From NCBI GenBank assembly GCA_017307505.1, contig JAFKEE010000052.1, positions 1 through 64,000 of the forward strand: a stretch of 64,000 nucleotides of DNA. The letters are read 5' to 3'. Origin of the DNA: Acidobacteriota bacterium. Its GTDB lineage: Bacteria > Acidobacteriota > Terriglobia > Bryobacterales > Bryobacteraceae. Position 1 is the first letter of the stretch; every line of letters begins with the position of its first letter. Position numbers and translations under genes: made by a program. Below, piece after piece: positions 1 to 64,000 of this stretch. Under the pieces are notes generated by a model. It worked only from the letters and a program-made list of their open reading frames with translations, was not told where the DNA came from and did not search any database.

Positions 1-144
1 GAGATGGTGATGCCTGGCGACAACGTCACGGTGGGTGTGGAACTGATCACCCCGGTGGCGATGGACAAGGGCTTGCGCTTCGCGATTCGTGAAGGCGGCC
101 GCACGGTCGGCGCCGGCACGGTGTCTGAAGTGGTTCTCGACTAG
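1..144 (+). CDS. tuf: Elongation factor Tu, C-terminal fragment
   Basis: The window opens inside this gene; only the last 47 residues are visible, ending in TAG. They carry the domain 3 signature of EF-Tu (EMVMPGDN near the start and the [14 protein letters not shown] stretch), which helps form the aminoacyl-tRNA binding surface of this GTPase that delivers tRNA to the ribosome. The gene sits 56 bases before rpsJ, the usual junction of the str and S10 operons. The GTPase domain lies outside the window. Confidence 0.97.
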
Positions 145-200
145 TTTGCCCGATAGGCGGCGGGCCGGTTGACGCGCCCGCCGCCAGGGAAATAAAGAAG

Positions 201-527
201 ATGCTCACGAAACGTATTCGAATTCGGTTGAAGGCCTACGATCATCGCCTGCTCGATCAGAGCACGACTGAGATCGTGGAAACGGCCAAGCGGGCCGGTG
301 CCCGCGTGGCGGGGCCCATTCCACTGCCCACTGTGCGCAACAGTTACACCGTGAACCGCTCGCCGCACGTGGATAAGAAGTCCCGCGAACAGTTCGAGAT
401 CCGGACGCATAAGCGTTTGCTGGATATTCTCGAGCCGACGCAGGACACCGTGGACGCGCTCAGCAAGCTGGATCTGCCGGCTGGCGTGGACGTGGAAATC
501 AAGGCCTACCACAAAGGGGCGAAGTAA
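201..527 (+). CDS. rpsJ: 30S ribosomal protein S10
   Basis: S10 of the 30S head, also the NusE antitermination factor in other bacteria. The 108 residues match the family length and show the typical start ([12 protein letters not shown]), the GPIPLPT loop and the [14 protein letters not shown] segment. The ATG follows a purine-rich AAAGAAG. It is the first gene of the S10 cluster; the 108-base gap to rplC is the longest inside that cluster and could hold leader structure, though I cannot assign one. Confidence 0.97.
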
Positions 528-635
528 GCCGACTACGCTTACCCAGCCTGAGTGAGGACGCGAGATTAGACCGCTGGACCGGACTGGAGCTGCAAGCGAC
601 AGTTGCTGGAGGCGGGTGCAGGGAACTGAGGGAAT

Positions 636-1262
636 ATGAGCCCAGGAATTATCGGCAAAAAGATTGGGATGACACAGGTCTTCCGGCCCGACGGGCAGGT
701 GGTGCCCGTGACTTTGCTCAAAGCGGGACCCTGTGTGGTGGTTCAGCGCAAGACGCCGGCCACCGACGGTTATGACGCCGTGCAGTTGGGTCTGGTCGAA
801 TTCGCGAAGAAGCCGAACAAGCCGATGGCCGGCCATCTGAAGAAGGCCAACGCCGACGGTGTGAAGTACACCCGCGAGTTCAAACTCCGCCCCGGTTCCG
901 GCGACCCGAAGCTGGGTGACCGAGTCCTGGTGGACCAGTTCAAGCCCAAGGACAAAGTGGACGTTACCGGCGTGAGCAAGGGGCGCGGCTTTGCGGGCGT
1001 CATGAAACGCCACGGATTCGGCGGCGGCGACAACACGCACGGATCGATGTTTCACCGCGCACCTGGTTCCATCGGCGCTTCGAGCTTCCCGTCCCGCGTC
1101 TTCCCCGGCACCCGTATGGGCGGCCAGATGGGCGACGTGAATGTGACGGTGCGGAATCTCGAGGTGATCGATGTCGACACCGAGGACAACGTGCTGATGG
1201 TCAAGGGGGCGGTGCCCGGACCGAATGGCGCTTACGTCATTGTGCGCCGCGCGAAGAGGTAA
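636..1262 (+). CDS. rplC: 50S ribosomal protein L3
   Basis: L3 binds 23S rRNA near the peptidyl-transferase centre and initiates 50S assembly. At 208 residues it has the expected length; the N-terminal [13 protein letters not shown] and the RMGGQMG loop, which holds the glutamine that is methylated in Enterobacteria, are present. The ATG is preceded by GAGGGA. It stops 6 bases before rplD. Confidence 0.97.
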
Positions 1263-1268
1263 CTAGCC

Positions 1269-1895
1269 ATGCCAAAAGTTGACGTTGTTGATCTGAAAAA
1301 TACGAAGGTGGGCGAGGTCGAGCTGGCCGATGCTGTGTTCGGCGCCCCCGTCAACGAGAATCTGATTTACGAGAGCGTACGCCATCACCTGGCGGGCGTC
1401 CGCAGCGGCACGGCCAAGACGAAGGTTCGTCGTGAAGTGGCAGGTTCCGGCAAGAAGCTCTGGCGGCAGAAAGGCACTGGCCGCGCTCGTGTCGGTTCCG
1501 TTCGTTCGCCCCTGTGGCGCCATGGTGGTACGACGCACGGCCCCGTGCCGCGCGACTACTCCTACCGCTTGAACAAGAAGATGGTGCAGGGCGCCCTGCG
1601 TTCAGCCCTGACCGCCAAGCTGCGCGACGGTGAGTTGAAGGTTGTGTCCGAGTGGAATCTGTCTGACGCCAAGACGAAGGTCATGGCCGAGGCGCTGAAG
1701 AACCTGCAGGCTGACCGCAAGGTCCTGCTGGTGAGCACGAACGACGCCAACCGGAACCTGGAACTTGGCAGCCGCAATCTGCCGGGCGTCAAGCTGGTGG
1801 CGACGCAGGACGTGACCACTTACGACCTGCTGGCGCATAAACACGTTGTTTTAAGCGAGGCAGCCGCGAAAAAGCTGTCGGAGGCGTTGGCCTAA
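1269..1895 (+). CDS. rplD: 50S ribosomal protein L4
   Basis: L4 lines the polypeptide exit tunnel of the 50S subunit. It has 208 residues; the extended tunnel loop (KLWRQKGTGRARVGS followed by RSPLWRHGG) and the DLLAHKHVV end are visible. Its TAA overlaps the rplW ATG by one base (TAATG), pointing to translational coupling. In E. coli L4 represses the S10 operon; no leader target is recognisable here. Confidence 0.97.
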   Translation: MPKVDVVDLKNTKVGEVELADAVFGAPVNENLIYESVRHHLAGVRSGTAKTKVRREVAGSGKKLWRQKGTGRARVGSVRSPLWRHGGTTHGPVPRDYSYRLNKKMVQGALRSALTAKLRDGELKVVSEWNLSDAKTKVMAEALKNLQADRKVLLVSTNDANRNLELGSRNLPGVKLVATQDVTTYDLLAHKHVVLSEAAAKKLSEALA

Positions 1896-2182
1896 TGAAC
1901 CGCTACGAAGTCATTGTGCGCCCCATTGTTACGGAAAAGGGCGTCGGGAAGAAGGACGCAGAGAGCACTCTCTGTTTCCAGGTTCATCCCGAAGCGACCA
2001 AGACAGACATCAAGGGTGCGGTGGAATCCCTCTTCAAGGTGAAGGTGGAAGACGTCCGGACCGCAACATTCGAAGGCAAACTGCGCCGCCGGGGCCGCTA
2101 TGCCGGCTACCGCGGTGATTGGAAGAAGGCCTACATCCGCCTGAAGCCGGGCCAGAAGATGCCGGAGTACGCGGAGCTCTAA
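1895..2182 (+). CDS. rplW: 50S ribosomal protein L23
   Basis: L23 sits at the tunnel exit and docks trigger factor and SRP. The 95 residues contain the family core (RPIVTEKG near the start, FKVKVEDVRT, RRRGRYAGYRGDWKKAYI). The start shares a base with the rplD stop. The client trigger factor is itself encoded about 17 kb downstream in this window. Confidence 0.97.
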   Translation: MNRYEVIVRPIVTEKGVGKKDAESTLCFQVHPEATKTDIKGAVESLFKVKVEDVRTATFEGKLRRRGRYAGYRGDWKKAYIRLKPGQKMPEYAEL

Positions 2183-2200
2183 AGGGAGGCCGAATCAACC

Positions 2201-3034
2201 ATGCCGATTAAATCATTTCGTCCTACCACCCCGACCAAGCGCTTCCAGACCGTTGTCACCCGCGACGAAATCACGAAGCAGACTCCTGAGAAGTCGCTGA
2301 CAACCGGCTCCGTGTCAAAGTCCGGCGGCCGCAACAACAAGGGCCAGCTGGTTATCCGGTTCCGTGGCGGCGGGCACAAGCAGACCTACCGCGTTATCGA
2401 CTTCAAGCGCAACAAGCACGGGATTCCGGCCAAGGTGGCCGCGATCGAATACGATCCGAACCGTACCGCCCGCATCGCCCTGCTTCACTATGTGGATGGC
2501 GAGAAGCGCTACATCCTGGCTCCCGTGGGCCTGGAAGTCGGCCGCACCGTTCTGTCCGGCCCCCAAGCCGACATTCTGGTAGGCAACTCGCTGCCGCTGG
2601 AGAACATCCCGGCCGGTACCGTGGTTCACAACATTGAACTGCGGCCTGGCAAGGGCGGCCAGATGGCACGCTCGGCTGGCGCCTCTGCGCAGCTGGTATC
2701 CCGCGAAGGCGGAATGGCGTTGCTGAAGCTGCCCTCGGGCGAAGTGCGCCGTGTCATGACGACCTGCTACGCGACGATCGGCCAGGTGGGCAACCTGGAC
2801 CACGAGAATGAGTCGCTGGGCAAGGCCGGCCGTAACCGTTGGAAGGGCGTGAAGCCCCACAACCGCGGCGTTTCGATGAACCCGGTGGATCACCCCCACG
2901 GTGGTGGTGAAGGCCGAACCTCCGGTGGCCGTCACCCTGTGACGCCCTGGGGCCAGCCAACACGCGGCTTCAAGACGCGCAACAACAAGCGGACGGATCA
3001 GTACATTGCCACCCCGCGGTCGAAGAACAAGTAA
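2201..3034 (+). CDS. rplB: 50S ribosomal protein L2
   Basis: L2 is a core 23S-binding protein needed for subunit association and peptidyl transfer. At 277 residues it is full length. It has the [18 protein letters not shown] start, the central [16 protein letters not shown], and the highly conserved [16 protein letters not shown] loop with the histidine associated with peptidyl transferase function. AGGGAGG lies upstream of the ATG. Confidence 0.98.
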
Positions 3035-3053
3035 GCGATAGGGATTTAAGACC

Positions 3054-3338
3054 ATGAGCCGTTCACTGAAAAAAGGGCCGTTCACCGATGGGCACCTCCT
3101 GACGAAGGTGGTGGCGATGAACGAGAAGAACGAAAAGAAGGTTGTCCGGACCTGGTCCCGGCGTTCGACGATCAGACCGGAATTCATCGGCCACACCCTC
3201 GCCGTTCACAACGGCAAGAAGTTCATCCCCGTGTACGTCACGGAAAACATGGTGGGGCATAAGCTGGGCGAGTTCTCCCCCACCCGCACCTTTAAAGGGC
3301 ATGCCGCGAAGGCCGACAAGTCCGGCAAGCCGTCCTAA
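3054..3338 (+). CDS. rpsS: 30S ribosomal protein S19
   Basis: S19 forms part of the 30S head near the A-site finger. The 94 residues have the invariant [10 protein letters not shown] start, the [16 protein letters not shown] core and the [13 protein letters not shown] segment. It lies in canonical order between rplB and rplV, spaced 19 and 33 bases from them. Confidence 0.97.
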
Positions 3339-3371
3339 AGAGCGCCGCGGGAAGGGAAAGGAAGCAAGGAT

Positions 3372-3734
3372 ATGGAAGCGAGAGCGGAAGCCAGATTCAT
3401 TCGAGTGTCGGCGCAGAAGGCGCGGCTCGTAATCGACCTGATCCGCGGCCGTAAGGCCGGGGACGCGATTACGATTCTGCGGACCACCAACAAGCGCATT
3501 GCGCCAGCGGTGGAAAAGGTTCTGCGGTCGGCCATCGCCAATGCGGAAAACCGCAATACTGACCTCGATGTCGACACCTTGTTTGTCACCGAGGCCTATG
3601 TCAACGAAGGGCCGCGCCAGAAGAGGGTGCGCCCGGCACCGATGGGCCGCGCCTACCGGTATCAACGCCGGACTTCCCACATTGTGGTGAAGGTTGGCGA
3701 GAAGAACGCCGAAGCGGCGCTGAGTCAGAAATAA
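3372..3734 (+). CDS. rplV: 50S ribosomal protein L22
   Basis: L22 spans the 50S exit tunnel and its beta-hairpin is a site of macrolide resistance changes. The 120 residues include the N-terminal [18 protein letters not shown] helix region, the AIANAENR segment and the hairpin [25 protein letters not shown] tract precedes the ATG. Confidence 0.97.
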
Positions 3735-3753
3735 GCGGAGATACGAGAAGCGC

Positions 3754-4677
3754 ATGGGTCAGAAAGTTCATCCCTACGGTTTCCGGTTGGGCGTCACCAA
3801 AAACTGGCGCTCTCGCTGGTTCGCCACCCAAGATTACTCAAAGCTCCTCCATGAGGACCTCGAGCTGAAGGAGTCGCTCCGCGAGCGGCTGAAGGCGGCG
3901 GGTGTCAGCTCGGTGGAAGTGGAGCGCCCGGGCGGCTCCAAGCTCCGCATCACGATCCACACGTCCCGTCCCGGCCTGATTATCGGCCGCAAGGGCGCCG
4001 AAATCGAGAAGCTCAAGACGGAGTTGGCGCAGAAGACGAAGCGTGAAGTTTTCATCGACATCCAGGAAGTGCACAAGCCTGAGATGGACGCGCAGCTGGT
4101 GGCGGAATCAATTTCGCTGCAGCTCGAGAAGCGCGTAGCGTTCCGGCGTGCGATGCGCAAAGCTGTGGAAAGCGCGCTGCGCTTTGGCTGCAAGGGCATC
4201 AAGGTTCGCGTCTCGGGACGTTTGAACGGTGCTGAAATTGCCCGCAGCGAGTGGTATCTGCAGGGTCAGCTGCCGCTGCACACTCTGCGTGCCGACATCG
4301 ATTACGGTTTTGCCCAGGCGTACACGACCTACGGTGTGATTGGCGTGAAGTGCTGGGTGTACAAGGGTGAGGTTTCGACCGATGGGTTCTCGCGCCGCTC
4401 GCGGACAGACGAACCCCGGCGGAATCCGCGCGGTGACCGCGGGGATCGTGGTGACCGCGGCGATCGGCGGGAACGCCGGCCGTCCGGTGATCGTGGCGAC
4501 CGCGCTGAGCGCAATAACGCTCCGGCGCCGATCACTGTGAGCGCGGATGCCGCTCCGGTGCAGGCTGCACCTCCGGCTGCAAGCGGTGTTGTGCCCCCCG
4601 TGGCGCAACCCACGGCTCCCAGCTGGAAGCCGGAACCTGAGGCCCAGACCCCGGCCGGCGACACCGCCGCCGAGTAA
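3754..4677 (+). CDS. rpsC: 30S ribosomal protein S3 with extended repeat tail
   Basis: S3 lies at the mRNA entry channel and contributes to helicase activity. Residues 1-215 form a complete S3: [13 protein letters not shown] start, KH domain with the [14 protein letters not shown] loop, and the C-terminal domain with [16 protein letters not shown]. Family members usually end near residue 210-240; this one continues to 307 residues. The added tail begins with an Arg/Gly/Asp-rich tract made of GDR triplets (about residues 227-251) and continues as an Ala/Pro-rich acidic end. Such tails vary among Acidobacteriota and are likely disordered; the function is unknown. Confidence 0.97.
4432..4503 (+). 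repeat. 9-bp GDR-coding repeats in rpsC
   Basis: Four contiguous 9-base units lie at 4432-4467 (GGTGACCGC, GGGGATCGT, GGTGACCGC, GGCGATCGG). Two more follow at 4486-4503 (GGTGATCGT, GGCGACCGC). Each encodes Gly-Asp-Arg in frame within the S3 tail. Units differ mainly at third codon positions, so the repeat is kept at protein level more than DNA level. Confidence 0.9.
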
Positions 4678-4710
4678 GGGACACGAGTTTAGTCAGGGAG
4701 AATACGACCC

Positions 4711-5130
4711 ATGTTGATGCCGAAGAAGGTTAAGTACAGGAAGCAGCAGCGCGGCCGTCGCGCCGGCAAGGCGTGGCGCGGCTCAACGCTGTCATTCGGC
4801 GATTTCGGCCTGAAGGCCATGACGGTGGGCTGGGTGACGGACCGGCAGATTGAAGCGGCTCGTATTGCAATGACACGCTTTATCAAGCGTGGCGGCAAAG
4901 TGTGGATTCGCCTCTTCCCGGACAAGCCGATCACGAAGAAGCCCGCTGAAACGCGTATGGGTAAGGGCAAGGGCGCACCGGAGCAGTGGGTGTGCGTCGT
5001 TCGCCCTGGCAAAATCATGTTCGAGATGGAAGGCGTCACGCAGGAACTGGCCGCCGAAGCAATGCGTCTTGCGGCAATGAAGCTGCCCATCCGTACGAAG
5101 CTGATTACCCGCGAGGACACGGTTGGTTAA
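4711..5130 (+). CDS. rplP: 50S ribosomal protein L16
   Basis: L16 organises the A-site region of the 50S subunit. It has 139 residues with the [14 protein letters not shown] start, the [18 protein letters not shown] core and [10 protein letters not shown]. Two ATGs are available: 4711 and 4717. The second gives the usual MPKK start; AGGGAG at about 4695 is compatible with either. Confidence 0.96.
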
Positions 5131-5169
5131 TCCGGGTGAAAGGCTAAGCCGGAACAAGGAACTATCGCT

Positions 5170-5379
5170 ATGAAAGCGGAAAAGATTCGGGAACTCGACG
5201 AGAAGGAATTGGCCTCCAAGGTCAAGGAAATGGAAGAGCAGCTCTTCCGGCTCAAGTTCCAGATGTCCATGGGGCAGATGGAAGGCCTGAAGAAGTACCG
5301 CGAGCTGAAGAAGGACCGGGCGCGCATCTACACGGTGCAGCGTCAGCGCCAACTGAAGGCCGCCGGGGAGGCAAAGTAA
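5170..5379 (+). CDS. rpmC: 50S ribosomal protein L29
   Basis: L29 is a small two-helix protein at the tunnel exit beside L23. The 69 residues begin MKAEKIRELDEKEL and contain the LFRLKFQMSMGQ helix and KKDRARIYTV end of the family. It stops three bases before rpsQ, so the two are likely coupled. Confidence 0.96.
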   Translation: MKAEKIRELDEKELASKVKEMEEQLFRLKFQMSMGQMEGLKKYRELKKDRARIYTVQRQRQLKAAGEAK

Positions 5380-5382
5380 CAC

Positions 5383-5673
5383 ATGGCCGAAGTGCAACCC
5401 AACCACAAGAACGAGAAGGTGGGCGAGGTCGTTTCGACCAAGATGGCTAAGACCATCGTGGTGCAGGTGACCCGGCGTGTGCCGCACCCCCTCTATAAGC
5501 GGATTGTGTCGAAGCGCAACAAGTTTTATGCGCACGACGAGAACGGGACGGCGAAGGTGGGCGACGTGGTGCGCATCATCGAAAGCCGGCCGTTGAGCAA
5601 GCTGAAGCGGTGGACCCTGGGCGAAATCGTTCGCCGTGCGGTGGACACCAGTGTTGCGGGACTGGCGGAGTAG
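5383..5673 (+). CDS. rpsQ: 30S ribosomal protein S17
   Basis: S17 is an OB-fold primary 16S-binding protein. The 96 residues contain GEVVSTKMAKTIVVQV, the PLYKRIVSKRNKFYAHDE loop and IIESRPLSKLKRW. It is the last gene of the classical S10 cluster; rplN opens the spc cluster 43 bases on, without a visible terminator between them. Confidence 0.97.
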   Translation: MAEVQPNHKNEKVGEVVSTKMAKTIVVQVTRRVPHPLYKRIVSKRNKFYAHDENGTAKVGDVVRIIESRPLSKLKRWTLGEIVRRAVDTSVAGLAE

Positions 5674-5716
5674 CCGCAGGCCAGCAAGGTTTTAAAAGGG
5701 AAACGAGGATACTGCC

Positions 5717-6085
5717 ATGATTGGAATGAGAACAATCCTCGAGGTGGCCGACAACAGCGGCGCCCGTAGGCTGAGCTGCATTCTGCCCCGCGGTGGCGAT
5801 AAGGGTCTGCAAGCGGGCCTGGGTGACGTGATCACCGCGGCTGTTAAAGAGGCCGCCCCGGACTCCAACATCAAGAAGGGGAAGGTCGTCCGCTGCGTGA
5901 TCGTGCGCATGCGCAAGGAAACCCGGCGCAAGGACGGCACCTATATTCGCTTCGATTCGAACGCGGCCGTGCTGGTCAACGACCTCGGCGAGCCTGTCGG
6001 CACCCGCGTATTCGGTCCCGTCGCGCGTGAGTTGCGCGACAAGAAGTTCATGAAGATTGTGTCGCTCGCTCCGGAGGTAATCTAA
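5717..6085 (+). CDS. rplN: 50S ribosomal protein L14
   Basis: L14 forms an intersubunit bridge and is the binding site of the silencing factor RsfS in other bacteria. At exactly the family length of 122 residues, it has [13 protein letters not shown], the [16 protein letters not shown] strand pair and [24 protein letters not shown]. rplX begins two bases after the stop. Confidence 0.98.
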
Positions 6086-6087
6086 CC

Positions 6088-6465
6088 ATGGCGGGCCGTC
6101 TGGCAAACCGGCATAACGAGCCGAAAGAAGTCGTCAAGATCCGCATCCGCAAGAACGACACCGTGAAGGTGATTGCGGGCCGCGACAAAGGTAAGGTCGG
6201 GCGTGTTCTGGAAGTGAACCGCGAGACCGGCAGGATTCTGGTTGAGGGTGTGCAGATGTCCAAGAAGCACATCAAGCCGAATCCGGGCCAGGGCATCAAG
6301 GGCGGCATTGCCGAGCGCGAAGCCCCCATCCATGTTTCGAATGTCATGATCGTGACCAACGACGGGCATACCTCCCGCATTGGGGTCAAGGTGGAGACGG
6401 TTGGCGGCAAGACCCGCCGAGTTCGCATCGCGCGCAAGACCGGCGAGACCCTCGACAAGAAGTAG
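6088..6465 (+). CDS. rplX: 50S ribosomal protein L24
   Basis: L24 is an assembly initiator near the tunnel exit. The KOW motif is clear ([20 protein letters not shown], about residues 28-48), followed by [14 protein letters not shown]. At 125 residues it is slightly longer than E. coli L24 because of an N-terminal extension of about 20 residues ([16 protein letters not shown]). Confidence 0.96.
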
Positions 6466-6497
6466 AACGAGGAAACGCTGAGAGGAAGCTTCAAGCA

Positions 6498-7049
6498 ATG
6501 GCAACGAAGGCGAGACTGAGAGAGTTATACCTGACGACGGTGATCCCGGCGCTGACCAAGGAGTTCAACTACTCCAACGTGATGGCCGTGCCGAAGTTGG
6601 AAAAGGTTACGGTCAACATCGGACTGGGCGAAGCGACGCAGAATCCCAAGATGGTTGACGGCACCGTCAACGAACTGGGCGCGATTGTCGGCCAGAAGCC
6701 GGTGGTGACGAAGGCGCGCAAGTCCATCGCGGCGTTCAAGCTGCGCGAGGGCATGTCCATCGGCACCATGGTGACGCTGCGCGGCGACCGCATGTACGAA
6801 TTCCTGGACCGGTTGATGAACGTGGCGCTGCCCCGCGTGCGCGACTTCCGGGGTGTATCGACAAAGAGTTTCGATGGGCGCGGCAACTATACGCTGGGCG
6901 TCAAGGATCAGCTGATCTTCCCTGAGATCGACTACAACAAGGTCGAGAAGACGAAGGGCATGAACATCTGCATCACGACCACGGCGAAGACCGATGCCGA
7001 GGCGAAGGCGCTGCTGAAGTTGCTGGGAATGCCGTTCCGGCAAAACTAG
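6498..7049 (+). CDS. rplE: 50S ribosomal protein L5
   Basis: L5 binds 5S rRNA and contacts P-site tRNA. It has 183 residues, with the N-terminal [38 protein letters not shown] loop, and the [21 protein letters not shown] region typical of the family. It lies 32 bases after rplX in the conserved order. Confidence 0.97.
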
Positions 7050-7077
7050 GCCAGGCGAATTAAGGAGCTAGATAAGA

Positions 7078-7263
7078 ATGGCGACCACGGCGAAAATTGC
7101 CAAGGATAACAAGAAGCCGAAGTTTGCGATCCGGCACCGCAATCGCTGCAAGCGCTGCGGCCGGCCCCGGGGCTACATGCGCAAGTTCGAACTGTGCCGC
7201 ATCTGCTTCCGCCTGCTTTCGCTCGCCGGGGAAGTCCCTGGTGTGACGAAGTCGAGCTGGTAG
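7078..7263 (+). CDS. rpsN: 30S ribosomal protein S14, zinc type
   Basis: This is the short, zinc-binding form of S14 (type Z): 61 residues with a Cys-x2-Cys and a second Cys-x2-Cys (CKRC and CRIC) flanking the [12 protein letters not shown] stretch. AAGGAG lies 10 bases before the ATG. Many bacteria keep a zinc-independent paralog elsewhere; none is seen in this window. Confidence 0.97.
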
Positions 7264-7366
7264 GCGCCCTCCGTTGGATCCAATCGGCGCAGCTGGCTGG
7301 TAGAGAACCCGCCAAAGCACGCCGGAGTGAAAGCAATAGCTAAGGACGACAGGAAGAGTTTAAGTC

Positions 7367-7762
7367 ATGGTTTCCGATCCCATCGCCGACATGCTCACGC
7401 GCATCCGGAACGGCATGAAGGCCAAGTTCCCGAAGGTGGACGTACCGGCCTCGAAGCTGAAAACCGAGATTGCCCGCATTCTCAAGGATGAAGGCTATAT
7501 CCTCAATTACAAGATTGTGGATGAAGGCAATCACAAAGCGATCCGCGTGTACCTCAAGTACACGGCGGCCAATCAGCCGGTGATTTCGATCATTGAGCGG
7601 GTTTCCCGCCCCGGCTGCCGCGTCTACGTGGGCAGTGACGAGATTCCGAAGGTGCTCGGTGGTCTGGGGATCAACATCCTGACCACGCCGAAGGGGCTCC
7701 TGACCGGTAAGGCCGCGCGCAAGGAAGGCGTGGGCGGCGAGATTCTCTGCCAGGTCTACTAG
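7367..7762 (+). CDS. rpsH: 30S ribosomal protein S8
   Basis: S8 is a primary 16S rRNA binder in the 30S platform. The 131 residues start with SDPIADMLTRIRNG and end with GVGGEILCQVY; the TTPKGLLTGKAARK region that contacts rRNA is present. In E. coli S8 represses the spc operon by binding near rplE; I cannot recognise the target here. A 103-base gap precedes it. Confidence 0.97.
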   Translation: MVSDPIADMLTRIRNGMKAKFPKVDVPASKLKTEIARILKDEGYILNYKIVDEGNHKAIRVYLKYTAANQPVISIIERVSRPGCRVYVGSDEIPKVLGGLGINILTTPKGLLTGKAARKEGVGGEILCQVY

Positions 7763-7828
7763 GCCGGTTGGATTTTATTCAAGTCTGGAAATCTACAGGT
7801 TTCCTGGAAAGCGGACTGGAGTTAAGGA

Positions 7829-8365
7829 ATGTCACGAGTTGGAAAAAAACCTATCCCGCTGCCGACCGGCGTCAAAGTGACGCTGGGCGCGGAGATGAAG
7901 GTGGAAGGCCCCAAGGGCAAGCTGACGGTACCGATCCCGAGCGGTGTACGCATTGAGAAGAACGATGCGGTTCTGGATGTAAAGCGGGATGGTGATCAAT
8001 ACGCGGCCCTGCATGGTCTGACGCGGGCATTGGCTTCGAATGCGGTAACGGGCGTGAGCGCCGGGTTCACCCGTGAGCTGGACATTGTCGGTATCGGCTA
8101 CCGCGCGGAAGTAAAAGGGAACGTAGTTGTTTTCGTGCTGGGCTATTCGCACCCCATCGAATTCCTGTTGCCGCCCGGCATCGACTGCAAAGTGGACAAG
8201 AATACGCACCTGGTGCTGACCAGCATCGACAAGCAGGCACTGGGCCAGGTTGCGGCAAACATCCGCGCGCTGCGCCCGCCGGAGCCCTACAAGCAGAAGG
8301 GTATCCGTTACACGGGTGAGACTGTTCGCAAGAAGGTCGGTAAGACCGGCGCGGGCGGAAAGTAG
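7829..8365 (+). CDS. rplF: 50S ribosomal protein L6
   Basis: L6 supports the sarcin-ricin loop region. It has 178 residues with the two related folds of the family: [14 protein letters not shown] start, [19 protein letters not shown] middle, and the C-terminal [16 protein letters not shown] signature. The ATG follows AGTTAAGGA. Confidence 0.97.
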
Positions 8366-8385
8366 TCGCGGGAGGGTATTGAGAA

Positions 8386-8745
8386 ATGAAGCGCTCCATC
8401 GATAAAGATTCGCGTCGCCGGCGGATTCACGTCCGGATCCGCGAGAGGGTGAAGGGTACGCAGGAGCGGCCCCGCCTGGCGGTATTCCGCAGCATCAAAA
8501 ACATCTACGCGCAGGTAATCGACGACCGCGCCGGCCGCACCATTGTCTCGGCTTCGAGCGCCGAAACGAATGCGACCGCGAATGGCGGCAACCTCGCCGG
8601 AGCCAAGGAGATCGGCAAGCTCGTCGCCGAGCGCGCCAAGGCACAAGGCGTCAGCAAAGTGGTCTTCGACCGCGGCGGTTATCTGTACCACGGGCGCATC
8701 AAGGCTCTGGCCGATGCTGCCCGGGAAGCCGGACTGGAGTTCTAA
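8386..8745 (+). CDS. rplR: 50S ribosomal protein L18
   Basis: L18 binds 5S rRNA and links it to 23S rRNA. The 119 residues include [18 protein letters not shown], a conserved [13 protein letters not shown] helix, and [26 protein letters not shown] at the end. Stop and rpsE start are separated by two bases. Confidence 0.97.
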
Positions 8746-8747
8746 CC

Positions 8748-9260
8748 ATGGCAGCCGTTCCTGTTAAGAAAATCGATCCGAAGGCCTTCAACCTGAAAGA
8801 ACAGGTTGTCAGCATCAACCGCGTGACCAAAGTGGTCAAGGGCGGTAAGAACCTCAGCTTCTCGGCGTTGGTGGTGATTGGCGATCCGGACCAGCGTGTG
8901 GTTGGCTTCGGAACCGGCAAAGCGAAGGAAGTTCCTTCGGCCATCAAGAAGGGTATCGAGGCGGCCAAGAAGAATCTGCACCACGTGAACACCGTGGGCA
9001 GCAGCATTCCTCACGTGGTTCTCGGTAAGTTCGGTTCCGGCGCAGTGTTACTGAAGCCGGCTCCCGAAGGTACCGGTGTGATCGCGGGCGGCCCGGTGCG
9101 CGCCGTCATCCAGGCTGCCGGAATTCACAACGTGCTCACCAAGTCTCTGGGCACCCACAACCCTCATAATGTTGTGAAGGCGACCATTGCTGCTCTCGAC
9201 CAGCTCCGCGACAAGGCGGCGGTGGCTGAGCTGCGCGGGTTGGCTGTGGAGAATCTCTAA
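8748..9260 (+). CDS. rpsE: 30S ribosomal protein S5
   Basis: S5 affects decoding accuracy and lines the mRNA entry. At 170 residues it shows the N-terminal double-stranded-RNA-binding-like domain ([21 protein letters not shown]) and the C-terminal domain with [19 protein letters not shown]. It is followed by rpmD after one base. Confidence 0.97.
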
Positions 9261-9261
9261 C

Positions 9262-9444
9262 ATGGCTGCCACAATCAAAATCAAGCTGATTTCCAGCCCG
9301 ATCGGTAGCCCCGAGAAGCACAAGAAGATTGTGCGGGCGATCGGTCTGCACAAGATCAACCAGGTGGTCGAGAAGCCGGATACGCCGAGCTTTCGCGGGA
9401 TGGCCGTCAAAGTGCCCCACCTGCTGAAAGTCGTCTCCGAGTAA
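9262..9444 (+). CDS. rpmD: 50S ribosomal protein L30
   Basis: L30 is a small peripheral 50S protein. The 60 residues starting MAATIKIKLISSPIG contain KIVRAIGLHKINQVVE and end in VPHLLKVVSE, as in the family. I chose the ATG one base after the rpsE stop; an upstream in-frame start would only add rpsE-antiphase sequence of no family resemblance. Confidence 0.96.
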   Translation: MAATIKIKLISSPIGSPEKHKKIVRAIGLHKINQVVEKPDTPSFRGMAVKVPHLLKVVSE

Positions 9445-9459
9445 GGGAATAGGATTGCC

Positions 9460-9933
9460 ATGAACCTCAGCGAAGTAAGACCGCCAAAGGGGCAAGTCAA
9501 AACCCAGCGCCGCGTTGGCCGCGGTATGGGTACCGGCCGTGGTAAGTACTCCGGTCGCGGCGCCAAGGGCGCCAAGTCGATCAGCGGATACTCCAAGATG
9601 CGCGGTTTCGAAGGCGGCCAGATGCCGCTGCACCGCCGTCTGCCGAAGCGTGGCTTCTCCAACGCCATCTTCAAGAAGGATTTTGCCGTCATCAATGTCG
9701 GAACCCTCGAAAAGCTGGAAGGCAATAGTTTCACGCCTGCCAGCCTCAAGGCAGCCGGCGTCATCAAGAAGTTGGGCGATGGCCTGAAGGTCCTGGCCAA
9801 CGGAGAACTGAAGCGTGCCATTACAGTGGAAGCGCACCTCTTCTCCGAAGCAGCGCAGGAAAAGATCAAGGCCGCCGGCGGCACCGTTACGGTGATCCCC
9901 CCGAAGGTCCGCCAGGAAAAGCCCGCTAAGTAG
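9460..9933 (+). CDS. rplO: 50S ribosomal protein L15
   Basis: L15 is a late-assembly 50S protein. The 157 residues carry the glycine-rich RNA-binding N-terminus (GRGMGTGRGKYSGRG), GFEGGQMPLHRRLPKRGF and a C-terminal ferredoxin-like domain. It precedes secY by 63 bases, the standard arrangement that links ribosome and translocon supply. Confidence 0.97.
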   Translation: MNLSEVRPPKGQVKTQRRVGRGMGTGRGKYSGRGAKGAKSISGYSKMRGFEGGQMPLHRRLPKRGFSNAIFKKDFAVINVGTLEKLEGNSFTPASLKAAGVIKKLGDGLKVLANGELKRAITVEAHLFSEAAQEKIKAAGGTVTVIPPKVRQEKPAK

Positions 9934-9996
9934 TCGTTTTCGGGAAGCGCCGCGTGCCGGGAGCATGGCGGCGCATTCGCATCAGCAAGGCAGCCC

Positions 9997-11400
9997 ATGC
10001 AAAAGTTTTTCGAAGCTCTGGCCAACATCTTCCGGGTACCCGATCTGCGGAACCGTGTGTTGTTCACACTCGGCCTGCTCGCAGTCTACCGGTTGGGCGC
10101 GGCGATCCCGATCCCAGGTGTGGACGCGATCAAGTTCGAGGAGTTCTTCCGCCGCAATCAGGGGACGCTCTTCGGATTTCTGGACCTGTTCTCCGGCGGT
10201 CAGTTCCGTAAACTGACGGTCTTCGCGCTCGGCATCATGCCGTATATTACGTCCTCGATCGTCCTGCAATTGCTGACGATCGTCGTGCCGACTCTGGAAA
10301 AGCTCCAGAAGGAAGGCGAGCTGGGACGTCGCAAGATCACGCAATGGACTCGCTACCTGACCGTTGGCTTGGGTCTTATGCAGTCGCTCTTCATCGCGAC
10401 GGCTCTGCAGCGCCAGGGGAACTTTGTGGTGAACCCGGGTTTTGGGTTCATCGCCATGACGATGCTGACACTGACCACCGGTACGGCGTTCATCATGTGG
10501 CTGGGCGAACAGATCACTGAGCGCGGTGTCGGCAACGGCATGTCTCTCATTATCTTTGCCGGCATCGTTGCCGGCCTGCCCGCCGCCATCGGCAACGTTT
10601 ATCAGAACACGTTTGTCACCAATACCTGGCACCCGCTTCAGTTGATCATCATCCTGGTGATGATGGTGGCGGTAGTCGCCTTCATCGTTCTGGTGGAGCG
10701 TGGCGAACGGCGCATCCCGGTACAGTACGCCAAGCGCGTGGTCGGGCGTCGCATGATGGGCGGACAGTCAACTCACCTGCCCCTGAAGGTCAATGCGGGC
10801 GGCGTGATTCCTGTCATCTTCGCCAGTTCGCTTCTGGCCTTTCCGCTCACGATGCTGAACATCCCGTTCATTGCCAACAACAAGTGGCTGTCGGGGTTCC
10901 TCAGCTCCATCCGCAGTGGAGAACCGCTGTACATCATCCTGTTCATCACGCTGATCATCTTCTTCTCGTTCTTCTACGTCAGCATCATCTTCAACCCGAA
11001 CGAAGCAGCCGACAACATGCGTAAGTACGGCGGCTTCATCCCGGGCATTCGGCCTGGCAAGAACACGGCCGATTACATGAATAAGATCCTGACGCGCATC
11101 ACCGTAGTTGGCGGTCTGTACCTGGCGATCCTATCGCTCATCCCCGAATTGATGATCGGTGGTATCAAGCTGCAGCACCTGCCCCCGGCAGTTCTCGGTA
11201 ACTGGATCGATGCCAACTTCCCGCGCTGGCTGCTGGATGGCCTCGGAGTCACGTTCGTCTTCGGCGGCACCTCGCTGCTGATCGTCGTCGGCGTGGCCAT
11301 GGACACGGTGAATCAGGTGGAGGCGCAGTTGATCATGCGCCACTATGAAGGGTTTACTCCGCGCGCGGGCCGCATTCGTGGCCGGCGTAGCGGAATGTAG
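9997..11400 (+). CDS. secY: Protein translocase subunit SecY
   Basis: SecY forms the membrane channel of the Sec translocon. The 467 residues predict ten membrane spans. Recognisable segments are the N-terminal FRVPDLRNRVLFTLGLLAVYRLGAA span region, the SecY signature GIMPYITSSIVLQLLT, the GNGMSLIIFAGI span, and the cytoplasmic loops ERRIPVQYAKR and FNPNEAADNMRKYGGFIPGIRPG that contact SecA and the ribosome. It sits between rplO and adk as in most spc operons. Confidence 0.98.
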   Translation: MQKFFEALANIFRVPDLRNRVLFTLGLLAVYRLGAAIPIPGVDAIKFEEFFRRNQGTLFGFLDLFSGGQFRKLTVFALGIMPYITSSIVLQLLTIVVPTLEKLQKEGELGRRKITQWTRYLTVGLGLMQSLFIATALQRQGNFVVNPGFGFIAMTMLTLTTGTAFIMWLGEQITERGVGNGMSLIIFAGIVAGLPAAIGNVYQNTFVTNTWHPLQLIIILVMMVAVVAFIVLVERGERRIPVQYAKRVVGRRMMGGQSTHLPLKVNAGGVIPVIFASSLLAFPLTMLNIPFIANNKWLSGFLSSIRSGEPLYIILFITLIIFFSFFYVSIIFNPNEAADNMRKYGGFIPGIRPGKNTADYMNKILTRITVVGGLYLAILSLIPELMIGGIKLQHLPPAVLGNWIDANFPRWLLDGLGVTFVFGGTSLLIVVGVAMDTVNQVEAQLIMRHYEGFTPRAGRIRGRRSGM

Positions 11401-11472
11401 TGATGGAATTCGTTTCGGGCTCCTCCCTGTTCGAGGAGAGCGCCCGCCGAGGCGTCAAGCAATAAGGTGCTT

Positions 11473-12150
11473 ATGCGGCAAACGGGCGACAAACTCCCGA
11501 AGGCATTGATCTTGTTCGGCCCCCCGGGATCGGGGAAGGGAACCCAGGCTGCTCTCCTCAAAGAGCAACTGCGGGTTCCACATATCTCCACTGGGGATAT
11601 GCTTCGCGAGCGGATTGCCACGGGCGACCCACTAGGGTTGCAGGTCAAGGATTTGATGCAGGCTGGCCGGCTGGTTCCTGACGAAGTCGTCAATCGGCTG
11701 GTGAATGATCGGATCTCTTTGCCGGATTGTGCGGGCGGGTTCATCCTGGATGGATATCCCCGTACGATTCAGCAGGCTGAGGTTCTGGATGGTGAATTGC
11801 GGGCGCGCGGTTTTCAGCCGGTGGTGATCCACTTGAAAGTGGATTACAATAGGATTATCGCGCGTATAGCAGGCCGCAGGCAGTGTCCTGTCTGTGGTGC
11901 GCTATACAGTCTCACTTCACACCCGCCCAAGTCCCCCGATATCTGCGACAACGAGGGCAGCCGGTTGGTGGTTCGTGACGACGACCGGGAAAGCGTGATT
12001 CGCGAGCGGCTGGAGGCTTACGACCGTCAGACCAGCCCCTTGTTGGCATACTTCGCCGCTTCCGGTGATGCGTTCCACGAGGTGGATGGCAGCGTAGGCA
12101 GCCCCCAGGTGATCCTCTCGGCGGTGTGTGCGGTACTGAGTTTGGAATGA
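11473..12150 (+). CDS. adk: Adenylate kinase
   Basis: Adenylate kinase interconverts ATP + AMP and 2 ADP in the cytoplasm. About 225 residues with the P-loop GPPGSGKGTQ, the AMP-binding GFILDGYPRTIQQ and a long lid. The lid holds Cys-x2-Cys-x16-Cys, the zinc-lid pattern, with Glu rather than Cys or Asp at the fourth position (CDNE). An ATG at 11473 has AAGG five bases upstream; a GTG at 11467 is the alternative. Its TGA overlaps the map ATG (ATGA). Confidence 0.96.
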   Translation: MRQTGDKLPKALILFGPPGSGKGTQAALLKEQLRVPHISTGDMLRERIATGDPLGLQVKDLMQAGRLVPDEVVNRLVNDRISLPDCAGGFILDGYPRTIQQAEVLDGELRARGFQPVVIHLKVDYNRIIARIAGRRQCPVCGALYSLTSHPPKSPDICDNEGSRLVVRDDDRESVIRERLEAYDRQTSPLLAYFAASGDAFHEVDGSVGSPQVILSAVCAVLSLE

Positions 12151-12917
12151 TTATCCGGAAGAGTCCTGCTGAACTTGAGAAGATGAGGCGTGCCGGCCTG
12201 CTGGTGCACGCGATCCTTCAGCAGGTTTCCGGCATGGCCCAGGTGGGTGTCTCGACCCATGACATGGAAGTCGTGGCCGAGAAGATGATGAAGGACGCTG
12301 GGGCGAAACCGGCGTTCAAGGGATACTATGTACCGGCGGCGGGGAGTAAATACCCCTTCGTTCTGTGCACTTCAGTGAATGATGAAGTGGTGCATGGGAT
12401 GCCGTCGGCCAAGCGGGTTTTGAAATCGGGCGACATCGTCTCGATCGACACTGGGGTCAGTCTGGAAGGCTACTTTGGTGACTCGGCGGTGACCGTACCG
12501 GTGGGCGAAGTCAGTGATGAGGTGAAGAAGTTGTTGCGGGTGACGGAAGAGTCCCTTCAACTGGCCATCGGGCAGATGAAAGCCGGAAACCGGCTTTTCG
12601 ACGTCTGTAGTGCAGTGGAACGCCACGTCACCTCGAACGGGTTTTCCATCGTTCGCGAGTTTGTGGGGCACGGGATCGGAACCTCGCTGCATGAAGAGCC
12701 TCAGGTTCCCAACTACGTGGACCGGCGCAACGAGAATCCGAGGTTGAAAGAGGGCATGGTGCTCGCCATCGAGCCGATGGTGAATGCGGGCCGGCCCGAA
12801 ACAAAGGTTTTGTCCGATCGCTGGACAGCGGTTACGAAGGACGGCAGCAATGCGGCCCATTTCGAACACTGTGTAGCGATTACCGCCAACGGACCATGGG
12901 TTCTGACCCGGCCGTAA
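12147..12917 (+). CDS. map: Methionine aminopeptidase, type I
   Basis: MetAP removes the initiator methionine from nascent proteins. The 256 residues carry the five metal ligands of the pita-bread fold: Asp in VSIDTGV, Asp in YFGDSAVT, His in FVGHGIG, Glu in LAIEPMV and Glu in HFEHCVAI. I place the start at the ATG that overlaps the adk stop; the result begins MIIRKSPAELEKMRRAG, the usual type I start. No SH3-binding or zinc-finger extension is present. Confidence 0.96.
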   Translation: MIIRKSPAELEKMRRAGLLVHAILQQVSGMAQVGVSTHDMEVVAEKMMKDAGAKPAFKGYYVPAAGSKYPFVLCTSVNDEVVHGMPSAKRVLKSGDIVSIDTGVSLEGYFGDSAVTVPVGEVSDEVKKLLRVTEESLQLAIGQMKAGNRLFDVCSAVERHVTSNGFSIVREFVGHGIGTSLHEEPQVPNYVDRRNENPRLKEGMVLAIEPMVNAGRPETKVLSDRWTAVTKDGSNAAHFEHCVAITANGPWVLTRP

Positions 12918-13138
12918 GCGCGGGCCGCGGGCCTGGCGCCGGCGGTGAAGTGGTGGAGATTTTGCCGGCGTCCACTTATCTGGTGGAACTGGCGGATCGC
13001 CGCCGGGTGGTAGCCCATCTGGCATCGGCGGTCCAGCGTGGGTTTGTGCGGCTCCGGCTGCGGGATCGAGTCGAGGTGGAATTGACTGCCGGCGACCCGA
13101 ATCGCGGGCGGATCGTAAAAGTTTTGAAGAGCGACTAG
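12896..13138 (+). CDS. infA: Translation initiation factor IF-1, divergent
   Basis: An 80-residue OB-fold protein placed where infA normally sits (map-infA-rpmJ). From GEVVEILPASTYLVEL through RRRVVAHLASAVQRGFVRLRLRDRVEVEL to DPNRGRIVKV it follows the IF-1 pattern strand by strand. It lacks the usual MAKEDxIEMQG start and has an Arg-rich central loop instead. The ATG lies 22 bases inside map in another frame, so translation is probably coupled. I am confident of the family and less so of the exact start; a paralogous canonical infA elsewhere in the genome is possible. Confidence 0.85.
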   Translation: MGSDPAVSAGRGPGAGGEVVEILPASTYLVELADRRRVVAHLASAVQRGFVRLRLRDRVEVELTAGDPNRGRIVKVLKSD

Positions 13139-13150
13139 AAGAGGCACGAG

Positions 13151-13264
13151 ATGAAAGTTCGGGCGTCGGTCAAGAAAATGTGCGATAAGTGCAAGATTAT
13201 CAACCGCGAAGGTGTGGTGCGAGTGATCTGCACGAACCCCAAGCATAAGCAGCGGCAGGGCTAG
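13151..13264 (+). CDS. rpmJ: 50S ribosomal protein L36, zinc type
   Basis: A 37-residue protein starting [14 protein letters not shown] and ending KHKQRQG. The Cys-x2-Cys ... Cys-x4-His pattern (C11, C14, C27, H32) is the zinc ribbon of the C+ form of L36. A GAGGCACGAG tract precedes the ATG. It stands between infA and rpsM, the standard position. Confidence 0.96.
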
Positions 13265-13284
13265 TAGGAGAATCGAGGAAAGCT

Positions 13285-13668
13285 ATGGCGCGTATCGCAG
13301 GTGTGGATCTGCCGGCTCGCAAGCGGGCTGAAATTGGCCTTACATACATTTATGGGATCGGGCGCACCCGTGCGAAGTCGATCCTGCATCGGGCTCACAT
13401 CGACCCGAACAAGAAGATCGCGGATTTAACAGAAGAAGAAGTAGCCCACATCCGTCAGATCCTGGAAGACGAAGGGGCCGTGGAAGGCGATCTCCGCAAG
13501 GAGATCTCGATGAACATCAAGCGGCTCATCGAGATGGGGTCCTACCGGGGCCTGCGTCATCGCCGCAGCCTGCCGGTGCGTGGTCAGCGCAGCCATACGA
13601 ACGCCAGAACGCGGAAGGGTCCGCGCCGTGGCACCGTGGCCAACAAGAAGAAAGCCGGAGTGAAGTAA
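13285..13668 (+). CDS. rpsM: 30S ribosomal protein S13
   Basis: S13 forms the head-to-50S bridge and contacts P-site tRNA. It has 127 residues with [26 protein letters not shown] split across the start, the helix-two-turn-helix region, and the basic tail [15 protein letters not shown]. It opens the alpha-operon section. AGGAG sits upstream of the ATG. Confidence 0.97.
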
Positions 13669-13705
13669 GCGGAGCTCGAGCGCAGGATAGGAGTGGACGT
13701 TCAAG

Positions 13706-14113
13706 ATGGCGAAACAGCAAGCTAAGGCCAGCAAGAAGAAATCCTTCAAGAAGAAGGAAAAAAAGAGCGTACCGGTTGGCTACTGCCACATCCAGGCTAC
13801 GTTCAACAATACGATCGTCACCTTCACCGACCCCATCGGCAACACCCTGGCTTGGTCCAGTTCGGGTTCCCTCGGGTTCCGTGGTTCGCGCAAGGGCACG
13901 CCGTTCGCTGCCCAGCAAGCGTCTCTCACCGCTGCCAACAAGGCGAAGGAAAGCGGCCTGCGCCAGGTGGAAGTGCGTGTTGCCGGCCCCGGCTCCGGCC
14001 GTGAGTCCGCGATCCGCGCCCTGGCTACCGCCGGGATCGAGGTTCGCACCATCCGCGACACGACGCCCATCCCGCACAACGGCTGCCGCCCGCCGAAGAA
14101 GCGCCGCGTCTGA
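13706..14113 (+). CDS. rpsK: 30S ribosomal protein S11
   Basis: S11 lies on the 30S platform near the mRNA exit. The 135 residues begin with a lysine-rich extension ([15 protein letters not shown]) and then the core: [47 protein letters not shown] and the C-terminal [19 protein letters not shown]. It is followed by a 214-base gap before rpsD, unusual inside this otherwise tight operon. Confidence 0.97.
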
Positions 14114-14327
14114 TCACGCAGCATCTTCAGGCTGCTGTGTTTCCCGCAGTTGGCGAGAAACGTGCAAGCGGCGCATGAAGCGTGTAATATTGTAAATGGC
14201 CTTCATATGGCCAGGAATTGAGGACCGGGCCCTGTGCCCGGCTTCCTCTTGTTAAGCAGGATGAAGGAAAGCTTCCCCAGCGTTCCGTAAACTGCACCTC
14301 ATCAGCAGGTAGTTCGAAGGAGGTCCT
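14114..14327 (+). promoter_or_regulatory. Structured 214-base leader upstream of rpsD
   Basis: The gap contains two clear inverted repeats: TGGCC/GGCCA at 14197-14201 and 14209-14213, and CCGGGC/GCCCGG at 14225-14230 and 14236-14241, the latter followed by a pyrimidine-rich CTTCCTCTTGTT. A GCAGC/GCTGC pair lies near the start. A strong AAGGAGGT at 14317-14324 serves rpsD. S4 autoregulates its operon through leader RNA in other bacteria, so an S4-responsive or attenuating leader is a reasonable guess; nothing in the sequence proves it. Confidence 0.4.
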
Positions 14328-14960
14328 TTGGCTCGTTACATTGGTCCCGTCTGCCGGCAGTGCCGGCGCGAGGGCATGAAACTCTTCTTAAAAGGCGCAC
14401 GTTGTTTCAGTGAAAAGTGCGCCATCGAAAAGCGCAATTTTCCTCCGGGACAGCATGGTAAAGACCGTAAGCCGAAGATCGTCGGCTACGGACTGCAGCT
14501 TCGTGAAAAGCAGAAGGCGAAGCGTTTTTACGGCGTAGGAGAAATCCAGTTCCGCAATCTGTTCGAGAAGGCCGTTCGCCAGAAGGGCGTTACGGGCGAA
14601 AATCTCCTCGGCATGCTGGAGCGCCGTCTGGACAATATCGTCCACAAGATCGGTTTTGGCACTTCCCGGGCGATGGCCCGCCAGTTCGTCCGGCATGGAC
14701 ACATTGCTGTCAACGGACACAAGGTTGACATTCCTTCGTACATCGTGCGGCCCAACGACCTTGTTGAGGTGCGCGAAAAGTCGAAGCAGAATTCGGCAAT
14801 CCAGGGTGCCATCGAGGCGACTGCCCACCTGCCCGCCCCCAACTGGATCGAGGTAGATCGCGAGAATCTGAAGGCGCGCGTGCTGTCTCAGCCGAAGCGC
14901 GAAGATCTCGTCCAGATCAAGCTCGAAGAACAGCTGATCGTCGAGTTGTACTCGAAGTAA
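14328..14960 (+). CDS. rpsD: 30S ribosomal protein S4
   Basis: S4 nucleates 30S assembly. The 210 residues have [16 protein letters not shown], a Cys-rich N-terminal zinc-type region (CRQC, then C and C further on), and the S4 RNA-binding domain ([30 protein letters not shown]). The start is TTG at 14328, selected because it follows AAGGAGGT by three bases and gives the standard S4 beginning. Confidence 0.96.
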
Positions 14961-14972
14961 GAGGAGCGTGCG

Positions 14973-16016
14973 ATGTTCAAAGGATTCCAGAAACCCAAGC
15001 GGCTGGTCGCAAATACCGAAACTCTCACCGAACGGTATGGCATGTTCACCGCGCAGCCGTTCGAGCGCGGTTTCGGGACGACCATCGGCAACGCGCTGCG
15101 CCGTATCCTGCTGAGCTCCATCGAGGGGGCCGCGATTACCGCGGTCCGCATCGACGGCGTCGAGCACGAGTTCAGCCCGATCCCCGGCGTGGTGGAAGAC
15201 GCCACGGACATCATCCTGAACCTTAAGCAAGTTCCGTTTAAGATGATGGACGATAGCGTCAAGACCATCACTCTGCGCGTTGACCAGCCCGGCGAAGTCA
15301 CGTCGGCGATGATCGAAACGGGACCGGACATGGAGGTCCTTGACCGGAACCTCCACATTGCAACTGTCTCGGCCGCGGGCAAACTCCACATCGAAATGCG
15401 CATGAAGCAGGGCCGCGGCTATATCAGCCGGGACCGCAACTTCGATGAAGACCTCCCCGTCGGCTATATCCCCATCGACTCCGTTCATTCTCCTGTCCGC
15501 AAGGTGAAGTACACCGTCGAAGCAGCTCGTCTGGGCCAGATGACGGACTATGACAAGCTGATTCTCGAACTGTGGACAAACGGCGCTGTTTCCCCTCAGG
15601 ATGCCGTTGGCATGGCCGCCAAGCTCCTGAAGGACCATATGGCCATCTTCATCAACTTCGAGGAAACCCCCGATGTGGTGGAAGAGCCGGTGGAGCGCGC
15701 CGCGGGCCACATGAACGAGATCCTGAACCGCTCTGTCGAAGAGCTCGAACTCAGTGTCCGTTCCTACAACTGCCTGAAGAACGCGAATATCCAAACGATC
15801 GGCGACCTGGTCCAGAAGACCGAAGCCGAAATGTTGCGGACCAAGAACTTTGGCCGCAAGTCGTTGAACGAAATCAAGGAGATCCTCGCCGGGCTCGGAC
15901 TCTCCTTTGGCATGAAGATCGATGCGTCCGGCCGTCTGATCGGGCCCAGCGGTTCGCCCAGCCCGATTACCGGCGACGACGAAGAAGACGAGAATGCCCA
16001 GTTGGCGGGTGAGTAA
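14973..16016 (+). CDS. rpoA: RNA polymerase alpha subunit
   Basis: Alpha dimerises to scaffold RNA polymerase assembly. Residues about 1-235 form the N-terminal domain ([19 protein letters not shown] is the dimerisation signature). After a linker, the C-terminal domain holds the two helix-hairpin-helix units that contact UP elements and activators ([37 protein letters not shown]). The 347 residues end in an acidic tail (DDEEDENAQ). It lies 12 bases after rpsD. Confidence 0.98.
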
Positions 16017-16045
16017 CACTCGCGGGAGAGCCTAGGAGAAGCGAA

Positions 16046-16510
16046 ATGAGACACAAGAGAGCTGGTTTTAAGTTAAAGCGGGACACGAGCGCCCGCCGTG
16101 CCCTCCTGCGCGGGTTGGTCACCAGTGTGATTGAGAGCGAAGGCGAGCGGATTGTCACCACGGTGCCCAAGGCCAAGGCGGCCAAGCCGTTGCTGGAAAA
16201 GATGATCACTCTGGCCAAGCAGGACACGCTTCACACCCGCCGTCAGGCTGCGTCTTTCCTGATGACGCCGGCGTCAGTCAAGAAACTCTTCGACAAGCTG
16301 GGGCCCCGTTTCGCCCAGCGCAATGGCGGCTATTCGCAGATCGTTCGCGTCGGTTGGCGGAAGGGTGACGGTGCGGAGCAGGCCATCCTGCAACTCGTCG
16401 GCTCCCAGTTGATCAAGCGCGCGGAAGACCGTGCCAAGCGCCGTGAAGAACGCCTCAAGGCCATGCGCGAAGGGCGCGAAGCTGAAGAGGGCGGCGAAGC
16501 GGCCGAGTAG
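16046..16510 (+). CDS. rplQ: 50S ribosomal protein L17
   Basis: L17 is the last gene of the ribosomal superoperon. Residues 1-120 form the family core ([24 protein letters not shown], then [17 protein letters not shown]). The 154-residue protein carries an Arg/Glu-rich C-terminal extension ([15 protein letters not shown] onward). A strong intrinsic terminator starts 32 bases after its stop. Confidence 0.97.
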
Positions 16511-16541
16511 ATTCAACCATTTACAACTAGTTAGCTTATAA

Positions 16542-16573
16542 AGCGGGCGCTCTTCGGAGCGCCCGCTTTTTTT
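16542..16573 (+). terminator. Intrinsic terminator of the ribosomal superoperon
   Basis: A perfect 11-bp stem (AGCGGGCGCTC at 16542-16552 and GAGCGCCCGCT at 16557-16567) closes a TTCG tetraloop on a C-G pair, the extra-stable UUCG loop, and is followed by a run of T residues to 16573. Confidence 0.97.
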
Positions 16574-16644
16574 GTGTCCGCACACGGGAGCAATGGCGTA
16601 CAGAGCGAAGTAGAAGAATATGAGTGGAAGAGGCTAATATAGTG

Positions 16645-16673
16645 TTGACAAGAACCGCAGTAGATCGTATATT
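16645..16673 (+). promoter_or_regulatory. Sigma-70-type promoter of the hsp20 gene
   Basis: TTGACA at 16645-16650 is a perfect -35 box. A 17-base spacer leads to TATATT at 16668-16673. The predicted start of transcription near 16680 gives a leader of about 30 bases. There is no CIRCE inverted repeat or heat-shock-sigma pattern beside it. Confidence 0.85.
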
Positions 16674-16683
16674 GGGATTGTTA

Positions 16684-16703
16684 GAACTTCTTGATAGGAG
16701 ATC
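16684..16703 (+). promoter_or_regulatory. Shine-Dalgarno-masking hairpin, candidate RNA thermometer
   Basis: CTTCT at 16687-16691 pairs with the Shine-Dalgarno AGGAG at 16696-16700 across a four-base TGAT loop (one U-G pair). An A-A mismatch is followed by GA/TC pairs on the outside. The hairpin fills most of the short leader. The arrangement resembles fourU/ROSE-like elements that open on heating upstream of small heat-shock genes; the assignment is by position and pairing only. Confidence 0.5.
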
Positions 16704-16710
16704 AGTAGAT

Positions 16711-17166
16711 ATGAGCAACCTCACCCGTCGTAGCCCCTTCGCTTCCTTCGAGACCTTCCCCAACGTCGGCCTCTCTCTCTTCGAGGACACACTCAATCGA
16801 TTCCTCTCCGAATCGCCCACGTCGCGCCCCTGGTCGCCCGCTGTCGATATCGCTGAGAATGAGAACGAGCTCACCCTCATCGCTGATATTCCCGGCGTCA
16901 AACTCGAGGAGATCGACATCAAGATCGAGGACGGCACCTTGAGCCTGAGCGGCAAACGCGAGTTCGAGAAGAAGCAGGAGAAGGGCGGTTACCACCGCAT
17001 CGAACGCAGCTATGGCTCCTTCCAGCGCGTCTTCTCCTTGCCTGAAACGGTCGATGTGGAGAAGGTCTCCGCGCAGTTCGACAGCGGCGTCCTGAAGGTC
17101 TCCCTGCCCAAGAAGGAAGTAGCCAAGCCGAAGAGCGTGAAGATCTCGGTTGGCAGCGCCAACTAA
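16711..17166 (+). CDS. Small heat-shock protein, Hsp20 family
   Basis: An ATP-independent holdase chaperone. The 151 residues comprise an N-terminal arm (SNLTRRSPFASFETF), an alpha-crystallin domain from about residue 42 (PAVDIAENENELTLIADIPG through GVLKVSLPK), and a short tail with a V-x-I-type motif (SVKISV) used in oligomer assembly. I chose the ATG at 16711 because it has TAGGAG ten bases upstream and lies after the promoter; earlier in-frame codons would precede the transcription start. It is monocistronic or weakly linked to the next gene. Confidence 0.95.
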   Translation: MSNLTRRSPFASFETFPNVGLSLFEDTLNRFLSESPTSRPWSPAVDIAENENELTLIADIPGVKLEEIDIKIEDGTLSLSGKREFEKKQEKGGYHRIERSYGSFQRVFSLPETVDVEKVSAQFDSGVLKVSLPKKEVAKPKSVKISVGSAN

Positions 17167-17193
17167 GCCGCTCCCAATTCTGTACTTTCCCGT

Positions 17194-17223
17194 AGCCGGT
17201 TGCCTCCCCGGGGGCAGCCGGCT
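17194..17223 (+). terminator. Possible terminator after hsp20
   Basis: AGCCGG at 17194-17199 and CCGGCT at 17218-17223 form the base of a long stem. It continues through a T-G wobble and TGCC/GGCA to a small loop. Only a weak T-rich stretch follows (TTACTATCATT), so termination may be partial. Confidence 0.45.
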
Positions 17224-17238
17224 TACTATCATTGGGCT

Positions 17239-17601
17239 ATGCCCAAACTGATAGCAGCACCTACTCGCATTGAAGCCGCTGGAACTTTGCCGAAGCTGAT
17301 CGATGAGTATGTCGGCTGCGTGAACTCCGGCGACTCGAAAGTCTCTGTAGCTCACATGCGCTCACCCGGTGGCTGGCAGGAACCCGGCCAACGCCCGGAA
17401 TTTGATGAGTTTACCGTCGTACTCAACGGTATGTTGAGGGTCGAATTCGAAGGCGGCACGCTTGATGTGGAAGCCGGCCAGGCGGTTCACACTCTATCCG
17501 GCGAATGGATCCGCTACTCCACACCCAGGCCCGAGGGCGCCGAATACATCGCGATCTGTCTGCCTGCATTCACGCCGGCCACTGTCCATCGGGATCAGTA
17601 A
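17239..17601 (+). CDS. Cupin-fold protein
   Basis: A 120-residue single-domain protein of the cupin_2 type: a beta-barrel pattern with VVLNGMLRVEFEGG and DVEAGQAVHT. In the first cupin motif the usual HxH is absent (the region reads GGWQEPGQRPEFDEF), while the histidine of the second motif is kept, so metal binding is doubtful. Start ATG at 17239 gives MPKLIAAPTRIEAAG; longer versions would run into the preceding hairpin. Substrate unknown. It converges on the TonB-C gene 12 bases away. Confidence 0.8.
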   Translation: MPKLIAAPTRIEAAGTLPKLIDEYVGCVNSGDSKVSVAHMRSPGGWQEPGQRPEFDEFTVVLNGMLRVEFEGGTLDVEAGQAVHTLSGEWIRYSTPRPEGAEYIAICLPAFTPATVHRDQ

Positions 17602-17613
17602 TCGCGGCCGCCG

Positions 17614-18000
17614 CTAAAGCCGGAAATTGATCTCGATGTTGGCCTGCGCGGGAACCGGTCTCCCTTGCTTCATGGCTGGACGGAAGCGCCATTGTTTCAG
17701 TGCCTTGACGGCTTCCTCATCCAAACCCAAGGGATCCTTCGCCTCACCGTCGCTGCCCTTCTCCCGTAGCCGCCAACGCACCACTTTGATCTCGGTTGGC
17801 AGCCCGGATTCATCCACCACCATGGAAAGAAAGACGGTTCCGACAAGGCCGGCCGCACGAGCCGCCTCGCTATACTGCGGCTCGGAACGAGCGATCGGCA
17901 CAGGAGCGGAATCCTTACCAACAACCGGCATCGATTTCTGCCCAAACACGCCTGCAGCCCAAACGAACAGGGCAAAGAAAACAACAATTAGCCGTGACAC
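17614..18000 (-). CDS. Secreted TonB C-terminal-domain protein
   Basis: The 128-residue protein begins with a signal peptide (LIVVFFALFVWAAGVFG, about residues 4-20) and then a TonB C-terminal domain: PQYSEAARAAGLVGTVFLSMVVDESG and ALKQWRFRPAMKQGRPVPAQ, ending in IEINFRL. TonB normally has a membrane anchor and a proline-rich linker before this domain; both are missing here, so the product is probably a free periplasmic domain. Acidobacteriota encode many such proteins. A role with TonB-dependent receptors is inferred, not shown. Confidence 0.85.
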   Translation of the reverse strand: MSRLIVVFFALFVWAAGVFGQKSMPVVGKDSAPVPIARSEPQYSEAARAAGLVGTVFLSMVVDESGLPTEIKVVRWRLREKGSDGEAKDPLGLDEEAVKALKQWRFRPAMKQGRPVPAQANIEINFRL

Positions 18001-18097
18001 GGAAGCACTCCACCCGGAGCATATACCCGCTAGCTCCCCCGCTCACCCCTCATTTCTCACCGTTCAGGCGGGCCGATCCCCCTTTACTCCCGGGTCA

Positions 18098-18127
18098 TTG
18101 ACGCTATTGAAATCTGTCCGCTAGACT
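18098..18127 (+). promoter_or_regulatory. Putative promoter of metK
   Basis: TTGACG at 18098-18103 and TAGACT at 18122-18127 are separated by 18 bases. This leaves a leader of roughly 75 bases before the TTG start. A GCTCTGCAGAGC palindrome lies within the leader. The -10 match is moderate. Confidence 0.45.
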
Positions 18128-18207
18128 GACTGTGGAACCCCGAAATGCCCGTGGCCTGCTCTGCAGAGCCCCCGGGATCAAACTGACATTCCCAGGAGGG
18201 ATTTGCA

Positions 18208-19401
<1,194 letters not shown>

Positions 19402-19470
19402 ACCGTGCGAAACTATTAGTTCAGGCTCATTCGCGCCGAAACGATCAACTGGCAAATTCAGCCACTACTG

Positions 19471-19495
19471 GGCGGGCCTTTGAGGCCCGCCTTTT
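19471..19495 (+). terminator. Intrinsic terminator between metK and tig
   Basis: GGCGGGCCT at 19471-19479 pairs perfectly with AGGCCCGCC at 19483-19491 across a three-base TTG loop and is followed by TTTT. It ends 22 bases before the tig start. Confidence 0.93.
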
Positions 19496-19517
19496 GGTGT
19501 GTGGAGGTTCTTGGAAA

Positions 19518-20813
19518 TTGGCACTCATCGAAGGTTGTAAGCACTCTCTTGACATCCATATCCCGGCCGACGCCGTCGCCGCGGAGATCGAGAAGGTAGT
19601 CGAGAAGGTTCGCGCCAAGGCGCACATTCAAGGATTCCGTCCGGGCAAAGCTCCGGCGTCGATCATCCGCTCCAAGTTCATGGGCGACATCCGGCAGGAG
19701 GCTCTCGAGAACCTCATCCCGAAGTACCTGGAAAAGGAATGCGAGAAGGAGAACCTTCACGTCGTCAGCCGGCCGAACGTCAAAGACCTTCATTTCCACG
19801 AAGGCGAAGCGGTCCACTTCAAGGCCGAATTCGAAGTCGCGCCTGAGTTCGAACTCAAGGAGACGCGCGGGCTGACGGTCGAATACGCCGAGCCCATCGT
19901 CACCGAGGCCGACATCGACGCGCGCATCGAAGAGATCCGCGAGAGCAAGGCCGAATTCGTCAACGTCGATCCCCGTCCCGCTCAGGATGGCGATCACTGC
20001 CTGGTTTCGCTGCGCTCCATCGAGGGCATCGACGGCGAGCCCATGACGCAGGACGATATCAACATCGAGATCGGCGGCAAGGACACGTTCCCGGCTTTCA
20101 GCGATGCGCTGCGCGGCGCCATGCCGGGCGACGTGAACGACGCCGAGATCACCTACCCTGAGGACTACGCGGCCGAGCGCCTGGCCGGCAAGTCTGTCAA
20201 GTTCGCCGTCACCCTGAACCAGATCCGGCTCAAGGAAGCACCCGAGCTCAACGACGACTTTGCCAAGGATCTGGGCGACTTCCAGAACATCGGGGAACTG
20301 CGCGAAGAGATCCGCAAGGCCATCTTCCGCGAGCGCGAATTCGCGGCCCAGAACGAAGCCAAGAATAAGCTCATCGACAAGCTCGTCGACATGCACGACT
20401 TCCCGGTGCCGGAAGCCTATGTTGAGAACCAGATCGAAAACACGGTGGAGAGCCAGATGCGCCAATGGCAGGCGCAGGGTATCGACACCAGCAAGATCAA
20501 GCTCGACTGGACCAAGCTGAAAGAGTCCCAGAAGGACAAGGCCCGCCGCGACGTCATGGCCTCCCTGCTGCTCGGCAAACTGGCCACCACCGAGAGCATC
20601 GGCGTGACCAACGAAGAGATGGATGCCGAAGTCCAGCGGATCGCCCGCCAGAAACGCGAACCCGTCGCCGCGGCTCGCATGCGCATGGAGAAGGACGGCT
20701 CCCTCTCCCGCATCGCCAACCGCATCATCACGGAGAAGACCCTGAACTTCCTCTTCGAGCATGCCGTGAAGGAAGCGCCCACCACACCTCCGGAGCCCGC
20801 ACCGGCTGAGTAG
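19518..20813 (+). CDS. tig: Trigger factor
   Basis: Trigger factor is the ribosome-bound chaperone that meets nascent chains at L23. The 431 residues include the ribosome-binding N-domain with the GFRPGKAP signature (about residues 39-46), a divergent peptidyl-prolyl isomerase domain (about 155-235) and the helical C-terminal chaperone domain, with an Ala/Pro-rich tail. Start TTG at 19518 follows GGAGG by ten bases and gives MALIEGCKHSLDI. The next gene begins one base after its TAG, so the two are co-transcribed. Confidence 0.95.
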   Translation: MALIEGCKHSLDIHIPADAVAAEIEKVVEKVRAKAHIQGFRPGKAPASIIRSKFMGDIRQEALENLIPKYLEKECEKENLHVVSRPNVKDLHFHEGEAVHFKAEFEVAPEFELKETRGLTVEYAEPIVTEADIDARIEEIRESKAEFVNVDPRPAQDGDHCLVSLRSIEGIDGEPMTQDDINIEIGGKDTFPAFSDALRGAMPGDVNDAEITYPEDYAAERLAGKSVKFAVTLNQIRLKEAPELNDDFAKDLGDFQNIGELREEIRKAIFREREFAAQNEAKNKLIDKLVDMHDFPVPEAYVENQIENTVESQMRQWQAQGIDTSKIKLDWTKLKESQKDKARRDVMASLLLGKLATTESIGVTNEEMDAEVQRIARQKREPVAAARMRMEKDGSLSRIANRIITEKTLNFLFEHAVKEAPTTPPEPAPAE

Positions 20814-20814
20814 C

Positions 20815-21789
20815 ATGCTGCCGGCGGCCCGCCATCTTCTGGAAACGGAGGCCCGCGCCATCGCGCGGGCTTCTGAGCGTCTGGGCGGCGATTTTGAACG
20901 CGCCGCCAGTCTGATCCTCGAGGCCGAAGGCCGCGTCATCACCACGGGCATGGGCAAGAGCGGCTACGTGGCCCGCAAGCTCGCCGCAACCCTCTGCGCC
21001 ACCGGGACCCCCGCCTCATTTCTCCACCCCGCAGAAGCCGTCCACGGCGACCTCGGCCTGGTTCAGTCCGGCGACGTCGTCATCCTCATTTCGAAGAGCG
21101 GAGCCACCGAGGAACTGGTTCGCCTGGTGCCCCGTCTCCAACAGGCCGGTGTGGCTTGCATCGGGATCCTGGGCAAGACGGACAGCCCGCTGGCGCGCGT
21201 CTGCCAGGCCGTTCTCGACGCCCGCGTCGAGCAGGAAGGCGACGTACACAACCTCATTCCTGCCGCCAGCGCGATCGTGGCCGCGGCGCTGGGTGACGCC
21301 CTCGCCGTCTCTCTGATGAAGGCCCGCCAGTTCGGCCCGGAGGACTTCGGCGTCTTTCACCCTGCAGGCCAATTGGGCCGCAACCTGCGCCTCCACGTCA
21401 GTGACGCCATGCACACCGGCGACGCCGTAGCCTGGGTGACACCCGAAACTACCGTACGCGAGGTTGTCATCGCCATGACACAACGGTCGCTCGGGGCCGC
21501 CTGCGTACTGCACCCCGACCGGTCCCTGGCCGGCCTCATCACCGATGGCGACCTGCGCCGCGCCCTGGAACATCACGACGACATCCGCACCCTGCGTGCC
21601 GCCGACGTAATGACCACCCATCCCCTGACCGTGCCGCCGTCGGCTACGCTCCGCGAGGCCCTGGTGCTGATGGAGAAACGCCCGCGCCAGTTGTCCCTTC
21701 TGCCTGTCGTCGATCCCGATGGCTGCGCCCTGGGCATCCTGCGCCTGCACGACGTCTATCAGGCCGGGCTCGGCAAACCTCAGCCCTAG
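20815..21789 (+). CDS. kdsD: KpsF/GutQ-family sugar-phosphate isomerase (arabinose 5-phosphate isomerase)
   Basis: Enzymes of this family interconvert ribulose 5-phosphate and arabinose 5-phosphate for Kdo synthesis. Of 324 residues, about 30-165 form a SIS domain (TGMGKSGYVARKLAATL, HPAEAVHGDLG, ILISKSGATEEL) and about 200-322 two CBS domains (VSDAMHTGDAV, TDGDLRRALEHH, DVMTTHPLTV). This full SIS-CBS-CBS layout supports KdsD over a generic SIS protein. Kdo use agrees with a Gram-negative envelope. It follows tig by one base. Confidence 0.92.
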   Translation: MLPAARHLLETEARAIARASERLGGDFERAASLILEAEGRVITTGMGKSGYVARKLAATLCATGTPASFLHPAEAVHGDLGLVQSGDVVILISKSGATEELVRLVPRLQQAGVACIGILGKTDSPLARVCQAVLDARVEQEGDVHNLIPAASAIVAAALGDALAVSLMKARQFGPEDFGVFHPAGQLGRNLRLHVSDAMHTGDAVAWVTPETTVREVVIAMTQRSLGAACVLHPDRSLAGLITDGDLRRALEHHDDIRTLRAADVMTTHPLTVPPSATLREALVLMEKRPRQLSLLPVVDPDGCALGILRLHDVYQAGLGKPQP

Positions 21790-21793
21790 CCGG

Positions 21794-23266
21794 CTACTTC
21801 GATCCGGCCCACACAATCGACCGGTGCAGCAGATTCCGGAACCACGGGCTCTCGTGCGCTTCCCGTCCATGCCCCAGCAGGATCACCGCGACACGCGACT
21901 TGTCATACGGGCTGATCCACGCCAGTTCCTTGTCCGAAGTCTTCTCGTCCGTCGTCAGCAGCGGCTGGATACCCGCGGCGTGCCACACGTTTTTGTAGGT
22001 CTCGTCGAACACGCGCATCTGCGGCAACCCTTTTGTGATGGCATGCGTGCCCACCGGCGTAGCCACCATCTCCACATCATGCAGGTAAGACGAAGCGGGA
22101 TGCTCCCCCGCGGCCTTCTCGAAGTAGTGCCCGCCCACTACGTCCTTCCACCACCATTCCCAAGACTGGAAGCTCACCACCGCGTGATGCAGCACAATCA
22201 GGCCCTTGCCTGATTCCACATAGTCCTGCAGGTTCTTTCGCTGCGCCTCAGGCAGGTCCTGGATCATGTCGTAAAGCACCACCACGTCATACCGCTTGCG
22301 CAGATCGCCGCGGAATGCCGCCGGGTGAGGATCCACGTTCACCTTCATGTCCCGCCAGCCCTCGAACGCGCCATAGAGCGAAGTCTCATGATCGTGGCCG
22401 CCCGCCACCAGCAGCACGCGCAACGCGTCCTTGTTGACCGGATGCAGGTTCACCTGCGCCGGCAAGGTCACTTGCTTCGTCGCGGCCCATTCCACACCGC
22501 GCGCATAGCTGGCAGTGAAGCCTGTCGACTGCATGGCGTCCAGATCGTGTCCCAGAGCCGTATGGAAGACGCGGCCCGTCCCGTAGGCATTCGTCCACAG
22601 TAGCGGTTCAACCTTGCCGTTGCCGCCAATGCTGGGCGAATCGAACGCCGTGGCCAGGATGTGCACGCCCGGCTTCAGCCGGAAGTTGTGATAGAGCTCA
22701 TCGCTCAGCAAAAACGTGGGCTTCATGCCCGCCGCAATCGGATGCGCTGCATCCTGCCACTTCACCTCGTAGGCGTGCCTCTGGGCGTGGCCGGTCTTCG
22801 GATCCTTATCCGACCACACGGCGCCTACCATGTGGCCCCAGGCGGTCCAGGCCGGTTGGTACACCTCGGTGCGACCCATCTTCTCGCTTAATACCGCCGT
22901 TTCGCCAAACGGATAGCTGCCCGCATGCACCACCACCAGGCCCTTGCCACCTTTGACGAACTCCTCCACGGCCTTTTCCGCCTGCGCACCCCAGCGCGGA
23001 CCGCAGTAGTTGGACACCAGAACGTCGTAAGGGCGAAGCGTCTCCGCGGTCAGTCCGGACGGCTCCTCCGTCACCCTCACATCGAACCGGCCTGTCACCT
23101 CGAGCACTTGCCGCAGATACGGAGTCGTGGTGCGCCAGTCATGGTTATTCCGGCCTGTCAGGATCAGAACCCGGACCTTGCCTTCCTCGAAAAAGAACTT
23201 ATCCGGAACCTGCGGGACCTGCGCCAGGGCGGTCATGCAGAAAAGGAAACTGGCGGTGCGGAACAT
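21794..23266 (-). CDS. Secreted protein with two ThuA-like domains
   Basis: A 490-residue exported protein. After a signal peptide (MFRTASFLFCMTALAQ) come two ThuA-like, class I amidotransferase-fold halves. The first runs from about residue 30 (VRVLILTGRNNHDWRTT, VVVHAGSYPF), the second from about residue 280 (LRVLLVAGGHDHETS, IVLHHAVVSF, RVAVILLGHGREA). ThuA proteins are linked to trehalose or other sugar utilisation, but the biochemical role is poorly defined. I chose the ATG at 23266 because GAGG lies eight bases upstream; a start 14 codons earlier would spoil the signal peptide. Confidence 0.88.
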   Translation of the reverse strand: MFRTASFLFCMTALAQVPQVPDKFFFEEGKVRVLILTGRNNHDWRTTTPYLRQVLEVTGRFDVRVTEEPSGLTAETLRPYDVLVSNYCGPRWGAQAEKAVEEFVKGGKGLVVVHAGSYPFGETAVLSEKMGRTEVYQPAWTAWGHMVGAVWSDKDPKTGHAQRHAYEVKWQDAAHPIAAGMKPTFLLSDELYHNFRLKPGVHILATAFDSPSIGGNGKVEPLLWTNAYGTGRVFHTALGHDLDAMQSTGFTASYARGVEWAATKQVTLPAQVNLHPVNKDALRVLLVAGGHDHETSLYGAFEGWRDMKVNVDPHPAAFRGDLRKRYDVVVLYDMIQDLPEAQRKNLQDYVESGKGLIVLHHAVVSFQSWEWWWKDVVGGHYFEKAAGEHPASSYLHDVEMVATPVGTHAITKGLPQMRVFDETYKNVWHAAGIQPLLTTDEKTSDKELAWISPYDKSRVAVILLGHGREAHESPWFRNLLHRSIVWAGSK

Positions 23267-23465
23267 GGTCGAACCTCGATACTGCTTGCAATCAACCCTT
23301 TCCAGCATACGCGCGTGCCGGGGCTGTTGCGCGCCGATACCTGGCCCACAGGTTCGCCGATAACCTCCGGGCGTGTCGCGCGTCCAACTTTGAGACAGGA
23401 TGCACTCAAAATTTTGGCGAATGCGCCGGATGAAGCGGCTAGTGGCTCAGGGTAGACTGTAGGCT

Positions 23466-24035
23466 ATGCTCTCGTCAGACGTGACGCAACTGTTGAGGAG
23501 TTGGCGCGACGGCAACAAACAGGCGCTGGATGAACTGCTGCCACTCGTCTACACGGAGCTCCGTGGCCTCGCCGAGCGCGCCCTGCGCCATGAGCGGCCC
23601 GGCCATACCCTGCAGAGCACCGCGCTCGTCCACGAAGCCTACCTGCGTCTGGTCCAGCAGGAAAACGCCGAGTGGCAGAACCGAGCCCACTTCTTCGCCA
23701 TGGCCGCGCGCATGATCCGCCGTATCCTGGTCGATCACGCACGCGCCCGCCATGCCGCCAAACGCGGCTCCGGCATGCCCAAACTGGCCCTGGACGAAGC
23801 CCTCGGCGTCGCGGAGAAGAATGATTGGGAAGTGCTCGCTCTCGACGATGCCCTCAACCGCCTCGCCCAGATGGATGAGCAGCAGGCCCAGGTTGTCGAA
23901 ATGCGATTCTTTGCCGGACTCACCGTAGAGGAGACCGCCGAAGCCCTGGGCATCTCCACCGCCACCGTCAAACGGGATTGGGCCACAGCCAAGGCCTGGC
24001 TCTTCCGGGAGGTCAGCCGCGCCGGCGGAGCATGA
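23466..24035 (+). CDS. ECF-type RNA polymerase sigma factor (TIGR02999-like)
   Basis: A 189-residue sigma factor. Region 2 appears at about residues 10-90 (LRSWRDGNKQALDELLPLVY, TALVHEAYLRL, FFAMAARMIRRILVDHARA) and region 4 at about 125-180 (VVEMRFFAGLTVEETAEALGISTATVKRDW). The HEAYLRL and LVDHAR motifs are characteristic of the sigma-70 ECF group common in Acidobacteriota and Planctomycetes. Its TGA overlaps the ATG of a protein kinase gene, so kinase and sigma factor are made together; no anti-sigma factor is next to it. Confidence 0.93.
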   Translation: MLSSDVTQLLRSWRDGNKQALDELLPLVYTELRGLAERALRHERPGHTLQSTALVHEAYLRLVQQENAEWQNRAHFFAMAARMIRRILVDHARARHAAKRGSGMPKLALDEALGVAEKNDWEVLALDDALNRLAQMDEQQAQVVEMRFFAGLTVEETAEALGISTATVKRDWATAKAWLFREVSRAGGA

Positions 24036-26527
24036 AAAGCGAGCAGTGGGCCGTTGTTAAGGAGATCCTCTACGAAGCGCTCGAGCGGCCCTGCGAAGCG
24101 CGCCGCGAGTACGTCCTGCAAGCCTGCGGACCCCAGACGGAGCTGGCCGAAGAGGTGTTCTCCCTGCTCAATGCACAGGACGAGAACTCCGGCTTCCTCA
24201 CCGTTCATCCTCCTGCCGAAATCGTTCCGGTGCCCGACCTGGAGCCCGGTGACCGCATCGGCCCCTACCGCATCGTGGAAGAGATCGGACGCGGTGGCAT
24301 GGGCAGCGTCTACCTCGCCGTGCGCGACGACGGCGCCTATGAGCAGCAGGTGGCCATCAAGCTGGTCAAGCGCGGCATGGACACAGACTTCGTCCTGCAG
24401 CGCTTCCGCTACGAACGCCAGTTGCTGGCTTTCCTCAGCCATCCCTACATCGCTCGCCTGCTGGAAGGCGGCACCACCTCCGATGGCCGGCCGTACTTCG
24501 TCATGGAGTTCGTGCCCGGCCGGCCCATCATGCACTACTGCAGCGAAGAGCGTGTCGATCTGGAGGGCCGTCTGCGCATCTTCCGGCAGGTCTGTGAGGC
24601 GGTCGACCACGCCCATCGGAACCTCATCGTCCACCGCGATCTGAAGCCGGCCAATATCCTCATTACCGAGGACGGCATCCCACGGCTGCTCGATTTCGGC
24701 ATCGCCACGCTGCTGCTGCCCGACGCGCCCGAGATGGCCGCCGCCCGCACCGGGGAAACCCGCATGCTCACGCCGGACTACTGCAGTCCGGAGCAGTTTC
24801 GCGGCGAGCCCGTCACCACCGCCGCCGATGTCTACTCGCTCGGCACGGTCCTTTACGAACTCCTCACGGGCCAGAAGGCTCACAAGTTCCAGTCGAAGGT
24901 TCACTCCGAACTCGAACGCGTCATCTGCCATGAGGATCCGCCCCGGCCCAGCGAGGCAGTCACTGAGCACGTCGCCCATGCCAGCATCCAGCCCAGGAAC
25001 CTCCGCGGCGACCTCGATCGCATTGTCCTGAAGGCCATGCATAAGGAGCCGGCGCGGCGCTACTCCTCGGTAGAGCAACTCTCCGAAGACCTGCGGCGCT
25101 ACCTGGAAGGCCGGCCCGTCCTCGCTCAGCCCGACTCGCTCTCCTATCGCTGGCGCAAGTTCGTGGCGCGAAACAAAGCCAGTGTGGCGGCGGGAGCAAT
25201 GGCCGGACTCTGCCTGCTCGGCGGCATCGTGGCGACTGCCTGGCAGGCCCATATCGCCGGCATTCAGCGCGACCGCGCCGAGCGCCGTTTCCAGGACGTA
25301 CGCCGGCTCGCTACTTCCTTCCTGGTCGAGAACGATACGCTGGCCACCCTTCCGGGAGGCACGGGCATCCGCGGCAAGCTCATCCAACGGTCTCTGGAAT
25401 ACCTCGACGGCCTGGCCAGGGAGGCAGCCGGCGACCTCAGCCTGCAACGGGAACTCGCCATGGCCTATGAGAAGATGGGCGACGTTCAGGGCCGTGCGGA
25501 TGGTCCCAACGTGGGAGATACCGCTGCCGCCCTCAGCAGCTACCGCAAGGCCCTCGCAATCCGCGAGTCCATCCAGGCGGCCGAGCCCGGCAACGTCGAA
25601 AATCAACGCCATCTGGCCGTCTCCCTATCCCGCATGAGTGGCGTGCTGAAGATCGCCGGGGCATACCCCGCAGGTCTCGAACTGGACCGCCGCGCCCTGG
25701 GCATCCGCGAACGCCTGCTGGCGGGCGATCCCGGCAATCGCGGACTGCAGCGCGAAGTGGCGGCCAGCTACACGACGCTCGGCGGCAGCCTGTTCCAGGT
25801 GGGCCAATGGTCTGGAGTCCTGCCGGCCCGCCAGAATGCCCTAAAGCTCTACGCCGCCCTCGCGCAGCGCGCGGACGCTACTTCGGAAGACTGGCACGGC
25901 CTGGCCCTGGCCAACCTGCGCATGGGCAGTATCCTCCGTCATTCCAAGCAGCCAGTGGAATCGGAACGCCACTATCTGGACGCCATGAAAGCCGCTCGCG
26001 GCGGCCTCAAACTCTGGCCCTCCAATCTCGGGCTCCGGCAGATGGAAGCTTCAGCCGCCAGCGGCCTGGGCAGCCTGAACCTGGAATTGGGCCATCTGGA
26101 TGCCGCCCTCCGCAACTTCCAGACAGCCCAGGGGATCTATGAGGACCTGGGGCGGGCCGATCCCGATGACGTCCGCCTGCGCAGTCTCACGGCCACTGAA
26201 CACTTCCACATTGGCCGGGCCCTGCTGAAGCAACGCCAGGCCTCACAGGCAATGGAGGAGTTCCGGCAGTCGCTCTCCCTGCGCGAATCCGTCGCCGCCA
26301 GGAACCCTCTGAACGCCGGAGCCAAGGGCGAGGTGGCTGAGTCCCTGGCCGGTCTGGGCGACACCCACGCCGCCATTGGGAACCGCAGCGAAGCGATGAT
26401 CTGGTATGGCCGCGCCCTGGCAGTCCTCGAAGACCTCAAAAGACAGAAACGGGCCAATTCAGCGAGCTTGACTGAGTTGGCCCGTGTCTCCTCCGAGATG
26501 GCGAAATTGACCGCGAACGGCCGTTAA
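24032..26527 (+). CDS. PknB-type Ser/Thr protein kinase with C-terminal repeat domain
   Basis: An 831-residue membrane kinase. The kinase domain spans about residues 78-360, with the glycine loop GRGGMGSVY, catalytic Lys110 (VAIK), HRD at 201-203 (HRDLKPANIL) and DFG at 221-223. One membrane span follows at about 385-405, then a long helical region with TPR-like units of about 45 residues (for example VGDTAAALSSYRKALAIRES and NRSEAMIWYGRALAVLEDL) that probably faces the periplasm. The first 75 residues resemble the helical start common to Acidobacteriota kinases paired with ECF sigma factors. It overlaps that sigma gene by four bases; the pair probably forms one signalling route. Confidence 0.93.
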   Translation: MKSEQWAVVKEILYEALERPCEARREYVLQACGPQTELAEEVFSLLNAQDENSGFLTVHPPAEIVPVPDLEPGDRIGPYRIVEEIGRGGMGSVYLAVRDDGAYEQQVAIKLVKRGMDTDFVLQRFRYERQLLAFLSHPYIARLLEGGTTSDGRPYFVMEFVPGRPIMHYCSEERVDLEGRLRIFRQVCEAVDHAHRNLIVHRDLKPANILITEDGIPRLLDFGIATLLLPDAPEMAAARTGETRMLTPDYCSPEQFRGEPVTTAADVYSLGTVLYELLTGQKAHKFQSKVHSELERVICHEDPPRPSEAVTEHVAHASIQPRNLRGDLDRIVLKAMHKEPARRYSSVEQLSEDLRRYLEGRPVLAQPDSLSYRWRKFVARNKASVAAGAMAGLCLLGGIVATAWQAHIAGIQRDRAERRFQDVRRLATSFLVENDTLATLPGGTGIRGKLIQRSLEYLDGLAREAAGDLSLQRELAMAYEKMGDVQGRADGPNVGDTAAALSSYRKALAIRESIQAAEPGNVENQRHLAVSLSRMSGVLKIAGAYPAGLELDRRALGIRERLLAGDPGNRGLQREVAASYTTLGGSLFQVGQWSGVLPARQNALKLYAALAQRADATSEDWHGLALANLRMGSILRHSKQPVESERHYLDAMKAARGGLKLWPSNLGLRQMEASAASGLGSLNLELGHLDAALRNFQTAQGIYEDLGRADPDDVRLRSLTATEHFHIGRALLKQRQASQAMEEFRQSLSLRESVAARNPLNAGAKGEVAESLAGLGDTHAAIGNRSEAMIWYGRALAVLEDLKRQKRANSASLTELARVSSEMAKLTANGR

Positions 26528-27474
26528 GCCGCCGGTCTGGTATACAGTTCCACAGTGGCCGAGGACGCGAACTTCGGGCCCTCGCCCGTCGCCAGCCACG
26601 CTTCTACCGTATACAAACCGTCGTCCAGGCCCGCCGCCGTCGCTGCGTCGATCTCGCCTTCGATCAGATACGACTTCGGGCCGCCGACTGTCTCTTCCCC
26701 GACGACATCCAGGAATGCCTTGCCCTCGGACCATCGGTATACGACGGCTCCGGACGGATTCCGCAGAACCATGTCATAGCGTTGCGAGGTGGGAAACTGA
26801 ACCCTCACGCCCAGCGCCGACACGGCGTCAATCTGGAGCACCGCCTGCAGATGCAAGGCTTCGGCCGCGGTCCGGCGCTGGAACGAGTTCTCCGGCACGC
26901 TCACCCGGACGATCACGCTGGGCCCGGCACTAAATGTGAATTTCCCTACGCGGGCCGAAACGAGATCGTACTGCACCGGGCCGGCCAGGGTATTGACCAC
27001 GCGCCGCACCAACCCGATGTTCTCGAGGTAGGTCTCTTCCTGGAAGCCGGCATCGGCACACGCGCCGGGGCCGTAGCTCACCGTCTGTGCCGCCGGAAAG
27101 ATGCCCACCGGGCCGGCGTACTCGCCACGCTTCGCCGGCGCCTCCGCGGTCTGCTTGCAGCCGCTCAGGGGCGATTCCCATTGCTTCCCCGGGTCGAACA
27201 GCGTGACCGGAGATTCCGTGCCCGCTTCCATGTCTACCTGGACGAGATTTCCTTCGGCGGTTCTGCGCAGAAAGTTCCGGGCTACCCCGTAGCCTTTGAC
27301 CGAGTAGTAGACCTCACCGTTGAACTGATGGGGGGTGCCGACGCTGATCGTGAAGGTTTCTGAGGATTTGTCAGACCGGTAAGTCCAATAATTGCCGTCT
27401 CCTAGCGGAAGGTAATCCTGGGCGAAGACCGACGGGCACAACAGGACCGCGAACAGGGCCGTAGTGGTTCTCAT
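26524..27474 (-). CDS. Secreted protein with BsuPI-like domain
   Basis: A 316-residue exported protein with a signal peptide (TTTALFAVLLCPSVFA, about 3-18). The region to about residue 195 starts DYLPLGDGNYWTYRS and is typical of uncharacterised secreted proteins with an N-terminal beta-rich domain. The C-terminal part (about 200-310: QFPTSQRYDMVLRNPSGAVVYRWSEGKAF) matches the BsuPI intracellular-proteinase-inhibitor fold. Whether it inhibits a protease is unknown. The stop overlaps the kinase stop by four bases, tail to tail. Confidence 0.75.
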   Translation of the reverse strand: MRTTTALFAVLLCPSVFAQDYLPLGDGNYWTYRSDKSSETFTISVGTPHQFNGEVYYSVKGYGVARNFLRRTAEGNLVQVDMEAGTESPVTLFDPGKQWESPLSGCKQTAEAPAKRGEYAGPVGIFPAAQTVSYGPGACADAGFQEETYLENIGLVRRVVNTLAGPVQYDLVSARVGKFTFSAGPSVIVRVSVPENSFQRRTAAEALHLQAVLQIDAVSALGVRVQFPTSQRYDMVLRNPSGAVVYRWSEGKAFLDVVGEETVGGPKSYLIEGEIDAATAAGLDDGLYTVEAWLATGEGPKFASSATVELYTRPAA

Positions 27475-27831
27475 GCCCTACACGCGCGATCGACCGAAGT
27501 GAAGGATCAAAGCACTTCCACAAGTTACAACTGGAACCGCGGTTCCACGGTGGGGTACCGGGGGCCTCAGCGGTGTCACAGCCACCTGGAGGAGGAGGAA
27601 GCCAGCAGCTACCGCCAGGCCCCCGCCAGTGGATACGTACAAGGCCACCGGAGACGAAGGAAAATGCTAGACCGGTGGGGTACGCGTTAGATCTCGGTTC
27701 CGAAGTACCACGAGCTCAAACAGGCCGCCAGAATCGTGGCCACAGTTTCCACACGCGGCCAGCGATGGTAGCACCTCCCTGCACAGAGTGTAGGCCCACC
27801 TGCGCCTCTTGGGAAGAGGAATCTTCGATTT
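27475..27831. other. Non-coding 357-base stretch with palindrome and direct repeat
   Basis: No credible gene is visible: open frames here are short or have no family-like composition. Two signals stand out. A perfect 14-base palindrome, GGAACCGCGGTTCC, lies at 27533-27546, about 60 bases upstream of the BsuPI gene start. The 10-mer GGTGGGGTAC occurs at 27549-27558 and again at 27674-27683. The rest is featureless GC-rich sequence. It could carry a promoter for the gene on - strand or be a remnant. Confidence 0.5.
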
Positions 27832-28620
27832 TTACCTATCGGTTTTTGGGGCGGATTCCACTGGATCGTGCGAGAAAACCACTTTCGTCCAGAGCTCGGG
27901 ACGGTGTGTGTCGTAGACCCCGTGGGGGCTCCAACACCAGGCCGGATGCGGTTGAACTTCCTTGCCGCCGGCCATCAGTTTCTCGAACCTGCCGAAGAAG
28001 ATACTCCAGACATCGCCATCCTGGGGAGGCAGCTGCCGGCCGTTGGCGAGATGCTTCATGCCCTGCCAAGGCAGGGAAACCTCGGCCCACCAGCCCCTGG
28101 AGACATGCGACGGGTCGTTTAGGCGCCCATCGATCCGGACCGAGGTACGAAGCCCGGGAAAGTCCCAGTCCAGAAATGCCCAACGGATTCCGCGCGGATG
28201 TGTGCCGCGCCAGAATGTCGCTCCGGTGCGGTCGTAGTCGCCACCGAAGGTCAGGGCCTGCCGCCGGTGAACGTCAAACTCTTCACCGCGGAACTTCTCA
28301 TACGCGTCCCGCCAGATGAAGAACACCTCGTAAACCGTCCCCAAGGCGTTCATTTCAAACTCGTAGTAACAGTCCCCGCCGTCGATAAAGACTTCAATAT
28401 CGCTCTCCAGGAAGATGAGCGAATCCCGCTCCGTCAGGCGCGCGTCGAGAAAGGGCTCCTCGCTCCAGAAGCGGATATGCAGCGCCTCTTCGTCCCAGAC
28501 GGCCGCCGCCCGCGTGTCGAACAGGCCGGGTTCACCCGAAACCATATCGACAAAACGGGGCGACTGCGGCACCCGGCTCCAGTCCACGGCCCCGCCGGCC
28601 CGGTAGCAGGTATAGCTCAT
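27832..28620 (-). CDS. CBM9-like (carbohydrate-binding family 9) protein
   Basis: A 262-residue protein starting MSYTCYRAGGAVDWSRVPQ. Its pattern (AAAVWDEEALHIRFWSEEPF, DSLIFLESDIEVFIDGGDCYYEFEMNALG, WWAEVSLPW) fits the carbohydrate-binding family 9-like domain, a DOMON-related beta sandwich, often attached to secreted enzymes. Here it stands alone and no signal peptide is visible, so it is presumably cytoplasmic. The start overlaps the DUF1015 stop (ATGA). Ligand unknown. Confidence 0.8.
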   Translation of the reverse strand: MSYTCYRAGGAVDWSRVPQSPRFVDMVSGEPGLFDTRAAAVWDEEALHIRFWSEEPFLDARLTERDSLIFLESDIEVFIDGGDCYYEFEMNALGTVYEVFFIWRDAYEKFRGEEFDVHRRQALTFGGDYDRTGATFWRGTHPRGIRWAFLDWDFPGLRTSVRIDGRLNDPSHVSRGWWAEVSLPWQGMKHLANGRQLPPQDGDVWSIFFGRFEKLMAGGKEVQPHPAWCWSPHGVYDTHRPELWTKVVFSHDPVESAPKTDR

Positions 28621-29777
28621 GACTCCAGTTCCAGCATGACGAGGCCGGAGCCCATTTTCGGGTAAAAGTAGGTCGACTTCTGGGGCAGCACCTGGCCCGC
28701 GAACGAGACGCGCGCCATCCCGTCAATCGGCAGATCCTCCAGGAGGAAGGTGATCTGGGCCCGCCCTTCTTTCACCTCCGCCAGCGCCTCTTCCCGGGTC
28801 CGCTTGTAGCGCAGATTCGTTCCTGCGGTCACCACCTCGGGCGTGATACCCAGCAGCGGAGAAAGGATGGCATCCTGCAGCACCGCGACATTCAGGGCCC
28901 CTTCGGCCGCCGGTACGTCGCAGTGGAACTCGCCATTCTCCATCACGACGCCAAACCGGATTGCCCCCGCCGGCGAGACCAGCGGATCCACGCCGCTGCC
29001 CACATTGGGCAGTTTCGCCAGGAACGATTCCGGCTGGAAGTCCTTCACGGAGTGCACGATGCGGTGCGTCGCGAAGCAACGCAGCCCGGGCGAATCCAGG
29101 CTGACGAAGGTCATCAGCGTCCTGGGCTGGCCCATGCGCAGCGCCGTCTCGTAACGGTGGTGGCCATCAGCGATCAACAGCGGCCTGTCGCTCATCAATG
29201 CCTGCATCGAGGCGATCCACGCCCGGTCCGCCACCCGCCAGAGCTTGTGGCTGGTTCGTTCATGATCGGAATAGGCCAGATCGGGCTCGGTCGCGCAGAC
29301 TGCGGCCAGCTTGGCTTCCACCGTGCCGCTAGGATCCGGAAACAGCATGAAGATGGAATCGAACTGAACCTGCGTGGCCTGCAGCAGCCGGAAGCGGTCC
29401 TCTTTGGGCCCGCTCATCGTCCACTCATGGCGGAAGACGTTGGTCCCGTAATCTTCGGTGTCGCCCAGCCCGACGAAGCCGCGCCGGGTCAGGATTTCGC
29501 CCGTGCCCGGGGCCGGAAACGTCTGCTCGTAGACGAAAAACGCCTCTTCCGGATCCCTGGCCACGATGCCGTCCTGCTTCCAGGCCGAGAGCTTGGCCGC
29601 CGCGCCCGCATAGTCGCCCTGCGGCAGGATCAGGTGCGCGAAGTTATACGGGCTACGCGACTTGTAGTCGGCCTCCAGGGCCGGAGGAATCACATCATAG
29701 GGCAGGGTTGCCAGATCTGCGATATCTCCGGCGGCAGACGTATAGCGCAGAGCGTGAAGAGGATGAATGTTGGCCAT
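28617..29777 (-). CDS. DUF1015 family protein
   Basis: A 386-residue cytoplasmic protein of the DUF1015 family. Family marks seen are LATLPYDVIPP near residue 25, RSPYNFAHLILP, VYEQTF, RRGFVGLG, ATQVQFDSIFMLF and the LIADGHHRYETAL motif at about residues 205-217, whose His-His-Arg-Tyr is the most conserved stretch. Members are annotated loosely as phosphatase or kinase-like; no activity is established. It is co-transcribed and overlaps the CBM9-like gene by four bases. Confidence 0.88.
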   Translation of the reverse strand: MANIHPLHALRYTSAAGDIADLATLPYDVIPPALEADYKSRSPYNFAHLILPQGDYAGAAAKLSAWKQDGIVARDPEEAFFVYEQTFPAPGTGEILTRRGFVGLGDTEDYGTNVFRHEWTMSGPKEDRFRLLQATQVQFDSIFMLFPDPSGTVEAKLAAVCATEPDLAYSDHERTSHKLWRVADRAWIASMQALMSDRPLLIADGHHRYETALRMGQPRTLMTFVSLDSPGLRCFATHRIVHSVKDFQPESFLAKLPNVGSGVDPLVSPAGAIRFGVVMENGEFHCDVPAAEGALNVAVLQDAILSPLLGITPEVVTAGTNLRYKRTREEALAEVKEGRAQITFLLEDLPIDGMARVSFAGQVLPQKSTYFYPKMGSGLVMLELES

Positions 29778-29818
29778 GGTAAGCGACGAAGCCTTCCCGC
29801 TAGTGTATCGACCCGAGG

Positions 29819-30622
29819 CTAGTATTGCGAGCGCGTGGCCGGGTTCGGCGCCGAGATCCCGACCGAATCCAGCAACTGCCGGGCGCCCAGCTCCATCAGC
29901 CCGATCTCTGTTGGTAACTGGAACAACAGAAAGCCCTTCTGCCGGAAGGCTTCCACCTGGGCGGCATTCGCGGCGGGCCGCCCCAGGAACTTTCCGTGCC
30001 GTTGCGCGGCGGCGGCAATCTTGTCAATTGCGTCAAGAAGTTCGGGCGCATCCTGGCGCCCGCGCAGGCCCATCGAGAATGACAAGTCGCTGGTACCGAT
30101 GAAGATGATGTCGACGCCCGGAGTCGCGCAGATCTCGTCGATATGCTGCAGCGCCGCGGCTTCTTCCACGACGCACATCACCGCCACATTGCGGTCGGCT
30201 GAATCATAGTAGTTGCCTGGCTCCGGCCACGTACGCACCGCGTTGCCCGCTCCGGAGCCACGCCGCCCCGCGGGGGGATAATGGCAGGCGTCGGCCGCGC
30301 GCTTCGAGAGCTCCGGCGTGGTCGTGAAGGGAAAGATCACGCCCGTCACGCCCTGATCCAGCACCCGCTTCGCCGTCCAGTATTCAATCACAGGCACACG
30401 GGCGAAGACCTGCGCCGGCAGGCCACGTGTACCCAGCACCATCACCCGCAAAGTCTCCAGGGTAATGGGCGAATGCTCCATCTCGATCCAAAGGAAATGG
30501 AAGCCCAGATTGGCCAGATGGGCAACGGCTTCCACGGAAGGCGTCGTGATGGTGGCCGCAAAAACGGGCTGGCCCGCGCGAAGGCGGGCCAGCACGGGAA
30601 ATGGATTGGAAGAAGACGTCAC
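29819..30622 (-). CDS. HpcH/HpaI-family aldolase
   Basis: Class II pyruvate aldolases of this family cleave 4-hydroxy-2-oxo acids. The 267 residues include a catalytic-type Arg (FARVP), the metal-binding Glu region [23 protein letters not shown] and the [13 protein letters not shown] motif with the second acidic ligand. The start overlaps the ald stop by four bases (ATGA), so the two enzymes are translated together; the shared product pyruvate is a plausible link with alanine dehydrogenase. Substrate cannot be told from sequence. Confidence 0.88.
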
Positions 30623-31731
30623 AGCAACGATTGTAAATCGGTGCAGGGGATGTTCTGGCTCTCGGCGACGCCGGGATAGGTGACATGACCCTTGAAGGTG
30701 TTCACACCGAGCGCAAGCGCCGGATTCTCTGAGATCGCCTTAGACACGCCCTTGTTCGCCAGCTGCAGCAAATACGGCAGCGTCGCGTTGTTCAGGCCAT
30801 AGGTGGAAGTGTGGGGCACAGCCGCCGGCATGTTCGACACGCAGTAATGCAGCACGTTGTCCACGTAGTAGACCGGATCCGTATGGGTCGTGGCATGCGA
30901 AGTTTCGCAACAGCCGCCCTGGTCGATTGCGACATCGACGATCACTGCGCCCCTCTTCATCATCGGCAGCATGTCGCGGCGCACCAGGCGCGGTGCGGAG
31001 GCGCCCGGAATCAGCACGGCGCCGATAACGAGGTCGGCCAGGCGCAGGGACTCGCGGATGGTCCACTGGTTTGACGCCAGCGTGATCACGCCGCCGTTAT
31101 AGATGTCGTCCAGCTCACGCAGCCGGTTCAGATTGCGGTCGATGATGGTGACGTTCGCACCCAGGCCGAAGGCCATCTTGGCAGCGTTGTGTCCGACAAT
31201 TCCGCCGCCCAGAACCACCACATTGGCCGGGGCAACTCCGGGGATCCCGCCCAACAGAACACCTCGGCCGCCATTCGGAGATTCCAGATACTGTGCGCCA
31301 ACCTGCACGGACATGCGGCCGGCCACTTCGCTCATCGGCGTCAGCAGCGGCAGCGAGCCGTCTTTCTCCTGGATGGTCTCGTAGGCGACACCAGTGACCT
31401 TGGTTTCCACCAGCTTCTGCGTAAGTTCCGGCAGCGGAGCCAGATGCAGGTAGGTGAAGAGCGTCAGCCCCTCCCGGAAAAAGCCGTATTCCGAGGGTTG
31501 CGGCTCCTTCACCTTGGTGACAATGTCCGCCTGGTTCCAGACGTCGGCCGCTGTCGGCACAATCCGTGCCCCGGCTTCCACATACTCTTCGTCCGTAATC
31601 GAAGAGAGGTGCCCGGCGCGGGTCTGTACAATCACCTGATGACCCGATTCCAGCAGCGCGGTAACGCCGTGGGGCACCAGGCCGACCCGGGATTCATGGT
31701 CTTTTACTTCACGAGGAACGCCAATGATCAT
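30619..31731 (-). CDS. ald: Alanine dehydrogenase
   Basis: Catalyses reversible NAD-dependent deamination of L-alanine to pyruvate and ammonia. The 370 residues are full length: [18 protein letters not shown] start, Lys75 (VKEPQPSEY) and His96 ([10 protein letters not shown]) in the substrate site, the NAD-binding [18 protein letters not shown] (about 175-192), and [13 protein letters not shown] carrying the catalytic Asp. It overlaps neighbours at both ends by four bases, being the middle of an operon. Confidence 0.96.
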
Positions 31732-32324
31732 GGGAGTTTTCCTTCTGTTGCCGCCTTGGGCTGAACTGGAGCCGCGGTCTGTGGCGGAGGTTCCCGTTTT
31801 GGACCGAGCCCCAAGGCGATAAGCGTGAGCGAATCAAGCTTGCCCCGTCCCGACATGTTGTTGATGTTCTGGTCTTCCTGGAACTTCTTCAACGCTTCCG
31901 TGGATTCAGGACCCCACACACCATTCACATCGACGTTGTATCCCTTTTCCGTCAGCGCCTGCTGGATTTCGCGGATGCGATCTTCCGCGGGTTGCTGCTG
32001 GGTCGTCCGTTTCGGCGCGACGGCCCGCCGTGAAGCGACGGTACCCTTTCGCCCCGAAGTGGTCCGCGCGGCGGTTGATCTCGAAACGCCGCCCTTCGTA
32101 GCCGGGGCCTTTGCCGCCGCGGACTTGGACGGAGCAGACTTGGTGGCCGTGCCCTTGCTCGTGGGCGCTTTGGACACAGGCGCTTTCGCCGCGGCCTTCT
32201 TCTGCGCGAGGGAAAAATCAGGAAAGCTGAAGGAGAGAAGCAACGCGAATGGGATAAACAGCAGACGAGGCGGCTTCACGATTGAAGGATAGCAAAGAGA
32301 ACGAAGCATGGGCACCACAAACAC
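31728..32324 (-). CDS. Secreted peptidoglycan-binding-domain protein with Lys/Ala-rich linker
   Basis: The protein (198 residues from a GTG at 32324; an ATG at 32309 and a GTG at 32279 are alternatives) has a signal peptide ([21 protein letters not shown]). It then has a 65-residue linker built of KAPxSK and SKSAAAK units, resembling histone H1 or AlgP tails. A peptidoglycan_binding_1 domain follows ([33 protein letters not shown], about 115-165). The basic linker may bind acidic polymers. The stop overlaps the ald start by four bases. Confidence 0.82.
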
Positions 32325-32363
32325 GGCAGCCGTTCCCCTACCGCGAATGCCAGGAGTTTAGGG

Positions 32364-32405
32364 GGAGCGGGAGGGGGGCGGATGGGGGAATATCCCTCCC
32401 GCTCC
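32364..32405. repeat. 12-bp perfect inverted repeat
   Basis: GGAGCGGGAGGG at 32364-32375 pairs perfectly with CCCTCCCGCTCC at 32394-32405 across an 18-base loop. It lies in the 231-base gap between the Wzt-like gene and the peptidoglycan-binding gene. No T-run follows on either strand, so it is a weak terminator at best; it may be a factor-dependent stop or an mRNA-stabilising hairpin at the end of the exporter transcript. Confidence 0.7.
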
Positions 32406-32555
32406 TGGCGGGTGGTGGAGCCTTCATTATACGCAGATCGATATCGGACTGAAAGAGTCAAAATGAGACAAAGTCGATAAAAAACTCCAGAATTCAAGTC
32501 CCAACGGAGGCTAGTCGTACCAAAACATGCAGTAGGCCGTACCACACCGAAAACA

Positions 32556-33323
32556 TTAGTTGGCAGCGCTGTCCGAGCCCGGCAGGGGCCGGGTCGGGTC
32601 CGCGACAAACTGCATATAGGCGTCGCATACAGCCCGCGCTTCGCCATCCAGCAGCATCTGGCCGTGGTGCAGCCAGATGGCACGGTCGCAGAATTCCAGC
32701 ACGGTTTCCGGGCTATGGGAGACGCAAAGCAGGGTTCTGCCCTCATTCCGCAGCTCGCCAATCCGGGTATGGCACTTGCGCTGGAACGCGGCGTCACCCA
32801 CCCCTAACACCTCGTCGATGATGACGATAGAGGGATCGCAGTGCACGGCGATGGAAAACGCCAGGCGCAAAGACATACCCATGGAGTAGGTCCGCAACGG
32901 CTCGTTGATGAACTCGGCGATCTCCGAGAATGCCAGGATCGAGTCATACCGCTCCCGCACTTGCGCCTTGGTCATCCCGAGCATGGCCGCATTGAGGTAG
33001 AGATTCTCGTGACCGGTCAGGTCCATGTGGAAGCCCGAGCCGAGTTCCAGCAAGGGGGCAATGGAGCCATGCACTTCCACGGAACCCTCGTCCGGCTGGG
33101 CCAGTCCGCAAACCATGCTGAGCAGTGTGCTTTTCCCCGCGCCGTTCGCCCCGATCAGGGCAATGCTCTCCCGAGCCTCCACCTCGAAGGAGATGTTGCG
33201 GACCGCGTAGAAGCCCTCTTTCCCGGGTTTCGAGGTGAACTGGCGGATGCGGTCGCGCAGCACTACGCGCGGTTTGCGGTGCTGGAAGATCTTCGACGCG
33301 TTCTTGATGCTGATCAGGCTCAT
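32556..33323 (-). CDS. Polysaccharide ABC exporter, ATPase (Wzt-like)
   Basis: The 255-residue ATPase has Walker A GANGAGKST (about residues 54-62), the signature YSMGMSLRLAF and Walker B SIVIIDEVLGVGD, the combination seen in O-antigen/teichoic acid exporters (Wzt, TagH, KpsT). It lacks the C-terminal carbohydrate-binding domain of long Wzt forms, so it should export without recognising a modified glycan end. The ATG at 33323 comes one base after the permease stop; a longer frame upstream is only overlap with that gene. Confidence 0.92.
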   Translation of the reverse strand: MSLISIKNASKIFQHRKPRVVLRDRIRQFTSKPGKEGFYAVRNISFEVEARESIALIGANGAGKSTLLSMVCGLAQPDEGSVEVHGSIAPLLELGSGFHMDLTGHENLYLNAAMLGMTKAQVRERYDSILAFSEIAEFINEPLRTYSMGMSLRLAFSIAVHCDPSIVIIDEVLGVGDAAFQRKCHTRIGELRNEGRTLLCVSHSPETVLEFCDRAIWLHHGQMLLDGEARAVCDAYMQFVADPTRPLPGSDSAAN

Positions 33324-33324
33324 G

Positions 33325-34086
33325 CTACAGGTACTCGTAGAAGCGTTTTTCCGCCCGCCGGAAGATGGCGAACCCAAGCCCCATCGAAACGGCCGAGACC
33401 AGGGCGAGTTTGATGAGCAGCCGCATGGTTGGCGCCGCGCCGCCCAGGATGATGGTCTGCGTCGCAAGAATCAGGGCGGCAACCGGGTTGTACTGATAGA
33501 GGTCGCGGAAATCGGCCGGCACGTTGTCGAACGTGTACACGATCGGGACAATCCAGAAGAGCAACAAGTTGAATGATTCCACGACATAGCGGACGTCGCG
33601 AACGAACAGGTTCATGGCCGACGAGGCCAGGCCCAGGCCGATGAGGAACATGATCTCCAGGCCCCAGACCACCGGCAGCCACAACCAGTTGATGTTGACC
33701 GACAATCCGGAAATCAGCACGAAGAAGACGAGCAAGCCGAGCTGAATCAGCAGATGCGTCAGGTTCGAGAAGATCGAGGCGATGGGGATGATCTCCCGCT
33801 TCAGCGGCACGCGTTTGATGATGGCTACATTCTCGATCAGCGAGTTGGTCGCCGAAAGCCAAGCTATCGTGAAGAAATTAAACGGGATCAGTCCGCACAG
33901 CAGGTGCACGCTAAAGTGCGGCAGGGGCCGTGCCAGGATGCGCGTGAAGACGTAGGTGTAGACCGCCATCATGACCAGCGGGTTCAGCAGGGACCAGAAC
34001 ACGCCCAGCGACATGTTGCGGTAGCGGACTTTGAAGTCCTTTGCCACCAGCTCCCGGAGCAGGAATAAGTAGTCGCCGTTCCACAT
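33325..34086 (-). CDS. Polysaccharide ABC exporter, permease (Wzm-like)
   Basis: An ABC-2-type inner-membrane permease of 253 residues with six predicted spans. It starts MWNGDYLFLLRELVAKDFKVRYRNMSLG, the amphipathic N-terminal helix typical of Wzm/TagG/KpsM, and ends in RAEKRFYEYL. I used the ATG at 34086; the long upstream open frame has no transporter character. It pairs with the downstream ATPase and galE upstream supplies UDP-sugars. Confidence 0.93.
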   Translation of the reverse strand: MWNGDYLFLLRELVAKDFKVRYRNMSLGVFWSLLNPLVMMAVYTYVFTRILARPLPHFSVHLLCGLIPFNFFTIAWLSATNSLIENVAIIKRVPLKREIIPIASIFSNLTHLLIQLGLLVFFVLISGLSVNINWLWLPVVWGLEIMFLIGLGLASSAMNLFVRDVRYVVESFNLLLFWIVPIVYTFDNVPADFRDLYQYNPVAALILATQTIILGGAAPTMRLLIKLALVSAVSMGLGFAIFRRAEKRFYEYL

Positions 34087-34189
34087 GAAGTTACAAGAAC
34101 TTAGGTTAGCGCAGGCTGGCAGCGGCCAGCTATCGGTCCGGGACCGTATTGCTCCAACGGCCCGATCGGGATAGCCGGCCGCGCCCGTT

Positions 34190-35176
34190 CTAAGCCAACT
34201 GACGGGGCAGGTGCTCCTGCTGCCACGCCCAGGCGCTTCCGACAATCTGCGCCAGGGACGAAAGCTGCGGCGTCCAGCCGAGAACCTCGGCCGCACTGCT
34301 GGCGTCGGCCACCAGGGCGGCTGGATCACCATCCCGGCGCGGCGCTATGCGGACCGGGACGCGCAGGCCGGAAACCTCCTCCACCATGCTCACCATCTGC
34401 CGGACGCTCAGCCCCGAGCCGGTGCCGAGGTTCAGCTTCATCGAGCCGCAGCCGCTGCGCAGCTTATCCAGGGCCAACACGTGCGCGCGGGCCAGGTCGC
34501 ACACATGGACATAGTCGCGCAGGCAGGTTCCGTCCGGGGTAGGGAAGTCCTCCCCAAAGACCTGCAGCGCCTCCCGCCGGCCCATGGCCGCTTCAATGAT
34601 GCTGGGGATCAAATGGGTCTCGGGTGTGTGGAACTCCCCCGTCTCGCCGTCGGGATCACAGCCGGCGGCGTTGAAATAGCGCAGGGCGGCAAAACGGAGG
34701 CCGTGGCAGGCGGCAAACCAGTGCAGGGCGCGCTCGATAATCTTCTTCGACTCCCCGTACGGGCTCACCGGATTCTGCGGGGCGTCCTCCCGGATGGGCA
34801 GGCGGTCCGGAACCCCGTAAGTCGCACAGGATGAAGAGAAGACGATGTCCTTGACGCCATGATCCAGCATCACGCGCAGGAGATTCAGGCTGCCCTCCAC
34901 ATTGTTGCGGAAGTAGCGCTCCGGCTCGCTCATGGACTCGCCTACATAAGCGAGTGCCGCAAAATGCATGACTGCGTCAGGTTGATGAAACCGGAAGACC
35001 CGGCGAAGTGCCACTTCGTCCGTGAGGTCTGCTACCTCCAGCGGGCCCCATTTGGCGGCCCAATCATGTCCCCGGAAGAGATTGTCTACGACTACTACTT
35101 CATGCCCCGCCTGACTGAGGGCCTTGGCGGCGTGGGAACCAACGTAACCCGCGCCTCCCGTCAGAAGTACTTTCAT
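34190..35176 (-). CDS. galE: UDP-glucose 4-epimerase
   Basis: Interconverts UDP-glucose and UDP-galactose. The 328 residues have the NAD-binding TGGAGYVGS (residues 6-14), Ser-rich FSSSCATYG (about 113-121), the Tyr140-x3-Lys144 catalytic pair (SPYGESKK) and the RYFNAAG motif. MKVLLTGGAG sets the start at 35176. Together with the exporter it suggests a surface-polysaccharide locus, although no glycosyltransferases are here. Confidence 0.95.
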   Translation of the reverse strand: MKVLLTGGAGYVGSHAAKALSQAGHEVVVVDNLFRGHDWAAKWGPLEVADLTDEVALRRVFRFHQPDAVMHFAALAYVGESMSEPERYFRNNVEGSLNLLRVMLDHGVKDIVFSSSCATYGVPDRLPIREDAPQNPVSPYGESKKIIERALHWFAACHGLRFAALRYFNAAGCDPDGETGEFHTPETHLIPSIIEAAMGRREALQVFGEDFPTPDGTCLRDYVHVCDLARAHVLALDKLRSGCGSMKLNLGTGSGLSVRQMVSMVEEVSGLRVPVRIAPRRDGDPAALVADASSAAEVLGWTPQLSSLAQIVGSAWAWQQEHLPRQLA

Positions 35177-35250
35177 CGGCGAGAAGACTCTACGCACCCA
35201 TGTTACCCGAAGCGGCCGAATTCCGCTTCCGTGGCTCGAAGGCAAAACAA

Positions 35251-35284
35251 AAGCCGCCTCGTGCCGTGGGGCCCGAGGCGGCTT
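35251..35284 (-). terminator. Intrinsic terminator of the DegP-like gene
   Basis: AAGCCGCCTCG at 35251-35261 and CGAGGCGGCTT at 35274-35284 form an 11-bp stem with a 12-base loop, followed on the - strand by TTGTTTTG. T residues also follow on the + strand, so it may act both ways. Confidence 0.88.
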
Positions 35285-35305
35285 TTTCTGCGTCGGCTGG
35301 AAAGC

Positions 35306-36916
35306 CTAGTTTTGAGGGACCGTGCCCGGCAGGTAGATGCCGGACCAGGTGATGTCCGCCCTGTTGCCCGGAGCCGAGGACGGCCGCATCACGCGGAATG
35401 CGACCGGGGCGCCTGGCTTCAGGCCGCTGAGGATCGCCTTCACATCCTCGAAGCTGGACACAGGCCGGCGGTTGATGCTGGCCAGGACGTCCTTCTCCTT
35501 GATGCCGATCTCTTCGGCCGGCGACCCGTCTTCCACGGTGGTGACCATGACCCCGCTGGGGAAGTCATACTTCATTTCCTTGCGCTCCGCCGGGGTGAGG
35601 GATCGCACACCGAAGCCGAAGCGCGGCGTGGTCATCGAAGGCTTCTCGGCGCCCGGTTCGGTCATCTCACGGCGCAGGCCGGCCAACTGCGGATCGTCTT
35701 TGAAGACTTCGTCGCGGTCGCCAATGACGACCTTCTTGTCCATTTTCTGGCCTTCCCGGTCCAGACCAATGGTCACTTCCGTGCCGGCCGGCATCTCGGA
35801 GACGCGGCTGACCAGGTCGTCGCCGTCCTTGATCGGGTGGCCGTTCAGCGAAAGCAGGACGTCTTCCCCTTTGAGTCCGGCTTTCTGCGCCGGACCATTG
35901 GTGGTGACGGATTCGATGATGACGCCGTTCTTGAAGCCGAGAGCCTTGAGCGTCATTTCCATCGACGTCTGGTTGCGCGGGAACTTGATTCCGATCGAAC
36001 CGCGCGAAACTTTACCGGATTGGATGATCTGGTTATAGCTGCGTACCGCCGTGTTCACCGGCAAAGCGAAGCCAATGCCCTGATAGCCGCCGGACGAGGT
36101 GGCGATCATCGTGTTGATGCCGATGACGTCGCCGTTGATATTCACCAGCGGCCCGCCGGAGTTGCCGGGGTTGATCGCCGCATCGGTCTGGATAAACCGT
36201 TGGAATTGCTGGGGCGAAATGTCGCGGCCGGTAGCCGAGACAATGCCCGCGGTGACTGAGGTTTCGAGCCCGAAGGGAGCACCGATGGCCACGGCCCAAT
36301 CGCCAACCTGGACGCTCTCGGAGTTCCCGACCTTGATCGCCTGCAGCGGCCGCCCGACATCGATCTTCAGAACGGCAATGTCGATTTCCGGGTCGGAGCC
36401 GATGAGCTTCGCCTTGTAATCCGTCTTGTCGCCAGTGAGGCGGACCTTGATGTGGTCAGCCTGCTCCACGACGTGCAGATTGGTCATGATGTAGCCGTTC
36501 TTGTCGACAATGAAACCGGAGCCGGAGCCTTCCCGCTTCCGGGGCGCTTCGCCTCCGAACGGGGAGCCGAAAAAGCGCTGCAACGGATCGGACGGGGCGG
36601 CTTCGTCATCGTCATCCTGCGGAGCTGCGTGCGGATTGCGGCGCCGATTGGACGATTGAGTCTGCTTTGGCGTGTAGTCGGTAGCAATGAAGACTACCGA
36701 GGGCTCGAGCATCTGCGCCAGTTTGGTGAATTCATTGGCCAATTTCTTCACCGGGGGCAGGGCGAGAGGCGTCGCGTCCGGCGCCACGGCCTGTCCTTTG
36801 GCCGCACTGACGCCAACTGTCAGCGCATTGCCCACAAGGACGAGGGCGGCGACGGCAAGCAGTGCCATGTTCATCGTAAAGAGCTTTTGCTGGCGGAACT
36901 TGTCAAACCAACGCAT
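35306..36916 (-). CDS. DegP/HtrA-family periplasmic serine protease
   Basis: A 536-residue Do-type protease of the envelope. Residues 15-38 form an N-terminal anchor or signal (MALLAVAALVLVGNALTVGV). The trypsin-like domain has the triad His148 (TNLHVV), Asp179 (EIDIAVLK) and Ser253 (NPGNSGGP). Two PDZ domains follow, one from about 300 (GSIGIKFPRN onward) and one from about 430 (VRSLTPAERKEM, VMVTTVEDGSPAEEIG). An acidic/basic loop (RRRNPHAAPQDDDDE) lies before the protease core. It handles misfolded envelope proteins in known members. It ends at a strong terminator and begins with the DEGP-type GSGSGFIVDKNG core. Confidence 0.95.
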   Translation of the reverse strand: MRWFDKFRQQKLFTMNMALLAVAALVLVGNALTVGVSAAKGQAVAPDATPLALPPVKKLANEFTKLAQMLEPSVVFIATDYTPKQTQSSNRRRNPHAAPQDDDDEAAPSDPLQRFFGSPFGGEAPRKREGSGSGFIVDKNGYIMTNLHVVEQADHIKVRLTGDKTDYKAKLIGSDPEIDIAVLKIDVGRPLQAIKVGNSESVQVGDWAVAIGAPFGLETSVTAGIVSATGRDISPQQFQRFIQTDAAINPGNSGGPLVNINGDVIGINTMIATSSGGYQGIGFALPVNTAVRSYNQIIQSGKVSRGSIGIKFPRNQTSMEMTLKALGFKNGVIIESVTTNGPAQKAGLKGEDVLLSLNGHPIKDGDDLVSRVSEMPAGTEVTIGLDREGQKMDKKVVIGDRDEVFKDDPQLAGLRREMTEPGAEKPSMTTPRFGFGVRSLTPAERKEMKYDFPSGVMVTTVEDGSPAEEIGIKEKDVLASINRRPVSSFEDVKAILSGLKPGAPVAFRVMRPSSAPGNRADITWSGIYLPGTVPQN

Positions 36917-36953
36917 AGAACTTCCTTGTTGAATCTTTCCAGTGGTGCGACCG

Positions 36954-37853
36954 TTAACCCTCTTGATGTGTGGAGGGTGGCGCGGGTTTCACTTCTACCA
37001 ATACAATACCTGACAAGATCAGGCCTGCACCGGTCAATGACTGCACCGTCCAGGCTTCGCCAACCGCTAACCAGGCCGTGAGGCCCGCGAAAACGGGTTC
37101 CAGGGCGAAGATGAGCGCGGCGCGGGTCGCCGATGTATGCTGCTGAGCCCAAGTATAAAGCAGAAACGAGAGAGCGGTGGCCAGGACGGCCGTGACCAGG
37201 ATGCCGAAGAGGAGACGTGGCGACCAGACGATGTGCGGGCGCTCCATAGTTCCGGCGGCGAGCCAGGAGAAGGCAGCTACGCCGGCGACCTGGAAAAGGC
37301 TCAGGCGCTCGTAGTCCATCTTTCTTGTATAGTGCGCCACGGAGAGCATATGAGCCGTGAAGGCCACCGCACAACCGACTGTGAGAATATCTCCTGCATT
37401 TAGATGGAGATCCCAGTCGCCGGAGGTCATCAGAGCCGTGCCGGCGGCCGCCACGGCCGCTCCGGCGATCTCCACGAGCCGCGGCCTACTCCTATTGACG
37501 AGAGAGGCGCCCAAAGGTACCAGCACGATGTACAAACCGGTGATGAAGGCCGACTTGGAGGCCGTGGTGAGGCGCAGTCCGGCGGTCTGAAGAGCGTAGC
37601 CGAGAAAAAGCAGAAAGGCGCACTGCAGGCCGCCTTTCCAGTCCGCTGGTTTCTTTCTGCCCAACCGGCCGCGGAGCACGACGGCCAGGATCACCCCGGC
37701 CAGGCTGAAGCGCAGCGCCAGGAACAGAAAGGTGGAGGAATCCAGGAGCGCTTCTTTGACTACGACAAATGTCGCGCCCCAGAGGAAAGCGATGACGGCC
37801 AGGGCCAACTCGGCCCGAAAATGGCGGACCGGGCCGGGAGAGCTGGAGTTCAT
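36954..37853 (-). CDS. EamA/DMT-family transporter
   Basis: A 299-residue inner-membrane protein with about ten spans and two EamA halves (LALAVIAFLWGATFVVVKEAL, then the second half beginning near AGDILTVGCAVAFTAHML). RAALIFALEPVFAGLTAWLAVGE is the typical late span. Family members export amino acids or metabolites; substrate unknown. MNSSSPGP at 37853 is the chosen start, overlapping the preceding M20 peptidase stop by four bases, which suggests a peptide hydrolysis and export pair. Confidence 0.9.
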   Translation of the reverse strand: MNSSSPGPVRHFRAELALAVIAFLWGATFVVVKEALLDSSTFLFLALRFSLAGVILAVVLRGRLGRKKPADWKGGLQCAFLLFLGYALQTAGLRLTTASKSAFITGLYIVLVPLGASLVNRSRPRLVEIAGAAVAAAGTALMTSGDWDLHLNAGDILTVGCAVAFTAHMLSVAHYTRKMDYERLSLFQVAGVAAFSWLAAGTMERPHIVWSPRLLFGILVTAVLATALSFLLYTWAQQHTSATRAALIFALEPVFAGLTAWLAVGEAWTVQSLTGAGLILSGIVLVEVKPAPPSTHQEG

Positions 37854-39139
37854 GCGGCAGGGGCGCTGTCGGCCAACAGCAGGCACAGCAGCAGGAAAGC
37901 GCGCCGCAGGCCGAGGTCGCGGCCTTCCGGCGAGTACCACTCGTTGACGGTATGGGCTCCGCCCCCCTGTCCTCCGGCGCCGATCGAAATGGCCTGCAAA
38001 CCCATGGAAAGCGGGATATTGGCGTCGGTGGAGGCGCAGTCGAGGTGCGATTTAATGCCCAGGTGGGCGTCCACGGCCTCAATGAAGCCGCAGATGGGTG
38101 AGCCTTCGGCGAGGCGGCCGCCCGGCCGGGCCCCGGTTTCCTTGAGACGGCCTGTGACGCGCCCGGAGACGGCGCGCTCATTCTCGGCCCGCAGTGCTCG
38201 CTCCAGCGTGGCGGCCAGCGACTCGGAGAGTTCCTCCAGGTCGCGCGCGGCTTCGGCGCGCAGGTCCACTTTCACCCGGGCGCTGGCCGGGATTGCGTTG
38301 ACGGTGGAGCCGCCTTCAATGACCCCGAAGTTCCAGGAGGATGGACGCTGGCGAGGTGGTTCTTCCAGCCGCGTATCCGCATACCAGGTGATGGCGCGGG
38401 CCAGGGCATGAATGGGATTGGCCGCACCATGGTCGGACCAGGAGTGTCCCCCCGGCCCGGTGACGGTGATCTCAAAGCGCCGGCAGGCCAGAGCCTCCAC
38501 GGTGATATGGCTGGTGCTGGGGCCGTCGAGGACCAGAACGGCGCGGAGCCGTGAGGCATAGGGCGACTGGCGGCACAGAAAGCGCATGCCGCTGAGGTTG
38601 CCTTCGCCCTCTTCGCCCACATTTGCGACCAGCAGCAGGTTGGCGAGCGGAAGCTTTGGTTTTGGCTCGGTTGCGAGGGCCCTGGCGATGGCCAGGAGTG
38701 CGGTGAGGCCCGTGCCGTTATCGGCGACGCCCGGGCCACAGAAGCGGTCCCGGGGCTCGACGCGGATGTCTTCCGGGGCGCGCGGCGCGAGAACAGTATC
38801 GAGATGGGCTGTGACCGCGACCAGCGGCGCGTTTTTGTCAATCGAACCCAATTGGGCCGTGACGTTTCCGGCCCGGTCGATCTTCGCCTCCCAGCCGAGC
38901 GCGTTGAACTGCGCAGCCATCCACTCAGCGCGTCTCTGCTCCTGGAAGGTGGGGGCGGCAATCCGGCAAAGGGCGAGGTGTTGCTCGTCGATCCAGCGGC
39001 GTTCGCGCGCAAAGAAACGAAGCACTTCCCGCACGCCGGGACTGTTGGCCAGCCATTCGAGGGATTCGACGGCAGGGGGCAGGGCGTGGGTCTTAGCCGC
39101 CGGATTGCGCTTGCGCGCCAAGTCGATGGGACCCAGCAT
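37850..39139 (-). CDS. M20-family metallopeptidase
   Basis: A zinc peptidase or aminoacylase of about 429 residues. The metal ligands of the M20 family are visible: AHLDTV (His, Asp), GPGVADNGTG (Asp), NVGEEGEG (Glu catalytic, Glu ligand), VLVLDGPS (Asp) and GGAHTVNEW (His). A dimerisation domain lies in the middle (GPGGHSWSDHGAANPI). I start at the ATG 39139; TTG 39211 and GTG 39154 are upstream alternatives without better ribosome sites. It is the first gene of the pair with the EamA transporter. Confidence 0.88.
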   Translation of the reverse strand: MLGPIDLARKRNPAAKTHALPPAVESLEWLANSPGVREVLRFFARERRWIDEQHLALCRIAAPTFQEQRRAEWMAAQFNALGWEAKIDRAGNVTAQLGSIDKNAPLVAVTAHLDTVLAPRAPEDIRVEPRDRFCGPGVADNGTGLTALLAIARALATEPKPKLPLANLLLVANVGEEGEGNLSGMRFLCRQSPYASRLRAVLVLDGPSTSHITVEALACRRFEITVTGPGGHSWSDHGAANPIHALARAITWYADTRLEEPPRQRPSSWNFGVIEGGSTVNAIPASARVKVDLRAEAARDLEELSESLAATLERALRAENERAVSGRVTGRLKETGARPGGRLAEGSPICGFIEAVDAHLGIKSHLDCASTDANIPLSMGLQAISIGAGGQGGGAHTVNEWYSPEGRDLGLRRAFLLLCLLLADSAPAA

Positions 39140-39271
39140 TCCTTTCCAGTGTACATTGCCGGCCAAAAACCGCCCGCCGTCCTCTCTTTCGACACACGCG
39201 AGCGGGTTCAAGGTTGAACGGAACGGGCCGATACGGTAACCGGAAGCCCGCCCGCACGGGGCTAATCACAT

Positions 39272-40138
39272 ATGTTTGTACTTATTGGAGTCGCGATCGT
39301 AATCGGCGCGATCATCGGCGGCTACCTCATGGAGCATGGAAAGCTGATGGTGCTCATGCAGCCGGCCGAGTTGGTGATTATCGGGGGCGCGGCGCTGGGC
39401 ACGATTTTTGTAGGCAACCCCATGCACACGATCATCGGCATGGCGAAGGCCGTGCTGGGCGCACTGAAGGGTTCTCCATTCACCAAGACCTTTTATCTGG
39501 AGCAGTTACGGATGCTGAACGACATTTTCGTGTATGCGCGGAAGAACGGCATGGCGAAGCTGGAGTCAGACCTCGACGAACCGGAGAAGAGCGCGATCTT
39601 TACCAAGTATCCGGGGTTTCTCAAGAACCACCATGCCCTGGATTTCTTCTGCGACACCGTGCGCATGTCCATTTCCGGTGGTGTGGGGCCCTTTGAGCTC
39701 GACCAGTTGATGGAACTGGACATGGAAGTCCAGCATCACGAAGGTTCTGAGCCCGCAGCGGCGCTGACGACAGTGGCTGATGCGCTACCCGGGCTGGGCA
39801 TCGTTGCGGCGGTGCTCGGCGTAGTGATCACCATGGGCGCCCTGGGCGGCCCGCCGGAAGAGATCGGCCACAAGGTGGCGGCGGCGCTGGTGGGGACGTT
39901 CCTGGGCATTCTGCTCTGCTATGGATTCCTGGGGCCCCTGGCCTCGAACATCGCCAAGATGAACGAAGGCCACGCGCAATACATGGGATTCCTGCGCATG
40001 GCGATTCTTGCCTTCGTGAAGGGCACGGCGCCCTCGCTGGCTGTGGAGTTTGCCCGGCGCGCCATTCCCACCCATCTTCGCCCGGGCTTCAAGGAGACGG
40101 AGTCAATTATCAAGGGCGGAGCGGCCAAAGCCGCCTGA
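39272..40138 (+). CDS. motA: Flagellar stator protein MotA
   Basis: Inner-membrane stator protein that couples ion flow to flagellar rotation. The 288 residues carry four spans: the N-terminal pair (LIGVAIVIGAIIGGYL, ELVIIGGAALGTIFVG), a cytoplasmic domain, and the C-terminal pair with conserved prolines in DALPGLGIVAAVLGVVITMG and LLCYGFLGPLA. The cytoplasmic part includes the charged loop that meets FliG. It heads a two-gene operon with motB. Confidence 0.95.
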   Translation: MFVLIGVAIVIGAIIGGYLMEHGKLMVLMQPAELVIIGGAALGTIFVGNPMHTIIGMAKAVLGALKGSPFTKTFYLEQLRMLNDIFVYARKNGMAKLESDLDEPEKSAIFTKYPGFLKNHHALDFFCDTVRMSISGGVGPFELDQLMELDMEVQHHEGSEPAAALTTVADALPGLGIVAAVLGVVITMGALGGPPEEIGHKVAAALVGTFLGILLCYGFLGPLASNIAKMNEGHAQYMGFLRMAILAFVKGTAPSLAVEFARRAIPTHLRPGFKETESIIKGGAAKAA

Positions 40139-40164
40139 CGGCGGCAGTTACGAAGGGAAACGGG

Positions 40165-40980
40165 ATGGGCAGCACAACAACGCCTCCGCCGATCATCGTG
40201 GTGCGGAGGAAGAAGGGCCACGGTGGCCATCATGGGGGCGCCTGGAAGGTTGCCTACGCGGATTTTGTCACGGCCATGATGGCTTTGTTCATCGTTCTCT
40301 GGCTGCTGTCCAGCGACGAGAAGGTCAAGAAGGCGGTAGGCGGGTACTTCATGGACCCCACGGGCAACGGCAAGATGGTTGGTTCGAACCGGGCCGGGGC
40401 CGGGACCGGCATCGAGCTGACCAGCGAGAACATGAGCAAGTTGAAGGAGAAGATTGAAGCAGCCATGAAAGAGCTGCCCAAGTTTGAGCAGATGAAGAAC
40501 AACGTGCAGGTGACGGTGACCAACGAAGGATTGCGGATTGAACTCCTGGAGAAAGAGAGTGGGATGTTCTTTGAGAGCGGGAATGCCAAGCCGTCTCCGC
40601 AGGGTACGGAACTGATCAGGATGCTGGGAGAGCAGTTGAGCCAGCTGCCGAACAAGCTTCTGATCGAGGGCCATACGGATGCCAAGCCCTATGCTTCCGA
40701 GGCGGGCTATACCAATTGGGAGTTGTCAGCGGACCGGGCGAACTGCGCACGGCGGGTATTGCAGGAGTCGGGCATTGCCGGGGACCGGGTCGCTCAGGTC
40801 CGGGGCTTTGCCGATCAGCACTTGCGGCTGCCTGCCGACCCCTTCGACCCCTCGAACCGCCGTGTGTCGGTGCTGGTGCAGTACCGGGAAGTTCAGGTTC
40901 CACCGCAAGCGGCAAAGGCTGCGCCTGCACCGGCGAAGGGCGAAACCGCCCACCCTACCGCCGCGGAGCCGCACCACTGA
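40165..40980 (+). CDS. motB: Flagellar stator protein MotB
   Basis: The stator partner of MotA. The 271 residues have one membrane span with the ion-carrying Asp33 (YADFVTAMMALFIVLW), a linker, and an OmpA-like peptidoglycan-binding domain from about residue 140 (LLIEGHTDAKPY, NWELSADRANCARRVL, NRRVSVLVQY). The C-terminal tail is Ala/Pro/His rich. The stop lies 25 bases inside the convergent HAD gene. No other flagellar gene is in the window. Confidence 0.95.
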   Translation: MGSTTTPPPIIVVRRKKGHGGHHGGAWKVAYADFVTAMMALFIVLWLLSSDEKVKKAVGGYFMDPTGNGKMVGSNRAGAGTGIELTSENMSKLKEKIEAAMKELPKFEQMKNNVQVTVTNEGLRIELLEKESGMFFESGNAKPSPQGTELIRMLGEQLSQLPNKLLIEGHTDAKPYASEAGYTNWELSADRANCARRVLQESGIAGDRVAQVRGFADQHLRLPADPFDPSNRRVSVLVQYREVQVPPQAAKAAPAPAKGETAHPTAAEPHH

Positions 40981-41617
40981 GATGGTGGGCAATCTCTGAC
41001 CATTGGCGGAATGGGTGAAATGGCACACTGTTCCGCTGGAGCTGTCCGGCGAGCCAACCGGTCGCGAAGCGGCGGCTGGGATCGACCAGGAGGGCAGGTT
41101 TCTCGTCGGGCGGGCCGTTGCCCGCAAAGGCAACACCGTCATACCGATGGAGCGCATCCAGGACCACGGCCGACTTGTCGATGCCATACTCGGGGCTGTA
41201 GAACCTGGACCCAACTGGCGGCCCCAGGATGAGGCCGTCCTTCTCGGCAAACCGGCCCGGATTGGAGTGCACCTCCAGGTGGCTCAGGCCCATGGCGGCC
41301 AGCAGTTGGTCGATGTACCAACTGGAGCCATTGGACACGATAACGACATCCCATCCGGAATCATTCAGTTGGGCCACGGCGGAGGGCAGTGCTGGATCCA
41401 CCTCCATACGGGGCAGCAGGTTCTGCAGCGTGGACTCCGAGCAGCGGATCTGGCGGAAGATGCCGGCCATCGCTTCGAAATGGGTCAGTCGCCCTGTGGA
41501 ATAGCCCTGCCAGTAGTCCGGCAGCGATCCCTGGGAGCAATGTTCCAGGGCCAACTCGTAGAAGTCGACACGGGAGATGGTGCCGTCGAAGTCGGTGATG
41601 AGAACGGAGGAGGGCAT
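40955..41617 (-). CDS. HAD-superfamily phosphatase, MtnX-like
   Basis: A 220-residue HAD phosphatase: motif I DFDGT (about residues 9-13), motif II VSNGSS, and motif IV AGNGPPDEKP. In motif IV the first Asp of the usual GDGxxD is Asn, leaving the second Asp. The cap region resembles the MtnX/phosphoserine phosphatase-like group. Substrate unknown. Its 3' end overlaps motB by 26 bases, tail to tail, an unusually long overlap. Confidence 0.85.
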   Translation of the reverse strand: MPSSVLITDFDGTISRVDFYELALEHCSQGSLPDYWQGYSTGRLTHFEAMAGIFRQIRCSESTLQNLLPRMEVDPALPSAVAQLNDSGWDVVIVSNGSSWYIDQLLAAMGLSHLEVHSNPGRFAEKDGLILGPPVGSRFYSPEYGIDKSAVVLDALHRYDGVAFAGNGPPDEKPALLVDPSRRFATGWLAGQLQRNSVPFHPFRQWSEIAHHLSGAAPRR

Positions 41618-41685
41618 GGGGCGCGGCGATGAGGGTGAAATTGCCCCCGTCCTTGAATGATAATTTATCTAGGAAACACGCGTTT

Positions 41686-42105
41686 ATGTCACAGGTTCAA
41701 CACATTGCACTGGCGCCCGAACGGCAGGCGCTGCGGGATGCGAGTCAGCTTCGAATCGTCACGGTCCAGGAAGAGGGGACAGCGATCCGCCATCTTCCGA
41801 ATGGAGTTTACGGATTCACTGGTGCCCCGGCCACCAATGAGATTCCGTTGTTCATCAAGCCCATTTTCGAGTGCTTTGAGATCCACAAACGAGCCAACGG
41901 CGAAGTGGTCTTCATCGGCTACGTCACGGAAGAAGAAAAACACCTCATCGAACAGGGCCTGGAACCCGTCGTGGCGGATCTCTATCCGGAACCACATGGG
42001 GATGCGTTAGCGCTGATTGCGATTCCCGGCACCCGGATTGACCGGCGCCGTCCGCCGACAAGAGACAACGGCAACTCGATGAAGGTCGATATCGGCCCGC
42101 GTTAG
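41686..42105 (+). CDS. Uncharacterised 139-residue protein
   Basis: I do not recognise the family. The frame from ATG 41686 gives MSQVQHIALAPERQALRDA; AGGA lies about eleven bases upstream. No signal peptide, membrane span or cysteine motif is obvious; the protein has one likely folded core (VQEEGTAIRHLPNGVYGF, KPIFECFEIHKRANGEVVFIGYVTEEEKHLI) and a basic C-terminal tail. The codon use matches the neighbours. It converges on the ferredoxin gene with a four-base overlap at the stops. Confidence 0.7.
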   Translation: MSQVQHIALAPERQALRDASQLRIVTVQEEGTAIRHLPNGVYGFTGAPATNEIPLFIKPIFECFEIHKRANGEVVFIGYVTEEEKHLIEQGLEPVVADLYPEPHGDALALIAIPGTRIDRRRPPTRDNGNSMKVDIGPR

Positions 42106-42386
42106 CCCAGCAGGCCAAGCCGCAGCAGTTCGAGTTTGAGCCGCATGCGGCTCATCCAACCCATGACACGGCCGTCCTCGACCATGGCGGGTGCGGCCTG
42201 GCAGCGGTGGAGGCATTTCGACTCGCTGATGCGCAGGTCGCCTTTGGCGTGCTCGTGGTGGTGCTTCAACTCGTGCAGCAGGTCCGTCGCACCGGCATTC
42301 CGGCAGGATTCGCCGGTGCAGACCACCATGACGTGCCGGTTCCGGCAGATGTGGGGCATGGGTTTGTTCAGCGCTAGGCTTGCCAT
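42102..42386 (-). CDS. Thioredoxin-like [2Fe-2S] ferredoxin
   Basis: A 94-residue protein with Cys23-x4-Cys28 (VVCTGESC) and Cys58-x3-Cys62 (SKCLHRCQ), the four-ligand pattern of thioredoxin-fold [2Fe-2S] ferredoxins related to NuoE. A fifth Cys at 14 lies outside. The start overlaps the end of the radical SAM gene by 13 bases in another frame, so the two are probably made together; electron supply to that enzyme is a natural inference. Confidence 0.88.
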   Translation of the reverse strand: MASLALNKPMPHICRNRHVMVVCTGESCRNAGATDLLHELKHHHEHAKGDLRISESKCLHRCQAAPAMVEDGRVMGWMSRMRLKLELLRLGLLG

Positions 42387-43531
42387 GGTGCTCCAATCGC
42401 TTCTTTCCGCTGGGGATTCGGCTCGTAGATGCAGAAGGGCTCTTCGGCGTGATAGTCACCGGTGACACCGAAGGCGCGCGCGCGGCAACCCATGCAAACC
42501 TGTTTGAACTCGCAGTAGCCGCATTTTCCATCAAGATTATTCAGATCGCGAAGGTCCTGGAACAGTTCGGAACTGCTCCAGACTTCTTCGAAGGTCTGCC
42601 GGCGCAGGTTGCCGGCTTCGAGCGGCAGATAGCCGCAGGGCTGGACGGAGCCGCGATGAGAGATGAAGCAGACGCCGGAAGCGGCCAGGCAACCGCGCGT
42701 CATCTGGTTCAGGTCAGTGGGATGGCCGCCCTTTTGCGGATGCCCGGCGTGCTGCGGGTGGGGCATCTGGGCGGGGACGGCTTCGCCGGCGCGGCGGGCT
42801 TCGGCGCGGCGCTGGCGGGCGATGCGGTAGTACTGGGGGGCGCAGGTGGCCTTCATCTCCATGCCGGAGTCCAGATTGCGATCGTAGAACCAGTTCAGGA
42901 TGCGTTCGGCGTCGGCGCCGGTGACGGACTGGTCTTCCGCAATGGTGAGACCGCAACCCACTGGAACCAGCAGGAACAAGTGGAAGGCGTCGACCTTCAG
43001 GCTCTTGGCCAGTTCGACCATTTCGGGCAACTGGTGGGCGTTGTGTTTGGAGACCGTGGTATTGATCTGGGTGGAGATTCCCAGGTTCTGCAGGAGCTTG
43101 ATGCCGCGGATAGCTGCGTCAAAAGCCCCATCATGACCCCGGAAGGCGTCGTGAGTGCCTTGATCGGCCCCGTCGAGGCTGATGGCGACGCGGACGATGC
43201 CGGCTTCCTTGATGCGATCGGCCATGGCTTCGTCGACGAGGGTGCCGTTGGTGGCGAGGGCTACGCGGATGCCGTGGGAGACTGCACGCTTAGCAATATC
43301 AAAGACATCGCGGCGCCAGAGGGGTTCGCCGCCGCTGAGGACCAGGATGAATGGGGCATATGCCGCAAGTTGGTCGACGATGTCCAAACATTCCTTGGTG
43401 GAGAGGTCATCAGGGCTCATCAATTCAGTGGCACTGGCCCGGCAGTGGATACAGCGAAGGTTGCATCCGGTGGTGAGTTCCCAGAAGACCAGCCGTGGAT
43501 TCGCGATGGAGGGGATGGCTGGCGCGGTCAT
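42374..43531 (-). CDS. Radical SAM/SPASM enzyme, NirJ/AhbD-like
   Basis: The 385 residues start MTAPAIPSIANPRLVFWELTT and have the radical SAM triad Cys23-x3-Cys27-x2-Cys30 (CNLRCIHC), the VLSGGEPLWR glycine motif and a C-terminal SPASM region with CGxC, CMGCRARA and GDYHAEEPFCIYEP. This last stretch is a mark of the heme-related NirJ/AhbC/AhbD group. A His-rich insert (about residues 268-285: HPQHAGHPQKGGHP) is unusual. The overlapping ferredoxin gene gives a possible electron donor. The exact substrate is inferred; AhbD-type decarboxylation is one option. Confidence 0.85.
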   Translation of the reverse strand: MTAPAIPSIANPRLVFWELTTGCNLRCIHCRASATELMSPDDLSTKECLDIVDQLAAYAPFILVLSGGEPLWRRDVFDIAKRAVSHGIRVALATNGTLVDEAMADRIKEAGIVRVAISLDGADQGTHDAFRGHDGAFDAAIRGIKLLQNLGISTQINTTVSKHNAHQLPEMVELAKSLKVDAFHLFLLVPVGCGLTIAEDQSVTGADAERILNWFYDRNLDSGMEMKATCAPQYYRIARQRRAEARRAGEAVPAQMPHPQHAGHPQKGGHPTDLNQMTRGCLAASGVCFISHRGSVQPCGYLPLEAGNLRRQTFEEVWSSSELFQDLRDLNNLDGKCGYCEFKQVCMGCRARAFGVTGDYHAEEPFCIYEPNPQRKEAIGAPWQA

Positions 43532-43677
43532 ACTACTTCGTATGCAATTCGGGGACCACGCTACAGCGATTTAGATTCAGTGAGTTGCACGGCGTTCGCG
43601 GGCGAGTTGGGGGATTAGACCCAGTTCCAGCAAGTGTCCTCCAGTGTCCTCACACCCACACCGCGCCCCAAAAGAAA

Positions 43678-43707
43678 ACGGGATACCCCCGGTTGAGGGT
43701 ATCCCGT
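43678..43707 (-). terminator. Intrinsic terminator of the TonB-dependent receptor gene
   Basis: ACGGGATACCC at 43678-43688 and GGGTATCCCGT at 43697-43707 form a perfect 11-bp stem with an eight-base loop, and the - strand continues TTTTCTTTT. It lies 22 bases past the receptor stop. Confidence 0.93.
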
Positions 43708-43729
43708 GAGTGAAAGGGACTACTGTCGA

Positions 43730-46700
43730 CTAAAAGTCGTAGCGAAGCGCCATCTGATAGATTCTTGGACTTCCAACGATGCCGCTGATCCTGCCGAAGG
43801 TGGCCGGCGCAGTCAGGGAGACGCTGGGGTTCGCGAAGTTTGTGTTGTTCAAGACGTTATAGCCCTCCGCGCGGAAGGTGACAGCGTGATCCTCATAGAT
43901 CTTGAAGCGCTTCACGAGCGACATGTCGATTCCGAAGTAGCGGGGTCCGCGGAAGGCGTTGCGGCCGCCGGTACCGAGTTCACCCGCGGCTGGGAAGCTG
44001 AAGCGGCCCGCTTCCTCGCTGGTGAGGAAGAAGACGCCGTCGCCGCGACGGTCGATGCTGCCGATGTTCCGGCTACCGCTGTAGTTAGCCCAGGTATTGA
44101 CGGCACCGTTGGTCGTGGTACGGGAGGAGCTCACGGTATAAACTGAGCCGCTCTGCCAGATCATCAGGCCGCCCAGTTCCCAGCCGCCGATGGCGGAGTC
44201 GAGCCACTGCGGTATATCCGTTGCGAAGCGCTTCCCTTTTCCGAAAGGAACGCGATAGGTCGCGGAGGCATTGAACGAGTGCGGCTTGTCGAAGTCGCTG
44301 CGGCCGCGGTTGAGGGCCAGGTTGAAACTGTCGACAGGCGCCGTGTAACCATTGCCTTCGGCCGAGCCGTTGTCGATGCTCTTGCTGAAGGTGTAGTTGG
44401 CGAACACCTGCAGTGCGCTCATGTTGCGGCGGACGCTGAACTGGAGAGAGTTGTAATAGGACCGGCCGTTGTTGGTACCCTGCCGGAGCTCAATATACTG
44501 CGGGTAGTTGCGCAGGTAGAAGTCGGACACTCCGGCGGCGCCGTAGCGGGTGTAGAAGGTGCGGTCCAGGTTTGTGGCCGCGGTACCTACGAGACCCTGG
44601 GTGAAGTTGGCTGCTCCGAGGCTGGAGATCGCCGAGGCAGGAGTGCCAAAGATCCTAACAAGCGTATTGTTTGCCGAGATCGGGGCGGACGAATTGGTTT
44701 GGAATGCCTGCAGTTCCTTGAAGGAGTTCAGGAAGTCGCCATAGATCCGCTGCTGGTTCTGATTGACGTTCATGAACAGCTTGATGCCGCGGCTACCGAC
44801 GTAAGAGACCTCCACGATGGTATTGCGTGCCACTTCCCGCTGCACGTTCAGGCTGAACTGGCTGGTATAACCTGTGCGCAGGTTTGGATCGAACACGGAA
44901 ATGGTGTTCTGGCGGTTGTTGGGGAGAACGAGAACCGGAGCGGAGGGCTGCCCAGGCAATGGGATCCCGTCTGCGGCGCGCACGTCCGTGCCGTTTTGGT
45001 TGGGATTGATCGGCACGCTCTGGGAGAAGCCAGGAGTGGCGCCGTCCACGGAACTCGTGGTGGCGCCAATGATGCGATCGAAGAAGATGCCGTAGCTGCC
45101 GCGTACCGCGGTCTTGCCGTCGCCTTTCACGTCCCAGGCAAAGCCAAAGCGCGGCGCGAAGTTGTTGAAGTCGTTGTTGTACCAAGCACCCGATTTCGCG
45201 ACCGCGAAGTTGGAAACCTGGTTGACGGAGTTGATCAGCGCGGCGCGGTCGATGACGCCCTGCTGTCCGGCGGCTTCCGACGGGACGCTGGAATACTCCC
45301 AACGCAGGCCAAAGTTGAGGGTGAGATTGCGGCGTGCTTTCCAGTCGTCCTGGATGAAGTAGCCCTGCTCATTGAAATTGAAGGTGCGGACGCGGGGCGT
45401 ACCTGCCTTCTGAAAGGTGGTCAGGTCGCTGTAGAACGTCTGAACAACCTGATTCATGCGCCCCAGGACGTCGTTGTAGAGACTCTCGAACGTCTGGCGG
45501 TTCGCCGAGGAGATGGCGCCGCTGGCGACTGTCGGTCCGATATTGGCGGGTACTGCATTCCCAAGTGTGGTGCCCGTGGTGACGTTAGGGTAGATGCCAG
45601 CGTCGTTGTAGCCCCACTGCTGGGTGCGCCGGTACTGGCCGCCGAACTTGATGGTATGGTTGCCCATCACCTTGGTCATGTTGTCGGTGACTTCGTCCAC
45701 CGGGGAATTGCGGCCTTGCCCGAAGGTTGCGTTGTAAGGGTCCGTGAACAGGTTGGAGATGATGGTGGAGCCTTGCAGACGGCCCGGGCGCAGAAAGTCT
45801 ACATTGGCGCTCTGATGACCCACTCGCAGTTCATTGACCAGCGTGGGACGAAGCACCCAGTCCGAACCGGCCGAGAAGCCCCAGCGCACGCCACCCTGGG
45901 CGCCCTGGGGGAATCCGGGGAATGTGGCATCCGCGGAGTTCAGGGCGTCGATGGAATAGGTGCGGAACCAGCTGTAGCGGAAGAAGAGGTGGTGGTTCTG
46001 GGTGAGATTATGATCCACCTTGCCGGTGTAGGCATTGTTGCGGCTTCCAGCGGGATTGTTGAAGCGGAACCCGGCGGTGTTCAGTCCGTCGCCGGTATCG
46101 AAGTTGTTCGGATCGGGCAGCACCTTGAAGATCTTGGCCATCTCGGCGTCGACCCCAATTCCGCGGGGATCGTTCTGGGCGATATTGAACGAGGAGATGG
46201 CGGTACTGCCGGGGGCGCGCCAGCGGAAGATGCCACTCTTGGCTTCCGGCGTGAGGACCGTCCGGTTGCGGACTACTTCCTGCGCCACACGGCTGCCCTG
46301 GTAGTTGAAGAAGAAGAAGGTCTTGCCTTTGACGATCGGCCCGCCGATGGAGCCTCCGAACAGGTTCTGGATGTACTTGGGCCGGGCGACTCCAGACGTA
46401 TTGCTGAAGAAGGTGTTCGCATTCAGCTGCGTATTGCGGAGGTAGTCAAACAAGTTGCCATGGAACTGGTTGTTGCCGGAGCGGGTGATGAGCTCCACCT
46501 GGCCGCCGGCGTTGCGGCCATACTCCGCCTTGGCACCGTTCGTGATTACGCGAAACTCGCCGATGGAGTCGGTGTTGTTGGCCGTCATGGCCAAGCCGAG
46601 GCGTGGAGCTACGGCGTCGTTCACGTCGATACCGTCCAAGGTTGTGTTGTTGCTGCCCTGGCGTGTCCCGTTAACGCGGGAGAATGTGGTGTCGCTCGGA

Positions 46701-47185
46701 TCAATCTGTACGCCTGGCTGGAACACAGCCAGGATCACCGGGCTACGGCCAAGCTGCGGCAGCGTGTCGATGTCGCGCATCGTAATGGAGCGACCCATCT
46801 GTGCATCGGTTGTCTGGATACGGGCGGCTTCTGCTTCGACGACCACGCTTTCCGTCACTTGCCCGACTTCGAGCTTAAAGCGCTGTGTTGTCGCGACTGA
46901 GACGTTCAATTCAACACCGCTGGCTACGGCCTTGCGAAAGCCTGGGGCCTCTACGCTGACGGTGTAAATTCCGGGTTGCAGGGAAGGGAAGATGAACAGA
47001 CCGTCGGGGCTGGTGACCCCTTCGGCGCGCACCTGCGTCTTCTCGTTAACAGCTACGACTTTTGCACCGGGCACTACGGCCCCGCTCTCGTCCTGAACGG
47101 ATCCGTCCAGCCTAGAGGTTGCCACCTGCGCCAAGCTGAGCGCTGCCAACAGCGCTAGAGATAGAACTACCCTAAGTGTCAACAT
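43730..47185 (-). CDS. TonB-dependent outer-membrane receptor, Oar-like
   Basis: An 1151-residue outer-membrane receptor. Signal peptide at 1-19 (LRVVLSLALLAALSLAQ); CarboxypepD_reg-like domain at about 20-110 (GSVQDESGAVVPGAKVVAV, SLQPGIYTVSVEAPGFRKA); plug at about 115-245 with IDTLPQLGRSP and DGIDVNDAV; the remainder is a beta-barrel ending in RYDF, with the terminal aromatic residue needed for outer-membrane assembly. Such receptors are abundant in Acidobacteriota and are thought to import glycans or peptides. The gene is monocistronic with its own promoter and terminator. Confidence 0.95.
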   Translation of the reverse strand: MLTLRVVLSLALLAALSLAQVATSRLDGSVQDESGAVVPGAKVVAVNEKTQVRAEGVTSPDGLFIFPSLQPGIYTVSVEAPGFRKAVASGVELNVSVATTQRFKLEVGQVTESVVVEAEAARIQTTDAQMGRSITMRDIDTLPQLGRSPVILAVFQPGVQIDPSDTTFSRVNGTRQGSNNTTLDGIDVNDAVAPRLGLAMTANNTDSIGEFRVITNGAKAEYGRNAGGQVELITRSGNNQFHGNLFDYLRNTQLNANTFFSNTSGVARPKYIQNLFGGSIGGPIVKGKTFFFFNYQGSRVAQEVVRNRTVLTPEAKSGIFRWRAPGSTAISSFNIAQNDPRGIGVDAEMAKIFKVLPDPNNFDTGDGLNTAGFRFNNPAGSRNNAYTGKVDHNLTQNHHLFFRYSWFRTYSIDALNSADATFPGFPQGAQGGVRWGFSAGSDWVLRPTLVNELRVGHQSANVDFLRPGRLQGSTIISNLFTDPYNATFGQGRNSPVDEVTDNMTKVMGNHTIKFGGQYRRTQQWGYNDAGIYPNVTTGTTLGNAVPANIGPTVASGAISSANRQTFESLYNDVLGRMNQVVQTFYSDLTTFQKAGTPRVRTFNFNEQGYFIQDDWKARRNLTLNFGLRWEYSSVPSEAAGQQGVIDRAALINSVNQVSNFAVAKSGAWYNNDFNNFAPRFGFAWDVKGDGKTAVRGSYGIFFDRIIGATTSSVDGATPGFSQSVPINPNQNGTDVRAADGIPLPGQPSAPVLVLPNNRQNTISVFDPNLRTGYTSQFSLNVQREVARNTIVEVSYVGSRGIKLFMNVNQNQQRIYGDFLNSFKELQAFQTNSSAPISANNTLVRIFGTPASAISSLGAANFTQGLVGTAATNLDRTFYTRYGAAGVSDFYLRNYPQYIELRQGTNNGRSYYNSLQFSVRRNMSALQVFANYTFSKSIDNGSAEGNGYTAPVDSFNLALNRGRSDFDKPHSFNASATYRVPFGKGKRFATDIPQWLDSAIGGWELGGLMIWQSGSVYTVSSSRTTTNGAVNTWANYSGSRNIGSIDRRGDGVFFLTSEEAGRFSFPAAGELGTGGRNAFRGPRYFGIDMSLVKRFKIYEDHAVTFRAEGYNVLNNTNFANPSVSLTAPATFGRISGIVGSPRIYQMALRYDF

Positions 47186-47248
47186 GATGATCGTCCCCTG
47201 TGAAGCTAGGGCACACGAACGGTGCCCGACTACCTTTTGATGGGTATC

Positions 47249-47277
47249 AGTGTAAGTAGATTTGTTACTACTGTCAA
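47249..47277 (-). promoter_or_regulatory. Promoter of the TonB-dependent receptor gene
   Basis: On the - strand TTGACA (47272-47277) and TACACT (47249-47254) are 17 bases apart, giving a leader of about 55 bases before the ATG. The -35 is perfect; the -10 matches four of six. Confidence 0.75.
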
Positions 47278-47289
47278 CGAATTTGTTAC
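47260..47289 (-). promoter_or_regulatory. Direct repeats flanking the receptor -35 box
   Basis: GTAACAAAT (written for the - strand) occurs at 47281-47289 just upstream of the -35 box and again at 47260-47268 inside the spacer, starts 21 bases apart, two helical turns. The pair brackets TTGACA and would suit a dimeric repressor, but the regulator is unknown. Confidence 0.55.
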
Positions 47290-47562
47290 ATCTCTGCGAT
47301 CCTCATGAAGAGGGCAGATCCTCTTAATTCATCGAAAGAACGCCGGTACTCTGATTGAGTTGTCCAGCGTTCCGGCTTGATGACAGCCCCCCGACGTATA
47401 TGCCAATTCCGCCTCAGAACCTAACTTAGTGTTCGTTGACCGCCTCCCCACTTGGGATCTGGCTTCCTTTCCCCGTAGACAGCAAGATGGCGCTCTGCTG
47501 CTCACCCCGCGCATGTCAAGGTGCTGGCATTCCGGAATCCGGATATGATGCTTACGACCCCT
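47290..47562. other. Intergenic region between divergent receptor and isomerase-like genes
   Basis: These 273 bases hold no credible gene. A small inverted repeat AAGAGG/CCTCTT at 47308-47313 and 47320-47325 is the only structure seen. No clear promoter for the + strand gene was found; its start codons at 47521 (GTG), 47545 and 47563 all lack a good ribosome site. Confidence 0.5.
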
Positions 47563-48648
47563 ATGAACCGGCGTACTCTCCTTCTCTCTTCCGCGGCCCT
47601 GGCCGCTGCTCCGCAGATTCCGGCTCTGGCGGCCCCGGTGGCTAAGAAGTTGCCGATGCTGATGAAGCTCGGCACCCAGAACAACTCCGATCCGGCTTAT
47701 TTGCGGATGATTGCGCCGCTGGGCGTCACCCACATCTGCAGCACGCTGCCCTCGCGCAAGCTCGACGAGAAGTGGAGCGTGGATTCGCTGAAGCGACTCA
47801 AAGAGGGGGTCGAGGCAGCCGGTATTCAACTGGCCATGGTGCCGCTGCCGCTGAGTTCGAGCATTGTGGAGAAGGCCGAGTATCCCAGCCTGCTGCTGGG
47901 CCAGTCGCCCGCCCGGGAGAAGGCCGTCGATGAGATCTGCCAGATGATCCGCAATTGCGCCCTGGCCGGCATCCCTTCGGTGAAGTACAACATGAGTATC
48001 CTCGGGGTCGTTCGGACGGCGCCTACGACGGGCCGCGGGGGCGCGCGCTACAGCACGTTTAAATATTCGGAAGGGCAGCAGGATCCGCCCAGCGCGGCGG
48101 CTCCGATGTCCGCCGACCTCTATTGGGAGAGGATCACCTGGTTCCTCGACCGGGTGGTGCCGGTCGCCGCCGAGCACAAAGTGAAGATCGCCTGTCACCC
48201 TCACGATCCTGGGATGCCCAAGGGGAAAGGTTGGAAGGGCGTCGAGACCGTGTTGGGCTCCGTGGACGGCCTGCAGCGGTTCGTCTCCATCCGGGAGAAT
48301 CCGTATCACGGCCTCAATTTCTGCCAGGGGACAGTGAGCGAGATGCTCGAAGACCCGAATCGCGAGATCGTCGATGTCATCAAGTACTTCGGATCCCGCA
48401 AGAAGATCTTCAACGTCCACTTCCGCAATATCCAGGGCAAGTTTCTCGACTTCCGCGAGACCTTCCCGGACAACGGCGATGTGAACTTCCTGAATGCGAT
48501 CCGTGCCTATCGGGACGTGGGGTACGACGGAATGCTGATGCCGGATCATGTGCCGCACATCGAAGGGGACACGGGCGGCCTGATGGCGTTCGCGTTCTGC
48601 TATGGGTATATCCGCGCTTTAATGCAGGTGTTGGAGCGGGAAGGATAA
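47563..48648 (+). CDS. Tat-exported xylose-isomerase-like TIM-barrel protein (mannonate dehydratase-like)
   Basis: A 361-residue protein from ATG 47563, beginning MNRRTLLLSSAALAAAP, a twin-arginine signal. The mature part is a TIM barrel of the sugar-phosphate isomerase/mannonate dehydratase (UxuA-like) group: KIACHPHDPGMP, GLNFCQGTVSEM, KIFNVHFRNIQGK and YDGMLMPDHVP contain the His, Cys and Asp residues expected at the metal site. An earlier ATG at 47545 is possible. Export of such an enzyme suggests extracytoplasmic sugar acid chemistry, typical of Acidobacteriota. Confidence 0.85.
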   Translation: MNRRTLLLSSAALAAAPQIPALAAPVAKKLPMLMKLGTQNNSDPAYLRMIAPLGVTHICSTLPSRKLDEKWSVDSLKRLKEGVEAAGIQLAMVPLPLSSSIVEKAEYPSLLLGQSPAREKAVDEICQMIRNCALAGIPSVKYNMSILGVVRTAPTTGRGGARYSTFKYSEGQQDPPSAAAPMSADLYWERITWFLDRVVPVAAEHKVKIACHPHDPGMPKGKGWKGVETVLGSVDGLQRFVSIRENPYHGLNFCQGTVSEMLEDPNREIVDVIKYFGSRKKIFNVHFRNIQGKFLDFRETFPDNGDVNFLNAIRAYRDVGYDGMLMPDHVPHIEGDTGGLMAFAFCYGYIRALMQVLEREG

Positions 48649-48685
48649 TACGACGGCCGGCGGGTTCCGCGAGTGACTGTCCCGG

Positions 48686-49993
48686 TTATCCCTTTCCGAG
48701 ATAGAAGAACCGCAGCAGAAACAGAGCCGTCAGGACGTAGACAAGCCAGTTGACCTTACGCCACTCGCCGGCGATGACGCGCAGCAGGGTATGGGAAGTG
48801 AAGCCGAAGGCGAGTCCGTTGGCGATGCTGAACGTGAGCGGAATGGCGGCCAGCGTGAGGAAGGCGGGGATGGCCACGACGGGTTTGTTCCACTCAATGT
48901 CTTCGGTGTGGGTGAGCATGAGCGCTCCGACGATGATCAGGGCCGGAGCGGTGGCCTGGGACGGAATGACGCCGAAGAGAGGGGCGATGAAGAGCGCGAC
49001 CAGGAAGAGGAGCCCGCAGACGACGGCGGTGAAACCGCTGCGGCCGCCGGCCACGACGCCAGCCGCGCTTTCGATGTAGCTGACCACGGTGGAGGTGCCG
49101 CACAGGGCGCCAGCGGTGGAGGCGACGGCATCGGCGGTGAGAATCCGGTTGACGCGCGGGATGTGGCCGTCGCGGTCGAAGAGGCCGGCGCGCGTGCCTA
49201 CGGCGACCAGGGTCCCGATGTTATCGAAGAGATCGACGAAGAGGAATACAAAGACGATCTCGAGTAGGCCCAGTTTCATGGTGCCGGCGAGATCGAGTTG
49301 GAAGAACGTTGCGGAGAGGTCGGCCGGCGAGTAGGCCTGCGGATTCCAGTGAACGAGTCCGGTGAGGGCGCCGAGCAGGGTTGTTGCGAGGATCCCGATG
49401 AGCATCGCGGCGCGGACGCCCCAGGTCATGAGCCCGGCAATGAGGATGAGGCCGAAGAGGGCGACGAGGGTGCCGGGGTCGCGGAGGTTGCCGAGGCTGA
49501 CGAGGGTAGCAGGGTCGGCTTTGATGATGCCTGCGTTGCGGAAGCCGATGAAGGCGATGAACAGGCCGATGCCCACGGCGACGGCCGCGTAGAGTTCTCG
49601 TGGGATCGATTCCAGGATCAACTGGCGGATGCCGAGGGCTGTGAGCAGCAGGAAGATGACGCCGGAGAGAAATACGGCGCCGAGGGCGACCTGCCAGGGC
49701 ACGTGCATGCCGAGACAGACGGTGTAAGTGAAGTACGCGTTGAGGCCCATGCCCGGGGCCAGCGCGATGGGGTAGCGGGCGATGATGCCCATGAGCAGGC
49801 AGCCGATGGCGGCGGCCAGGCAGGTGGCTGCCGTGACGGCGGTGGCGGGCATGCCGGTCTCATGCAGGATGGAGGGGTTGACGAAGATGATGTAGGCCAT
49901 GGTGACGAAGGTCGTCACTCCGGCCAGGATCTCGGTGCGCCATTTCGTACCGAGTTCCTGAAATTGAAAGTATTGCTCCAGGCGCGCCCGCAT
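48686..49993 (-). CDS. NCS2/AzgA-family purine permease
   Basis: An inner-membrane permease of 435 residues with about 12-14 spans. The family motif PGMGLNAYFTYTV (about residues 75-87) and VFLFVDLFDNIGTLVAVG (about 245-262) identify the AzgA (guanine/hypoxanthine) branch of NCS2. It starts MRARLEQYFQFQELGTKWRTEI. Likely imports purines by proton symport. It follows the cyclase gene by 36 bases on the same strand. Confidence 0.93.
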   Translation of the reverse strand: MRARLEQYFQFQELGTKWRTEILAGVTTFVTMAYIIFVNPSILHETGMPATAVTAATCLAAAIGCLLMGIIARYPIALAPGMGLNAYFTYTVCLGMHVPWQVALGAVFLSGVIFLLLTALGIRQLILESIPRELYAAVAVGIGLFIAFIGFRNAGIIKADPATLVSLGNLRDPGTLVALFGLILIAGLMTWGVRAAMLIGILATTLLGALTGLVHWNPQAYSPADLSATFFQLDLAGTMKLGLLEIVFVFLFVDLFDNIGTLVAVGTRAGLFDRDGHIPRVNRILTADAVASTAGALCGTSTVVSYIESAAGVVAGGRSGFTAVVCGLLFLVALFIAPLFGVIPSQATAPALIIVGALMLTHTEDIEWNKPVVAIPAFLTLAAIPLTFSIANGLAFGFTSHTLLRVIAGEWRKVNWLVYVLTALFLLRFFYLGKG

Positions 49994-50029
49994 CGAGTAA
50001 ACAGGATATCAATGCCGGGTGGCGCGGCA

Positions 50030-50692
50030 TCAATCGGGCAGGACGACGTAAGCGCGGACGGGGAAGGTGGCCCCGCCTTTCCAGGCGATGGGTACGGCGT
50101 GGAGGCGTCCGTCGTTGGTGGTGAGCGCTTCCAGATTGGTCATGTGTTCGCAGATGGGGATGCCGTTCCCGAGCAGGACGGTGTGGGCGGGGCGGCGCAG
50201 GTCGCCCATGTCGTCGATGTTGACGGAGTCGATGCCGACGAAGATGGCGCCGGCCTCGACGAGATACAGGCACGCGTCTTCGTTGAGGAACGGGTTGGGC
50301 TCGAAGTACTCTTCCTGATTCCAATGCCGGTCCCAACCGGTTTGAACGAGGACCGCCTTGCCTTGGAGGTCGAGGCCCTGGAAGAGCTGTGGACCTATGC
50401 CGCGGCCGAGGTTCTGGCGCGCGTCGACCTTCACGATTTCCAGGTCGGCCAGACGGTCGAGAGGCAGTTCGGAGAGGTCTGGCGCGTCGGGAAAGCGGTG
50501 GTACGGGGAGTCGACATAGGTGCCGGTGTTGCCGCAGAGGTGCAGCGAGGCGATGAGGAACTCCGACTGATTCTTATACTTTCGGCGCGAGCCGGCGTGG
50601 TCGAAAAGAAGCACGGCCTGCGGGCCGGGCAGACCGGCAAAGGTCTTCATCCCCTCGATGATGGGATGGCTGAGTTCAATGAATCGGGGCAT
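50030..50692 (-). CDS. Cyclase-family protein with altered metal motif
   Basis: The 220 residues fit the kynurenine formamidase-like cyclase family: MPRFIELSHPIIEGM start, VLVQTGWDRHW, FVGIDSVNIDD and PICEHMTNLEAL. The family metal motif HxGTHxDxPxH reads NTGTYVDSPYH at residues 55-65, so two histidines are replaced (Asn55, Tyr59) and only Asp61 and His65 remain. Metal binding or activity may be changed. It follows the small protein gene by seven bases. Confidence 0.88.
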   Translation of the reverse strand: MPRFIELSHPIIEGMKTFAGLPGPQAVLLFDHAGSRRKYKNQSEFLIASLHLCGNTGTYVDSPYHRFPDAPDLSELPLDRLADLEIVKVDARQNLGRGIGPQLFQGLDLQGKAVLVQTGWDRHWNQEEYFEPNPFLNEDACLYLVEAGAIFVGIDSVNIDDMGDLRRPAHTVLLGNGIPICEHMTNLEALTTNDGRLHAVPIAWKGGATFPVRAYVVLPD

Positions 50693-50699
50693 GGGCCAG

Positions 50700-50951
50700 T
50701 CAGGTCTTCAGTTTTTCCAGTTCCTGGTCGAGAAAGGCCAGTTCACGCTCCAATTGCATGCGAAAACGTGTATTGCAGGCGGTGATCATCTCCTGCTGGA
50801 TACGGGTCCGGCTGAGTTGCAGTTGATTGTACCGAGCCTGATGTTTACGCTCTTCGTCTGTCATAGATGGGGTGTCGGCATGGCCGGACCGCCTCTTGCC
50901 GGCGTCCTCCATCTGGGATTCAATCGATTTACTCTCCCAGCCTCGAGCCAT
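50700..50951 (-). CDS. Small uncharacterised protein
   Basis: An 83-residue soluble protein starting MARGWESKSIESQMEDA. The second half (QLQLSRTRIQQEMITACN, LERELAFLDQELEKLK) is a likely coiled-coil. I cannot name a Pfam family; the composition and spacing (seven bases before the cyclase) support a real gene. The function is unknown. Confidence 0.75.
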   Translation of the reverse strand: MARGWESKSIESQMEDAGKRRSGHADTPSMTDEERKHQARYNQLQLSRTRIQQEMITACNTRFRMQLERELAFLDQELEKLKT

Positions 50952-51006
50952 GCCCTCATTGTAGGACCGTTAAACCGGGAGTAGAGTGTCCTGTTTGTTC
51001 CCGGAG

Positions 51007-51720
51007 TCACGGTTGCCATTGTTCGCGCCGCCAGGCCATGTCCCAAAAGAGGTACTCGTAGCGGGCGCTGCGGACGAACAAGCGGAGAGCCTCGCGGCGT
51101 TGCTCCGGCGACGCCTGGCGGGCCGATTCGTTCATGATGGCGAGTACCTGGCGGACGCTGGCACCGTATTCTTCCCCGGCGTAGTTGTCGATCCAGCGCT
51201 GGTAGTCCTTGTTGCGGGAGCCCTGGCGCACCAGTTGTTTGCCCACTTCCCAATAGATCCAGTAACAAGGGAGCATGGCTGACAGACCTTCGGAGAAGGT
51301 GAGGCGCTGGACGGCGGCGAGCAGGTGGTTCGTGTAGGCGGCATTGGTGGGGGCCATGCCGGCAGCGGCGACCATGGCCGGTGTCACCCCGTAGGAGGCG
51401 AGAACCACCTGATGCATCCGGCGCTCTTCTTTCAAAGTGTCGATGGAGTGCTGGGCGAGGGTCATCGACCAGTCTTCGCGCGGCGCCTTCGCGGCGAGCA
51501 GATTGAGAGCCTGTCCGAACGACCGCAGGTAGAGGCTGTCCTGGATGAGATAGAACTGGAAGCACTCGCGGGGCAAGGTGCCGTCAGAGAGGCCCTTGAG
51601 GAAAGGGTGAGCGAGTGTTTTCGCATAGATCTGCGCGATGGCCGACCATTGCTCCGCGGTGAAGTCCCCCGCGCGGCAGGGCAGGGCAGCCAGCATGAGG
51701 AGGAGCGAGCGGCGGGTCAT
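51007..51720 (-). CDS. TenA-family thiaminase II with N-terminal signal sequence
   Basis: TenA hydrolyses thiamine or thiamine-degradation pyrimidines. Residues 18-237 make a complete TenA: Asp61 and Tyr64 (QDSLYLR), Tyr129, Cys152 and Tyr156 (LPCYWIYWEVG), Tyr180 and Glu222 (YEYLFWDMAW), each 17 positions beyond the B. subtilis TenA active-site numbering known to me. The extra 17 residues (MTRRSLLLMLAALPCRA) look like a signal peptide with a double arginine, so the enzyme is probably exported. It overlaps the uracil-DNA glycosylase stop by four bases. Confidence 0.92.
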   Translation of the reverse strand: MTRRSLLLMLAALPCRAGDFTAEQWSAIAQIYAKTLAHPFLKGLSDGTLPRECFQFYLIQDSLYLRSFGQALNLLAAKAPREDWSMTLAQHSIDTLKEERRMHQVVLASYGVTPAMVAAAGMAPTNAAYTNHLLAAVQRLTFSEGLSAMLPCYWIYWEVGKQLVRQGSRNKDYQRWIDNYAGEEYGASVRQVLAIMNESARQASPEQRREALRLFVRSARYEYLFWDMAWRREQWQP

Positions 51721-52391
51721 GCCAGCAGCCTCCGCGCGCGTTCAAAGACAGCCCGCAGCATGGGTTCGGTGAGTTTTCCAGTGGAGGTGTTCTGCTGGCT
51801 GGGGTGATAGGAACTGATGAGGATGGGCTCTCCCGGACCGAGGTGGTGCTCGCCGTCGTGTGAGAACACAAACTTCGAGCGGCGCTTACCGAGGTAGTTG
51901 TCGAAGGCGAGCCGGCCCAGGGCAACGACGATCTTCACCTGCTTCATGAGGGCGAATTCGCGCTCGAGATAACCGCGGCAGGCAACGATTTCCTGCGGAG
52001 TGGGCTTGTTGTCGGGCGGCGCGCAGCGGACGCTGGCGCTTACCCAGGCGTTGATCAACTTCAGACCGTCGCCGCGATGATCGCTGGTGGGCTGGTTGGC
52101 AAAGCCGGTCTGGTGGAGGGCGCGATAGAGCCAGTCGCCCGATTTATCGCCGGTGAAGACCCGGCCGGTTCGATTGGCGCCGTGGGCTCCGGGTGCCAGG
52201 CCAAGAATGAACAGTTCGGCGTGCGGATCGCCGAAGCCGGGCACAGGCCGGCCCCAGTAGTCCCATTCGAGATAGGCGCGCCGTTTTACCCGGGCCACCT
52301 CCAGGCAGTGTGCGCGCAGGCGCGGGCAGCGTTCGCAGTTGATGATTTCGTGTTCGAGCTGTGCCAGCCCCTTTGGCATCGCGGAGTTCAT
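51717..52391 (-). CDS. Uracil-DNA glycosylase, family 5 (UDGb)
   Basis: Removes uracil and deaminated bases from DNA. The 224 residues have the iron-sulfur cysteines Cys19-x2-Cys22 (CERC) and two later Cys (SVRCAPP, VACRGYL), the active motif GLAPGAHGANRTGRVFTGD (about 64-82, the UDGb form without a catalytic Asp of family 4 type) and the loop SYHPSQQNTSTGKLT. MNSAMPKGL gives the start; Met5 is an alternative. It lies divergently, 43 bases from the DegT gene. Confidence 0.92.
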   Translation of the reverse strand: MNSAMPKGLAQLEHEIINCERCPRLRAHCLEVARVKRRAYLEWDYWGRPVPGFGDPHAELFILGLAPGAHGANRTGRVFTGDKSGDWLYRALHQTGFANQPTSDHRGDGLKLINAWVSASVRCAPPDNKPTPQEIVACRGYLEREFALMKQVKIVVALGRLAFDNYLGKRRSKFVFSHDGEHHLGPGEPILISSYHPSQQNTSTGKLTEPMLRAVFERARRLLA

Positions 52392-52434
52392 CGCTGTTTC
52401 TCATTGTGAACGATTGGCGCTAGGATGATTAGCC

Positions 52435-53661
52435 ATGAGAACGCGAGTCAGCCGCAGAGCTATGATGGCCAGTGTTATGGCGCCCAACGAGCGGCCATCC
52501 TGGCCTGTGTTCGGTCCATTGGAAGAGACGTCCGTTCTGGAAGCACTGCGCAGTGGCCGTTGGAGCCGGTCGTCGGGCGGACGCAAGGTGCTTGAGTTTG
52601 AAGAAAAGTACGCGGCGCTGACGGGCGCCAAGTATTGTCTGGCGACCATGAACGGAACCAGCGCGCTGATTGCGGCGCTGAATTCCATCGACGTCGGACC
52701 CGGCGATGCGGTGCTGCTGCCGCCGTATACCTTTGTGGCCACGCTGAATGTGCTGCTGATGCAGCATGCCCTGCCCATTTTCGTGGACTCCGATATCGAA
52801 ACCTTCCAGATGGATGCGACGAAACTGGACGCGGCGTATACGCAGGAGTGCGTGGCCGTCATGCCGGTGCACCTCGGCGGCGCTTCGGTGGATCTCGATG
52901 CGGTCATGAACTTCGCTCGCCGGCGGAATCTGAAACTGGTGGAGGACGCCTGCCAGGCGCATCTGGGCGAGTGGAAGGCGCGCAAAGTCGGCTCGTGGGG
53001 CGACTGCGGCTGCTTCAGCTTCCAGGCGTCCAAGAACCTGAATTGCGGCGAAGGCGGAGCGCTGATTACCAATGATGAAGAGTTGGCGAACCGGGCGTAT
53101 GCGTTCCACACGAACGGGCGGCCCAAGGAGGTGGGTTCCGGGCTCGCTTATGCGCGCAACGGCGCGAATCTGCGGATGACCGAGTTCCAGGCGGTGATCC
53201 TGCTGGCGCAGATGACACGCCTGGAAGCGCAGTCGAGGATCCGGGAAGAGAATGCTCGTTACCTGGCGGGGATGCTCTCAAAGATTCCGGGGATCCAGCC
53301 GGCACGTCTGCACGAGGGCTGCACCCGGAATGCCTGGCACCTGTTCATGTTCCGGTATCTGGAGGATGCGGGCGTGCCGCGCGCTCAGTTCCTGAAGACT
53401 CTCAGCGGGAAGGGGATCTCGGCCTCCAGTGGATACACTCCGCTGAACAAGGAGCCGTTCCTGCTGAAGATGATGGAGGGACGGCACTACACGCGGATTT
53501 ATGGGCAGAAGCGCATGAAGCTGTGGCTGGAGCAGAATGAGTGCCCCGTAAATGAGAAGTTGTGCCGCGAAGCGGTGTGGTTTCCGCAGACGGTCATGCT
53601 GGGGGCCCGCAGCGAGATGGAACGGATCGCCGAGGCGATTTCGCAGGCTCGCAAAGGCTGA
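52435..53661 (+). CDS. DegT/DnrJ/EryC1/StrS-family aminotransferase
   Basis: A PLP-dependent sugar aminotransferase of 408 residues. The core motifs are clear: NGTSALIAAL, LPPYTFVAT, the PLP-binding EDACQAHLG with Asp171, and the Lys200 Schiff-base motif ASKNLNCGEGG. MRTRVSRRAMMASVM at the start is longer than in most family members and may be misplaced. It probably aminates a keto-sugar nucleotide for a surface glycan; substrate unknown. Confidence 0.92.
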   Translation: MRTRVSRRAMMASVMAPNERPSWPVFGPLEETSVLEALRSGRWSRSSGGRKVLEFEEKYAALTGAKYCLATMNGTSALIAALNSIDVGPGDAVLLPPYTFVATLNVLLMQHALPIFVDSDIETFQMDATKLDAAYTQECVAVMPVHLGGASVDLDAVMNFARRRNLKLVEDACQAHLGEWKARKVGSWGDCGCFSFQASKNLNCGEGGALITNDEELANRAYAFHTNGRPKEVGSGLAYARNGANLRMTEFQAVILLAQMTRLEAQSRIREENARYLAGMLSKIPGIQPARLHEGCTRNAWHLFMFRYLEDAGVPRAQFLKTLSGKGISASSGYTPLNKEPFLLKMMEGRHYTRIYGQKRMKLWLEQNECPVNEKLCREAVWFPQTVMLGARSEMERIAEAISQARKG

Positions 53662-53662
53662 G

Positions 53663-56125
53663 CTACTTGCGGAAGGCAAGAACACCCGCGCCGGGCGCGA
53701 GTTCCACTTTGGTGGGTGCGGCTTTCAGCTTCAAGGTGAAGGTGGCTGGGTCGGGGCCCGTGCGCACCCATTTGACGATGGGCTGAGCCTGGCCCGGTAC
53801 CCGGATTTCGACAGGGACGTCGATGCTGAACTCGTCGGTGACGCCCGTCTGCCTGACCGAGACGGAGACCTGCACCTGCGGGGCTTTGCCTTTCACGCTG
53901 CTGGTGAACTCGAGAGTGGGCACACCGGTCGAGTAGACCCAGTTGTCGAAGAAGTTGTCGAGGGTGGAATCAGGAATTCCCTTGGGAGAGAACTCGGCCG
54001 CGATGAGGCGGAACTGGTCTGTGTTGAACGGCTGGTAGGCATAGCGCTTACGAATGGCGCCCAGCATAGCGAGGAAGTTGGTGTCGCCCATGCGCCGCCG
54101 CAGCATGTGGAGAATCCAGGATCCTTTGTTGTAGACAATGACGCGCCAGGGATCCAGCGGCGCATCGGTGCGCATCCGCATTCCCCAGGTGATGGGACCC
54201 GTCGACTCCACCGGGATGGCTGTCTTGCCTGTGCCGGACATCATCCGCATCTCTGCCCTGTACTCGTCCAGGGTCGTTTCCAGGGCTTTGGGGCCCTTCT
54301 TGCGTTCCAGGATCAACAGGGCGGAGTAGTTCGCGAAGGCCTCCATCAGCCACTCGTCGTGATAGGTGGCGGCGGTAACAAGATTGCCCCACCATTGGTG
54401 CGCCGTCTCGTGCGCATGCAGGATCTCGGAATAGAAGGTATGCTGCCTCGCTGACTGCAGGCTGGCCGGACGCTCCTTCTCACTCAGGAACGAGATGGTG
54501 GAGAGGTACAGCAGGCCCGGGAACCCCTGGCCGAAGTTGCCGGGAATGGGCGAGGCGGTGAGGGTCTTCAGTGGAGGAGGTCCGAACTGGGTGGACATCC
54601 ACTCGAGGGATGACGCGATCTCAGTGGCCAGTTCCCGCAGGCGGGCCTGCGGATTTGGAGTGATGCCCGGTTGGCTCGTGACGACCTCGGAGACTCGCGG
54701 GGTGCGGCCGCCCATCGAGCGGGTCAGCGCCGGCGGAAGGACGATGGTATTGGGGCGGGCCTGCAGGGCAGTCTCGACTGTGCGGTTGGCGTAGACCTGC
54801 ACTTCGAAGCCTCCACGGGAGACACCCGCATTCTCGTAAGCGCCGATATTGAATCCGGCCAGGCGGACTGGGGCGCTGGTGCGGCGCCGCACGACGCGGA
54901 ACTCGCCCTCTTCCTTCTCATCCCCGATGTCGCCTGTCGCGACCACGCGCAGGTCCTTGGGTACGCGAAACGTGACGTCGAAGTTCGTGAATCCGAATCC
55001 ATGGGATGGAAACCAATTCGTGCGCGCCGCGACATAGAAGACATTGTTGCCTGCCGGCCGGATGACCTTACCGCTATGCACGAATTCGATCTCATGGGAA
55101 CTGCCGGCTTCCAGTGGCTGGGCGAGGATCACCAGGAACGGATCGTTGGTACGGCCGCCGATCAGGTTGGCACGCATGGATTCGCGGCGATAGATCTCCG
55201 CAGGCTGGCCGTCGATCTTCACCGCGGTGACTTCCATCTCGGGCGCCAGTTCAAATGACAGCGCGCCGGCGACGCGTTGCTGCGGCCGGGCCGTGACCCG
55301 CGTGACGACATCCAGCCGCAGGTCCGGCTGCAGTTTGGCGTCGATGCGGTAGTTCTCCATGACGACGTCTTCGCGCAGCGGTTCCTGGCCCTGGCGGTGT
55401 TTCCGGTTCTGAAAACTGGTCCAGACGTCGAAGCCCAGCACGCCCTTGTTGGACACCTGGCCCAGGATGCTCTCCTCGGGCAAGGTGGGGTCGTACATGA
55501 AATCGAAGTTGTCCAGAGTTTTGCCGGTGATGGCGGCGTAGAAGAGGCCTCGCGAGGGCTGCCGGGCGAGCAGGTCGAGGACAATCCGGACCTGGAAGCT
55601 GGTGCAAAGATTCTTAACGGTGCTATCCAGACGTCCGGCGATGGCCAGGCCCATCTCCGGGTTCGGCTTGGGCACCCCGTCGTTGATCGCCTTGAGGAAC
55701 TCTTCTGCCGTGTCGTCGGTAAAAATGAGGAGGGCCGACCGGAAATGTTCGTCGAGATTGGGCGACTCGGTGGCCATCGACAGGGAGAGGCGTTCGCTCC
55801 GGTTGGGCGGGCGTACGATGACTTCGGCGTCATCGGAGGGCTCGGCGGCGTAGTAGATGGCGACCACCCGGCGGCCCGCCACCGGCTTGCCGAAGATGAG
55901 GAATCCGTCGGTAAAGTAGATTCGCGTATCGTCGCGCTGCAGGCTGAGATCCCGGACTCGGTAGCAGGCATCGGGATCCAAGGTCATCTCGCGAACCGCG
56001 GCGCCGAGGGACGCGGCGTTCTCGGCGAAGATACCGGGAATCAGGGCAAGTAGGAGCAGGCAGACACGCAGAATCACGAATCCAGTGTATGCCGTCGTTT
56101 TGTCCAGCGGCACCGGGGGTGGCAC
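53663..56125 (-). CDS. Secreted M1-family aminopeptidase
   Basis: A gluzincin peptidase of 820 residues. An N-terminal hydrophobic stretch (FVILRVCLLLLALIPGIFA) is a signal peptide; a GTG at 56077 would start right there and is an alternative to the GTG at 56125. An N-terminal beta-rich half is followed by the zinc motif HETAH near residue 570 (HAHETAHQWWGN) and the third ligand Glu in MEAFANYSALL. Gluzincin M1 enzymes cleave N-terminal residues; the exact exopeptidase GxMEN loop is not obvious (GQGFPGLLYLS occupies that place), so specificity is uncertain. It ends one base from the DegT stop. Confidence 0.88.
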   Translation of the reverse strand: MPPPVPLDKTTAYTGFVILRVCLLLLALIPGIFAENAASLGAAVREMTLDPDACYRVRDLSLQRDDTRIYFTDGFLIFGKPVAGRRVVAIYYAAEPSDDAEVIVRPPNRSERLSLSMATESPNLDEHFRSALLIFTDDTAEEFLKAINDGVPKPNPEMGLAIAGRLDSTVKNLCTSFQVRIVLDLLARQPSRGLFYAAITGKTLDNFDFMYDPTLPEESILGQVSNKGVLGFDVWTSFQNRKHRQGQEPLREDVVMENYRIDAKLQPDLRLDVVTRVTARPQQRVAGALSFELAPEMEVTAVKIDGQPAEIYRRESMRANLIGGRTNDPFLVILAQPLEAGSSHEIEFVHSGKVIRPAGNNVFYVAARTNWFPSHGFGFTNFDVTFRVPKDLRVVATGDIGDEKEEGEFRVVRRRTSAPVRLAGFNIGAYENAGVSRGGFEVQVYANRTVETALQARPNTIVLPPALTRSMGGRTPRVSEVVTSQPGITPNPQARLRELATEIASSLEWMSTQFGPPPLKTLTASPIPGNFGQGFPGLLYLSTISFLSEKERPASLQSARQHTFYSEILHAHETAHQWWGNLVTAATYHDEWLMEAFANYSALLILERKKGPKALETTLDEYRAEMRMMSGTGKTAIPVESTGPITWGMRMRTDAPLDPWRVIVYNKGSWILHMLRRRMGDTNFLAMLGAIRKRYAYQPFNTDQFRLIAAEFSPKGIPDSTLDNFFDNWVYSTGVPTLEFTSSVKGKAPQVQVSVSVRQTGVTDEFSIDVPVEIRVPGQAQPIVKWVRTGPDPATFTLKLKAAPTKVELAPGAGVLAFRK

Positions 56126-56204
56126 ATGTTACGGGAGGCTGCGGGCGAGGGCGGACAGGTTGGCGGTGGGAAGGGGCAGGCGCCGGCCGGTGGCGGGCGC
56201 CTGG

Positions 56205-56711
56205 TCAGATGAACATCTCTTCGTCGTGAGTAGCCCTGTCGACGGTGGGCCTGCGGCCGAGCAGGAATGTCTGCACAGCGGCTTTGACTCCGGCCACGAC
56301 ACCGCTCACTTCGCGCACCGGGCGGAGCACGCCGCCGTGCACAACAGACACAACATCCTGCACGCGCATCAGCACATCTTCCACAACCAGTTCCACCCGT
56401 TCGCCCTGGATGCGCAGGTGCGTCGAGAGCTCCTGCCGCGCATTGTCCAGGTGAGTGAGCTGGGAATCGATGGCCTGCATGATGTCCCGGGCCTGCGTGG
56501 TGATTTCCTTCACGTCTCGCGTCGCCTCGGTCATCACTTTCTGGGCCTGCGCCAGGGTCTCTTTCGCCTCCGGAATCAGGGGCGAAACGTCCTGCTGCAG
56601 CTTGCGTACAGCGCGATAGATGCCTAACGAGGCGAGCGCGTTCATGAGCAGCGCGATGCTCGAGATCGAGACCGCGCCCGCCATCAAATAGAATGCCGCG
56701 TCCGATTGCAT
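56205..56711 (-). CDS. Membrane-anchored DUF948-like protein
   Basis: About 168 residues: an N-terminal membrane span (AFYLMAGAVSISSIALLMNALASLGI) followed by a long coiled-coil region (VRKLQQDVSPLIPEAKETLA, ARDIMQAIDSQL). The pattern is that of DUF948/YtxG-type proteins. The ATG 56711 is chosen; a TTG at 56717, immediately after the previous stop and seven bases past GAAGG, would add two residues. It probably forms a pair with the YtxH-like gene upstream; role in envelope or general stress is inferred. Confidence 0.82.
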   Translation of the reverse strand: MQSDAAFYLMAGAVSISSIALLMNALASLGIYRAVRKLQQDVSPLIPEAKETLAQAQKVMTEATRDVKEITTQARDIMQAIDSQLTHLDNARQELSTHLRIQGERVELVVEDVLMRVQDVVSVVHGGVLRPVREVSGVVAGVKAAVQTFLLGRRPTVDRATHDEEMFI

Positions 56712-56717
56712 GCGCAA

Positions 56718-57044
56718 TTACACGCCTTCGATAATTTCGTCGCCCTGGTCGGAAACAGGAGTTGAGGCTTCAACCTTCTCCCGATACGCCGAACGGCCCG
56801 CTTCCACCGCGGCCGCCAGTTGTTCCTTCTGCCGCGCAATGGCTTGCTTGCTCTTGTCGAGCAAGTCAGTGGCCGATTCCTTGAGGTCCTCACTGCGGCG
56901 CTTGACGTAATCTTTGCCTTCGTCCGCCTTCTCGCGCAGAAGTTCGCGCGTCTCGGCTCCAGACTTGGGTGCGAAGAGAATGCCCGCCGCTACGCCAATA
57001 CCCAGCCCGAGGAAGAAATAAGAGAACTTCTTGTCGTCTTCCAT
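56718..57044 (-). CDS. YtxH-domain protein
   Basis: The 108-residue protein from MEDDKKFSYFFLGLGIGVAAGILFAPKSG has a single membrane span with the glycine-rich YtxH motif (LGIGVAAGILFAPKSGAETR), then a charged helical tail (KRRSEDLKESATDLLDKSK). AAGGAG lies eight bases before the ATG. YtxH proteins are membrane stress proteins of unknown mechanism. It lies upstream of, and directly abuts, the DUF948-like gene. Confidence 0.88.
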   Translation of the reverse strand: MEDDKKFSYFFLGLGIGVAAGILFAPKSGAETRELLREKADEGKDYVKRRSEDLKESATDLLDKSKQAIARQKEQLAAAVEAGRSAYREKVEASTPVSDQGDEIIEGV

Positions 57045-57095
57045 GAGTGCTCCTTGCTGCTTACAGTGTACTCCACGCACAATGAGTACAGGCCC

Positions 57096-57620
57096 ATGCC
57101 GATTAAACAGCCGCGCAAACTCGATGCCGACGAGTTGCGCCACTATGCCATGAAGCTGCTCTCGTCGCGAGCGCTTTCGATTGGCGAGTTCAAGGCGAAG
57201 TTGAGGCTTCGCGCCGCCGATCCCGCCTCGATCGACGAAATCGTCCTGCAGCTCAAGGAATATGGCGCACTGAACGACCAGCGGTATGCCGGCCACTTTG
57301 CCGAGGCACGGGCCGGCAGCGGAGCCGTCGGGAAACAGCGTGTGCTCTCGGACCTGATGCGCAAAAAGGTGGCGCCCAAGGTCGCGGAAAAGGCGGTCTC
57401 GGAGGCCTATGCCGGCACCGATGAGGTCGCGATGGTGGAGCAGTGGCTGGAGCGCAAGTATCGCAATCAGGACCTCGGTGCCCTGCTGCAGGAGCCGTCC
57501 AAACTAGCCTCCGTCTTCCGCCGTCTCCGCCAGGCGGGCTTTTCGACCAGTCCCTCCATTCGCGTGCTCAAGCGTTATGCCGCCGAGGCGGAGCAACTCG
57601 AGGACATGGCGGAAGAGTAG
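57096..57620 (+). CDS. recX: Regulatory protein RecX
   Basis: RecX modulates RecA filaments. The 174 residues contain the three tandem three-helix units: LRHYAMKLLSSRALSIGEFKAKL, a second around LKEYGALNDQRYAGHFAEAR, and a third near LASVFRRLRQAGFSTSPSIRVL. Start at ATG 57096 gives MPIKQPRKLDAD; upstream in-frame extension overlaps the divergent YtxH gene and is unlikely. recA is not in the window. Confidence 0.92.
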   Translation: MPIKQPRKLDADELRHYAMKLLSSRALSIGEFKAKLRLRAADPASIDEIVLQLKEYGALNDQRYAGHFAEARAGSGAVGKQRVLSDLMRKKVAPKVAEKAVSEAYAGTDEVAMVEQWLERKYRNQDLGALLQEPSKLASVFRRLRQAGFSTSPSIRVLKRYAAEAEQLEDMAEE

Positions 57621-57624
57621 CCGC

Positions 57625-59727
57625 TCAGTGTTCGCGGCGTAGGGCGAGGAGCGCCAGCAGGATGGCCGCGGCGCTGATGGCCAGGCCGAGGCGGAAGGAT
57701 GCAGGCTTGTAGGTCATTTCAACCCTGTGCGTGCCCTGACTGACCGCGACTCCGCGAAATGCGGCGTTGACCAGTAGCACGGGCGCCTCCTGCCCATCGA
57801 CTGTTGCGTGCCAGCCGGGATAGAACGCTTCCGAGGAAACCAGCAGAGCCGGGCGGTCGGTTCTCACCGACAGTGCGAACGATTCAGGTCGGTATGAGAG
57901 GACCTGGACCTCACCGTTCGCTTCCGGTTGGAAAGCAGGCAGGGGTCCTTTCGTCTCGAGGATGACTTCCCGTGCCGGCTGGAAGTCCGGCGAGCGAAGG
58001 CGTGCCACGGAGTCTGTCAGGCTCATGGTCCGGTACACATTGCCGATGATGGTGAATCGCGGCAGCGCATCGCCGTTCTCCCAGATGGCATGGCCGTCGA
58101 TGGAATCGAGCTTGTGGATTGCCGGGCTAAGCAGGGCCTCTGACTTGGAGTCGTTCCAGGCGATGAGGTAACGCATGCCCAGCATGTCGAGCACAGGAGA
58201 AGCGGGGGCCTTCACGGGAATGTATCGTTCCCACTCATGCGCCTCGCCGAAGATTCGCCGCACGGCGAGGAAACGCTCCGAGGCCAGCGGTTCGTTGCCG
58301 GAAGCGGTGTAGTAACCCAGCACAGGAGCCGCATTGCCCCACATTTGGGTGGAATCGATGGCGTCAATACGCCAGGGCGGCGATTGCGCGGTGGTCAGGC
58401 TGCGAAGGCGGTCGACGACATTGCGGCTCCCTTCGAACTCCCGGGCGGACGTGCGCAGGGCAGCATCGGGATCCCCTGTGTTCATGGGGCGGCCGGCGCC
58501 GGCCCACCACAGGTCGGCGAAGGCGATGGCGACGACGGCTGCCCGCAGCATCAGTGCCCTGCGCGCAAGCAGCGCCTCGAAGCCGTACGCGGCCAGTACA
58601 GCGAGACCCAGCGACAGCACGCACAGCCCGAACTCGTCGTAGAGGGACGACCGGATCATGCGCGGCAGACGCGGATAAACAAACCGCATGAAGGGGGTGT
58701 GGCCGCCCATCATCACGTGCGCCGCCAGCGCGCTCGTCATCAGCAGAACCTGCCATCGCGCCGAGCGGAACCACCATAGGCCGGCGACGACCAGCAGCAC
58801 GCCCGCCCCTCCGCAGTAGAAGTAGGCGAACGTGGGATTCCAGGGCTGATGGTAGGTGGAGAAGTCGAAGACGCCGTTCCAATTGGGCCAGGCGACGGCG
58901 CCAAACGCGGTGGGCGGAATGCCTCCTCCCCCGATATCCGTAAAGTCTGTCCGAAGGTGCGCGGTGCTCCAGTCGATCAGTTCCTTCGCCGGCACCAGTT
59001 GAACCGCCGCCAGGGCGGCGCCCCAGACACCGGCGGCAATCGTCTGCAGCGGCAGGCGCCAGCTTGCGCCGCGCAAGAGGAAGAGCCCTATGGACAGCAC
59101 GCCCGTCGATGCGATGGCCATCATGAGCACGGCCGGAAATCCGGCCAGAACGATCATGGCCACGGAAAGCGCCAGCACTATCAGCCGGCGCCACGAGAAG
59201 CGCTCTGCCAAGGCGAACACCATTGCCCAGGCCAGCGGCATCCAGGCGGCGCCGGAGACCGCGCCCTGGTGTTGGGCCTGGGAGGCGAAGAAGGCACCCA
59301 GTTCGTAGCTGACTCCGCCGAAGAGGGCGGCGGCCCGACCCAGCCTGAGGCGGCGGCACAGCAGGTAGGCAAGCCAGCCCGCCAGGGCCATGTGCAGCGC
59401 GACATGCCACTCCAGCACGTCGAGGAGATAGTTCTCGTGTGTCAGCGCGTTGATGGCCGCAAATGGCCAGTTGGGCGGATAGAAGACCTGCGCCTGGAGG
59501 TTGGCCGCGAAGGGCATGCCGCAGTAGGAATGGGGATCCCAAAGAGGCAAGCGCCCTTCGGCCAGCGATTTCGCGAGGTAGCCTGCCTGCGGTACGTGAT
59601 ACCCGGGCAGGTCGTATGGAATGACGGCCTTGCTGGTAAACAGCGCCCGGCTGAAGAACAGCAGAGGTGCGGACAGCAGGACAAACCCCACCCCAATCCG
59701 GCGGAGCCTGACGTTACTGCCCGTCAC
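57625..59727 (-). CDS. YfhO-family multi-spanning membrane protein
   Basis: A 700-residue inner-membrane protein with about 12 spans and a large C-terminal soluble part. The N-terminal loop has LPLWDPHSYCGMPFAANLQAQVFYPPNW, a mark of YfhO-like glycosyltransferase-fold proteins; the C-terminal region (ASEAFYPGWHATVDGQEAPVLLVNAAFRGVAV) matches the YfhO tail. In B. subtilis YfhO takes part in lipoteichoic-acid glycosylation. Here the role is open. It is the last gene of the six-gene - strand run, two bases after the FAH gene. Confidence 0.85.
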   Translation of the reverse strand: MTGSNVRLRRIGVGFVLLSAPLLFFSRALFTSKAVIPYDLPGYHVPQAGYLAKSLAEGRLPLWDPHSYCGMPFAANLQAQVFYPPNWPFAAINALTHENYLLDVLEWHVALHMALAGWLAYLLCRRLRLGRAAALFGGVSYELGAFFASQAQHQGAVSGAAWMPLAWAMVFALAERFSWRRLIVLALSVAMIVLAGFPAVLMMAIASTGVLSIGLFLLRGASWRLPLQTIAAGVWGAALAAVQLVPAKELIDWSTAHLRTDFTDIGGGGIPPTAFGAVAWPNWNGVFDFSTYHQPWNPTFAYFYCGGAGVLLVVAGLWWFRSARWQVLLMTSALAAHVMMGGHTPFMRFVYPRLPRMIRSSLYDEFGLCVLSLGLAVLAAYGFEALLARRALMLRAAVVAIAFADLWWAGAGRPMNTGDPDAALRTSAREFEGSRNVVDRLRSLTTAQSPPWRIDAIDSTQMWGNAAPVLGYYTASGNEPLASERFLAVRRIFGEAHEWERYIPVKAPASPVLDMLGMRYLIAWNDSKSEALLSPAIHKLDSIDGHAIWENGDALPRFTIIGNVYRTMSLTDSVARLRSPDFQPAREVILETKGPLPAFQPEANGEVQVLSYRPESFALSVRTDRPALLVSSEAFYPGWHATVDGQEAPVLLVNAAFRGVAVSQGTHRVEMTYKPASFRLGLAISAAAILLALLALRREH

Positions 59728-59729
59728 CG

Positions 59730-60575
59730 TTATTCCACCATGGCTGCTTCGTTCACCAGAACGCCGATGGACGGGGAAGTGATGGTCACCACGTCGCCAG
59801 GAGCCAGCGCGGCTTCCTGCGTCACGATGATCCCCGTGCCCGTCAGCACGACACTGCTGGCCGGAACGGCATTGGCCTTCAGCAGATACTCCACCAGGGT
59901 CTCGATCTTACGGCCGAGCTTTGCGGTGGAGGTGCTGCCGTCGAACAACGTCTGTTGGTCGCGCTGGATGGTGCAGCGCATGTCGAGCGAATAGGGATCC
60001 TTGAGCTCATCCGGGGTCACAAACCACGGGCCCAGCGAGCAGCAGGCCGTGTAGACCTTGGATTGCGGCAGGTAAAGCGGGTTCTCGCGCTCGATGTCCC
60101 AGGCCGATACGTCGTTGGCCAGCGTGTAGCCGAGGACCTTCCCTTTGGAACCCAGCAGGACCGCCAGTTCCGGCTCTGGTGCGGTGAACTTCGAATCGGA
60201 CCGGATGCCGATGGGCATATTGGTCCCGACGCACACCCGCGAGGTGCCTTTAAAAAAGATCTCCGGCCTGGCGGAGGTGAACACATGACGGTAGAAGCCT
60301 TCCCGTGTATTGTGCTCGGCGTCGCGGAAGCTGGCGCTCATCTCATACGTGCAGCCGCAGGCCCACACTTCGCGGGGTTCCACCGGGATGGCGGGATCAA
60401 GGTGCTCGGCGGCCCGCACCGCATAGCGGCCGGCCAGTTCCGTCAAGGGAGTGCCGTCGCGTTCCGACCGTTCGATCAGTTCGCGCAGCGTATAGCCCGG
60501 AATCGGGCGCGCCAGCCCGCCTTCGAATAACGCGGCCGTCAGGCGGCCCTGCCACCAAACTTGTCCAAGTTTCAT
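59730..60575 (-). CDS. FAH-family protein, 2-keto-3-deoxy-sugar-acid dehydratase candidate
   Basis: A fumarylacetoacetate-hydrolase-fold enzyme of 281 residues. The metal motif APEPELAVLLG (about residues 129-139) with paired Glu, and GYTLANDVSAWDIER are visible. The neighbour upstream is an aldehyde dehydrogenase of the alpha-ketoglutarate-semialdehyde type, so a 2-keto-3-deoxyarabonate or -xylonate dehydratase (KdaD-like) that makes alpha-ketoglutarate semialdehyde is the best functional guess; the family has several other activities. Confidence 0.85.
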   Translation of the reverse strand: MKLGQVWWQGRLTAALFEGGLARPIPGYTLRELIERSERDGTPLTELAGRYAVRAAEHLDPAIPVEPREVWACGCTYEMSASFRDAEHNTREGFYRHVFTSARPEIFFKGTSRVCVGTNMPIGIRSDSKFTAPEPELAVLLGSKGKVLGYTLANDVSAWDIERENPLYLPQSKVYTACCSLGPWFVTPDELKDPYSLDMRCTIQRDQQTLFDGSTSTAKLGRKIETLVEYLLKANAVPASSVVLTGTGIIVTQEAALAPGDVVTITSPSIGVLVNEAAMVE

Positions 60576-60590
60576 CTGTTTCCCGATTGC

Positions 60591-62036
60591 CTAGTATTTG
60601 ATGTAAACCGTCTTGTGATCGCTATAGAACTCCATCGCCGCCGGGCCCTGTTCCTTGGGACCGAAGCTCGAGTCCTTGCTGCCACCGAACGGCAGTTGAT
60701 ACTCGACACCGGCGCTGGGCAGATTTACCGTCACCAGGCCCGCCTCGATGCCATAAATGTACTCGAACATGCGCGAAAGATTAGTGGTCTGGAGCGAAGC
60801 CGACAGGCCGAAATCACTGCCGTTGGCCAGTTGCATCGCGTGCTGGAAGTCCCGCGCTTTCAGGATGGCCATCACTGGTCCGAAGATCTCTTCGCGGGCG
60901 ATCACCATGTCCTCGGTGACGTTCGCGAATACGGTGGGCTCGACGAAGTAGCCCTTGTCGTAGTCTCCACCCGTCAGGCGATGACCGCCGCACAGCGGCT
61001 CGCCGGCCTCTTTGCGGCCGATTTCGATGTAACGCAGCACCGTGTCCATCTGGCCTTCGTCGACGCACGGACCGATGTCGATGCCGGCCTGCATGCCGTT
61101 GCCGACCTTCAACTTCTTTGTGCGCTCCACCACGGCAGCGACGAACTTGTCGTAGATGCCTTCCTCGACGATCACGCGGGAGGTGGCGGTGCACTTCTGG
61201 CCTGTCGAAAAGAACGTGGCATTCACGCAATTCTCGACGGCTGAGGCGAAGTCGGCGTCGGCCAGCACGATGGTCGGGTTCTTGCCGCCCATTTCGAGCT
61301 GGATGCGCAGGTGCCGTTTCGACGCCTCGGCATGAATCCAGTTGCCGATCTCGCAGGAGCCCGTAAAGCTGATCGCCTTGATCGGCTTCGCGTTCACGAT
61401 GGCCGCGCCCAGGGTTCCGCCGCTACCGCCGATGAAGTTCACAACACCCTTGGGGACGCCGGCCTCGTGGCAGGCTTCAATGATGCGCCAGGCGCTCAAC
61501 GGCGCGGCGGACGCCGGCTTCATCACCACCGTGTTCCCGCAGATGAGCGCGGGCGCCAGCTTCCAGGCCGGGATGGCGCTGGGGAAATTCCAGGGTGTGA
61601 TCAGGCCCACGACACCCACCGGCTTGCGCAGCGCGAACATGTGGACACGATCGCGCTCGCTCGGGGCCATGACGCCCGCCATGCGGGAGCCCTCGCCGGC
61701 GAAGTAGCGGAAGATGTTGATGGAACGCCGCACCTCACCCTTGGCTTCGGGCAGGGTCTTGCCTTCCTCGCGCGTCATCTCGGCGCTGATCTGTTCGAAC
61801 TTGCGGTCGAGGATGTCGGCGATCTTGTACAGCAAGGCTCCGCGGGCCGGGCCGCTCATGGTCGACCACGCCGGCAGCGCGCGCTGCGCCGCTTCGGCTG
61901 CCCGCTGGATATCCTCGGCCGAACCCTTGCCATGCAGTCCGACAACTTCGCTGGTATCCGCCGGATTGCGATTCTCGAAAGTGGGCCCTTCGACCCACGC
62001 GCCGTCGATGTAATTCGGAAAGATGGGTGTGCTCAT
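60591..62036 (-). CDS. Aldehyde dehydrogenase, alpha-ketoglutarate-semialdehyde type
   Basis: A 481-residue NAD(P)-dependent aldehyde dehydrogenase. Active-site residues are in order: Asn in TPWNFPS, Glu in LEMGGKNPTIV, and the nucleophile Cys in FFSTGQKCTATSR. The closest resemblance by eye is with alpha-ketoglutarate-semialdehyde dehydrogenases (YcbD/GucD-like). With the downstream FAH gene 15 bases away it could complete oxidation of a sugar acid to 2-oxoglutarate. It follows lemA by nine bases. Confidence 0.92.
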   Translation of the reverse strand: MSTPIFPNYIDGAWVEGPTFENRNPADTSEVVGLHGKGSAEDIQRAAEAAQRALPAWSTMSGPARGALLYKIADILDRKFEQISAEMTREEGKTLPEAKGEVRRSINIFRYFAGEGSRMAGVMAPSERDRVHMFALRKPVGVVGLITPWNFPSAIPAWKLAPALICGNTVVMKPASAAPLSAWRIIEACHEAGVPKGVVNFIGGSGGTLGAAIVNAKPIKAISFTGSCEIGNWIHAEASKRHLRIQLEMGGKNPTIVLADADFASAVENCVNATFFSTGQKCTATSRVIVEEGIYDKFVAAVVERTKKLKVGNGMQAGIDIGPCVDEGQMDTVLRYIEIGRKEAGEPLCGGHRLTGGDYDKGYFVEPTVFANVTEDMVIAREEIFGPVMAILKARDFQHAMQLANGSDFGLSASLQTTNLSRMFEYIYGIEAGLVTVNLPSAGVEYQLPFGGSKDSSFGPKEQGPAAMEFYSDHKTVYIKY

Positions 62037-62045
62037 GATCTGTCT

Positions 62046-62612
62046 CTAGAACTTCACAGCCGGCGCGGTCCGGGCGCCTGGCTCCGTTTTGAAGTAGTCG
62101 TCGTTGCGATGGAAGCCCATCATCCCGGCGAACAGGTTGGTGGGGAACAGGCCGATGCTCGTGTTGTACGTTTGTACGGTTTCGTTGTACTTCCGGCGTT
62201 CCACCGCAATGCGGTTCTCCGTGCCGGCCAGTTCATCCTGCAATCGCATGAAATTCTCGTTCGACTTCAGGTTGGGATAGTTTTCGACCACGACCAGCAG
62301 GCGGCCGATCGCGGAATCCAGTCCCTGGTTTGCCTGAATCTTCTCCCCGGGTGTCCTGGCGTTCAACAGCGCCGAGCGGGCATTAGCCACGGTCTCAAGA
62401 ATCTGCTTTTCCTGGGAAGCAAAACCCTTTACCGTTTCCACCAGGTTCGGAATCAGGTCGGCCCGGCGCTGCAGCGCCACATCCACCTGCGACCATGCGC
62501 CGCGAATCGCCTCCTGTTTCGTCACCAGTTCATTGTTGGCCGAGGCGGCCTTGCCGCCGACGATCAGCACGAGCACCAGAATGATGCCGCCGATAATCAA
62601 TCCAGTCTTCAT
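62046..62612 (-). CDS. lemA: LemA-family protein
   Basis: The 188-residue protein has one N-terminal membrane span (LIIGGIILVLVLIVGG) and the LemA helical core: NNELVTKQEAIRGAWSQVDVALQRRADLIPNLVETVKG and ENFMRLQDELAGTENRIAVERRKYNETVQTYN. Met at 62612 follows GAGG by eight bases. LemA proteins are often beside TPM-domain genes, as here, with a nucleotidyltransferase-fold gene placed between. The function is unknown. Confidence 0.95.
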   Translation of the reverse strand: MKTGLIIGGIILVLVLIVGGKAASANNELVTKQEAIRGAWSQVDVALQRRADLIPNLVETVKGFASQEKQILETVANARSALLNARTPGEKIQANQGLDSAIGRLLVVVENYPNLKSNENFMRLQDELAGTENRIAVERRKYNETVQTYNTSIGLFPTNLFAGMMGFHRNDDYFKTEPGARTAPAVKF

Positions 62613-62622
62613 GGGTAAATCC

Positions 62623-63342
62623 TCACCGCTCCAGTCGATCGACCACGGCGACCAGTGCCGCGATCTCCTCAAGGTACGTTGAAAAGAGACTGCCGGGGTC
62701 CAGGCTGCGGGGCCGGGTTTGACCCTCGCGGAGACCTAACAGCATATCGAACGCGCGCCCTTCTATGCCAAAGGACTCGCGCAGCTGGCTCACCACTTCC
62801 CGTTTGGGCCAGGGTGCCGCATGACCCGCCAGCAGCAAGGCATGCCGAGCCAGTACACAAAACGTCGAAACCGAATCCGCCATCAGGCGCAGCATCAGAT
62901 CGCGGTCACTGAGCACACCCGCCGCCTTCTGCCGCAGCCTCAGAAGTTTTGCCCGCAACTCGTGCTCCACCTGCGCCCGGTAAAATGCGTCGTCGATGGT
63001 CAGGCCGGCCGTGATGTCCTCACCGTGCAGCACCCGGTGGCGTTCCGCGATGTCGTGGTATTCGATGGGGAAACAGTCGGAAGAGGTCAACACCTCGTCG
63101 CGGCTCATCAGTAGCGGCGCAGGGTTGCCTTTCTCCCGCCACCATTTGAACACCGGCTCCGACGCTTCCAGTTCCTTCGGACCGATCTTATCCAGGACGC
63201 ACATTACATTCAGATCGGAATAGACTCCGTGCACGTCGCCGCTGGCGCCGGAGCCATACAGAATGACCGACCGCAACCCCTTGCCGTGCGCCTTCTGGAG
63301 TTTCTCGACGAGCTGGTTTAACAAACGATCCATCGGCTCCAT
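62623..63342 (-). CDS. Nucleotidyltransferase-fold protein
   Basis: The 239 residues carry a nucleotidyltransferase-like start: SVILYGSGASGDVHGVYSDLNV, where the usual GS...DxD has Asp43 followed by Asn45 instead of the second Asp. A helical domain follows (ERHRVLHGEDI, MLRLMADSVSTFCVLARHALLL). The missing acidic residue questions metal-dependent transfer activity. It sits between TPM and LemA genes with gaps of 12 and 10 bases and is surely co-transcribed. Possible roles are regulatory ligand binding or modified nucleotidyl transfer; neither is shown. Confidence 0.85.
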   Translation of the reverse strand: MEPMDRLLNQLVEKLQKAHGKGLRSVILYGSGASGDVHGVYSDLNVMCVLDKIGPKELEASEPVFKWWREKGNPAPLLMSRDEVLTSSDCFPIEYHDIAERHRVLHGEDITAGLTIDDAFYRAQVEHELRAKLLRLRQKAAGVLSDRDLMLRLMADSVSTFCVLARHALLLAGHAAPWPKREVVSQLRESFGIEGRAFDMLLGLREGQTRPRSLDPGSLFSTYLEEIAALVAVVDRLER

Positions 63343-63354
63343 CGGTATCCTCCC

Positions 63355-64000
63355 TTACCAGTCACTGGACGCCCCGCCGCCGCCCGAGTCCCCGCCTCCG
63401 AATCCGCCAAAGCTGTCGCCGGAATCGTAGCCGCCAAACCCGCCGCTGCTGCGTGTGCGTGATCCGCCCCCGCCCAGCAGTTGACCCAAAATCATGCCTG
63501 CCAGGAAGCCACCGCCTCCACTGCCGCCGCCATAGCCCCCGCGGCCGCTTCGTCCGCCGCCGAAAAAGAGCATCAGCAGCATCAGGCCGCCGACCACAAC
63601 CACAACTTCCCAAGGGAAACTCTCTGGCCTGGGCCGCGAGTGGCGCATGGGGGGCGCCATGCCGATCTGTACGCCCTTCGACTGGGCGATCTTCTCGGCG
63701 ATGGTGCGCGCGGCGTCGGACAAGGCCTGGGCGTAATTGCCCGCCCGCAGCGAGGGCCGCATCTCCCTCAGAATGCCACCGGCGTTGCCGTCCGGAATGA
63801 TCGGCTCCAATCCGTATCCAACTTCCAGGCGCGTCCGCCTGTCGTTGATGGACAGCAGCAGCAGAACCCCTTCGTTGTTCTTCTTGCTGCCGACGCCCCA
63901 CTTGCGATACAGCACGTTGGCGACATCTTCGATCGGCTCGCCTTCCAGACTGGTGATGGTCACCAGGGCAATCTGGGCGCCTGTCGCATTCTGCACCTGG
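63355..64000 (-). CDS. TPM-domain membrane protein, 5' end beyond window
   Basis: Only the C-terminal 214 or so residues are inside the window; the frame stays open to the window edge. A TPM_phosphatase domain is visible (TGAQIALVTITSLEGEPIEDVANVLYRKWGVG, NEGVLLLLSINDRRTRLEVGYGLEPIIPD). A membrane span follows (WEVVVVVGGLMLLMLFFGGG) and a very long Gly/Ser-rich tail ends at SSDW. Such tails are usual in this family. It is the first visible gene of the six-gene run, 12 bases before the nucleotidyltransferase-fold gene. Confidence 0.9.
   Translation of the reverse strand, partial: QVQNATGAQIALVTITSLEGEPIEDVANVLYRKWGVGSKKNNEGVLLLLSINDRRTRLEVGYGLEPIIPDGNAGGILREMRPSLRAGNYAQALSDAARTIAEKIAQSKGVQIGMAPPMRHSRPRPESFPWEVVVVVGGLMLLMLFFGGGRSGRGGYGGGSGGGGFLAGMILGQLLGGGGSRTRSSGGFGGYDSGDSFGGFGGGDSGGGGASSDW

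Follow-up and report, generated by a model that had tools for sequence, protein, structure and literature searches.

LemA and TPM-domain proteins are membrane proteins of many bacteria and are poorly understood; phosphatase or nucleotidase activity has been reported for some members of the TPM family. At the end of the stretch of Acidobacteriota DNA analysed here (64,000 nucleotides, hereafter the window), the genes for a TPM-domain protein and for LemA flank a third gene, whose product has the fold of a nucleotidyltransferase (NT) with an altered active site. The question is what such a protein does between two membrane proteins. The answer that we favor, with a probability of about 0.55, is that TPM, NT and LemA form one inner-membrane unit, in which NT would be an adenylyltransferase of the AadA fold that has lost its catalytic activity and has been kept as a soluble adaptor.

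An operon of three genes

The three genes lie at the end of the window, in its final 2 kb, head to tail on the minus strand in the order TPM, NT, LemA (Table 1). The gaps are 12 bases between TPM and NT (63343-63354) and 10 bases between NT and LemA (62613-62622), and the sequence GGGAGGA lies in the former, directly 5' of the start codon of NT. The initial annotation had described three close-packed genes and an Asp43-Leu-Asn45 where DxD is expected, and it was right on both points: the sequence around the motif is YGSGASGDVHGVYSDLNVMCVL, in which residues 43-45 are Asp-Leu-Asn.

Table 1. Features of the TPM-NT-LemA operon, in positions of the window
Feature	Position	Strand	Basis
TPM-domain membrane protein, gene 1 of the operon	63355..64000 (start codon beyond the window edge, at 64155 of the contig)	minus	PF04536, E 5.8e-31
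Glycine-rich C-terminal tail of TPM, ending in GGFGGGDSGGGGASSDW	63358..63546	minus	read from the translation
NT, nucleotidyltransferase-fold protein, gene 2, 239 aa, putative pseudo-enzyme	62623..63342	minus	model and structure matches
N-terminal nucleotidyltransferase-fold domain of NT, about residues 1-110	63013..63342	minus	model secondary structure; Pfam NTP_transf_2 in 27/35 relatives
G30-S31 of NT, GS of the fold	63250..63255	minus	G30 in 208/215, S31 in 197/215 aligned rows
D43-L44-N45 of NT, place of DxD or DxE in active relatives	63208..63216	minus	D43 in 192/215, N45 in 193/215 aligned rows
D89-x-F91-P-x-E94 block of NT, kept also where GS/DxN is lost	63061..63078	minus	alignments
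C-terminal HEPN-like helical bundle of NT, about residues 118-236	62635..62991	minus	model secondary structure; HEPN chains align at 120-239
LemA, gene 3, 188 aa, one N-terminal membrane segment	62046..62612	minus	PF04011, E 3.8e-61; hydropathy

The TPM gene extends 155 bases past the window edge, and the contig carries it in full (63355-64155, 266 aa). It scores 107.5 bits (window part) or 133.7 bits (full gene) against PF04536, whose curated cut-off is 22.1, and LemA scores 205.7 bits against PF04011, whose cut-off is 26.2. Hydropathy places hydrophobic windows at residues 3-9 and 178-185 of TPM and detects no membrane segment in NT, which suggests that NT is cytosolic. Glycine tails of a similar kind occur in the other TPM proteins printed, whether NT is present or absent, so that the tail was rejected as a sign of dependence on NT.

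According to profile searches, LemA, TPM and this kind of NT are each present once in the source genome. On the contig, the operon has an M16 peptidase and an aldehyde dehydrogenase as neighbors. The closest named relatives of NT come from metagenome-assembled genomes (MAGs) of Acidobacteriota, such as a Ca. Solibacter usitatus isolate (74% identity) and Paludibaculum sp. (69%). NT is a real gene under strong purifying selection: its dN/dS is 0.030 and 0.031 relative to two close congeners, and 0.193 relative to a more distant one, for which dS is near saturation. Relative to one of the close congeners, the ratio is 0.047 for LemA and 0.093 for TPM. Among the pairs used for these ratios, that from f23 was saturated and gives none; in the others dS was 0.5-1.0. 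Natural fusions of NT to TPM or LemA were also sought, but each of the seven long ORFs inspected has one family domain, and the long N-terminal stretch resembles a start-codon extension in GC-rich DNA.

Fold of the NT protein

The AlphaFold2 model of NT (pLDDT 93.0, pTM 0.88) matches AadA/ANT(3'')(9) over residues 1-239 (7uy4_A, Z 16.1, rmsd 3.0, 219 residues aligned), at 12% identity. In Foldseek the best E value is 1.7e-06, and the top folds are ANT(3'')(9), AAD(9), HalB and HEPN/MNT. Structures of HEPN chains match the C-terminal half (residues 120-239) with Z up to 10.7. The full-length match to AadA/ANT(3'')(9) and AAD(9) indicates the same two-domain architecture, a nucleotidyltransferase domain followed by a HEPN-like bundle.

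Sequence profiles say much less. The NT of the window, taken by itself, has no Pfam match even at E 1, and NTP_transf_2 is not found in the source genome at E 0.001; the matches of the relatives to this family (up to E 0.1) have a best value of 5.7e-06. A profile comparison of NT with three AadA proteins aligns residues 7-50 only. Among viral structures, three match NT at E < 0.001, and all are named nucleotidyltransferases. As for the R-x4-6-H motif of HEPN proteins, a string of this form is present somewhere in the last 122 residues of 151 of the 215 aligned NT proteins; that of the window's NT, R122-H127, lies at the start of the first helix.

Conservation of the operon in Acidobacteriota

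With the NT of the window as single query, a relative is found in 46 of 61 genomes, the source genome included. An alignment of 35 NT sequences (A1), used as query for the class and phylum searches, matches 171/299 genomes of the class and 87/297 across the phylum, some of the latter matches being short and near threshold. Loci were built from the DNA around part of these genome matches and from 80 named records (80 of 240 relatives kept); second and third matches of some genomes (three in G146, for example) are outside this set. Merging identical proteins left 215 distinct rows, which cover 34 family codes and the named records. Two of the 80 records bear titles that point outside Acidobacteriota (L079, titled as a MAG of Arcobacter sp., and L112, titled as one of Acidimicrobiia) and were taken as misnamed; L112 falls inside the clade of the window's family on the tree.

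The initial annotation looked to a gene order conserved beyond close relatives, and this is what we observe across the phylum. TPM and LemA are both on the same strand as NT in 148 of the 162 loci with flanks of 1.4 kb or more on both sides (53 of the 215 rows have less on one side and were left out of this count). Four gene orders occur: TNL in 132 loci, NTL in 12, TTNL in 2, LTN in 1 and TLN in 1. The 14 exceptions are seven loci of a sister type described below (L049, L050, L237, L255, L264, L267 and L268), one locus with neither partner (L167), four with TPM only (L031, L034, L112 and L245) and two with LemA only (L022 and L108). Loci L030 and L047 contain broken or incomplete genes. At least four changes of order are needed on the tree, a count that includes an NLT row (L180) outside the 162 loci. 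Like all counts taken from this tree, it is rough: the tree is a quick one of 91 rows, weak in 44 of its 88 inner branches, in which L050, L252 and L268 are long rows and the motif columns were included.

The active site across the relatives

Active relatives of this fold have DxD or DxE at the site of D43-L44-N45. The acidic pair of the ANT(3'')/AadA enzymes (D-x-E in ANT(4')) is incomplete in the NT of the window, whose motif is YGS...SDLN against YGS...SDID in AadA. The initial annotation had asked whether the Asn is conserved across lineages and whether all homologs keep a full DxD. The Asn is indeed conserved, and homologs with a full DxD are nearly absent: among the 193 linked rows outside the NTL branch, Asn45 is found in 185 and Asp45 in two, both from one genus code, and positions 43/45 are D/N in 180. 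Those 180 rows also retain G30-S31, which we take to be the phosphate-binding GS of the fold.

A pocket conserved to this extent could belong to a regulatory nucleotide sensor, as first suggested for this gene: the GS and D43-x-N45 would hold a nucleotide, ATP or a different one, with no catalysis taking place, and its binding would switch the TPM-LemA complex. That GS-D-x-N is kept in the sister group too is consistent with this idea, and Asn for Asp would be compatible with an intact pocket. However, in the NTL branch (order NT-TPM-LemA, 14 rows) DxN is present in none of the rows, and GS in only 2 of the 12 that have full flanks. In the rows of f23 and f81 the motif has been lost elsewhere on the tree, while the gene and its partners are kept; the tree requires a minimum of 6 changes, roughly, between DxN and not-DxN.

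The motif-less proteins are not decaying genes. They are open and constrained, with dN/dS of 0.25-0.26 in three pairs. In the model of one of them (pLDDT 91.8), helices and strands follow each other as they do in the NT of the window, and its best structure matches are AAD(9) (Z 13.7, rmsd 3.3, 209 aligned) and ANT(3'')(9) (Z 13.6, rmsd 3.4, 217 aligned). When compared to Pfam, 12 motif-less proteins give no nucleotidyltransferase family and two weak unrelated matches, so that plain annotation would miss their identity. Since the gene, its predicted fold and its operon persist in this branch, nucleotide sensing through this pocket cannot be an always-needed function, and the sensor fits only if the sensing part was lost there. 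We consider the sensor unlikely as a general explanation, and NT, which keeps its operon, predicted fold and purifying selection where DxN is gone, is best read as a pseudo-enzyme and a cytosolic partner subunit.

It could also be argued that NT is an active nucleotidyltransferase with an unusual metal site, made of D43 with D89 or E94, which would AMPylate or otherwise modify LemA, TPM or a small molecule. D43, D89 and E94 are indeed nearly invariant. D89 is acidic in 99% of the 193 rows, and sequence alignments place it opposite the catalytic Glu of AadA, although the profile comparison mentioned above stops short of this residue. The second position of the motif is not always Asp, judging from the title of the ANT(4') structure 6p06, which gives E52, and the two Asp45 rows point in the same direction. 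On the other hand, Asn brings no carboxylate; the site of the third carboxylate, by the secondary structure of the model, is strand 77-80, where acids are found in 0-1% of the 193 rows; and the NTL branch has no DxN but retains the D89-E94 block. An active enzyme is therefore improbable and, as far as alignments can tell, NT is probably not a standard transferase, in agreement with what had been proposed at first.

W68, P76, E83, D89, F91, E94, G107, R122, E126 and R137 are kept in both the motif-bearing and the motif-less branches (the 179 motif-bearing rows of this comparison were picked for carrying the motif and say nothing of its frequency). We read these residues as a probable structural core together with a partner-binding face.

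Are the three genes functionally linked?

In the order to which the window belongs, NT is matched in 89 of 103 genomes. TPM was found in 77 of the 80 NT-positive genomes that were searched, as a single copy in 76. The other three are G019, whose contig ends beside NT, G031, which has a diverged TPM-like ORF (6.9e-10), and G197, whose NT match is only 1.9e-4. No TPM was detected in the 14 NT-negative genomes of this order, 7 of which still have LemA. With G197 counted as NT-negative, the table reads 77 genomes with both genes, 2 with NT only (G019 and G031), none with TPM only and 15 with neither (Fisher's test, p 1.5e-15, kinship ignored). Joint loss of adjacent genes may result from one deletion or one missing contig, so that this co-occurrence is a weak sign of dependence. 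As a matter of fact, in the NT-negative genomes of more distant families, TPM is present in 8 of 13, and adjoins LemA in all 8, which shows that the pair can do without NT.

That the operon is nothing more than the inherited synteny of three housekeeping genes is very improbable. The flanks are partly conserved, with the M16 peptidase in 26 and the aldehyde dehydrogenase in 35 of 46 full-length named loci, as expected from synteny; but the order of the operon was reshuffled and the trio was kept, which argues for function, and the linkage extends over 34 family codes, with NT and TPM occurring together within the order of the window. Last, a resistance enzyme or a part of a toxin-antitoxin or defence system (AadA-like, MNT/HEPN-like or HalB-like), which the best folds and a weak PADLOC match to PDC-S09 (E 1.3e-08, residues 4-52) could evoke, is hardly credible, given that the best NCBIfam ANT model gives 19.4 bits against a cut-off of 350, that the NT of the window has no plasmid match, that no separate HEPN toxin gene lies beside NT at this locus, where both folds are in one chain, and that TPM and LemA accompany NT in 148 of the 162 loci.

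NT proteins beside other glycine-tailed membrane proteins

A small sister group of NT proteins with DxN is found in a different context. In all 8 loci of this group NT adjoins another membrane protein, which is followed in 7 of them by a maturase of the RiPP type. The membrane protein belongs to TIGR04222 by profile in L049, L237, L255, L264, L267 and L311, and has no profile match in L268 and L050. The maturase is an MNIO enzyme by profile in L264, L267, L237, L268 and L311; in L049 the MNIO match is below threshold (22.8 bits against 25), in a piece cut by the end of the locus. In L050 the maturase is a radical SAM/SPASM protein, and in L255 a gene with TrkA-N and ion-channel domains takes its place.

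The membrane protein has a Gly/Cys-rich tail in 8/8 loci. According to a rule that requires at least 40% Gly and 3 Cys within the last 40 residues, such a tail exists in 5 of the 8 sister loci and in none of the 529 ORFs of 80 named loci of the TPM type; the tails of L237, L255 and L267 are slightly below 40% Gly and were recognised by direct reading. Six of the sister NT proteins have Lys at position 94 (6/6), and mostly Ala in place of W68. When the alignment of the sister group (A4) is compared to 395 genomes, six strong members are retrieved (E 5e-70 or better), five known ones and the new L311, and the next match is a TPM-type NT at 1.5e-40. The NT of L050 is the most diverged of the sister group and its position on the tree is unsure.

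A glycine-tailed membrane protein is also a feature common to the TPM operon and the sister loci, and it may be the common partner of the NT proteins. A transferase fold that is devoid of catalytic residues and steadily encoded beside such a protein is best explained as an adaptor or an assembly factor.

A possible mechanism

We propose that NT, in the cytosol, would bind the cytosolic side of the glycine-tailed TPM, of LemA, or of both, and help the assembly or the gating of the TPM-LemA complex. The predicted topology is one N-terminal segment for LemA and, for TPM, a signal-like segment followed by the TPM domain, then one membrane segment and last the glycine tail, so that the folded domain of TPM would act outside the membrane. 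The output of the complex may be chaperone-like. NT would carry out no catalysis and would touch its partners physically; in most lineages its pocket could still bind a nucleotide without turning it over.

Several observations count against a dead adaptor. Most lineages show hardly any variation at GS, D43 and N45, which resembles a pocket in use. D89 is a conserved acid that can be aligned with the catalytic Glu of AadA. There are also TPM-LemA pairs without NT, and the tail of TPM is alike with or without it.

More generally, dead NT proteins of the AadA fold might have become, in the cytosol, the dedicated partners of membrane proteins with a glycine tail, be it TPM (with LemA), TIGR04222 (with an MNIO maturase) or one further type (with a radical SAM maturase). 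We put this extension forward tentatively, and it is rather doubtful. If it were true, NT would act on the membrane protein or on its tail, and a single membrane machine would exist in a TPM-LemA and a TIGR04222-MNIO variant. Where the tail carries Cys, NT could be the partner of the maturase that many TIGR04222-MNIO clusters lack.

Whatever its exact role, NT offers a way into the function of TPM and LemA: as a soluble third subunit, linked to them in nearly every case, it can serve as a bait for pull-down and as a target for structure determination; W68, P76, E83, D89, F91, E94, R122, E126 and R137 are the residues that we offer for mutation. The family also documents a transferase fold that has lost its active site with its operon and fold retained, and it connects TPM and LemA with membrane proteins that have Gly/Cys tails and are encoded beside RiPP-type maturases.

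Comparison with known systems

A search of open-licence papers returned none that describes a TPM-NT-LemA operon, or that pairs a pseudo-nucleotidyltransferase with TPM, LemA or TIGR04222. The view of the initial annotation that this is a candidate for an undescribed membrane-associated system is supported. The closest enzymes, AadA/ANT(3'')(9) and AAD(9), share with NT the whole two-domain fold and the YGS and SD of the motif; NT differs from them by its low identity (12%), DxN for DxD, a score far below the family cut-off and an operon with TPM and LemA. The MNT-HEPN modules (MntA-HepT) and HalB also combine a nucleotidyltransferase domain with a HEPN-like bundle, but NT is one fused chain, its catalytic Asp pair is not kept, and its partner genes encode membrane proteins.

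LemA also pairs with a membrane protein where there is no NT gene, with TPM in the 8 NT-negative Acidobacteriota genomes mentioned above and with DUF2207 as described in PMC12631010. In a Flavobacterium columnare sppA mutant, whose envelope is disturbed, lemA and a TPM gene rise together (PMC13236525). TPM is encoded with PspA in B. subtilis (ydjFGHL), where it is likewise a TPM-domain membrane protein with a low-complexity segment, except that its partner is PspA instead of LemA and NT. A chaperone-like role in the assembly of membrane complexes was proposed for the TPM domains beside PspA (PMC11237479), in a text whose available part contains neither "nucleotidyl" nor "LemA".

The TIGR04222 membrane proteins and their MNIO maturases resemble the TPM operon by their low-complexity glycine-rich tail, and sister DxN NT proteins are found in such clusters in Acidobacteriota; they differ by the Cys of the tail, by the maturase enzyme and by the absence of LemA. 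The survey of these systems reports that many of the clusters appear without partner genes, and its available part has no word beginning with "nucleotidyl" (PMC12452194). The component families of the operon are all known; what is apparently new is their combination and, inside it, an active site that has been lost.

Gene neighbourhood of the TPM–nucleotidyltransferase–LemA operon

The operon is flanked by an aldehyde dehydrogenase gene and an M16 peptidase gene (see the table), which are present in 35 and 26, respectively, of the 46 full-length named loci; the operon therefore belongs to a longer syntenic block in the family of the window. Acidobacteriota-like versions of an operon gene also occur in metagenome-assembled genome records titled Arcobacter sp. 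(L079) and Acidimicrobiia (L112), names that are probably wrong.

Table. Genes flanking the operon and two related gene sets
Feature	Position	Strand	Remark
Aldehyde dehydrogenase	window 60591-62036	-	after LemA, ~10 bases between
M16 peptidase	contig 64160-65443 (locus L002)	-	ends just before TPM
Nucleotidyltransferase paralogue, secreted/membrane protein, radical SAM/SPASM protein	L050:188-2767	-	in this order
Nucleotidyltransferase, TIGR04222 protein with Gly/Cys tail, then TrkA-N/ion-channel gene	L255:1-2771	-	

Variation within the nucleotidyltransferase family

Two nucleotidyltransferases (L219 and L239, both of one genus code) have Asp45, in the motif SDYD; this DxD within a DxN family is either a reversion or a survival. 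In two genomes of family f23, TPM adjoins a nucleotidyltransferase of changed motif (L236 in G532 and L245 in G330), and G532 has two consecutive TPM genes; LemA was not found at either locus within the stretch read.

Clusters with other membrane proteins

At six loci (L049, L237, L264, L267, L268 and L311), the DxN nucleotidyltransferase-fold gene is followed by genes for a membrane protein whose tail is rich in Gly and Cys, and for an MNIO maturase (a sub-threshold match in L049). At five of these loci, profile matching assigns the membrane protein to TIGR04222. It is possible that the DxN nucleotidyltransferase is an unrecognised partner gene of these membrane protein/MNIO maturase clusters. 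At L255, the maturase is replaced by a gene that encodes TrkA-N and ion-channel domains.

The secreted/membrane protein of L050, which had no match in a profile search, has the tail GGCGGGGCGGGGCGG, and the L050 gene set looks like a RiPP-type cluster.
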